DNA of 28,190 nt, taken from a virus. This document shows positions 1 through 28,190 of this stretch, piece by piece (positions within the stretch are counted from its first letter, which is position 1; each line of letters begins with the position of its first letter). Location of the stretch: IMG/VR virus record IMGVR_UViG_3300044712_000794, positions 1-28,190 of that record. One strand, 5' to 3'. The notes under the pieces were generated by a model, which worked only from the letters and a program-made list of their open reading frames with translations, did not search any database and was not told the origin of the DNA. Made by a program: the position numbers and the translations under genes.

Positions 1-8
1 ATAGACCT

Positions 9-962
9 TCAAGAAACCGAATTGTTCAAAGAAGTGTTGGGGAATAATTGGCCCCAGAGGACTCGGAACGCTCGCTCTGCGGTGGCTGGGACAACTCCGT
101 TTCCGAGGAGTCGGAGTTCGTCTGTGCGATTGTCACAGGAGACTGACAACTCGGCATAGTCCATCCGACCGGAAGGCCCATGAGGGTCTCCACCCATCGA
201 GGGTTCAGCTTGCCTCCGACTTGACTGTCTAATTTTGGAATCATGCTCCCATCCTTCTGACGATGCGCTCCCGTCGAAACGGTTGCGGTTGCCCACGACT
301 CTTGGCGGCTCCCAACTGTATTGCGGTTGCCCTGGTCGGCTAGGCCACCCTCCGTATGCGCCTGAACCGCTACGTCCAAGGTATCCATCGAGATCTTCCC
401 GTTCCGAATCCGTCCCCCAGAGTAGCCCCCCTTGTGATCCCTGGTTGATGAGGTGGGCCAGGATGAAGACTCTTTTGCGTTGGTGGGGCGCACCGACTTC
501 ACTCGCTGAGAAAATTCCGAACGTCGCTTCGTAACCAATTCTTTCCAGGTCTTCGAGGACTTCTCGGAGTCCGAGGCTGATGTGCCCCTCGACATTCTCG
601 AACAGGCAGGCTCGGGGTCGCATGGAAACAATTCCATCTGCGATCCAAGGCCAGAGGTGGCGTGGGTCGTCTTTGCCGAGTCGTTTTCCGGCGGCTGAGA
701 ACGGCTGGCAAGGATAGCCGCCGCTGAGGATACCCACTCGGTCACGAAACTCTGCCCACGGGAAGGTTTTAAGATCCGTCCAGATAGGAGCGCAGTCCAG
801 GAGTCCCGCTTCCATTTTAGCGACCAAGTTCGAGCAGGCAAAGGCTTCGATCTCACTAAAAGCGATTGTCCGCAAAGTTGGGATTGCTCGTTTAAGTCCG
901 AGATCAATGCCTCCGTATCCGGCACAAAGGCTGACGTGTGTAATTGGCGAGGTAGTATCCAC
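9..962 (-). CDS. DNA (cytosine-5) methyltransferase
   Basis: This protein should transfer a methyl group from S-adenosylmethionine to C5 of cytosine at a specific DNA site. The family motifs appear in order: motif I (SLCAGYGGIDLGL) near the N-terminus, the catalytic motif IV GGYPCQPFS with Cys at about residue 85, motif VI FENVEGH, motif VIII GAPHQRKRVFILA, a variable target-recognition region, and the C-terminal motif X-like LLGNGVVPATAER. I chose the GTG at 962 (317 aa). It lies one base after the stop of the upstream gene, has a GAGG six bases before it, and places motif I close to the N-terminus as usual. An ATG at 998 is the alternative and would overlap the upstream gene. The open frame continues to 1121 but there runs over the upstream zinc-ribbon gene. 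No restriction endonuclease is visible nearby, so it is probably an orphan phage enzyme that protects phage DNA from host restriction (inference). It is the last complete gene of the leftward transcript in this window. Confidence 0.93.
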   Translation of the reverse strand: MDTTSPITHVSLCAGYGGIDLGLKRAIPTLRTIAFSEIEAFACSNLVAKMEAGLLDCAPIWTDLKTFPWAEFRDRVGILSGGYPCQPFSAAGKRLGKDDPRHLWPWIADGIVSMRPRACLFENVEGHISLGLREVLEDLERIGYEATFGIFSASEVGAPHQRKRVFILAHLINQGSQGGLLWGTDSEREDLDGYLGRSGSGAYGGWPSRPGQPQYSWEPPRVVGNRNRFDGSASSEGWEHDSKIRQSSRRQAEPSMGGDPHGPSGRMDYAELSVSCDNRTDELRLLGNGVVPATAERAFRVLWGQLFPNTSLNNSVS

Positions 963-963
963 A

Positions 964-1167
964 TTATTCCTCGAAGTAGGCTTCCACTTCCTCGACATCC
1001 ACTTCGGTTCCGCACTTTGGACACTCTCCTGGATCGCATTCTGCCGCTGATCCTTGTTCGGCGTCTTCGAAGCGTCCGTGCATGTATCGGTTTCGCGTTG
1101 CCGGTGAAAATCGGACTTCAAACTCGTGTTCGCATTCTTCGTTGTGGCATGTGTAGTCGTGTGTCAT
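964..1167 (-). CDS. small zinc-ribbon protein
   Basis: This is a 67-aa acidic protein with a cysteine pair near the N-terminus (CHNEEC) and a second pair near the C-terminus (CPKC), the layout of a zinc ribbon. The cysteine spacing resembles small FmdB-like or regulatory zinc ribbons, but no specific family can be assigned. It follows the DNA polymerase gene by 14 nt and is followed one base later by the methyltransferase start. The leader before its ATG is A/C-rich with no SD. Its function is unknown; it may bind nucleic acid or a host protein (inference). Confidence 0.75.
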   Translation of the reverse strand: MTHDYTCHNEECEHEFEVRFSPATRNRYMHGRFEDAEQGSAAECDPGECPKCGTEVDVEEVEAYFEE

Positions 1168-1181
1168 AGGTTATGTGGTTA

Positions 1182-2933
1182 TTACTTGGTGTAAACAGGA
1201 GTGATATTTGCGTCGGCTCCAAGAGGCATCTTGGGGCACCATTCGGGAGATTCGACGAGCAACGCCTCGATCTTGGATCGGTCTTCTTCGGCAGTGATCT
1301 CATCGACAAGAACAACGACTTCATCGTGAACCCGCATAATGATCTCGTAGCCGGCAGCCTCGATCTTGCGGCACTGGTGCATGAAGACATCTCTTGCGGT
1401 CGCTTGGGTAATGTTTTCCGCCAAGAGGCCCCCGTATATCTTGCTCCGGAGCATCTTGCCGTTCTTCGATAGCAGGCAGGAGGAGTCCCTACCTTCTTTG
1501 GCTACCTTTCGGTAGGTCAGGGTACGCCCCGAAGGTAGTGACAGCTCCATGTCATCGTCATAGGATTCCTTAATCGCCTTATCGAGTCTGCCCCAGAGGG
1601 CCACGATTTTCGGGTTGGATGCCCGATACTCGCGGACGATCCTTGCGGAATCCTCCTCCGAGATGTCTAGTCCGGCCATGATTTTTGCCACGGTCTTGAA
1701 CTTCTCTGATCCGCAGCCGAAGCCGAGTCCTAGGACACGGGCTTTTGAGAGCTGACGTAGCTTGTTATCGACCTCCTTGAGCGGTCTTGGGTCGTTGTAG
1801 CCCATAGTCGCCCGGGCGTGAGCCTCGTAGATGTCAATCCCAGTGCGGAGGATGTCGAGCGTGTCGAAGTCCTGAGCCAAGTAGAGAATGACCCGCGATT
1901 CGATCTGAGCGAGGTCTGCAACGACAAGCGTTTTGCCCTTTGGGGCCGCGATGAGCTTTCGGAGTTCGACGCCGGCAATTTCACCTTTAGGTAAATTCTG
2001 AGCGTTCCAGCCCCCGCCACCGCTGTCCCTTCCGGTCGTCGCCCCGAAGAACTTCAGTTCGTATCCCATCCGACCTGTCGGACGTGTGCGGGAAATCATG
2101 GTCTCCACTGCTTTAAGGTGCTTGTTGGCCTTGCGGAAGGCACGGACTCCGTTGACCCAAGGAAACTTGTCGCCGAATTCCTCCTCCCACTTCTGGGCCT
2201 GAACCTCTTTCTCCGAGAAAGAATCGGGAGCCCAGATGCCTTCGGCCTCACACTGATTGCGAATGGCTTGCAGCGATAGCGGGGGTAGGTGACTCGTTCC
2301 GACCCAAGGCAGCAACGACTTGGTATTCTCGACTTCGGCCACCAGAGATTTCTTTGCCGCGTTGAGTTTGTCGATGTCCACGGGAACCCCGCGCATCCCC
2401 ATCTCTCGTGTCATACGCGAGATCTCCCACTCGTGTTCCGGCATGAGGTGCCCGTGCTTCTTGAAGATCTCCAGGGTATTCTTTGCATCCCCTAGGGCGT
2501 AGTCGGCGACTTCCTTCTTGAACTCCGGAGTCATGTCCTTCCAGTGCTTTCCCTTCATGTTGTCACGGGTGCTCTTGCTCATCTCGGCACCCAACAAGTA
2601 CTTGGACGCTTCAGCCAGACTCCTAGGGTATCCGAGGTATGCGCTAAGATCTGCCGTGTCGTAGACGTACTGAGGCCCGATCTTGGGTACTACCCTCCGT
2701 TCCTTCAGGGCATCGAAGAGAGTCATATCGAACGCGGCGTTGTGCATGACCCAATTCATGCCGGCAACGTCGAGCCAAGGGGCTTTCTCGGGGCGTCCGA
2801 CATAGATGATGCCGTAGTCCGAGTACATCGAGACCATGTAGATGTCTGTGGCGCGGGCATAATGCCACGCCCCCATGTCTACCACTGTAATGTCTTTCGA
2901 GTAATAAGCCTCGAAGTCGATTGCTACGTTCAC
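1182..2933 (-). CDS. family A DNA polymerase with 3'-5' exonuclease domain
   Basis: This is the phage replicative polymerase, 583 aa. The N-terminal DnaQ-like exonuclease has motif I (IDFE, D6/E8), motif II (HNAAFD, D69) and motif III (Y145-x3-D149), so proofreading should be active. The polymerase domain has motif A (ADLAQIESR, catalytic D340), motif B (K followed by FG with the usual spacing) and motif C (VHDE, H536-D537-E538). There is no 5'-3' exonuclease domain, as expected for phage polymerases. The start is GTG at 2933, overlapping the TGA of the small upstream gene (GTGA), so translation is probably coupled. The neighbouring dNMP kinase and the DnaB, SSB-like and DUF1376 genes further upstream make a self-contained replisome apart from primase. 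Confidence 0.96.
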   Translation of the reverse strand: MNVAIDFEAYYSKDITVVDMGAWHYARATDIYMVSMYSDYGIIYVGRPEKAPWLDVAGMNWVMHNAAFDMTLFDALKERRVVPKIGPQYVYDTADLSAYLGYPRSLAEASKYLLGAEMSKSTRDNMKGKHWKDMTPEFKKEVADYALGDAKNTLEIFKKHGHLMPEHEWEISRMTREMGMRGVPVDIDKLNAAKKSLVAEVENTKSLLPWVGTSHLPPLSLQAIRNQCEAEGIWAPDSFSEKEVQAQKWEEEFGDKFPWVNGVRAFRKANKHLKAVETMISRTRPTGRMGYELKFFGATTGRDSGGGGWNAQNLPKGEIAGVELRKLIAAPKGKTLVVADLAQIESRVILYLAQDFDTLDILRTGIDIYEAHARATMGYNDPRPLKEVDNKLRQLSKARVLGLGFGCGSEKFKTVAKIMAGLDISEEDSARIVREYRASNPKIVALWGRLDKAIKESYDDDMELSLPSGRTLTYRKVAKEGRDSSCLLSKNGKMLRSKIYGGLLAENITQATARDVFMHQCRKIEAAGYEIIMRVHDEVVVLVDEITAEEDRSKIEALLVESPEWCPKMPLGADANITPVYTK

Positions 2934-3100
2934 TTGTAGACAATTCTTGTTCGGGTTTCTGTCTTAATCGTTACTTCCCCGGTAGTCTTCCGACGCTTCA
3001 GGTTGATCTTGCTGAATTCCTTCTGAAAGGCTGTCAGGTTATGCCTTGGCGCGTCTCCTTTTCCTGCGCCCTTCTTGATTGTTATGATGTTCTCGGTCAT
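2930..3100 (-). CDS. small basic protein upstream of DNA polymerase
   Basis: This 56-aa lysine/arginine-rich protein begins MTENIITIKKG and ends RTRIVYK. Its ATG overlaps the TGA of the dNMP kinase by 4 nt, and its own TGA overlaps the GTG of the polymerase. This double coupling is the strongest evidence that the gene is real. I do not recognise a family. The high positive charge and the position next to the polymerase suggest nucleic-acid binding or a polymerase accessory role (inference). Confidence 0.75.
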   Translation of the reverse strand: MTENIITIKKGAGKGDAPRHNLTAFQKEFSKINLKRRKTTGEVTIKTETRTRIVYK

Positions 3101-3642
3101 AGGGTTTGAATTATTTTGATGGATGATGAGATAAATTCTCCGACAGTTCCTTCATTCTGGATGGTCACATCCGATGCTAGTTCTATCTTTTCTGAAACGT
3201 GTTCGTTTACCGGAGTATTGACATCTCGAACGATAGTGATCGAAATCCCTCCCATCCGTTTCAGTGTGTCTAATTCGTTTTGGAACCGGCAGTCGTCTAC
3301 CACTACTGGCGTCTGCTCTTTGATTGCTTGGGTTACTCGATACTCCCAGATATCTACCCAGATCGTAGGGGAGATCATCTGACGCCCCCATTCAGTTCCC
3401 AAGGTTTGCATAGCAAAGCGAGGCGATTTATTCCCCAAAAGCTTGCAACAATCTTCTTTGCGATCTCCCTCGATCTCTTGATAGGTGAGACCTAGGGCAC
3501 GAAGCATGTCCTTGAGCGGACCGGCAAACTTGATCCTCTTGTACCCGAATTCTTTGACCAGGTAGTCGGCAAGTGTTGTTTTACCTGATTTTGCTAGGCC
3601 GCATAGCCCGATGATGGGGGGAAGTGAAGCCTCAGAGATCAT
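3097..3642 (-). CDS. deoxynucleoside monophosphate kinase-like protein
   Basis: This 181-aa P-loop protein has a Walker A motif GLAKSGKT at residues 15-22 and a later VVVDDCRFQNE segment typical of phage dNMP kinases. It is expected to phosphorylate dNMPs with ATP so that dNTP supply matches phage DNA synthesis. The start ATG at 3642 lies inside the 3' end of the upstream gene (11-nt overlap) and has a near-perfect SD (AAGGAGGA) encoded within that gene. Its TGA overlaps the ATG of the small gene before the polymerase. The exact substrate base cannot be read from the sequence. Confidence 0.85.
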   Translation of the reverse strand: MISEASLPPIIGLCGLAKSGKTTLADYLVKEFGYKRIKFAGPLKDMLRALGLTYQEIEGDRKEDCCKLLGNKSPRFAMQTLGTEWGRQMISPTIWVDIWEYRVTQAIKEQTPVVVDDCRFQNELDTLKRMGGISITIVRDVNTPVNEHVSEKIELASDVTIQNEGTVGEFISSSIKIIQTL

Positions 3643-3973
3643 TGGTCTCCTCCTTCAATTCGGTGTCACGGCTTTTGGCCCAGTCGTAAAGCTCTTTGGC
3701 TTCCCAAACTTGGCGCTCGTCGTTGCTCTCCATAGCTTTCAGGAGCTTGTCGGAAACCATTTTCCAGTTCGCGAGAGCTTCTTCGTGCCCCTCGTAGATC
3801 TTTGCTCCGCGAGCCCAAAGATCGTTTTCGTAGTTGGCCTTTAGTAGGTCTGTGCGAAAGACTTCCATCCCCGCCTTGAAAGCAAACTTCAAGTACTCCT
3901 GATGTCCCGAAGGAGACCAAAAACGAACCCCTTCTTTCGCATACCAAGATTCAAATAGTTCATCGGAATTCAT
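3632..3973 (-). CDS. small phage protein of unknown function
   Basis: This is a 113-aa charged protein (start MNSDELFESWYAKEG). A Trp/Phe-rich N-terminus of the type FESW...FW...FKAGMEV is common in small early phage proteins, but I know of no function. I chose the ATG at 3973 because it overlaps the TGA of the upstream gene (ATGA); the frame is open further upstream but would run through that gene. Its final codons (KEE) provide the SD for the dNMP kinase. Confidence 0.7.
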   Translation of the reverse strand: MNSDELFESWYAKEGVRFWSPSGHQEYLKFAFKAGMEVFRTDLLKANYENDLWARGAKIYEGHEEALANWKMVSDKLLKAMESNDERQVWEAKELYDWAKSRDTELKEETNDL

Positions 3974-4170
3974 AGTGCTTGCTGGTACGCTTCTTCGGCT
4001 CTGTGGGCCAGGTAGATAAGAATCTTTGATTTGATGGGGCTTGATTGAGCCCTGAATGCCCGATACCACCGGATACAGGACTTTAGTTTTTTTATCTGAT
4101 CCTCAAGCCGTGCAATCTCCATCGAGAGATATTTTGGGGTTTGGTTTAGTTCTATTCGTTCCACGATCAT
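3970..4170 (-). CDS. small coiled-coil protein
   Basis: This is a 66-aa protein with a predicted coiled coil in the middle (MEIARLEDQIKKLKSCIRW). The start at 4170 overlaps the TGA of the DUF4406 gene (ATGA) and follows a perfect AAAGGAGG four bases upstream. The family is not recognised. Tight coupling on both sides supports it as a real gene of the early operon. Confidence 0.7.
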   Translation of the reverse strand: MIVERIELNQTPKYLSMEIARLEDQIKKLKSCIRWYRAFRAQSSPIKSKILIYLAHRAEEAYQQAL

Positions 4171-4532
4171 AAGTCCTCCTTTGGTGGGACTTGACTGACT
4201 CTCCACATCCCAAGTGTTTCGACTGGTATTCCTAGGTCTAGCGCAAGCTGAACTTCTACTCTTGCCCCGCGGGATTTTTCCCATCCGTTAAGGACTACTA
4301 CCTTATCTGATTTTGCCAGGGCGGTGACCGCTCTTCTCATGCAGTCTCTCCACAAAATCTCAAAGTCGTCTTTATTGAATTCGTGAGAATCTTTTTCCGG
4401 GACTGGGCTCAGATTAAACGGGTTTATCGGCTCCTGGCCGCGCAGGGCTATTATGCTCTCTGCGTGGTCAAATTCCGCTTTGTTCCATCTGGGATAGCCA
4501 GACATGGGGCCGGCAATATAAACGAGTTCCAT
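4167..4532 (-). CDS. DUF4406-type protein (deoxyribosyltransferase-like fold)
   Basis: This 121-aa protein has the hallmarks of DUF4406: YIAGPMSGYP at residues 5-14, an INPF segment, then DKVVVLNGWEKSRGARVEVQLALDLGIPV. The family is related in fold to nucleoside 2-deoxyribosyltransferases and is common in phages, usually beside nucleotide or replication genes. A role in nucleotide or NAD-like ligand handling is plausible but unproven. The start ATG at 4532 is preceded by a 70-nt gap that contains a stem-loop and no clear SD. The TGA overlaps the next start. Confidence 0.82.
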   Translation of the reverse strand: MELVYIAGPMSGYPRWNKAEFDHAESIIALRGQEPINPFNLSPVPEKDSHEFNKDDFEILWRDCMRRAVTALAKSDKVVVLNGWEKSRGARVEVQLALDLGIPVETLGMWRVSQVPPKEDL

Positions 4533-4541
4533 TAGTATATT

Positions 4542-4595
4542 GGGTAGCCGCTCGGGTGGTTTGGGGGGCAGATTGGTTCCCCCCGAGCAGCTCCC
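4542..4595. other. stem-loop in the gap before the DUF4406 gene
   Basis: The arms GCCGCTCGGG (4547-4556) and CCCGAGCAGC (4582-4591) pair at 9 of 10 positions and extend by a further GGG/CCC pair. Inside lies a competing GGGGGG (4563-4568) / CCCCCC (4579-4584) stem that shares bases with the outer one. No U-tract follows on either strand, so it is not a classic intrinsic terminator. It could be a processing site, an attenuator or a translational control of the DUF4406 gene. Confidence 0.5.
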
Positions 4596-4602
4596 TAATT
4601 AT

Positions 4603-5349
4603 TTAGCCGAGAGCTTGGATATCCTCTTTGGCTTCAGCAGATACCAGACCCGCCGAACGAAGAGTTGGCTGCCACCATGAATTTTTGGTGTCGCGTACAA
4701 GAACGCTGCCAAGTTCCCACTGCCCTCCGGTCAAACCAGTTGCGGAGAGATGTCCTCGCAGGCTAGATGCCAGAGTTACGGCCACGGCTCCGAATGCAGT
4801 TCCGGTTGCGGTATACACCACACGGGCATACTGCTTTCCTCCGATGGTGTGACAAAAGCTAGAAGAGGCTTCCTCATCGAGACCCTCCGGAGCTTCAACA
4901 AGAAACTCAATGTGGGCCATCTCGCTGAAGTTGTTACCTCCCTTAGCTCGGCTGATCACCCCACCTGCGGAGCGAACTTCGCTGGCAGTGTTGAAAATAC
5001 GGGCCGGCGTATCGGACTCGTATGGAGTGTTTTCGCGATACTGCTTGACCATACGGACAGCGATTACGCGGATCGGGTTGCACTTGTCCTTGGTGTCTGC
5101 AAGGGAGTTAAGTTGATGCTCGCGGTTAATCGCAAACGTGCCAGGAGTGAACTTGTCGGCAAGCTCGCCAGACTTATTGACGAGATTGATGCGGGGGAGG
5201 CGGGTGTCTTGTACGCCCCACTCCCCGATGAGTGATCCGTTGGCGTCGTTAAGTGCCGCGGGGGCCACCAAGGCGGATTCCTTGACGATTACTGCTGTTG
5301 TGGTCTCGACGGCTTCTGCCTCGACTGACTCGAATGATACTTTTGCCAT
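4603..5349 (-). CDS. phage protein of unknown function in the replication module
   Basis: This 248-aa protein has a low-complexity N-terminus (about residues 1-35, rich in E, V, A and T), followed by a segment RLPRINLVNKSGELADKFTPGTFAINREHQL and a long mixed domain rich in aromatics and glycine. I recognise the general type (phage proteins near replication genes) but cannot give a function; an ssDNA-binding or recombination accessory role is possible and unproven. It is one of the few genes in this operon with its own long leader (129 nt, 5350-5478), A/C-rich just before the ATG and without an SD. It may therefore have its own promoter or a processed transcript. Confidence 0.75.
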   Translation of the reverse strand: MAKVSFESVEAEAVETTTAVIVKESALVAPAALNDANGSLIGEWGVQDTRLPRINLVNKSGELADKFTPGTFAINREHQLNSLADTKDKCNPIRVIAVRMVKQYRENTPYESDTPARIFNTASEVRSAGGVISRAKGGNNFSEMAHIEFLVEAPEGLDEEASSSFCHTIGGKQYARVVYTATGTAFGAVAVTLASSLRGHLSATGLTGGQWELGSVLVRDTKNSWWQPTLRSAGLVSAEAKEDIQALG

Positions 5350-5478
5350 GATGTATTGTGTGTTTTTGGGTTTCCGGAATCCGTCCGGATGCGGTTTTGG
5401 CTTTCGCCGAAATTGAAAGGTTGCGGGGTTATTATCGGGGTTTAGACAGAGAAGACTGACAGTTGTTCAAATAAACTT
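5350..5478 (-). other. 129-nt leader upstream of the 248-aa gene
   Basis: No gene is seen here. On the minus strand there is a weak promoter-like pair (TTGAAC, 18 nt, TCTAAA) at its upstream end and an A/C-rich stretch (AAACCCAAAAACACAC) just before the ATG at 5349. The only other structure is the small hairpin at the end of the preceding gene, listed separately. Internal promoter activity is possible but not supported by a strong match. Confidence 0.3.
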
Positions 5479-5496
5479 TCATTCGAGCGAAAGTTT
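5473..5496. other. small hairpin over a stop codon
   Basis: The arms AAACTTTC (5473-5480) and GAAAGTTT (5489-5496) are perfect 8-bp inverted repeats with an 8-nt loop. The structure contains the stop codon of the 67-aa gene. It is A/T-rich and followed on the minus strand by TATTTG rather than a true T-run, so at best it is a weak terminator or a ribosome/RNA stability element. Confidence 0.35.
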
Positions 5497-5682
5497 TAAC
5501 TGTTCGATCTCCTCGTTGAGGTCGTCCAGAAGAGCTTGGATTGTTGAGGTCTTTCCGTCATGCAGCATGCGAAAGAGGTGTTCCCTGAAGCGCCAGACTA
5601 CCAAGCGCCATTCGGTTCCGTGAACCGCGTCGAGGTGTTCCTCACCTTCTTCTGGAAGCGTAAACTCTAGGGTAGCTTTCAT
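5479..5682 (-). CDS. small acidic phage protein of a common family
   Basis: This 67-aa protein begins MKATLEFTLPEEGEEHLDAVHGTEW and ends in an acidic helix (LLDDLNEEIEQLKLSLE). This MKATLEF-L-PEE pattern is widespread in small early proteins of tailed phages, with no known function. I chose the start at 5682 because it overlaps the TGA of the upstream gene and removes an unlikely N-terminal extension. Confidence 0.78.
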   Translation of the reverse strand: MKATLEFTLPEEGEEHLDAVHGTEWRLVVWRFREHLFRMLHDGKTSTIQALLDDLNEEIEQLKLSLE

Positions 5683-5930
5683 TTCATGGATTTGTTGCCT
5701 TTGCACTTCCACTTACGGCGGCTCAGGTTGTTGGGGCTGTTTGGGTCTTTGCGCCAGTCGCCCTTGATCGCATTTGATCTGGCACAATAGGCGTCTCCCT
5801 TCTTGGTTCCCGGTCTAATCCTGTCTCCTCCGTCTTTAGCTTTGCCGGCCTGCCCGTATTTTATCGTACGGGTTCTTCCTGTTTTTGCGTTCTTCACAAC
5901 TTTGGTGAAGCGTTTTTTCATTGTAGCCAT
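5679..5930 (-). CDS. small basic Cys-containing phage protein
   Basis: This is an 83-aa lysine/arginine-rich protein. It contains FTKVVKNAKTGRTRTIKYG, then PGTKKGDAYCARS and a C-terminal DPNSPNNLSRRKWKC. This arrangement recurs in uncharacterised phage proteins (DUF6321-like, from memory). Two cysteines and strong positive charge suggest nucleic-acid contact (inference). It starts one base after the upstream stop and overlaps the downstream gene by 4 nt. Confidence 0.75.
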   Translation of the reverse strand: MATMKKRFTKVVKNAKTGRTRTIKYGQAGKAKDGGDRIRPGTKKGDAYCARSNAIKGDWRKDPNSPNNLSRRKWKCKGNKSMK

Positions 5931-5931
5931 A

Positions 5932-6147
5932 TTAGTTTTGGTTGGTTGTTTTGTTGTCTGCTAGAAGCGAGTCGTATTCACCGTCACGGAAGTACTGTTT
6001 CCAGTAATAAAATGCTTCTTTCTCTGTCCTGTTAGGACAATTTGAGCTGACTCCCCAGAGTCCTCTGCGACAGTCTATTGACTTGCCTCCGTTGGAGAGA
6101 GTGATGCAGCGGGTGAACGCATTCCATAGGTTAACAAGATCACTCAT
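5932..6147 (-). CDS. small protein of unknown function
   Basis: This is a 71-aa protein with two cysteines (CRRG and NCPN) and several aromatic residues (FYYWKQYF). The family is not recognised. The start ATG overlaps the TGA of the preceding gene and follows a perfect AAAGGAGG encoded in that gene's last codons, which strongly supports this start. Confidence 0.68.
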   Translation of the reverse strand: MSDLVNLWNAFTRCITLSNGGKSIDCRRGLWGVSSNCPNRTEKEAFYYWKQYFRDGEYDSLLADNKTTNQN

Positions 6148-6323
6148 TTGGCCTCCTTTAACTTTTGGATCTCGTCACTTGGCGGCGGTATGTCGTTGAT
6201 AAGCTCCCACTTCACCATTTCCAAGACACCTACTGTCTGGGCGACTGTAAGCTTTCCGTAGCGGCATCGGAGCATATTGTGGAGTTCCTGCTTCAAGTAT
6301 TCCTGTTCAGATATGTCGTTCAT
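6144..6323 (-). CDS. small protein with DEIxKLKEA tail
   Basis: This is a 59-aa, mostly helical protein (start MNDISEQEYLKQELHNML). I chose the start at 6323 because it overlaps the upstream TGA (ATGA) and has AAAGGA before it; an in-frame ATG six bases further up is possible. The last residues, DEIQKLKEAK, match the end of the 323-aa gene upstream (DEIAKLKEAR), and in both cases the codons form the SD for the next gene. Function unknown. Confidence 0.68.
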   Translation of the reverse strand: MNDISEQEYLKQELHNMLRCRYGKLTVAQTVGVLEMVKWELINDIPPPSDEIQKLKEAK

Positions 6324-6514
6324 TGGCATTCCTTTTCCCAGACCACGGTGGTTTTCTCAATCGCCTCGGCCTTTTCGATTTCGGCCTTGGCATCATCCAA
6401 GGAAGAATACCAACTTGGCCCCGTCCATTTGGCCATTCTCTCCCACCAGAAAAGCGTCTTCTTTTCGATGTAGAATCGGTTTAGCCCGTTCTTGACGATG
6501 CGGAGTTTTTTCAT
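6320..6514 (-). CDS. small Trp-rich phage protein
   Basis: This is a 64-aa protein: basic N-terminus, WWERMAKWTGPSWYSSLDDAKAEIEKAEA in the middle, ending WEKECQ. The pattern of aromatic pairs followed by a D/E-A-x-x-x-I helix is common in small phage proteins that describe a strand-helix fold, with no known function. The start overlaps the upstream TGA and has a perfect AAAGGAGG four bases before it. Confidence 0.68.
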   Translation of the reverse strand: MKKLRIVKNGLNRFYIEKKTLFWWERMAKWTGPSWYSSLDDAKAEIEKAEAIEKTTVVWEKECQ

Positions 6515-7482
6515 CGTGCCTCCTTTAGCTTGGCGATCTCGTCGCGGAGGTAGCGGATGGCGGAGGCAACCGCTTTCAGTTTAGGGTCTGGATTTTCTGA
6601 AATCTTTGTGCCGTCTGGCATAATCTGGACTACGCGACCCGATTCCATTTCTGCGATTTCCTTCTCCATCGGCGTCTCCTCCTGCTTTGGCTTGCCAACA
6701 GGCTTTCCGCATCCTGCGCGGTGGCATACCCAATGGTTGTAGAAGTCTTTCTCCTGCCAAACCATCGTGTTGTTCTTGCAGTTGGGGCACTCTGGTGCTG
6801 GTTCGCAGTAGCCTGTTTTCTGCACGGGCAACGGGCGGCGGGTGCGGTATCTGAACGCTTGATGATCTCTAGGAGTTGATCCTACCTCGAATGGAAAAAC
6901 ATTAAGCCATACGCCATGCACCCTATCGTGATGCTTTGCTTGGACTTGATCTCCTGTGTGGATTTCCTCGTCCTCGCCCAAGTCTCGCCATTCGGGAGCG
7001 GGTTCTTCTACATTCTGGCAGTTGTCGCAGACCATCCGTTCCCTGCGGTGGCAATCGCAATGGCTGAACTTGTGCGTGGTGTTGGCGCAAGTCGGGTTAG
7101 CGGGTTCCTCTGGCGCGGTGGCGGTTTCGGTTCTTTTCTTCAATGAAAACACAGGCGGTCTTGATAACAGCGAATCATATTCATCGTGGCTCACGGCTTC
7201 CTCTGGGGAGGGGGCGAGTTGCTGAATTTCTGACCTATAGTATTTCCTGCGGTCTGGATCTTCGATGTATTCAGTCGTGATCTTGGCAATCTGAATCGAT
7301 TGGTTCAGAAGCTCACGGAGCCTTGCGACCTCGTTGGTTTTCTCTTCGTATTCGTTGAGGATTTTGCAAAGCGTTCCTAGATCATAGTTGTCGTATTTGC
7401 GGTCATCCCAAAGGTAAGGCTTGCCGTCGAAGTCTCCCTCTTTGATTACCCAGCGTGGCGTTGGTGTGGTGTCGGGGTTCAT
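6511..7482 (-). CDS. multi-zinc-ribbon phage protein
   Basis: This is a 323-aa modular protein. After the N-terminus MNPDTTPT comes a Trp/Tyr-rich segment (about residues 10-45), a helical part with TNEVARLRELL, a Cys/His-rich stretch with CDCHRRERMVCDNC (about residues 140-157), a segment EWRDLGEDEEIHTGDQVQ that recalls small SH3-like phage domains, and a second Cys cluster CPNCKNN...CHRAGC (about residues 230-260). The C-terminus is charged and ends DEIAKLKEAR. It looks like a mosaic of metal-binding and adaptor modules; the function is unknown. Its N-terminus and TNEVARL segment are shared at the DNA level with the gene just upstream. Confidence 0.72.
   Translation of the reverse strand: MNPDTTPTPRWVIKEGDFDGKPYLWDDRKYDNYDLGTLCKILNEYEEKTNEVARLRELLNQSIQIAKITTEYIEDPDRRKYYRSEIQQLAPSPEEAVSHDEYDSLLSRPPVFSLKKRTETATAPEEPANPTCANTTHKFSHCDCHRRERMVCDNCQNVEEPAPEWRDLGEDEEIHTGDQVQAKHHDRVHGVWLNVFPFEVGSTPRDHQAFRYRTRRPLPVQKTGYCEPAPECPNCKNNTMVWQEKDFYNHWVCHRAGCGKPVGKPKQEETPMEKEIAEMESGRVVQIMPDGTKISENPDPKLKAVASAIRYLRDEIAKLKEAR
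7318..7340. repeat. 23-bp direct repeat, copy 1
   Basis: This is identical to 7737-7759. It encodes the TNEVARL segment of the 323-aa zinc-ribbon protein. Confidence 0.85.
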
Positions 7483-7485
7483 TTG
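7464..7485. repeat. 22-bp direct repeat, copy 1
   Basis: This is identical to 7760-7781. It covers the start codon and first codons (MNPDTT) of the 323-aa gene. Confidence 0.85.
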
Positions 7486-7778
7486 TATTTTGGTGCGTGT
7501 TTGCTACAAGTGATGCGGTATCGCATCGGGTCTTTATCTGGTGATGGCGTTCCGCATTGCGGAATCTCCCAGCAGTCGGGTTCGTCGCAAACAAGGATGG
7601 TGGTGTTTGGTTCTTTGCATCTAGGGCATCCGCTAATCTCGTAAGTGGGATCAAACGGGTTTGCCGCTGTGAGAACTTCTTCTACCTGACCATGCCATCC
7701 GCAGAACTGGCATAGTCGCTTGTCTCGTTCTGGAGTGAGCCTTGCGACCTCGTTGGTTTGTGTGGTGTCGGGGTTCAT
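7479..7778 (-). CDS. zinc-ribbon protein sharing its N-terminus with the next gene
   Basis: This is a 99-aa protein starting MNPDTTQTNEVARL, with CQFCGWHG, a later CPRCKEP pair and further cysteines (CDEPDC, ITCSKH). These are two zinc-knuckle-like pairs. The start at 7778 overlaps the upstream TGA; the longer open frame would run through the upstream gene. The first codons repeat those of the 323-aa gene, indicating duplication or recombination between adjacent genes. The function is unknown; metal or nucleic-acid binding is inferred from the cysteines. Confidence 0.72.
   Translation of the reverse strand: MNPDTTQTNEVARLTPERDKRLCQFCGWHGQVEEVLTAANPFDPTYEISGCPRCKEPNTTILVCDEPDCWEIPQCGTPSPDKDPMRYRITCSKHAPKYK
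7737..7759. repeat. 23-bp direct repeat, copy 2
   Basis: This is identical to 7318-7340. Here it lies directly next to the second repeat (7760-7781), whereas in the downstream gene the two are about 120 bp apart. Confidence 0.85.
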
Positions 7779-7781
7779 TTG
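7760..7781. repeat. 22-bp direct repeat, copy 2
   Basis: This is identical to 7464-7485. It covers the start codon and first codons of the 99-aa gene. Confidence 0.85.
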
Positions 7782-8107
7782 GTTAGTTGGTTGAGTTCGT
7801 GGCGGATGTTTTCTTGCTCCATTGTTCCTACAAATTTGTGGGCATCTATTTTCAAAGCCCTTTCCAGCAGCTCGCGGAGCTTCTGGTTCTCGGCCTCGCA
7901 CTCCATGTCGCGGTCGATCATGGACATGGCCTTGGCAAGCTCCCCCCTCGTCTTGTTGTGCGCTTCACGCTCGCGGCATAGGGGAGTCCTGCCATCTTCA
8001 TCTCGCTGGGTAGTGCCAGCCTTACAAGTCCAGAAGGCAGAAAGCCTATCTGTCTTTGGCGATCCGCAATGGGGGCACGAGTTGTCGGGTGTCTGATGTT
8101 GGTTCAT
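7775..8107 (-). CDS. zinc-ribbon plus coiled-coil phage protein
   Basis: This is a 110-aa protein. The N-terminal part (SCPHCGSPKTDRLSAFWTCKAG...PLCRERE) looks like a rubredoxin-type zinc ribbon that is common in phages. The C-terminal half is helical (AENQKLRELLERALKI). The LRELL-type helix resembles that in the 323-aa gene. The start overlaps the upstream TGA with AAGGAA before it. Function unknown. Confidence 0.75.
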   Translation of the reverse strand: MNQHQTPDNSCPHCGSPKTDRLSAFWTCKAGTTQRDEDGRTPLCREREAHNKTRGELAKAMSMIDRDMECEAENQKLRELLERALKIDAHKFVGTMEQENIRHELNQLTK

Positions 8108-8721
8108 GCTTCTTCCTTAGTAAATGCGGTTTCCTGGGCGTTGCGGCCAGCCTCTGCATGCCAAGTCGTCGGAGCCATGACTCGGTAATCGAGCGGGTGT
8201 CCCGGCTTCACAAAGCTGTCGTCCCGCCAGACGATGCGGTTATTCGGCTGGGCTGCGATCTGGCCGCTGCCATCCTCAAGCAGTAGGAGATGGTAGCATT
8301 TGTGCTCCGGAGGATATTGGCTGTAGCCATTATCCGTATGGTCGAGGGTGAACCAGTAGGATGCCGGTACAATGGATCCATCCCGCTTTCTGTAGTGGCA
8401 GCCCATTTCCCTGAGATACTCGTAATGCGTAACAGAGAAATCCCATCCGTGGGCATCCCACATCTGAAGATCCGTCAACTCGTGCTGGCACTCTCTTGTG
8501 GGGATCTCATGCCGCAACATCTGGAGAGGGATGCGAGCCCACTGCGCTCCACTCTCACACAAGATGGAGAAGTGAAGCGCCCTTGAAGGAATCGAGGTTA
8601 CGCCAAAGATGACGCATGGCTCGAAACCAGCCTTTTCCCCATCCATTCCATGCAAGATGCGTCTGGATACATGGCCGTAAAGATGCCTAGGCACGCTGGC
8701 ATTCATGCAATGGTGGTTCAT
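8104..8721 (-). CDS. conserved-looking phage protein of unknown function
   Basis: This 205-aa protein has the segment CVIFGVTSIPSRALHFSILCESGAQWARIPLQML near the N-terminus and HYEYLREMGCHYRKRDG in the middle. It resembles uncharacterised phage proteins of similar size in which a GV-S---RAL-FH strand pattern recurs. No catalytic motif is visible. I chose the start at 8721 because it overlaps the upstream TGA and has a perfect AAGGAGG seven bases before it. Confidence 0.72.
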   Translation of the reverse strand: MNHHCMNASVPRHLYGHVSRRILHGMDGEKAGFEPCVIFGVTSIPSRALHFSILCESGAQWARIPLQMLRHEIPTRECQHELTDLQMWDAHGWDFSVTHYEYLREMGCHYRKRDGSIVPASYWFTLDHTDNGYSQYPPEHKCYHLLLLEDGSGQIAAQPNNRIVWRDDSFVKPGHPLDYRVMAPTTWHAEAGRNAQETAFTKEEA

Positions 8722-9038
8722 CGCTGGCCCTCCTTGATCAACCACTGAGCCTCGCCCAGCATGTCGCTCACCCCGGCTCGATAGCCAAGCATGAAAGCGT
8801 GCTCAAAGCGCTCCATGGCGTCGATCACTCCATTGCCTCCCCTCCCCAGGTAGCGGATCCCCTCGGTCTTCCATGTGCGTTTCCAGAGTGGATCCTCTTC
8901 GGACGACTGATCTACCGCAGAGCCGCAGGAAAGCGGAGAAGGAGACAAGAAATCCATCGGCATCGTATCACGATCACGCAGGATCGCCGCCTTACGACGC
9001 TTTTCCTCGGATGATTCTACAGGCTTTTCATTCTTCAT
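8718..9038 (-). CDS. small phage protein of unknown function
   Basis: This is a 106-aa protein with a charged N-terminus (KNEKPVESSEEKRRKAAIL) and a C-terminal helix-rich part (AMERFEHAFMLGYRAGVSDML). The start ATG at 9038 lies 11 nt inside the end of the upstream gene. Three near-identical ATGAAGAAT-like units run together here, so the ribosome could also engage the ATG nine bases earlier, which reads only the last five codons of the upstream frame. Confidence 0.65.
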   Translation of the reverse strand: MKNEKPVESSEEKRRKAAILRDRDTMPMDFLSPSPLSCGSAVDQSSEEDPLWKRTWKTEGIRYLGRGGNGVIDAMERFEHAFMLGYRAGVSDMLGEAQWLIKEGQR

Positions 9039-9573
9039 TCTTCATTCCCTCCTTAGAAATTCTCACGGGAACGGATGGCCGGTCCTTTTCAGTCTCTCCT
9101 GCACCTTGGAGCCCAGCGGCCACCGGCCTGCTAGGTTGACTGCCCGTGGAAAGTAATCCCTGGTCACGGGCCTGCACCACCATATCGAGGCAGTTTAGGT
9201 ACCCCGCGGCATCGACGCGGTTATCCCGCTTTGGCTTGAAGGCCTCCCTGGCCATCTTAACGCAGACCATGAATAGAACAGCTTCCTCGGTCGTAATTGC
9301 ATGACCCGTCAGAGCGTTAAATGCGGCGCTGACCCGTCCATAATCATGGGCAGGATGCCCATAAGACTCTTGACGGTCCTCAGTCGTGAGATGCTCGGCC
9401 TCAGCCAGGATGGAGTTTGATGGTTTTCCGGAAAGGTGATTCTCCAGTTCCTTAATGCGCTCCTTGAGTATGGTGATTTGCCGATCAGTAATGGAGACGG
9501 TGGCATCATACATGGTTTTGTAGATGGAGCTGACTTTCCGACTTTTCACTTTTTCACTTTTCACTTTTTTCAT
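9028..9573 (-). CDS. DUF6378-type phage protein
   Basis: This is a 181-aa protein. Residues about 55-135 carry the pattern of DUF6378: EAEHLTTEDRQESYGHPAHDYGRVSAAFNAL, then TTEEAVLFMVCVKMAREAFKPKRDNRVDAAGYLNCLDM. The family is widespread in phages and of unknown function. The N-terminus is a lysine-rich run encoded by short GTGAAAA repeats, so the true start could be further in. The C-terminal 35 residues are low-complexity and may be a recent addition. Confidence 0.8.
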   Translation of the reverse strand: MKKVKSEKVKSRKVSSIYKTMYDATVSITDRQITILKERIKELENHLSGKPSNSILAEAEHLTTEDRQESYGHPAHDYGRVSAAFNALTGHAITTEEAVLFMVCVKMAREAFKPKRDNRVDAAGYLNCLDMVVQARDQGLLSTGSQPSRPVAAGLQGAGETEKDRPSVPVRISKEGMKNEE

Positions 9574-9575
9574 GG

Positions 9576-10946
9576 TTAGTATTTCTGACGTTTTTCTTTG
9601 TTGTTGGAATAGAGGGCCTCGGTGGTGTTGTTAAACCTGGTGTATTCAGCCTCAAATTTAAGGTTCACGGTTCCCACGGGGCCGTTACGCTGCTTGGCAA
9701 CGATCAGCTCGACGCTCCCATCGTCGAGGTTGTTGCCATCCTTGTCCTTGAGTCCCTTCTTGGGTCGGTGAAGCATCACTACAATGTCCGCGTCCTGCTC
9801 GATCTGGCCGCTCTCTCTCAGGTCGGCGAGCTTTGGAGCACTCCGTTCCTCGGCATTCCGACCAAGCTGGGTAGCTGCGATGACGGGAACCCCCAATTCC
9901 TTGGCCGTAGCCTTTAATGCCATGCTAATCTCAGCGACTTCGTAAGCCCTGTTCTCATTGGCTCGCTTGCTGGTGCTGCGCATGAGCTGTAGGTAGTCCA
10001 CGACAATGCACTTGACCCCATGCTTCACAACGGCACGGCGCGCCCGACCCCTAAAATCAAAGATATTCAGCGATGGTGTCTCGTCGATGTAGAGCGGGAG
10101 GTTCCCAATTTTGCTTGCGGCTACCGGCATGCGCTGCATGTCGCTCTTATTCATGAATCCGTCTCGCACACGCTTGAGATCGAGTGGCATCTCGGTACAA
10201 ATCATGCGGCTAGCCAAGTCTACTCCAGTCATTTCCAGTGAGAATACGGCCACGGGAAATCCAGCCTCAGCCATGCACGTCGCCCACTGGACGGAGAGTG
10301 CGCTTTTACCCATGCCAGGTCGTCCAGCCACTACAACCATTTGACCAGGGCGCAATCCGCCGGTCATTCGGTCAAAATCAGTGGTCATGGTAGGCAGTCC
10401 AACACACTTCCCTCGGCTCTTGTAGGTGCTCTCGATGCCATTGATCGCCTCCATGACGTATCCCTGGATATGTTTGAGTGATGTTTCGGCCTTGGTCCCC
10501 CCGCGCAGTTGGAGCCATCGGGCCTCAACTTCATTAAGAAGGACATGCGGCTCATTAACGCTCTCCACCGCCAGGCGGGCGGTCTCGTTGGCCGCTCGTA
10601 GGATAGACCGCCTCATGGCCTTATCCCGAAGGATGTCTGCGTAAGCAATGATATTGGCCGCAGTCGGAATGAAGATTGCTATTTCGGCAAGGTAGGATGG
10701 CTGCTCTTTGATTACTGGCTGATCTCTCAAGGCATCATGGACGCTGATGAGATCAAGGGGCTTGCGATCCACGAAGCGCTGCTTTAGGCACTCCCAAATA
10801 ACCATGTGCGTGGGGTCGTAGAAGTGATCACCAGTTAGGTCTCCCAGCTCCTCCATGGACTCGGGCTGAAGCATGACGGAGCACAAAACCCCCTTCTCGG
10901 CATCGCTGTTCCATGGTATGCCTGATCGGGTTAGGTCAGAGCTCAT
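9576..10946 (-). CDS. dnaB: replicative DNA helicase, DnaB type
   Basis: This 456-aa protein has the standard two-domain DnaB layout. The N-terminal helical domain (about residues 10-115) begins IPWNSDAEKGVLCSVML, the usual entry-level motif. The RecA-like motor has Walker A GRPGMGKSA with K214, the SLEM motif, Walker B IVVDYLQLM, and DLRESGQIEQDADIVVMLHRP with a downstream KQRNGP region. It should form the hexameric ring that unwinds DNA at the fork. Having its own DnaB means the phage bypasses host helicase recruitment. The likely loader is the DUF1376 protein encoded upstream. No primase is seen, so host DnaG is probably used. The start overlaps the TGA of the 100-aa gene. Confidence 0.96.
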   Translation of the reverse strand: MSSDLTRSGIPWNSDAEKGVLCSVMLQPESMEELGDLTGDHFYDPTHMVIWECLKQRFVDRKPLDLISVHDALRDQPVIKEQPSYLAEIAIFIPTAANIIAYADILRDKAMRRSILRAANETARLAVESVNEPHVLLNEVEARWLQLRGGTKAETSLKHIQGYVMEAINGIESTYKSRGKCVGLPTMTTDFDRMTGGLRPGQMVVVAGRPGMGKSALSVQWATCMAEAGFPVAVFSLEMTGVDLASRMICTEMPLDLKRVRDGFMNKSDMQRMPVAASKIGNLPLYIDETPSLNIFDFRGRARRAVVKHGVKCIVVDYLQLMRSTSKRANENRAYEVAEISMALKATAKELGVPVIAATQLGRNAEERSAPKLADLRESGQIEQDADIVVMLHRPKKGLKDKDGNNLDDGSVELIVAKQRNGPVGTVNLKFEAEYTRFNNTTEALYSNNKEKRQKY

Positions 10947-11245
10947 ACGAGATTCTTCCTGGTAATGGATACCTCGGCCTTCACGATCCGGCAGGCTTTG
11001 AGCACGGCAAACCCCCGTGCATGGGTCGGGTGCTTGGCCGCAAGGCGCTCGGCCTCGGCGCAGGCCTCCTCGTAGGTCGCATGCTCGCGGGTTGGATGCG
11101 CGTCTGCCTTGGTGTATCCTCCGCTACCTAACCGGACAACCATCCAGAAAATAGAGCCTGGATGACGGTCATCGGAATTGAGAGTGGGCTTGATATTCAA
11201 AGACTCATACGAGTTATAGGAATAGGTAGTGTTATCGTGCGTCAT
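10943..11245 (-). CDS. small phage protein with YEEA-AEAERLA-KHP motif
   Basis: This is a 100-aa protein. The segment HATYEEACAEAERLAAKHPTHARGFAVLKA belongs to a very common class of small phage proteins, strand-helix-strand in outline, with no known function. The N-terminus is rich in Asn, Tyr and Ser. The leader is A/C-rich (ATTAAACCACCCAAACCC) with no SD. The TGA overlaps the dnaB start. Confidence 0.75.
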   Translation of the reverse strand: MTHDNTTYSYNSYESLNIKPTLNSDDRHPGSIFWMVVRLGSGGYTKADAHPTREHATYEEACAEAERLAAKHPTHARGFAVLKACRIVKAEVSITRKNLV

Positions 11246-11265
11246 GGGTTTGGGTGGTTTAATGG

Positions 11266-11340
11266 TTATGTCTTTGGAGTTAAGAAGAAGAGGAGCACAA
11301 GGATCGCAGCAAAGGCCGCATTCATGATGTTTTCGTTCAT
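11266..11340 (-). CDS. putative 24-aa hydrophobic membrane peptide
   Basis: This is a short open frame between the SSB-like gene and the 100-aa gene. The ATG comes three bases after the SSB-like stop and the frame ends 20 nt before the next start. The peptide has a polar head (MNENIMN), a single hydrophobic helix (AAFAAILVLLFFL) and a short polar tail. That composition is unlikely by chance and fits a single-pass membrane peptide, but there is no SD and no homologue I recognise. Confidence 0.42.
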   Translation of the reverse strand: MNENIMNAAFAAILVLLFFLTPKT

Positions 11341-11343
11341 GGC

Positions 11344-11643
11344 TTAAAACGGGATATCATCCTCGGCCATGTTGGATGCCGATCTTGGAGCTGGTGCCTG
11401 AACGGGTGCTGCTGGACGCTTTTCTCCAAGGTGCTTCCAGTTTCCAATGATGGGTAGCTGGATCCCTTGCTCGCGCTCTTCCTTGGTCATGGATTGCTTC
11501 ACGAATCCGTCGTTGCCGTGGGCATCCGGCCTGTCAAAGAGGACTAATCCAGCAAAGACGGCAGGGTTGCCATTCTTGCGGGTGATTCGCTTGAAGCGCT
11601 CTTTATCTAGCTGGGTCACGTCGATGTCGATACTGATGGGCAT
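11344..11643 (-). CDS. SSB-like single-stranded DNA-binding protein
   Basis: This is a 99-aa protein. The body (ISIDIDVTQLDKERF, then VFAGLVLFDRPDAHGNDGFVKQSMTKEEREQGIQLPIIGNWK) matches a common phage family encoded in replication modules. The C-terminus is acidic and ends EDDIPF, the classic SSB tail that recruits replication and repair proteins. The body is shorter than the roughly 110-aa OB-fold of bacterial SSB, so it is a compact or divergent version. The role in covering ssDNA is inferred from tail and context. The leader is strongly A/C-rich (CAACAACCAACCACCACC before ATG) and lacks an SD. Confidence 0.75.
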   Translation of the reverse strand: MPISIDIDVTQLDKERFKRITRKNGNPAVFAGLVLFDRPDAHGNDGFVKQSMTKEEREQGIQLPIIGNWKHLGEKRPAAPVQAPAPRSASNMAEDDIPF

Positions 11644-11682
11644 GGTGGTGGTTGGTTGTTGGTTTGTTTTTGGGTGATTTAT

Positions 11683-11883
11683 TTAGTTGTTAGGTGATTG
11701 TTTGATCTCATTCTTGGTCATGGGGATCAGGCCAAGATCCAGCAAACGGCTCTCCACCAATTCGGTCTCGATTCTGCACTCTTCGCATAGATGGCCGATG
11801 CCAGGCTCGGGGGTCTTGACGACCTCCGGGTGGTTACATCCACAGAGGGAGCATGGTTCGTCGATAAGCCCGGTGGCACTCAT
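11683..11883 (-). CDS. small four-cysteine zinc-binding protein
   Basis: This is a 66-aa protein with CSLCGCNHPE and, about 20 residues later, CEEC, followed by an acidic helix (RIETELVESRLLDLGL). This is probably one zinc site. The start ATG follows the stop of the preceding gene by 2 nt, with GGAG eight bases upstream. Function unknown; regulator or adaptor by type (inference). Confidence 0.7.
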   Translation of the reverse strand: MSATGLIDEPCSLCGCNHPEVVKTPEPGIGHLCEECRIETELVESRLLDLGLIPMTKNEIKQSPNN

Positions 11884-11885
11884 GG

Positions 11886-12236
11886 TTATTGCTCCTGCAC
11901 TTCCTTTGCCGTTTGAATGCGAGACTGAATGGCAAGTCGAAACTCACGGTTGTTCCTAGCCAGTGTGTATTCTTTCGGGCAAATAAGGCGGTCGCGGGTC
12001 TTTTTGTATTGGCGCGTAAACCATCGGTCGCATGCCTCTCCAACTATCCTGGCGTTGCTAATCTCCCACCAGTTCCAGCACCCTGTTCCTATTTCGGGCT
12101 GGACGGAAATTGCAGATCCATTGTGCCGCGTAGCCGATAGCTCGGCGATTTCACCAAGAAGAATATGATGCCCCTCCTTGGCGTGAGATCCGCTACCCCA
12201 TCGGCTAACTTTTCCGCTGGATGATGCGCTGCTCAT
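11886..12236 (-). CDS. protein of unknown function
   Basis: This is a 116-aa protein with a Ser/Gly-rich N-terminus (MSSASSSGKVSRWGSGSHAKEGHHIL) and a basic C-terminal half with several Trp, Cys and Arg residues (CWNWWEISNARIVGEACDRWFTRQYKK). I chose the start at 12236 because it overlaps the TGA of the DUF1376 gene. I do not recognise a family. The position between initiator candidate and SSB suggests a replication accessory role (inference). Confidence 0.65.
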   Translation of the reverse strand: MSSASSSGKVSRWGSGSHAKEGHHILLGEIAELSATRHNGSAISVQPEIGTGCWNWWEISNARIVGEACDRWFTRQYKKTRDRLICPKEYTLARNNREFRLAIQSRIQTAKEVQEQ

Positions 12237-13153
12237 GCGATGGCGGTATGCTGGATGCGCTCTTTGATCTGTTCGCGCACGGCCGGAGGCAAACCCTCCC
12301 ATGTGGCGCTTTCCACGGCTTCCGGATCACTGTCGTCGTAAAGCTCAACAAGCACCCTCCTCCATTCTTGAGGCCCATTGTCGCCACCCCGTTTTTCTTT
12401 TTTGAAGAGGTTCACGCCGCGATTCTCAGCCTCAGTGCGTGCTCGCTGGATCTCTCCATTCCAGTTGGAGAGCAGGGTGGAGAGATCCTTCCTGCGAAAC
12501 TCGCCCGGCTCGCCTTTGGCCGTTCCCTGAGAAAAGAGCCACTCCAATAGAAGCCAATCTTCCTCAGATGTGCTCTCGACCGCCCCTTTATTTTTTTTCC
12601 AAGAACGGATCTGTGCTGAATCCAGTTGAGTCGAAGGTCTCATCCGGAAGAGCATCCGGGCTCGGTTAAGATGCAGATTCTTGTCGATTAGATCCGTTTG
12701 AGTGTCCCCGTTTTCGGGGACTACAGGGGATATAGGTCTTAGGTCATAGGTAATAGGTAGCATTGGGGGGCTATCATTTTGCTGATAGCCTTCGATAGGG
12801 GGGCTATCGGAGGCTATATGGGGTTCGGTAGGGGGGCTTTTCTTTCGCTTGCCCCAGCGCTTCTCAGCTCCGGCCTTCCCTGCTTCCACAAACTCCTTGA
12901 GCTTAGATAGTTCTAACTGGACTCGCTCGTTGACATATCCGATCTCAGTCTTCACGAAGAACTCAGAAATGACGGTCTCGACTTCCGCGACTCCACATCG
13001 GACTTTTCTCGCCAAAAGCGTAATATCAAGCGGCAATTCTTTTTCGCTGGTGTAGCAGAGATCGAGGAGTCTGCGGTAGGCCAGATCCTCCTTGTTGGAA
13101 AGGTGCGCGGTATCCAGGCAATAGGCCGCTGGATTGAACTGGTAGTAGTGCAT
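12233..13153 (-). CDS. DUF1376 (YdaU-like) replication protein, helicase-loader candidate
   Basis: This is a 306-aa protein. The N-terminal domain (about residues 1-95) starts MHYYQFNPAAYCLDTAHLSNKEDLAYRRLLDLCYTSEKELPLD, the signature of DUF1376/YdaU proteins found in lambdoid and other phage replication modules. A Pro/Ser-rich linker follows (about residues 105-155, with repeated DSPP), then a C-terminal charged domain. By family and context it probably recognises the origin and/or recruits DnaB. I chose the ATG at 13153 (TAATG overlap with the upstream stop); the frame is open for 31 more codons but only through the upstream gene. The DNA of the linker carries tandem 7-bp repeats and several inverted repeats, as expected for an origin inside an initiator gene. 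Confidence 0.82.
   Translation of the reverse strand: MHYYQFNPAAYCLDTAHLSNKEDLAYRRLLDLCYTSEKELPLDITLLARKVRCGVAEVETVISEFFVKTEIGYVNERVQLELSKLKEFVEAGKAGAEKRWGKRKKSPPTEPHIASDSPPIEGYQQNDSPPMLPITYDLRPISPVVPENGDTQTDLIDKNLHLNRARMLFRMRPSTQLDSAQIRSWKKNKGAVESTSEEDWLLLEWLFSQGTAKGEPGEFRRKDLSTLLSNWNGEIQRARTEAENRGVNLFKKEKRGGDNGPQEWRRVLVELYDDSDPEAVESATWEGLPPAVREQIKERIQHTAIA
12387..12407. repeat. T/A-tract motif, copy a
   Basis: On the minus strand this is a run of six A, one G, five A, then C and four G. Related A-tract plus G-rich motifs occur at 12581-12600, 13638-13660, 14631-14652, 15002-15022 and 15154-15177. Confidence 0.45.
12581..12600. repeat. T/A-tract motif, copy b
   Basis: On the minus strand a run of eight A, then TAAA and GGGGCG. 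It lies about 100 bp from the hairpin and iterons of the candidate origin and could serve as an easily melted stretch. Confidence 0.4.
12704..12721. other. perfect hairpin GTCCCCG-TTTT-CGGGGAC
   Basis: A 7-bp perfect inverted repeat (12704-12710 and 12715-12721) with a TTTT loop, inside the DUF1376 gene and 10 bp from the tandem 7-bp repeats. No T-run follows, so it is unlikely to be a terminator; part of the candidate origin. Confidence 0.6.
12732..12759. repeat. four tandem 7-bp iteron-like repeats
   Basis: The units are ATAGGTC, TTAGGTC, ATAGGTA and ATAGGTA, placed end to end with an exact 7-bp period. They lie within the linker-coding part of the DUF1376 gene. Iterons of this kind are typical binding sites for replication initiators. 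Confidence 0.7.
12785..12817. repeat. 14-bp inverted repeat around a G5 loop
   Basis: The arms at 12785-12798 and 12804-12817 are complementary at 13 of 14 positions; the remaining pair is G-T on the plus strand. The loop is five G. A further CTATCA/TGATAG inverted pair lies at 12771-12776 and 12783-12788. Three runs of six G (12765-12770, 12798-12803, 12831-12836) lie in the same 72 bp. Confidence 0.7.
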
Positions 13154-13368
13154 TAGTGCGGCCCCCCTACGGTGGAAGAGTAACGCGGCGTGAAGACCCC
13201 TTCTTTTTTCAAAACGTCCCGCATCAGGAACCAAAACTGGCTCCACTCAATAGTCTGCATGAGTGACTTTATTGACTCGTAGCGAGCACCATCGCGCTGG
13301 TGAATGTAGCTGTCGATGCTACCGGCATTCCGATAACGCCAAGACATGATGGATGAGAGACGCTTCAT
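13153..13368 (-). CDS. small protein upstream of the replication gene
   Basis: This is a 71-aa protein beginning MKRLSSIMSWRYRNAGSIDSY, mixed basic and aromatic, with no recognised family. I chose the start at 13368 for the 4-nt overlap with the upstream TGA. Its stop overlaps the DUF1376 start (TAATG), so the two are probably translated as a coupled pair. Confidence 0.62.
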   Translation of the reverse strand: MKRLSSIMSWRYRNAGSIDSYIHQRDGARYESIKSLMQTIEWSQFWFLMRDVLKKEGVFTPRYSSTVGGPH

Positions 13369-13772
13369 GGCTGGAAACGAAGCCAACGCTTCTCCTCAAT
13401 GATGTAGAGACGTCCATCGGCATCCGGCTCCGCTTCGATATAGGTCTTCACCTTGAAGGCCTGGGCATTCTTGCAGCCGACAGGGATCAGCTCTCCGCTC
13501 TCATCGTGCATCCTGCGTGCCTGAAGGAGGTTCTGATTCTTGCCGACCTTGGCGACATAAAGCCTCACCCTACGCTCATTGGCCTCATCCTGCGCTCCAG
13601 ACGCCTCGGTAGAGGTCTTTCCCATAGGCCCCATAGCGCCGCCCCCTTTTTCTTTTTTAGAGGCGGTTTGCGGTAGGATACGATTTATGAGGGAAGGCTT
13701 CCTCCCGTCGTCCTGATTAGGTTGTGTTGTTGGTATGCTCATTTTAGTGAAAATTTTCTGTGAACGGATCAA
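13365..13772 (-). CDS. protein of unknown function, basic and low-complexity N-terminus
   Basis: This is a 135-aa protein. The first half is low-complexity and basic (SKKEKGGGAMGPMGKTS), the second half forms a compact domain (RRVRLYVAKVGKNQNLLQARRMHDESGELIPVGCKNAQAFKV...LYIIEEKRW). No family recognised. The ATG at 13772 overlaps the TGA of the HTH gene; a second ATG at 13742 is an alternative without SD. Confidence 0.62.
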   Translation of the reverse strand: MIRSQKIFTKMSIPTTQPNQDDGRKPSLINRILPQTASKKEKGGGAMGPMGKTSTEASGAQDEANERRVRLYVAKVGKNQNLLQARRMHDESGELIPVGCKNAQAFKVKTYIEAEPDADGRLYIIEEKRWLRFQP

Positions 13773-14704
13773 TGCCCCCCGGACCCCCTGCGTGAAATTG
13801 CGGACCCCCTCCCCCCCTCTGTCCGTGGCCGTCGTGCTCGCCCGCGCTCGCCTTTGATCTTCCCGGCAGCCTGGACAGTCTCGACGGTCTCGACACGCTG
13901 GCTGGGCTCCTGGTCTCCGGAATCGGCACCGGTACCAGGCTCCGAGTCGGCCTGAAGTGTATCAATATGCGTAGCAGGCGCGGCATCTACAGTTTCGGAA
14001 TCCTGTAAATCATCTGATTGCTCATCAGGTGTCGCATGATTCCAGTTGTTTCCAGTGGGAAGCATGGCAGCAGGAGAGACGCCAGGGAGGAGGACGGTCG
14101 GCACCGGCTCGGCCTGCACCACGGCAGCCTGATCGTCTCCCTTTTGGGCGACTTCTTCCCCCTTAAAACCGATCGAAGGGACAAGCTCCGCCTCGATGAC
14201 ATTTCCGGAGATCATGCGGATATAGTCCTCATGGGTTGGACCGCTCTCGGTGTGCTCGATCCGAGAGGTAGCACCTCCGGCAAGAAGCTCTGCCTTCTCC
14301 ACGGCAATCCCCAGGGCAATCGGGAGGGATTGAATCGGGATTTGATCCACCTCATCCAGGAGACGATCAGCGGCAAGCCGTCCAAAGGTACGCAACACAC
14401 TGACGGTCCTTTCTTTAAGTGTGGCTACAGTCTGCGACTCGCGAGCCATGACAGCCGAAACGGTGTGATGACTCACCCGGTAGGCCCGACATAGTTGGCG
14501 AACCCCTAGCCCTTGACCAAGCCCGTCCACTATTGCCCGGTAGATCGTCGGCCTGGACTCCATCAGCCGTTCCGCAGTGAATTCACCGCGCCTTTCCATC
14601 TCCTGATTTCCCTCCTCTTCAGTGGATACCAAAAAAAGAGAAGGGGCGGCGGATTCTTCAGAGGCCACCTGATCAAGGAGTGAAGGCTTTGAACGCTTTG
14701 CCAT
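13769..14704 (-). CDS. HTH DNA-binding protein with disordered C-terminus
   Basis: This is a 311-aa protein. A helix-turn-helix of homeodomain type lies at about residues 55-90 (YRAIVDGLGQGLGVRQLCRAYRVSHHTVSAVMARE). A helical domain follows (LKERTVSVLRTFGRLAADRLLDEVDQIPIQSLPIALGIAVEKAELL), similar in outline to terminase small subunits and other phage HTH proteins that act at specific DNA sites. From about residue 170 the chain is acidic and low-complexity, and it ends in an Arg/Gly-rich tail. It could be an early regulator, an origin-binding protein or a small-terminase-like protein; the position favours regulation or replication. Confidence 0.72.
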   Translation of the reverse strand: MAKRSKPSLLDQVASEESAAPSLFLVSTEEEGNQEMERRGEFTAERLMESRPTIYRAIVDGLGQGLGVRQLCRAYRVSHHTVSAVMARESQTVATLKERTVSVLRTFGRLAADRLLDEVDQIPIQSLPIALGIAVEKAELLAGGATSRIEHTESGPTHEDYIRMISGNVIEAELVPSIGFKGEEVAQKGDDQAAVVQAEPVPTVLLPGVSPAAMLPTGNNWNHATPDEQSDDLQDSETVDAAPATHIDTLQADSEPGTGADSGDQEPSQRVETVETVQAAGKIKGERGRARRPRTEGGRGSAISRRGSGGH

Positions 14705-14706
14705 AT

Positions 14707-14904
14707 TCAGCCAACCAGTCGCCGGGATACAAAAGCGTTCAACGCATCTTCAGAAATCCTGCGATCCTTGTGAGATAGGAAAAGCACCTTTCCAAACTCT
14801 CCTTTTGCTACGTAGCGGCCCAAAGTGTTCAAGTGGATCCCTAAGCGATCGCACACCTCGCGGGAGGTTAGCCATCTGGCCGGGGTAGTGTTGCTGGTGC
14901 TCAT
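14707..14904 (-). CDS. excisionase-like / MerR-type HTH protein
   Basis: This is a 65-aa protein whose core (LTSREVCDRLGIHLNTLGRYVAKGEFGKVLFLSHKDRRISEDALNAFV) is an HTH_17 winged-helix domain like that of excisionases and small phage regulators. It could assist the integrase in excision, since no other Xis candidate is seen, or act as a transcription factor. It lies 3.5 kb from the integrase and on the opposite strand, in the early lytic transcript, where an excisionase would be expected on induction. The start overlaps the upstream TGA. Confidence 0.75.
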   Translation of the reverse strand: MSTSNTTPARWLTSREVCDRLGIHLNTLGRYVAKGEFGKVLFLSHKDRRISEDALNAFVSRRLVG

Positions 14905-15125
14905 GCTTTACAGGCCCAGCGGCAACATTCCCGAAAGACTTCCCGCGCCCGAAGCGGATCCGGAGTGCATGTCTTCATCTCCCCATTGACAGTGACCCTA
15001 TAAAAAAAAGAAACGGCGGGGGCGATCATGGAGAGAATAGCACCAGGGCGAAACTTCTCCAGGATCACACGATCCTTTCTAGTTGGGCGGACCTCCAAAG
15101 TGACAAGCTCTCCGGGCAGAGTCAT
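14901..15125 (-). CDS. small protein of unknown function with VSFFY motif
   Basis: This is a 74-aa protein. Its middle (APAVSFFYRVTVNG) resembles the end of the next upstream 44-aa protein (ATVSFFYGTVN), both encoded across an A8/T8 tract. The C-terminus has two Cys in RECCRWAC. It could be membrane-associated or a small regulator. Coupled by ATGA overlaps on both sides. Confidence 0.6.
   Translation of the reverse strand: MTLPGELVTLEVRPTRKDRVILEKFRPGAILSMIAPAVSFFYRVTVNGEMKTCTPDPLRAREVFRECCRWACKA
15002..15022. repeat. A8 tract repeat, copy 1 (VSFFY coding)
   Basis: Eight A followed by GAAACGGCGG on the plus strand. The copy at 15154-15177 has the same eight A and GAAACGG followed by a variant G-rich part. 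Both encode VSFFY on the minus strand. Confidence 0.55.
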
Positions 15126-15256
15126 TTCCTTCCCCTCCGGTTTACTGTTCCATAAAAAAAAGAAACGGTGGCGGTGGCAATGGGGCCGCTTAGCAGGGCA
15201 AAAGAAAGAAGGGCAGCCAGCCCCAGGAGTTCAAAGATAAAACCGTGTGCGCTCAT
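15122..15256 (-). CDS. 44-aa small membrane protein
   Basis: This short gene is coupled at both ends: its ATG overlaps the TGA of the RHH gene and its TGA overlaps the ATG of the next gene, with AGGGGAAGGAA just before that ATG. The peptide has one hydrophobic helix (LLGLAALLSFALLSG) and a basic C-terminus (NRRGRK), giving an N-out/C-in type single-pass prediction. No family recognised. Confidence 0.65.
   Translation of the reverse strand: MSAHGFIFELLGLAALLSFALLSGPIATATVSFFYGTVNRRGRK
15154..15177. repeat. A8 tract repeat, copy 2 (VSFFY coding)
   Basis: Second copy of the tract at 15002-15022, in the 44-aa membrane protein gene. Confidence 0.55.
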
Positions 15257-15441
15257 TTTTCAGACTCCTCATGATTAGCTTGTGACTCGGTTGTGCCACT
15301 TTCTGAATCCAAAAAATCACGGATTGCTATCCGAGCAATGTCCGAAGGTTTTAGCCAGTGTTTATCAGCCTCGGCGCGAAGTCGGGCCTTTAGTTCCACA
15401 GGGATTCTCATGGTTAAAGTTGCGTCTAGTTGGTCCGTCAT
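15253..15441 (-). CDS. ribbon-helix-helix regulator, leftward
   Basis: This is a 62-aa protein with an Arc/CopG-type RHH fold: a short strand (ATLTMRIP), then two helices (VELKARLRAEADKHW and KPSDIARIAIRDFLD), followed by an acidic tail. RHH proteins bind DNA as dimers through the strand. I chose the ATG at 15441 rather than 15480, because a consensus-like promoter and an operator-like repeat lie between the two. The first gene of the leftward early transcript, it is probably an autoregulator and repressor. A second RHH gene starts divergently 92 bp away. Confidence 0.82.
   Translation of the reverse strand: MTDQLDATLTMRIPVELKARLRAEADKHWLKPSDIARIAIRDFLDSESGTTESQANHEESEK
15290..15299. promoter_or_regulatory. 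partial operator-like site inside the RHH gene
   Basis: GTTGTGCCAC matches 10 of the 12 positions of the operator-like repeat found twice upstream. It is intragenic, so it may be a third weak site or chance. Confidence 0.35.
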
Positions 15442-15448
15442 GGGCTCT

Positions 15449-15476
15449 GTTGTAGCTTTGTTGTGCCACATGTCAA
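15449..15476 (-). promoter_or_regulatory. early leftward promoter
   Basis: On the minus strand: a perfect -35 TTGACA (15476-15471), a 16-bp spacer and TACAAC (15454-15449, 4 of 6 with TATAAT). Transcription would begin near 15442, at or next to the ATG at 15441, so the RHH message would be leaderless or nearly so. The operator-like repeat fills most of the spacer, an ideal place for repression. Confidence 0.65.
15460..15471. promoter_or_regulatory. operator-like repeat, copy 1
   Basis: GTTGTGCCACAT, with the near-palindromic core TGTGCCACA. It lies between the -35 and -10 of the leftward promoter. An identical 12-mer lies 54 bp to the right. Confidence 0.65.
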
Positions 15477-15513
15477 ACACAAATAAGCGAAAATCTTATG
15501 GCGGCGGAAATCC

Positions 15514-15525
15514 GTTGTGCCACAT
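15514..15525. promoter_or_regulatory. operator-like repeat, copy 2
   Basis: GTTGTGCCACAT, identical to 15460-15471 and in the same orientation. It ends 7 nt before the ATG of the rightward RHH gene. A weak -10-like TCTTAT for the rightward gene lies at 15494-15499, with no good -35. Confidence 0.65.
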
Positions 15526-15532
15526 TGAAGCC

Positions 15533-15784
15533 ATGAAGAGAGAAAGCACCTTTAACTTCCGACTTCCTCAATCATTAAAAGCCAGGCTTGATACGTTTTG
15601 TACCACGAGAGGAATAACAAAAGCGGATTTATGCGTAACGGCACTGGCTGAATTTCTGGACAGCATTGAGAAACTAGACCGCGCTAACCTTATCAGCCGA
15701 GTATATCCGCCCGTGAATATCGAAGCCATGAGAACGGCCGAAAACCCGACACAGAACAAGCCCGGCCGCTCCGCTGGCGCATAG
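15533..15784 (+). CDS. ribbon-helix-helix regulator, rightward
   Basis: This is an 83-aa protein with a second RHH domain (STFNFRLPQSLKARLDTFCTTRGITKADLCVTALAEFLDSI), followed by a flexible tail. The start at 15533 is the first ATG after the operator-like repeat; the frame is open further upstream but only through the divergent gene. Related in outline to the leftward RHH (LKARL, then a second helix ending EFLDS/DFLDS) but clearly different in sequence, so the pair can have distinct preferences. Probably the lysogeny-side repressor or its antagonist. Confidence 0.8.
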   Translation: MKRESTFNFRLPQSLKARLDTFCTTRGITKADLCVTALAEFLDSIEKLDRANLISRVYPPVNIEAMRTAENPTQNKPGRSAGA

Positions 15785-15818
15785 ACCAGGACGACCCCAA
15801 AATCATCCACCTGATCCC

Positions 15819-16124
15819 ATGACCGGCCCGACATCCTACATAGTCACAGCCTTGGCTGCAATATCACTAGTGGCCTGTAAGCCAGCGCCCCGTTATACGC
15901 TGCACCAGGGAACATATCCCGAAAACGGCAGAACTGCCACCTTGAGGATTGAAAACGCCAGCGGGGAAACTGAAATCCTGATGACCGCCAAAACATCTGA
16001 AGACCTCACTGTTCACTGGTGGCAACCGATAGCCGACCGGAAAACCGCGCTGAACATATTCAAAACCGACAAAGCAAACGCCAAACAAATGCAGGAAATC
16101 AAAGCCGGAACCTTTACCTACTGA
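15819..16124 (+). CDS. small lipoprotein
   Basis: This is a 101-aa protein with a lipoprotein signal peptide: hydrophobic stretch (YIVTALAAISLVAC) ending in a lipobox LVAC with Cys at residue 20. The mature part is polar with a strand-rich look (YTLHQGTYPENGRTATLRIENASGETEILMTAK). It would be anchored in the cell envelope of a lysogen. Lipoproteins in lysogeny operons commonly act in superinfection exclusion or host-surface change; that role here is inference from position. The leader is A/C-rich without SD. Confidence 0.75.
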   Translation: MTGPTSYIVTALAAISLVACKPAPRYTLHQGTYPENGRTATLRIENASGETEILMTAKTSEDLTVHWWQPIADRKTALNIFKTDKANAKQMQEIKAGTFTY

Positions 16125-16125
16125 C

Positions 16126-16401
16126 ATGACCAAGAAAGCAGAACGCACCGGAAACGGCCCCGGAAAGGGCAAGGCTTCCATATCCTCCACCCTATGCGTT
16201 GAGGTCCTTGAGGCCCTGGAATACCTAGCCAGCGAAAGCGGACTTTCCCGCGGGGGCTATATCAGCGCAGCCGTGACCACCGCGGTGCTGGCTGGCACCA
16301 CTTTTCCCCGCGTCACTGGCACCGGAAAGATTTCTCCTGCAACATTGAAGAAAGCACAGCGAGCCGTTGACCGCGCCCGCATGGATAGGCCGCGCAGCTA
16401 G
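16126..16401 (+). CDS. third RHH-like small protein
   Basis: This is a 91-aa basic protein. Its core ASISSTLCVEVLEALEYLASESGLSRGGYISAAVTTAVL fits an RHH layout (strand, helix, turn with SRG, helix), although the strand is less typical than in the other two. The tail is basic. One base separates it from the lipoprotein stop. Possibly a regulator or a DNA-binding accessory protein. Confidence 0.6.
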   Translation: MTKKAERTGNGPGKGKASISSTLCVEVLEALEYLASESGLSRGGYISAAVTTAVLAGTTFPRVTGTGKISPATLKKAQRAVDRARMDRPRS

Positions 16402-16531
16402 ATTTTAAGCCGCTTCGCAAGACATAAAAGATTTTTCAAGAATCCGCTTGCTTTCCAGTGGGATCTTATGGGAATGTAGAAGCCGAACAACGAACCGGAA
16501 GAGCCAACCGATTAAACGGGCAAATGACACA
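16402..16531 (+). other. 130-nt gap before the RadC-like gene
   Basis: No gene is seen. The frame of the RadC-like gene is open through part of it, but the sequence there has no family similarity. It holds the first copy of a 15-bp repeat (16496-16510). No convincing promoter or terminator is visible. Confidence 0.4.
16496..16510 (+). repeat. 15-bp leader repeat, copy 1
   Basis: CGGAAGAGCCAACCG, 21 nt before the ATG of the RadC-like gene. An identical copy lies at 17580-17594, 19 nt before the ATG of the 103-aa gene. Confidence 0.6.
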
Positions 16532-17002
16532 ATGCAGGCGCAAGAAACCACCTACGAGATCCGAGTCAGCCGAATCAACGAAACCCCCGGAACTGCAAAG
16601 ATCACCCGCGCAGACGTGGCGATTGAGTATTGGCATAACAAGATTGCAGCTTCTTCCTGGTATGACGGCGACAAGGAGATGCTTGTCGTTCTTCTCCTAG
16701 ACACTAGGCACAATGTCATTGCCCATAACCTCGTCAGCCTTGGCAGCCTCAATGAGACGGTTGCCCAGCCGAGAGAGATATTTCGCCCTGCGATTGTAGG
16801 CGCGGCCTATGCGCTGGTCGTCATGCACAACCACCCATCAGGAGACCCCCAGCCGAGCGAAGCGGATCGCAGACTCACCCGCAGGATCGCCGAGGCCGGG
16901 ACCCTGCTTCAAATGCCGCTTGTGGATCACGTCATCGTCGGAAAACAGCGCGATCCCGAAAAGGCACCTTACTTCAGCTTCCGCGAGGCCGGACTCCTTT
17001 GA
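16532..17002 (+). CDS. RadC-like JAB/MPN domain protein
   Basis: This 156-aa protein matches the RadC/JAB family of phages, plasmids and islands. The JAMM metal motif is complete: H99-x-H101-PSGDPQPSEAD with D112, and an upstream segment MLVVLLLDTRHNVIAHNLVSLGSLNETVAQPREIF. The biochemical role of RadC is not settled; members are often found beside anti-restriction and plasmid genes. I chose the ATG at 16532 (start MQAQETTYEIRVSR), since the 28 preceding codons show no similarity and lie across the leader repeat. No N-terminal HhH domain is present. Confidence 0.85.
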   Translation: MQAQETTYEIRVSRINETPGTAKITRADVAIEYWHNKIAASSWYDGDKEMLVVLLLDTRHNVIAHNLVSLGSLNETVAQPREIFRPAIVGAAYALVVMHNHPSGDPQPSEADRRLTRRIAEAGTLLQMPLVDHVIVGKQRDPEKAPYFSFREAGLL

Positions 17003-17010
17003 TCACTACC

Positions 17011-17328
17011 ATGAGCACAGAAGCACCCACCGCAGCCAAGTTTGACATCGGGCAGATCGTAGCGACGCCCGGAGTCCTGGAAGAGTTCCCCCGGCACGTC
17101 ATCCTGGACGCACTAGGCCGCCACCTATCCGGGGACTGGTCCGAAATGAGCGAGGAAGATCAGAAAGCCAACCGGGCCGCCACCCACAACGGGGCGAGAA
17201 TCTTCAGCGCCTACACCTACGACGGCTGCAAGCTCTGGATCATTACCGACGCGGCCGAAGAGCCATGGCCACCGGGAGAAAGCGGCCGCCGCACACTCAC
17301 CACCTTCCTTCTCCCTTCGGAATACTAA
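17011..17328 (+). CDS. mobile-element protein of unknown function next to RadC
   Basis: This is a 105-aa protein (MSTEAPTAAKFDIGQIVATPGVLEEFPRHVILDALGRHLSGDWSEMSEEDQKANRAA...). The same pattern (IG-IVATPG-L, then H--GDW--M-EED---N--A, then a strand WIITDAA and a TT-LLPSEY end) is known from uncharacterised proteins on plasmids and integrated elements, often near RadC. Function unknown. The ATG at 17011 is preferred over a TTG overlapping the RadC stop. No SD; short leader GATCACTACC. Confidence 0.75.
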   Translation: MSTEAPTAAKFDIGQIVATPGVLEEFPRHVILDALGRHLSGDWSEMSEEDQKANRAATHNGARIFSAYTYDGCKLWIITDAAEEPWPPGESGRRTLTTFLLPSEY

Positions 17329-17342
17329 CCCACCCAAAAGCC

Positions 17343-17555
17343 ATGACATCAGAAATCCAGAAAGCCGTTGAAATCTGCAAAGCGCTAGGCGGAGCAATTC
17401 ACTCCATGGGATCAGTTCCCGAGGGCCTGCTTTATGCCACCGTCATGAGCACCATGAGCCTTGAATGTTTCAAGCAATGCATCGGCCTACTAATCAAAAC
17501 CGGCCTGGTTTCCAAGGATTCCAGCCATGTCCTTCACTGGACCGAAAACAACTAA
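17343..17555 (+). CDS. small winged-helix-like protein
   Basis: This is a 70-aa protein: MTSEIQKAVEICKALGG, then VPEGLLYATVMSTMSLECFKQCIGLLIKTGLV and a strand-like end HVLHWTENN. The helix-helix-hairpin pattern resembles a small winged-helix DNA-binding protein, but this is inference. The leader (TACTAACCCACCCAAAAGCC) is A/C-rich and lacks an SD. I chose the ATG at 17343 because the frame upstream overlaps the 105-aa gene. Confidence 0.65.
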   Translation: MTSEIQKAVEICKALGGAIHSMGSVPEGLLYATVMSTMSLECFKQCIGLLIKTGLVSKDSSHVLHWTENN

Positions 17556-17579
17556 CCCATCCCACCACCATCACCAAAA

Positions 17580-17594
17580 CGGAAGAGCCAACCG
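17580..17594 (+). repeat. 15-bp leader repeat, copy 2
   Basis: This is identical to 16496-16510 and lies at a similar distance before a start codon. Confidence 0.6.
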
Positions 17595-17613
17595 CAAACC
17601 GGCACAGTACACC

Positions 17614-17925
17614 ATGACAACAACACAACACACGCCAGGACCTTGGGAAATTTGCCAAGAATGGCCGGAAGAAAATCAACGGAAGATTCAACCGCAGGAC
17701 TCAACAACCGGCCTTGCTCTTGCTTTTGGGGACACGGAAGAGGAAGCAAACGCCAACGCCCGCCTCATCGCGGCAGCCCCGCAAATGCTCAATGCCCTAC
17801 ACACTGCCTTGGATGCTATAGGTGACACTTATGAAGCCAGGGATAACGACAGCCAGGGTGAAATGATCCGTGACATCATAGCGGCCGCAATCGAAGCGGC
17901 CACCGGGGAGGAGGTGCCAGCATGA
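17614..17925 (+). CDS. HTPGPW-family phage/plasmid protein
   Basis: This is a 103-aa protein with the widespread pattern HTPGPWEI at the N-terminus and EEEANANARLIAAAPQMLNAL in the middle. The family is extremely common on phages and plasmids and of unknown function. The ATG at 17614 is set by the HTPGPW position relative to other members; the open frame upstream reads through the leader repeat. The TGA overlaps the next start. Confidence 0.82.
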   Translation: MTTTQHTPGPWEICQEWPEENQRKIQPQDSTTGLALAFGDTEEEANANARLIAAAPQMLNALHTALDAIGDTYEARDNDSQGEMIRDIIAAAIEAATGEEVPA

Positions 17926-18092
17926 GCCCCAGAAAGCAGAAGCAACAACGGCGCGACTACCTCCGCCGCCTTGCAGCCATGAAGCAGGCAGCCAAAGAAA
18001 ACCCATGCCGCGCCTGGATCGCGTGCATCTGGGGGACCTGGCACTACACCGGACCTGAACCCCTGAGGCTTCGGCCAACTCAACGTCCCTAG
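17922..18092 (+). CDS. small basic protein
   Basis: This is a 56-aa Arg/Lys-rich protein (start MSPRKQKQQRRDYLRRLAAMKQ, end LRLRPTQRP) with two Cys and four Trp in or near the middle (NPCRAWIACIWGTWHY). Its ATG overlaps the TGA of the HTPGPW gene, which supports it as real. No family recognised. Confidence 0.6.
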   Translation: MSPRKQKQQRRDYLRRLAAMKQAAKENPCRAWIACIWGTWHYTGPEPLRLRPTQRP

Positions 18093-18124
18093 ACAAGCCA
18101 CTCAGCCAGACACAGAATCCAACC

Positions 18125-18319
18125 ATGAGTCACCAAGAAGCCAAGGCCCTAGCCCAGAAAATCATCCGCGACTTACTCCGGGAACATCCTCCCGGCTTTG
18201 TCGTTATGGTCATCCGAGCGCTGCACAAAATCCAACGCAGCACCCCGGACCTGACCATCTACGCCCAGCCCCAGAAACCCGGCGCGACACCGACCGAGAA
18301 ACACCCGCCGCGTGAATAA
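18125..18319 (+). CDS. small protein of unknown function
   Basis: This is a 64-aa protein: a basic N-terminal helix (EAKALAQKIIRDLLREHP), a short hydrophobic strand (GFVVMVIRAL), and a Pro/Thr-rich tail. It is the last gene before the attachment region. Leader A/C-rich without SD. No family recognised. Confidence 0.55.
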   Translation: MSHQEAKALAQKIIRDLLREHPPGFVVMVIRALHKIQRSTPDLTIYAQPQKPGATPTEKHPPRE

Positions 18320-18337
18320 ACCAACCCTCGCCAATGC

Positions 18338-18355
18338 GTAGCAAATCGCGTAGCA
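18338..18355 (+). repeat. arm-type repeat, left (integrase site candidate)
   Basis: GTAGCAAATCGCGTAGCA, identical to 18529-18546. Each copy contains two GTAGCA half-units 12 bp apart. The pair flanks the tRNA-derived core, as integrase arm-binding sites do in attP. Confidence 0.7.
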
Positions 18356-18383
18356 AACGACCGCCAAAAGAGAGAGAAGAGTG

Positions 18384-18422
18384 ATTACGAATGAGATGCT
18401 CTACCGACTGAGCTAAAGCGGC
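18384..18422 (-). other. attP core derived from the 5' half of tRNA-Thr(CGT)
   Basis: Read on the minus strand from 18422, 39 nt match tRNA positions 1-39: acceptor strand GCCGCTT, T8, a perfect 4-bp D stem (GCTC/GAGC), A14, G18-G19, A21, anticodon strand TCTCA and loop TTCGTAA with anticodon CGT. From position 40 the sequence diverges (CAC instead of GAG expected for the stem), so no functional tRNA is encoded. This is the shape of an attachment core for integration into a host tRNA-Thr gene, with crossover in the anticodon stem-loop. Unusually, the phage carries the 5' half, so after integration it would have to supply the upstream promoter. A -10-like TAAAAT lies on the minus strand about 30 nt before the tRNA start. 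Confidence 0.78.
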
Positions 18423-18528
18423 GTTGAATCTGTTAGCGTGTCAAAACCCCTGATTTTACTCTGTAGGCGCATCAAAATGATTCCCACTAGAACCAACCAG
18501 ACTCCACCATTCTTAACCAGCTTGACGT

Positions 18529-18546
18529 GTAGCAAATCGCGTAGCA
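18529..18546 (+). repeat. arm-type repeat, right (integrase site candidate)
   Basis: Identical to 18338-18355, 191 bp away. A degenerate further copy (GTGCAGCAAA) follows at 18554-18563, just before the integrase start. Confidence 0.7.
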
Positions 18547-18571
18547 GGCTAGTGTGCAGCAAACCAATGGC

Positions 18572-19804
18572 ATGAGCACCGCTGAAAGAACTGAAATTAC
18601 TGTTACGCACAGAGGGAAAAGCTACACGCTTTGGCGGCGGGGAGACAATCTCTATCTCCGGCTTCGCCGGGATGGCCGGGCAATCTGGAAGACACTCAAG
18701 ACCAGCCTCAAAGATCAGGCCGTCAAGCAGGCCAAGGTGGAGTTGGATAAGCTAGAGCGCCATGACTGGAAACCTGCGCCCAAGAAAGCCGAGGCAACGA
18801 CTACCGGCTTGGCCACCATCGGTGAGATCCTGGACCGATACCTGGCAGCCGAGCGGGACATCGCCCACGCCACCAAGAATAACTACATCGCGGCCATGGA
18901 GACCCTGCTGCGCGTTGTCACTGGCAAGAAGGATCCCCGGGCGCTCTCCTCCTCGATCCTGACCGAGGAGACACTTGACAGCTACATCGACAAGGAGAGA
19001 GCAAAAGGCCGTCCCGATCACTCCATCCATGCCAGCCTCACTCAGGCCCGGTGTATCGTCAGCCCCAAGGTCATGACGATTTACAAGGGGCTCACCATCC
19101 CCAACCTGGACGGGTTCCGCTCCCCAAGGGATTTCAAGTCAGACAAGGGGGCGGGCTTCGTGAAATTCACACGCGAGGAGGTTATCGCCCTAGAAAGCAA
19201 GGCTGACGAACTTTTCCGATCCCGCTCCCCTCTCTGGATTGTCTATGTTTTCATGAGTCAGCTTGCCCTCCGTAACAAGGAAGTGAGCTTGGCTAAGTGG
19301 AGTGATCTTGTGGAGGGAGTCGAGTACCAGGATGGCAAGCCCATCACCAAGCGCTACCTCCGGGTCCAGGCCGAGTATGCCGAGGCCAAGCCAGCATTGA
19401 TTGAGATCAGTGACGCGCTCTGGACCGGACTCCAACACTACCGGCCAACTTGCACCCACCAAGAAGATCCTGCGCCATGCTCCCTCTGCACCTACATCCT
19501 CCCTGCTGCCACCGAGACCGACCGCAAAAATCTTTGCAAAAGGGACATTAACGACGCCTTCCGAAACCTCATCGTAGGTCGAAGGAAGATCGCCTATGAG
19601 CTTCGTCGCTGGGCAGGATCGAGAATCTACACGGTCCACGGTAGCGATGCCGCCCGGAATACCCTGCGCCATGCCTCCGTCGTGACTGTGGAGAAATACT
19701 ACGCCACAGAGCTGAAGGGAGTGAAGAGCGCCGGAGCTTCTGATCTCCGAGACATTTACGGACTTAACCCCACAGAAACCACCACCAACACCACCACCCC
19801 ATGA
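18572..19804 (+). CDS. int: tyrosine recombinase (phage integrase)
   Basis: This is a 410-aa integrase. The N-terminal arm-binding region is basic (YTLWRRGDNLYLRLRRDGR), a core-binding SAM-like domain spans about residues 85-180 (ILDRYLAAERDIAHATKNNYIAAMETLL), and the catalytic domain follows. Visible catalytic elements: R234 in ALRNKEVSL; box II with YELRR at 342-346, where the usual first His is Tyr and the Arg is kept at 345; a C-terminal TLRHASVVTVEKYY with the nucleophile at Y376 or Y377. An insert with C294, H296, C303 and C306 could bind zinc. I prefer the ATG at 18572 to a GTG at 18554, since the latter lies in the third arm-type repeat. The last residues (TTTNTTTP) are encoded by a direct repeat shared with a later intergenic region. 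Confidence 0.92.
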   Translation: MSTAERTEITVTHRGKSYTLWRRGDNLYLRLRRDGRAIWKTLKTSLKDQAVKQAKVELDKLERHDWKPAPKKAEATTTGLATIGEILDRYLAAERDIAHATKNNYIAAMETLLRVVTGKKDPRALSSSILTEETLDSYIDKERAKGRPDHSIHASLTQARCIVSPKVMTIYKGLTIPNLDGFRSPRDFKSDKGAGFVKFTREEVIALESKADELFRSRSPLWIVYVFMSQLALRNKEVSLAKWSDLVEGVEYQDGKPITKRYLRVQAEYAEAKPALIEISDALWTGLQHYRPTCTHQEDPAPCSLCTYILPAATETDRKNLCKRDINDAFRNLIVGRRKIAYELRRWAGSRIYTVHGSDAARNTLRHASVVTVEKYYATELKGVKSAGASDLRDIYGLNPTETTTNTTTP

Positions 19805-19810
19805 AGACCA
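19781..19810 (+). repeat. 30-bp direct repeat, copy 1
   Basis: This begins with ACCACCAACACC and ends with ATGAAGACCA, covering the end of the integrase gene and the start of the AT-rich gene. It is 29/30 identical to 20181-20210, exactly 400 bp later. Confidence 0.9.
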
Positions 19811-20181
19811 AGAGAATAATGAACATTGGTAATTGGCCGTCTGATGATGACTCAACTGAAGTGCGCTTTCAAAAAGCCCTTAGAACATACATTGACGATG
19901 AGATAATCAGAAAAGGCAAAAAGATAGAAATAGAGTATGATTACGAATCAAAACAAATAAAGTTGTATCACCCTGAATGGGATAAGTTTTCTGATTCTCC
20001 ACATGCTATATTCCCGAATCTTTCATCGACATTGACGTTAAAAGAAATAAGCCTTAAACGATTCCTACAGAAAACATTTAGGCAGCTAAATGAAAACGGT
20101 AATCGTGAGGCATTTGCAGAGTTAGCTGATTTGCTTACATCTTTAGGCAAACATTACTCATCGTACGTATGGGAGGATTAA
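19801..20181 (+). CDS. AT-rich cargo gene of unknown function
   Basis: This is a 126-aa acidic protein (MKTKRIMNIGNWPSDDDSTEV...KHYSSYVWED) with no family I recognise. The middle is lysine/isoleucine-rich (KGKKIEIEYDYESKQIKLYHPEW) and the C-terminal half is helical (FRQLNENGNREAFAELADLLTSLGKHY). By hand count positions 19811-20180 are about 36% G+C, against roughly 57-65% in neighbouring sampled lines. The gene is exactly bracketed by a 30-bp direct repeat that includes its start codon. This suggests recent acquisition as a cargo (moron) gene. Its ATG overlaps the integrase stop. Confidence 0.78.
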   Translation: MKTKRIMNIGNWPSDDDSTEVRFQKALRTYIDDEIIRKGKKIEIEYDYESKQIKLYHPEWDKFSDSPHAIFPNLSSTLTLKEISLKRFLQKTFRQLNENGNREAFAELADLLTSLGKHYSSYVWED

Positions 20182-20210
20182 CCACCAACACCTCCACCCC
20201 ATGAAGACCA
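20181..20210 (+). repeat. 30-bp direct repeat, copy 2
   Basis: This is 29/30 identical to 19781-19810. It covers the leader and the first codons (MKT) of the next gene. Confidence 0.9.
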
Positions 20211-20509
20211 CCATCACACTTGCCACACTTATCCTTGCAATTTCAGCAATAAATTGTGCAGCCCAGGATTGCGATCCTGACCCCATGGCAGCGGTTGGCG
20301 CAGCCATGATTGTCGGCGGACAGAATACAGGACCCGTCCCTCAGCAGATCAATGACAATGGGCGCAATGCCTGGGTCACAGGAGACGGGAAAGGATCTGG
20401 CGTCATCTACCAGGACCGCGGCCCGACCTACATCCAGAAGGTAGGAGATACCACCTTCATCGTCCCGACCGCCAACCCTCCAGCCTGTCAGAGGAACCGC
20501 CAGCCCTAA
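20201..20509 (+). CDS. small secreted/periplasmic protein
   Basis: This is a 102-aa protein with a Sec signal peptide (MKTTITLATLILAISAINCAAQ), likely cut near AA-Q; there is no good lipobox. The mature part is Cys-containing and Gly/Asn/Pro-rich (DCDPDPMAAVGAAMIVGGQNTGPVPQQINDNGRNAWVTGDGKGSGVIYQDRGPTYIQK). Function unknown. In the ancestral arrangement it may have followed the integrase directly. It ends 1 nt before the stop of the convergent giant gene, with no terminator between them. Confidence 0.72.
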   Translation: MKTTITLATLILAISAINCAAQDCDPDPMAAVGAAMIVGGQNTGPVPQQINDNGRNAWVTGDGKGSGVIYQDRGPTYIQKVGDTTFIVPTANPPACQRNRQP

Positions 20510-20510
20510 G

Positions 20511-23500
20511 CTAGCGGCTCTTAGCCCATGCGGCCTTCATTCCGTCCGTGATCCCGTTGATCGTCCGGACAGCCCGCGCCCCGGCTGCAACATCACCCTT
20601 CTCGACCGAGGAGCGCATCGCCTCGATCTGAGGCCGGTAAATCTGGCCATACCATTGCTTGAGGACTGCAAAGCGGAGCGTCTGCTGCGGCGTCCGCTTC
20701 TCTGCTAGCTTCTGGAGCCATGCGTATTCCCTAGTGGCGGCGCGGGCATCTTCTGAGAGATCGACGCGGACCTGAGCGATAGCCTTCTCATCTCCGGCCA
20801 CCTCATCCCGGTCCCGCTCGGCCTCGCCTGCGTCAGTGATTTTGAGGAAACGATTGATCGGAGCCGTTGAGGAGATGGCAAACTCCTGGACCGTGTTGCT
20901 CTTCTCGTCGTAGCGCAGGAAGTTAGAGACACCCATCTTGTCCAAGGAGTGAATGATCATCTTCTTGGCGGCTGGCCAGCCACCGGCCTTCAGCTCGTCA
21001 TCAGTCAGGATGGCGCGGCCGCGGTGCTCGTCGATAGGATTCATCCCCATGGCATAGGCACCCCATTTAGCCGGGAGAGAGAGGAAGGGATTGAGGGAAG
21101 GCAGTTCACCACCTGGGACCGAGGCGATTTGGCCGAAGCCGATGCCCGTCTTCTCCCCATTGAGCTGGCGGAGCGTCGCGGTCAGGCCGTAATAGACCAT
21201 GCCATTGATGGCCCGGTCCACCTCATCGACCGGCCAGCGAAGATAGGCCGTCTTGGAGCCATAGTCCCCCGTGGTCGTGGTGCCGATAGGAATGGAGTGG
21301 TAGGCATAGACATCCCGATCCGGGATCTTGCGGAAGATGCCGGCCATGTCATCGCCAAAGAAACCTTCCCTCGCCAGGACCGTCATCACCGTGGTCAGGA
21401 ACCCCCCGAAGAAGAGATAGCTCAGGAGGTAATCAGCCTGCGACTTGCGCCCTTTCTCCCGTCCTGCGAGGAGCTTCATCGAGGACTCCCAGGAGCGCAT
21501 CGTGATATTGATGAAGGGGAAGAGAATGCCTGGGGTTGAGATACCGTTGCCCTTCTTCATGTAGTTAGGGACGCCCATGTAGTTACGGACATAGGCGGCC
21601 GCCTCACGAGTCGGCCATCCGAGATCCTTGGCGAGCACCTTGTAGGCCGAGACCTTGGGAAGCGCTTCCATGATTTGCCCGGCAAACTGGATCGAGCGGA
21701 GATAGGAGAGCACCGGCTTGACGAACCACTTACCGGCAAAGGCTGATTGCTCTTCTTCCGGGAGGATATTGTATTGGCGCAAGATGTCACCGAGAGCGCC
21801 GTGAGAGTCAGCCGTCGCGTAGAAGGACTCATGCGGCCCTACCATGGCTCCGTTTTGGAGCATCTCGATCAGGAGATCATCCGCCTGGCCGGAGATCCGG
21901 TTGACCAGGGGAGAGGATCCAATGTTGATCGGGATCGCGGCCAGCATCTTCCCGAGAGCCATGCCGATAGCGCTTCCGACATAGCTTCCGACTTGGCCGG
22001 AGGCGACGGCAGCGGCCGGACCACCGACGAATCCGATGGTCGATCCCACGGCCGTCCCCAGGACACCCCCTGCCGTCGTGGCCAGAGCCTCGCGGCCCTG
22101 CGGCTGGAGCATCGCAAGGGCAAGCTGGTAGGCCTGCTGCCCTAGGATCTTTCCACGGGTCTTATCGGGGGCATTCCGCATCGTGCGGAGCAGATCGCGC
22201 ATCGGCGAGAGCGCGAGCTGGAAGCTGGGATTGTATTTGATGATCAGCGGGTAGGCAGCGCTACTCCATAGGAAGGAGAGCGCCTGCATGAGTCCGTCCT
22301 GGTGGGCGGGACTCATCGAGTCAAAGACATCCGCATAGCGCTCCGGGAGGTGGACCCCGCGGAGCTTGCCATCGACGCGGTAGGTGAGCGTCTTCCACCC
22401 CACCTCACGGGTTGGGACCGGCACATTGCGGCGGCCATCCCATCGCATCTCGGCATCCCGGATCAGCCCGGAGAAGTTCTGCTTCATCCAGTTAAAGAAG
22501 GTGGTCTTTGCCTTGTTCGACTGTGCGGCGCGGCGCATCGCCGCCATCTTGAGGACGGATTGCGTGTAGGGATTGGCGATCTGGTCGAGCGTGCCGACTT
22601 GCTTCACGATCCCGGCCGGGACATAGCGATCCGCATACTTGAGCGGCGTGAAGGTGGCGTAGGCGTCCTTGTTCGGGACCAGGAGCGTGTCAAAGATTTC
22701 ACGGGAAATGATCCCGGCATCCACGGCATCCGAGAGGACAGAGAAAATCTTATCATGGAAGGCCTCTGCGGCCTGCTTGAGCGCGGCCCACTGCTCGGGG
22801 GACATGTCGGCCTGCTGCTGATCGAGGAGAGCCTGGGCGATGACGGGATCTTTGCCGTCCGGATTCGCCATGACGGTGCGGCCGGTGACTTCTATTTCGC
22901 TTTCCTGCTCCGTGGCTTTCCCGACTTGGCGCTCCACCTCGATCCGCTCATTGGCGATACGGTAGTTCTCCAGATAGATCCCGAGGTCATCATCAGTGAG
23001 ACCGACTGCCTGGAGAATCGGCGAGACCTTGGCCGTGATCTCCATGAGATCGGCCTGGACGGAGGAGTTGGCCAGCGGCATCTCCTCAAAGAGCCAGTCC
23101 ATCCGATCCTTGGCCGTGAGTGGCTGGCCGGACCGGCGCTTCTGGTGCATCAGCTCGACGGCAGGCTGTGCGTAGAAGTAATAGGCATCCTTGGCACGCT
23201 CCCACAGCCGGAGAGGAGACTTGGCCCATGCCTTCATGGCAGCGGAGCGCTTCTTGACCAGCTCGCTCGCTTTGGCATAGCCAGCCTTAGACTCGGCGAG
23301 GCGGGTCCGATTGACGGCCTCCGGACCCTTGGCCAGGAACGTCTGGATGGCCGTGATCGCCTCCTTGATCTCAGGCTTGCGCTCCACATTCAGCCAGAAG
23401 GCCTCCCAAAACGAAGGAGCCCTCAGCTCCAGGTCAGCCGGAGAGTTAAAGAGGACCGAGATGGCATCGGCGTAGAGCTCGGCGGAGCTCTTGCGATACT

Positions 23501-26500
23501 TCACATAGGAAGCCGGGGCAGAGATCTCGTCGAATGGCTTCCACCACTTGCTCAGTTCGATGAGTTCATCGCGGATCAGCTTGGCACTGGCTAGGTTGCG
23601 GCGGCGATACTCCATCCTCATGGCTGAGTCGATGGCTGCCTTGAGTTCTTGCGGAGTGGGATTGCGCCCGGCCGTGACAACTTCCTTCTCCACCGTCTGC
23701 GTGCCGATCTGCTCCTGCTTACCGAAGCGCTTGATCCGCTCGTCCACGATCCCTTTCATGGCCGACTTCACGATGGCCTTCTTGGTGGCGGCATCCTGCT
23801 TGGCAAACCAGTCGTAGAGCTCAGGAAGTTCGGTCCTGGCATTCAGGCCGAAGAGACTCTTCACATCCTCGGCAGAGATCCCGAGCGTGCGATAGACCGG
23901 CTCCTCGACAATGACCTTCTCGATTACTTCTCCGAGGGATCGGCGGAGCTCGGACTCGGCCTCGGCCGCAAGCTGGCGGCGCTCCTCGGCGGTGGTGATT
24001 TTGCCCGAGAGCTGCGGCTCCGGGGATGCCCCGAGGGGCATGGTTTGTTTGAGATAGCTCAGGAGAGACCCGAGACGGCCCAGGATATTCCCCCGCTTGA
24101 GGGACTCGTCGGGGAGGTAGTCAATCCAGTGACCAAGCTCATGCGCAAGCGTCATGGCTATTGATCGAGGATTGGCAAAGAGATCGGCTCGGATCGAGAT
24201 GCGGCCCTTGCCGACTCCCGTGAAGAGACCCAGGGATCTCATGCGGCGGCGGACCTCGGGAGACATGCCGGTGGCCTCGCGGAACCATCGGATCAGCTCC
24301 GGTGCCTCAATGGGGAGCACGCGGTCGGTGGCCCCCAGGACCTCCGGCATCTCCCAGCCTGGTCCACTTGCCATGACGGTGGCCTCCTTGGGAATGGAAG
24401 GACCGGCCTCAGCGGCAGCGGATCCACCAGCCTTGCCTTGCGGCCCATAGTCAGCGGTGCCTGAGAATCCCCCGGAGAACATGTCCCCCTGGGCGGCATC
24501 GGCCGCGGCCTTCTCCTGACGGAGACGCTCAGCCTCGGCCAGCTCGGCGGGTGTAGCCGACGTATCAACCTGGCCAGAGAGATTGAATGGCATCTCCTGA
24601 CCTCCAAAGAGATCATTCCCTGCGGTTTGGGTCGCCGGAGGGGGCGGCGGCGGTGCCATCTCGGCGGCTGCCTGCTCGGTCGAGACCCCGGAGACTTCGG
24701 CCATGATCTCAGGATCGGTGTAGAAAGACTTGTAGCGTGCAGCTAGGGCTTGCAGTTCGCCGACCCGCTTGAGGATCCCCTCCGGGTCCTTGACATTGAC
24801 ACCTAGCTTGGCGGCAGCCTCCGGACGCTTGGCGGCGGACTGGACCGCGGCGATCTGATCATTGATCTCGCGCACCTTGGCGGCGGCGGCCTTGGCGATT
24901 TCCTCTCCACGCTGGAGAGCGGCGTCACTGGTGCCGAAGAGATCCCCCTGGGATCCCTGGGCGGCCATCGCCTTGCTGGCCTTGATGTATCCCAGATAGC
25001 CGGAGATCACCTCCGGTGCCATCTTCTTGAGAGCGGCGGCGATCCCCGCCTGCTGAAGCTCTATGTCGTTGGGAGCGGCTGTTGCGATGGCGAGGGTTCG
25101 CGCCTCATTGATTCTTCCTGCTTGGTATGCAGCGTAGAGATCAGGTCCCGCACCCGTTCCAATTCTGAATCCGGCGCGGCCTTTAGCTCTCGATAAGAGT
25201 CCTCTCTGTGCTGCTTTATCTTCTGTAATCGAAGTGTTTCTGAAGTAGTTTGCATAGTCTTTAACCTCACCTTTCTCATCGAGGATGTTTAGCTCCGCGT
25301 CAAGCGACATTGCCATCGGCTTTGTGAATCCATCCGCCTCCCGCATGATATAGACCGGCACGCTATCCAGTCCGTTTCTCTTGGCCGCGTCAAAGCGATG
25401 CCTCCCTGAGATCAACTCATGATCGCCGTTATTGCGCTGCCAAACCATGAGATGCCCAAAAGCCCGCATGTCGATATTGCCTTCGATCTGCTGGCCCCGC
25501 ACGACGCCGGTATCCGGATCGGCATTCTCCTTAAAGTTAGGCACATCCTCTGAGAGCTTGATGTCAGAGACCTTGAGCTTTGATTCCGTGTAGGGAATGG
25601 AAGCCCCCCCGGTTGTCTCAGGATCAGTGTATCCTGTGATCGGCTCCAACTCTGCCAAGTCATCGGCCGGAGCTTGCGACTTAGCAGGATCGACTTGCGA
25701 CATTGCAGCCGGAGCTTGCGACTTAGCGGGAAATTCTTGCCCATGAACCGTCGGAATCGACAAATTTCCGTCGATTGTTGGAGTTAGCGGGGCTGGATTG
25801 GCCGGTGAAGCGAGGGCTGCGCGGCCCGGCATGGCAATCACGCCATCGGGAGTATTGGCCGGGGCGGCATTGTTCCGATCCATGGTGAAGGCACTACTTG
25901 GAGCATCCTCCATGGGGATCAGCTCACCCAGGTCAGCGGGAGCAGCAGCGGGTGGCTGTCCCGGCAATCCATCGACTCTCGCCCCTCGACTCTCGACTCC
26001 ATCTCCCAGCGCCACTTCGGTCTTGAGCGCTTCCGGTTTGCCCAGGAAGGAAGTTCCCTGCATCCGCATGGTTCCGCGGGCCTGAGGACCATACTCACCA
26101 CGGACAGACTCGGCCACCTTGAGTGCCGTCGTGACGGCTTCGTTATCCATGGCCGAGAGAGATTCCCCGGCCTGCTTCTTGGCAATGAGCCCCTGAATGT
26201 CTCCGAGCTCATAGCGCTTGTTCTGGACCGTGAGTCCGGAGAGCAGCGCTCCCATGACCGCAGACTGGAAGGAGCCCTGCCAGGTCGGACCCTCCGGCGT
26301 CTCATCTCCTGAAGCAAAAGCCTGATCGGCTAGCTTCCAGGTAATATCGGTAGCGGCACCTGTACCGGCTCCGAGCCCGACGACCTTCCCTGCGAACTTG
26401 GCGGCTTCCAGTGCTCCCTTGGTCTCCCGCACGAGCTGAATCCCCTTGATCAGGTTGTAGGGTGCGGCGGGGGCGGTGATGGCGATGGATGCCAACTCTC

Positions 26501-27188
26501 CCGCGGCATTGTATCCTGGTCGGGCTTGGCTTGCGGAAAGGTAGCTGGAGAACTCCGAGTCATTCTCGGCCAGCGTCTTGTAGAGTGCATCGTATCCACG
26601 ACCGGCTGCATAGCCTCCCGCGATTCCTCCGACAGTCCCGGTGGCCAAGGCGGCTGGACCGGCAGCCATTCCTGCGACAGCAGGGATCGCTGCGCCTCCC
26701 ATGAATCCCATCGTGACAGCCCCACCTCGGCCGAGCCCGTAGAGGAGAGCTTTCCCCTCGGGGGATGACCCGGCGGCGGCTTCCAGATCGCGGCGTCGTC
26801 GGGCGGTCTCCTCGATCTTTGGTGCATTGGATGATAGTTTGCTGAAGGTTTGCTGATCGATCAGACCGGAGGCGTAGGCGCTCTCCACTCCCTTGCCATA
26901 GCGGAGGGGGTCGATTTCAATACCGGCAGAAGTGACCTTGAAGGGCTCCGACTTCTCATTCCAGCGATTAGCCGGGGAGAGCGGGTCGGTCCCTTCGAGT
27001 GCGAAGCCAGCTTTGGATGGATCGAGCGGAGCGCCCGTGCGATCCACGGCGACCAGGGGAGGGTTCTCCCTGGCGTCGATAGGAGCCACAAACTCCAGAT
27101 CCATGAGAGGATCGGGAGCGGATGACTCCTGTGTGATCGGTCCGACGTAATCGAGCGCGGCCAACTCGTCCTGCGCGGGAGAGGCCAT
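20511..27188 (-). CDS. giant polyvalent internal-virion/ejection protein (ParB-like and HExxH domains)
   Basis: This is a 2225-aa protein. Segments in order: an acidic N-terminus with short repeats (LAALDYVGPI, LMDLEFVAPI); a Gly/Ala-rich hydrophobic region at about 148-200; a low-complexity Ala/Pro linker at about 375-520 with a 14-residue tandem repeat (AKSQAPA); a ParB-like nuclease domain at about 525-660 with ISGRHRFDAAKRNG (H597); coiled coil; a zinc-peptidase-like HELGHWID at 1016-1023 with a possible third ligand E1237 in SAELYADAISVLFNSP; a long alpha-helical region with LQLALSPMRDLLRTMRNAP; a glycine zipper at about 1700-1746; a transmembrane-like helix at about 1918-1936; and a C-terminal helical domain. 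Phage polyvalent proteins of this type are packaged and ejected with DNA and often carry anti-defence effectors. I chose the ATG at 27188, 4 nt after the upstream stop. No sequence break is apparent. Confidence 0.82.
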   Translation of the reverse strand: MASPAQDELAALDYVGPITQESSAPDPLMDLEFVAPIDARENPPLVAVDRTGAPLDPSKAGFALEGTDPLSPANRWNEKSEPFKVTSAGIEIDPLRYGKGVESAYASGLIDQQTFSKLSSNAPKIEETARRRRDLEAAAGSSPEGKALLYGLGRGGAVTMGFMGGAAIPAVAGMAAGPAALATGTVGGIAGGYAAGRGYDALYKTLAENDSEFSSYLSASQARPGYNAAGELASIAITAPAAPYNLIKGIQLVRETKGALEAAKFAGKVVGLGAGTGAATDITWKLADQAFASGDETPEGPTWQGSFQSAVMGALLSGLTVQNKRYELGDIQGLIAKKQAGESLSAMDNEAVTTALKVAESVRGEYGPQARGTMRMQGTSFLGKPEALKTEVALGDGVESRGARVDGLPGQPPAAAPADLGELIPMEDAPSSAFTMDRNNAAPANTPDGVIAMPGRAALASPANPAPLTPTIDGNLSIPTVHGQEFPAKSQAPAAMSQVDPAKSQAPADDLAELEPITGYTDPETTGGASIPYTESKLKVSDIKLSEDVPNFKENADPDTGVVRGQQIEGNIDMRAFGHLMVWQRNNGDHELISGRHRFDAAKRNGLDSVPVYIMREADGFTKPMAMSLDAELNILDEKGEVKDYANYFRNTSITEDKAAQRGLLSRAKGRAGFRIGTGAGPDLYAAYQAGRINEARTLAIATAAPNDIELQQAGIAAALKKMAPEVISGYLGYIKASKAMAAQGSQGDLFGTSDAALQRGEEIAKAAAAKVREINDQIAAVQSAAKRPEAAAKLGVNVKDPEGILKRVGELQALAARYKSFYTDPEIMAEVSGVSTEQAAAEMAPPPPPPATQTAGNDLFGGQEMPFNLSGQVDTSATPAELAEAERLRQEKAAADAAQGDMFSGGFSGTADYGPQGKAGGSAAAEAGPSIPKEATVMASGPGWEMPEVLGATDRVLPIEAPELIRWFREATGMSPEVRRRMRSLGLFTGVGKGRISIRADLFANPRSIAMTLAHELGHWIDYLPDESLKRGNILGRLGSLLSYLKQTMPLGASPEPQLSGKITTAEERRQLAAEAESELRRSLGEVIEKVIVEEPVYRTLGISAEDVKSLFGLNARTELPELYDWFAKQDAATKKAIVKSAMKGIVDERIKRFGKQEQIGTQTVEKEVVTAGRNPTPQELKAAIDSAMRMEYRRRNLASAKLIRDELIELSKWWKPFDEISAPASYVKYRKSSAELYADAISVLFNSPADLELRAPSFWEAFWLNVERKPEIKEAITAIQTFLAKGPEAVNRTRLAESKAGYAKASELVKKRSAAMKAWAKSPLRLWERAKDAYYFYAQPAVELMHQKRRSGQPLTAKDRMDWLFEEMPLANSSVQADLMEITAKVSPILQAVGLTDDDLGIYLENYRIANERIEVERQVGKATEQESEIEVTGRTVMANPDGKDPVIAQALLDQQQADMSPEQWAALKQAAEAFHDKIFSVLSDAVDAGIISREIFDTLLVPNKDAYATFTPLKYADRYVPAGIVKQVGTLDQIANPYTQSVLKMAAMRRAAQSNKAKTTFFNWMKQNFSGLIRDAEMRWDGRRNVPVPTREVGWKTLTYRVDGKLRGVHLPERYADVFDSMSPAHQDGLMQALSFLWSSAAYPLIIKYNPSFQLALSPMRDLLRTMRNAPDKTRGKILGQQAYQLALAMLQPQGREALATTAGGVLGTAVGSTIGFVGGPAAAVASGQVGSYVGSAIGMALGKMLAAIPINIGSSPLVNRISGQADDLLIEMLQNGAMVGPHESFYATADSHGALGDILRQYNILPEEEQSAFAGKWFVKPVLSYLRSIQFAGQIMEALPKVSAYKVLAKDLGWPTREAAAYVRNYMGVPNYMKKGNGISTPGILFPFINITMRSWESSMKLLAGREKGRKSQADYLLSYLFFGGFLTTVMTVLAREGFFGDDMAGIFRKIPDRDVYAYHSIPIGTTTTGDYGSKTAYLRWPVDEVDRAINGMVYYGLTATLRQLNGEKTGIGFGQIASVPGGELPSLNPFLSLPAKWGAYAMGMNPIDEHRGRAILTDDELKAGGWPAAKKMIIHSLDKMGVSNFLRYDEKSNTVQEFAISSTAPINRFLKITDAGEAERDRDEVAGDEKAIAQVRVDLSEDARAATREYAWLQKLAEKRTPQQTLRFAVLKQWYGQIYRPQIEAMRSSVEKGDVAAGARAVRTINGITDGMKAAWAKSR
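25666..25688. repeat. 23-bp tandem repeat in the giant gene, copy 1
   Basis: This matches 25708-25730 with one difference (GCAGG versus GCGGG at the end). The period is 42 bp (14 residues), encoding AKSQAPA units in the linker before the ParB-like domain. Confidence 0.75.
25708..25730. repeat. 23-bp tandem repeat in the giant gene, copy 2
   Basis: Second unit of the repeat at 25666-25688. Confidence 0.75.
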
Positions 27189-27192
27189 GTGA

Positions 27193-28008
27193 TTAGTCCG
27201 TGATGAGGACCTCGGCCCCACTCTTAGTGCGATAGCGGCCTGGCTTCATGGCGCGGCCATACTTGGACTGGTAATCAGCGGAGGACATGGAGATGGGAGT
27301 TGGTGCTGGAGTCGGCTCGGGAGCAGCAGTTTCCGGTGCCGGGGTGGGCATGGGGGTAGAAAGGAAAGCGCCATCCGGGGTGGGAGTGACCTGCGGCGTA
27401 GGCGACGGTGCCGGAGTAGCGGCTGGAGCTGGGACCTGGGAGCTGGGAGCTGGGGATCCATGCAGGACCGTCGTTGGGTCCATCATTGCGGAAAGCTGGG
27501 CCTGTTTGATGGCGATGTCTTTCTGGTAAGAAGCATCGGAGCGATACCACGGCGCTCCACTCGCCTGCATCTTTGCGATGTCTTGCTGAAGCTGGGCCTG
27601 CTGCATGGCCACAACAGAGTCTTGCGTATCCTTGGTGGCAGCTTTGATTGGTTTCCCCGTCTGCTCATCCCAGGCCGTGATTGCTTTTCCGGTCATCGTG
27701 TCGATCAGCTTTACCGTCCCATCAGCGGATGTAATACGTTCAAACTTTGGCGCTCCGGAATCAGGAAGTAGCTGCCAAGATCCAGCCGACTGGCGATACA
27801 TCGGAACCGTGCTTCCGTCAGGCCGAGGAACATCCCGTACTTCAGGCTCCATTCCTGGCCGCATTTGTTTCACAGCCTCCGTCTGATATTGCTTGTAGAG
27901 GGCGATGTCGGCAGCGAGTTCCTGCTTGGTCGGCTTGTAGCCGGGCTGACGCCCTAGCATCGTGCGGCCAAAGGTCCGCAAGTCCATGATCTGAGGTTGA
28001 TCGGCCAT
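27193..28008 (-). CDS. putative virion protein with Pro/Thr-rich linker
   Basis: This is a 271-aa protein. The N-terminal part (MADQPQIMDLRTFGRTMLGRQPGYKPTKQELAADIALYKQYQ) is helical, the middle contains a glutamine-rich coiled coil (MQQAQLQQDIAKMQ), a long Pro/Ala/Thr linker (APAATPAPSPTPQVTPTP) follows, and the C-terminus is a small domain (DYQSKYGRAMKPGRYRTKSGAEVLITD). The position just upstream of the giant protein in the same operon suggests a structural or ejection protein. No exact family recognised. Confidence 0.72.
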   Translation of the reverse strand: MADQPQIMDLRTFGRTMLGRQPGYKPTKQELAADIALYKQYQTEAVKQMRPGMEPEVRDVPRPDGSTVPMYRQSAGSWQLLPDSGAPKFERITSADGTVKLIDTMTGKAITAWDEQTGKPIKAATKDTQDSVVAMQQAQLQQDIAKMQASGAPWYRSDASYQKDIAIKQAQLSAMMDPTTVLHGSPAPSSQVPAPAATPAPSPTPQVTPTPDGAFLSTPMPTPAPETAAPEPTPAPTPISMSSADYQSKYGRAMKPGRYRTKSGAEVLITD

Positions 28009-28013
28009 GGCGC

Positions 28014-28190
28014 TTAGTAGGTGAAATCTTGTGCTGCCCCTGCGCCCGATCCCGCACCCTTAATTTGCATCTGGGCATCGGCGTAAGACTGGTACTTCTG
28101 TTTCTCTAGGAAGGGATTGACGACGGTGGCTTCAAATCCCGCCAGCATTCCGGTGGCCTTGCTCAGGCTTCCACGGGTGATTTCACCATA
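28014..28190 (-). CDS. C-terminus of an upstream virion protein (partial)
   Basis: The frame is open from the window edge for 58 residues and ends TAA 5 nt before the next gene. The visible part (YGEITRGSLSKATGMLAGFEATVVNPFLEKQKYQSYADAQMQIKG, then a Gly/Ala-rich tail) is helical and resembles the end of internal virion or ejection proteins. The N-terminus lies beyond the window, so family and length are not known. Confidence 0.7.
   Translation of the reverse strand, partial: YGEITRGSLSKATGMLAGFEATVVNPFLEKQKYQSYADAQMQIKGAGSGAGAAQDFTY

Follow-up and report, generated by a model that had tools for sequence, protein, structure and literature searches.

A divergent pair of ribbon-helix-helix genes as a putative lysis-lysogeny switch of a tailed phage

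The divergent gene pair and its flanking operons

The window, the whole stretch of DNA analysed here, spans all 28,190 bases of one IMG/VR virus record. It contains two small genes back to back with 91 bp between their starts (15442-15532), as described in an earlier note on this DNA, and both genes encode predicted ribbon-helix-helix (RHH) proteins. The left gene starts at the conserved ATG 15441; a longer version beginning at GTG 15480 is improbable because this codon would lie upstream of the start point of the gene's own predicted promoter, P_L.

Table 1 Genes, putative operators and predicted promoters of the locus (window coordinates).
Feature	Position	Strand	Description
Excisionase-like gene (HTH_17)	14707-14904	minus	Pfam HTH_17, 1e-9; TIGR01764 excisionase family, 2.3e-6, 27.9 of 28.8 bits
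Left RHH gene	15253-15441	minus	ORF; 62 aa, MTDQLDATLTMRIP...; first in leftward (lytic/replication) operon
Putative operator O1	15292-15300		Window copy TGTGCCACT; the 7 relatives carry exact TGTGCCACA; intragenic in left RHH gene
Candidate promoter P_R	15430-15458	plus	-35 TTGGTC (15430-15435), spacer 17, -10 TAGCTT (15453-15458)
Predicted promoter P_L	15449-15476	minus	-35 TTGACA (15471-15476), spacer 16, -10 TACAAC (15449-15454)
Putative operator O2	15462-15470		TGTGCCACA; in P_L spacer and at predicted P_R start point
Block GTCAAACACAAATAAGC	15472-15488		Near-invariant; a single record of 8 shows a single change
Putative operator O3	15516-15524		TGTGCCACA; 8 bp ahead of right RHH start codon
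Right RHH gene	15533-15784	plus	ORF; 83 aa, MKRESTFNFRLP...; first in rightward (lysogeny) operon
Lipoprotein-like gene	15819-16124	plus	Lipobox-like N terminus; phrog_1119 (Cor family) matched weakly, E 0.039
Tyrosine recombinase (integrase)	18575-19804	plus	ORF 18554-19804 in its longest reading; identified via G006 homologue

At an E-value of 0.1, Pfam gave no RHH match for either protein, HMMER filters discarding weak matches, and the RHH assignment comes from profile matches rather than from Pfam. The left protein matched the ORF56-family RHH copy-control profile (E 2.4e-6, below cut-off) and, in the PDB, ORF56 of pRN1 (E 1.2e-4), while the right protein matched the Arc-like repressor phrog_582 (E 3e-4) and the CopG-like phrog_7325 (E 2e-4) in PHROGs, a RelB-like antitoxin profile (E 4.4e-4, below cut-off) and ORF56 (E 0.0076). 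AlphaFold models of the two proteins reached only modest confidence, with a mean pLDDT of 72.8 and 67.5; they have helices at residues 13-26/30-57 and 15-28/32-46 and a ribbon strand that is not resolved in the monomers. Structural matches to the right model were mainly RHH proteins (CopG, ORF56, TacA and Arc), all weak with no E below 1; the left model, the less confident of the two, matched one RHH structure weakly and gave no significant match in Foldseek. A family-to-family hhalign comparison aligned left with right over 41 residues at a probability of 96.6%, with 34% identity over the RHH domain, and the predicted ribbons have T-x-[N/T]-x-R in common, differing at one position (T-x-N-x-R vs T-x-T-x-R). 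These profile matches and models point to membership of both proteins in the RHH (MetJ/Arc) superfamily.

Relatives were sought in 2.9 million viral contigs, with each RHH protein and then the alignments as queries. The divergent pair was found in 8 virus contigs besides the window, two of which (those of L026 and L027) are near-identical, leaving seven independent relatives: G001 (38,947 bp), G002 (41,189), G003 (20,044), G004 (40,709), G005 (26,659), G006 (36,075) and G007 (9,280). These seven, three of which (G003, G004 and G005) are close to one another with left genes 94-99% identical, form together with the window the 8 records aligned for sites, promoters and codons. The left and right RHH genes always occur together, since the two family searches each gave the same eight contigs. 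Between the window and the distant relative G006, the right and left RHH proteins are 56% and 66% identical, against 28-44% for neighbouring genes. Relatives of either protein were absent from the phage isolates and plasmids searched by tblastn, and the isolate nearest by terminase, phage C75C1 (32%), is annotated with neither switch nor integrase.

The flanks bear out the expectation of early genes to the left and lysogeny-like genes to the right. Leftward, with short overlaps, the left RHH gene is followed by a 44-aa membrane-peptide ORF, a 74-aa protein, the excisionase-like gene and a 311-aa protein, and further on by a primosomal protein, DnaB, DNA polymerase A and a cytosine methylase. 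Rightward, the right RHH gene is followed by the lipoprotein-like gene, whose product may act in superinfection exclusion, a possible further RHH gene, a RadC-like gene and the tyrosine recombinase. The recombinase was missed by Pfam and PHROGs and is recognisable only through its relative in G006, a protein that passes the Phage_integrase cut-off and with which it has 33% identity (E 1e-54). The integrase suggests lysogeny, although no integrated copy was found in 84,980 species genomes; searches of the genome collection with the 311-aa neighbour and the right-RHH alignment gave no match. The relative G004 encodes a terminase, portal, SU10-like capsid, holin and endolysin.

Several further features were observed. 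The 44-aa ORF (15122-15256, minus strand), a single membrane span overlapping the left RHH stop (ATGA) and the next start codon, has counterparts in relatives, whose left RHH gene is likewise followed by a short hydrophobic ORF, and it could encode a membrane toxin or exclusion peptide. Two adjacent small leftward genes share, at equivalent places, a direct repeat with an A8 run (SFFY motif), ATAAAAAAAAGAAACGG (15000-15031 and 15152-15183), which may be a slippage site or a duplicated gene end. The conserved 91-aa protein at 16126-16401 (plus strand) has a weak CopG match (E 0.054) and is possibly a third RHH regulator; being unrelated to the pair by profile, it was left out as a part of the switch. 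One rightward slot is occupied in the window by a RadC-like JAB gene (16448-17002, plus) and in G001 by an ArdC anti-restriction gene (L034 13283-14155, plus); early genes for evading host defences may be exchanged here. A protein of 2,236 aa with no Pfam match (20511-27221, minus) takes up about a quarter of the contig and is kept in G002 and G004. No tRNA genes were found in the relatives' contigs scanned or within 3 kb around the pair, and Rfam gave no match.

Operator-like sites and overlapping promoters

The gap contains two exact copies of a 12-mer, GTTGTGCCACAT, at 15460-15471 and 15514-15525, in agreement with the earlier note, which had described them as having the same orientation. 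Both gap copies stand, but a third was overlooked, a one-mismatch copy at 15290 within the left gene, and the orientation carries no weight because the 9-bp core, TGTGSCACA, is palindromic with C or G at its centre among relatives. The three putative operators, O1, O2 and O3, occupy matching positions in all 8 aligned records, with spacings of 54-55 bp (O2-O3) and 169-171 bp (O1-O2). The core is exact at O2 in every record, at O1 in seven (the window has TGTGCCACT) and at O3 in seven (G002 has TGTGCTACA). At O2 and O3 the four-base arms stay constant and only C or G, depending on the record, is found at the centre, the pattern that recognition of a palindrome by a symmetric dimer would produce.

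The search for the motif in the genome and its relatives that the note had proposed found the core at the same places in 8/8 records and nowhere else in their 239 kb: all 22 exact cores fall in this region, against about 2.2 expected in total under a first-order Markov model, and TGTGNCACA has 0 occurrences outside the three sites. Chance is thus excluded for the sites. A search of the whole viral collection for TGTGSCACA-N45-TGTGSCACA returned 11 stretches, four of them known relatives; the others, which lack a divergent RHH pair, were set aside as coincidences.

The intragenic site O1 is under selection as DNA, because synonymous change is frozen exactly at its codons. In the left RHH protein, 27 residues (M and W excluded) are invariant among the 8 records, and the codon is constant at only two of them, the adjacent G49 (GGC) and T50 (ACA), which spell O1; for two frozen codons to coincide with this pair by chance, P = 1/351. 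With the window, G001, G006 and G007 alone (67-78% DNA identity), the same two codons are frozen, of 28 invariant residues. A promoter overlapping O1 was rejected, as TACAAC stands at the P_L distance in G006 and is absent in the others.

The predicted leftward promoter P_L has O2 in its 16-nt spacer, between TTGACA and TACAAC, and the second gap copy lies just ahead of the rightward start, both as the note had placed them. All 8 records have the arrangement TTGAC[AT]-TGTGSCACA-N7-TACAA[AC]; in 478 kb of strand, TTGAC-N17-TACAA is confined to the eight P_L places, and P_L has the highest leftward promoter score on the alignment. Its -10 element ends 7 nt from the left-gene ATG (6-8 nt across records), so the predicted start point falls on or beside the ATG and the message is apparently leaderless. 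A strict promoter scan found no promoter, TACAAC being without the final T.

Rightward, P_R was the best of 269 aligned positions by a sigma-70 score over the alignment (mean 5.26 vs 1.99 for the next), with a TTGATC-like -35 and a TAGCTT-like -10 element; it is a candidate only, being weak in G002 and G006 and having its -35 element in left-gene codons. An alternative -10 element, TCTTAT (15494-15499), was not preferred (mean 1.9 vs 5.3 for P_R). If P_R is right, the -10 elements of P_L and P_R overlap and O2 would lie over the P_R start point. Beside O2, the block GTCAAACACAAATAAGC is near-invariant amid diverging DNA, a conservation that exceeds what the P_L -35 element needs, and it may be an activator site or a leader RNA element.

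A putative all-RHH switch and its alternatives

On this sequence evidence, we consider it probable that the locus is the primary lysis-lysogeny immunity region of a temperate tailed phage, with two opposing regulators that are both RHH proteins and a single operator class. This reading draws on the position of the pair between the excisionase-like gene and the integrase operon, and agrees with the all-RHH switch suggested by the earlier note: the pair and the sites are conserved together, an integrase is present and no refuting test succeeded. The note had named a separate CI-like repressor gene outside the window as what would count against it; HTH_3, S24 and CI_repr had no match in any record searched, including the 39-41 kb relatives with terminase, portal, capsid and lysis genes, and a repressor of a fold outside these tested families could have been missed. 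For the fuller proposal, in which two paralogous RHH proteins, three operators with the same core (one intragenic) and mutually exclusive overlapping promoters are the sole primary switch, we see the chances as evenly balanced.

The left RHH protein, heading the lytic/replication operon, would hold the Cro-like position, and the right RHH protein, heading the operon with the lipoprotein-like gene and the integrase, the CI-like position of a lysogeny repressor. Overlap of the -10 elements would let polymerase use only one of the two promoters at once. An RHH dimer at O2 would block P_L from within its spacer and P_R at its start point, and since O2 would thereby repress both promoters, extra logic would be needed from O1, O3, affinities or activation. 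O3 and O1 would each act on one direction, as road blocks or through looping: O3 on the rightward one, since it covers the translation start region about 50 bp downstream of the P_R start point, and O1 on the leftward one, about 145 bp downstream of the P_L start point. Differing occupancy by the two proteins would then decide which operon wins. We infer operator binding, mutual repression, the regulators' roles and lysogeny, and, from their relatedness and similar ribbons, that left and right RHH read the same core.

The assumption of a common core can be questioned, as one RHH protein alone might read TGTGSCACA and repress, the other having lost this specificity and being an antirepressor (for example through mixed dimers) or reading another element such as GTCAAACACAAATAAGC. 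There is one conserved operator class for two proteins whose ribbons differ at one position (T-N-R vs T-T-R), the operators of P22 mnt and arc differ from each other, Mnt and Arc each using its own, and the P_L -35 element accounts for just part of the near-invariant 17-nt block. We nevertheless regard this as rather unlikely, given that the proteins are related, with 34% identity over the RHH domain and nearly identical ribbon residues, and that the same core serves both promoters. Alternatively, both proteins may damp early transcription in a timing circuit while another regulator decides between lysis and lysogeny, which would fit the RadC-like or ArdC anti-restriction genes, useful on entry, in the rightward operon, the failure to find a lysogen in the genome search and the many phage proteins without a family. 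The place of the pair between the excisionase-like gene and the integrase operon is, however, that of an immunity region, and HTH_3, S24 and CI_repr candidates for such a regulator are absent from every record, making a timing role distinctly unlikely.

A role in plasmid-type copy control or partition, or as a toxin-antitoxin pair, suggested by the best profiles (ORF56 copy control and RelB-like antitoxin, both below cut-off) and by the membrane-peptide ORF that overlaps the left-gene stop as in antitoxin-toxin operons, seems very improbable: neither RHH gene has a known toxin family beside it, no partition motor family was found, the weak matches belonging to DnaB, and an integrase is present whereas no plasmid searched carries a relative. 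Taking these observations together, we favour the primary switch with two opposing RHH regulators.

Relation to known regulatory systems

Proteins of lysis-lysogeny switches are usually of a fold other than RHH. The comparison with Arc and Mnt of phage P22 drawn in the earlier note is apt: the immI region likewise has a divergent RHH pair, with 90 bp between the starts of mnt (38245, leftward) and arc (38336, rightward) vs 91 bp here, and P22 Mnt and the right RHH protein have the ribbon FNFR-[LM]-P in common. Their sequence relation is marginal, Mnt ranking second of about 4,000 sequences including shuffles at 8.3 bits, and Arc was not distinguished. Repression in P22 is mutual, Arc acting on mnt and Mnt on arc-ant (PMC11016777). 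P22 immI has two different operators and an antirepressor gene, ant, whereas here one operator class and no such gene are seen; moreover, immI is secondary to the primary C2/Cro, while no HTH_3/S24 protein was found in the records here.

The arrangement is also reminiscent of lambda CI/Cro, with two related regulators, three like operators, divergent promoters and opposing operons. Lambda cI mRNA from PRM is leaderless, like the predicted P_L message. By contrast with lambda, the regulators here are RHH rather than HTH proteins, the boxes are 9 bp long, one operator is intragenic and there is no S24 self-cleaving domain. In the archaeal virus SSV1, the RHH protein F55 maintains lysogeny by occupying its own promoter as well as early ones, and an opposing RHH protein is not described there (PMC5569661). 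That system differs in its single RHH regulator, its tandem-repeat sites and its archaeal promoters. ORF56 of pRN1 and CopG are the closest solved relatives of the RHH domain here, but they are single proteins that control plasmid replication, and the scores here fall below the family cut-off.

A literature search that covered few subscription journals turned up no bacteriophage whose primary switch consists of RHH proteins on shared operators, which is weak evidence of novelty. Phage immunity is usually sought through HTH repressors, and phages without them are easily labelled lytic or 'repressor unknown'. If our reading is true, a divergent RHH pair with TGTGSCACA sites would be a searchable signature, and the locus, with proteins of 62 and 83 aa and three sites of 9 bp, would offer a very small system for direct tests of occupancy and looping. 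It would also mean that circuit logic of the CI/Cro type arose on another DNA-binding fold.
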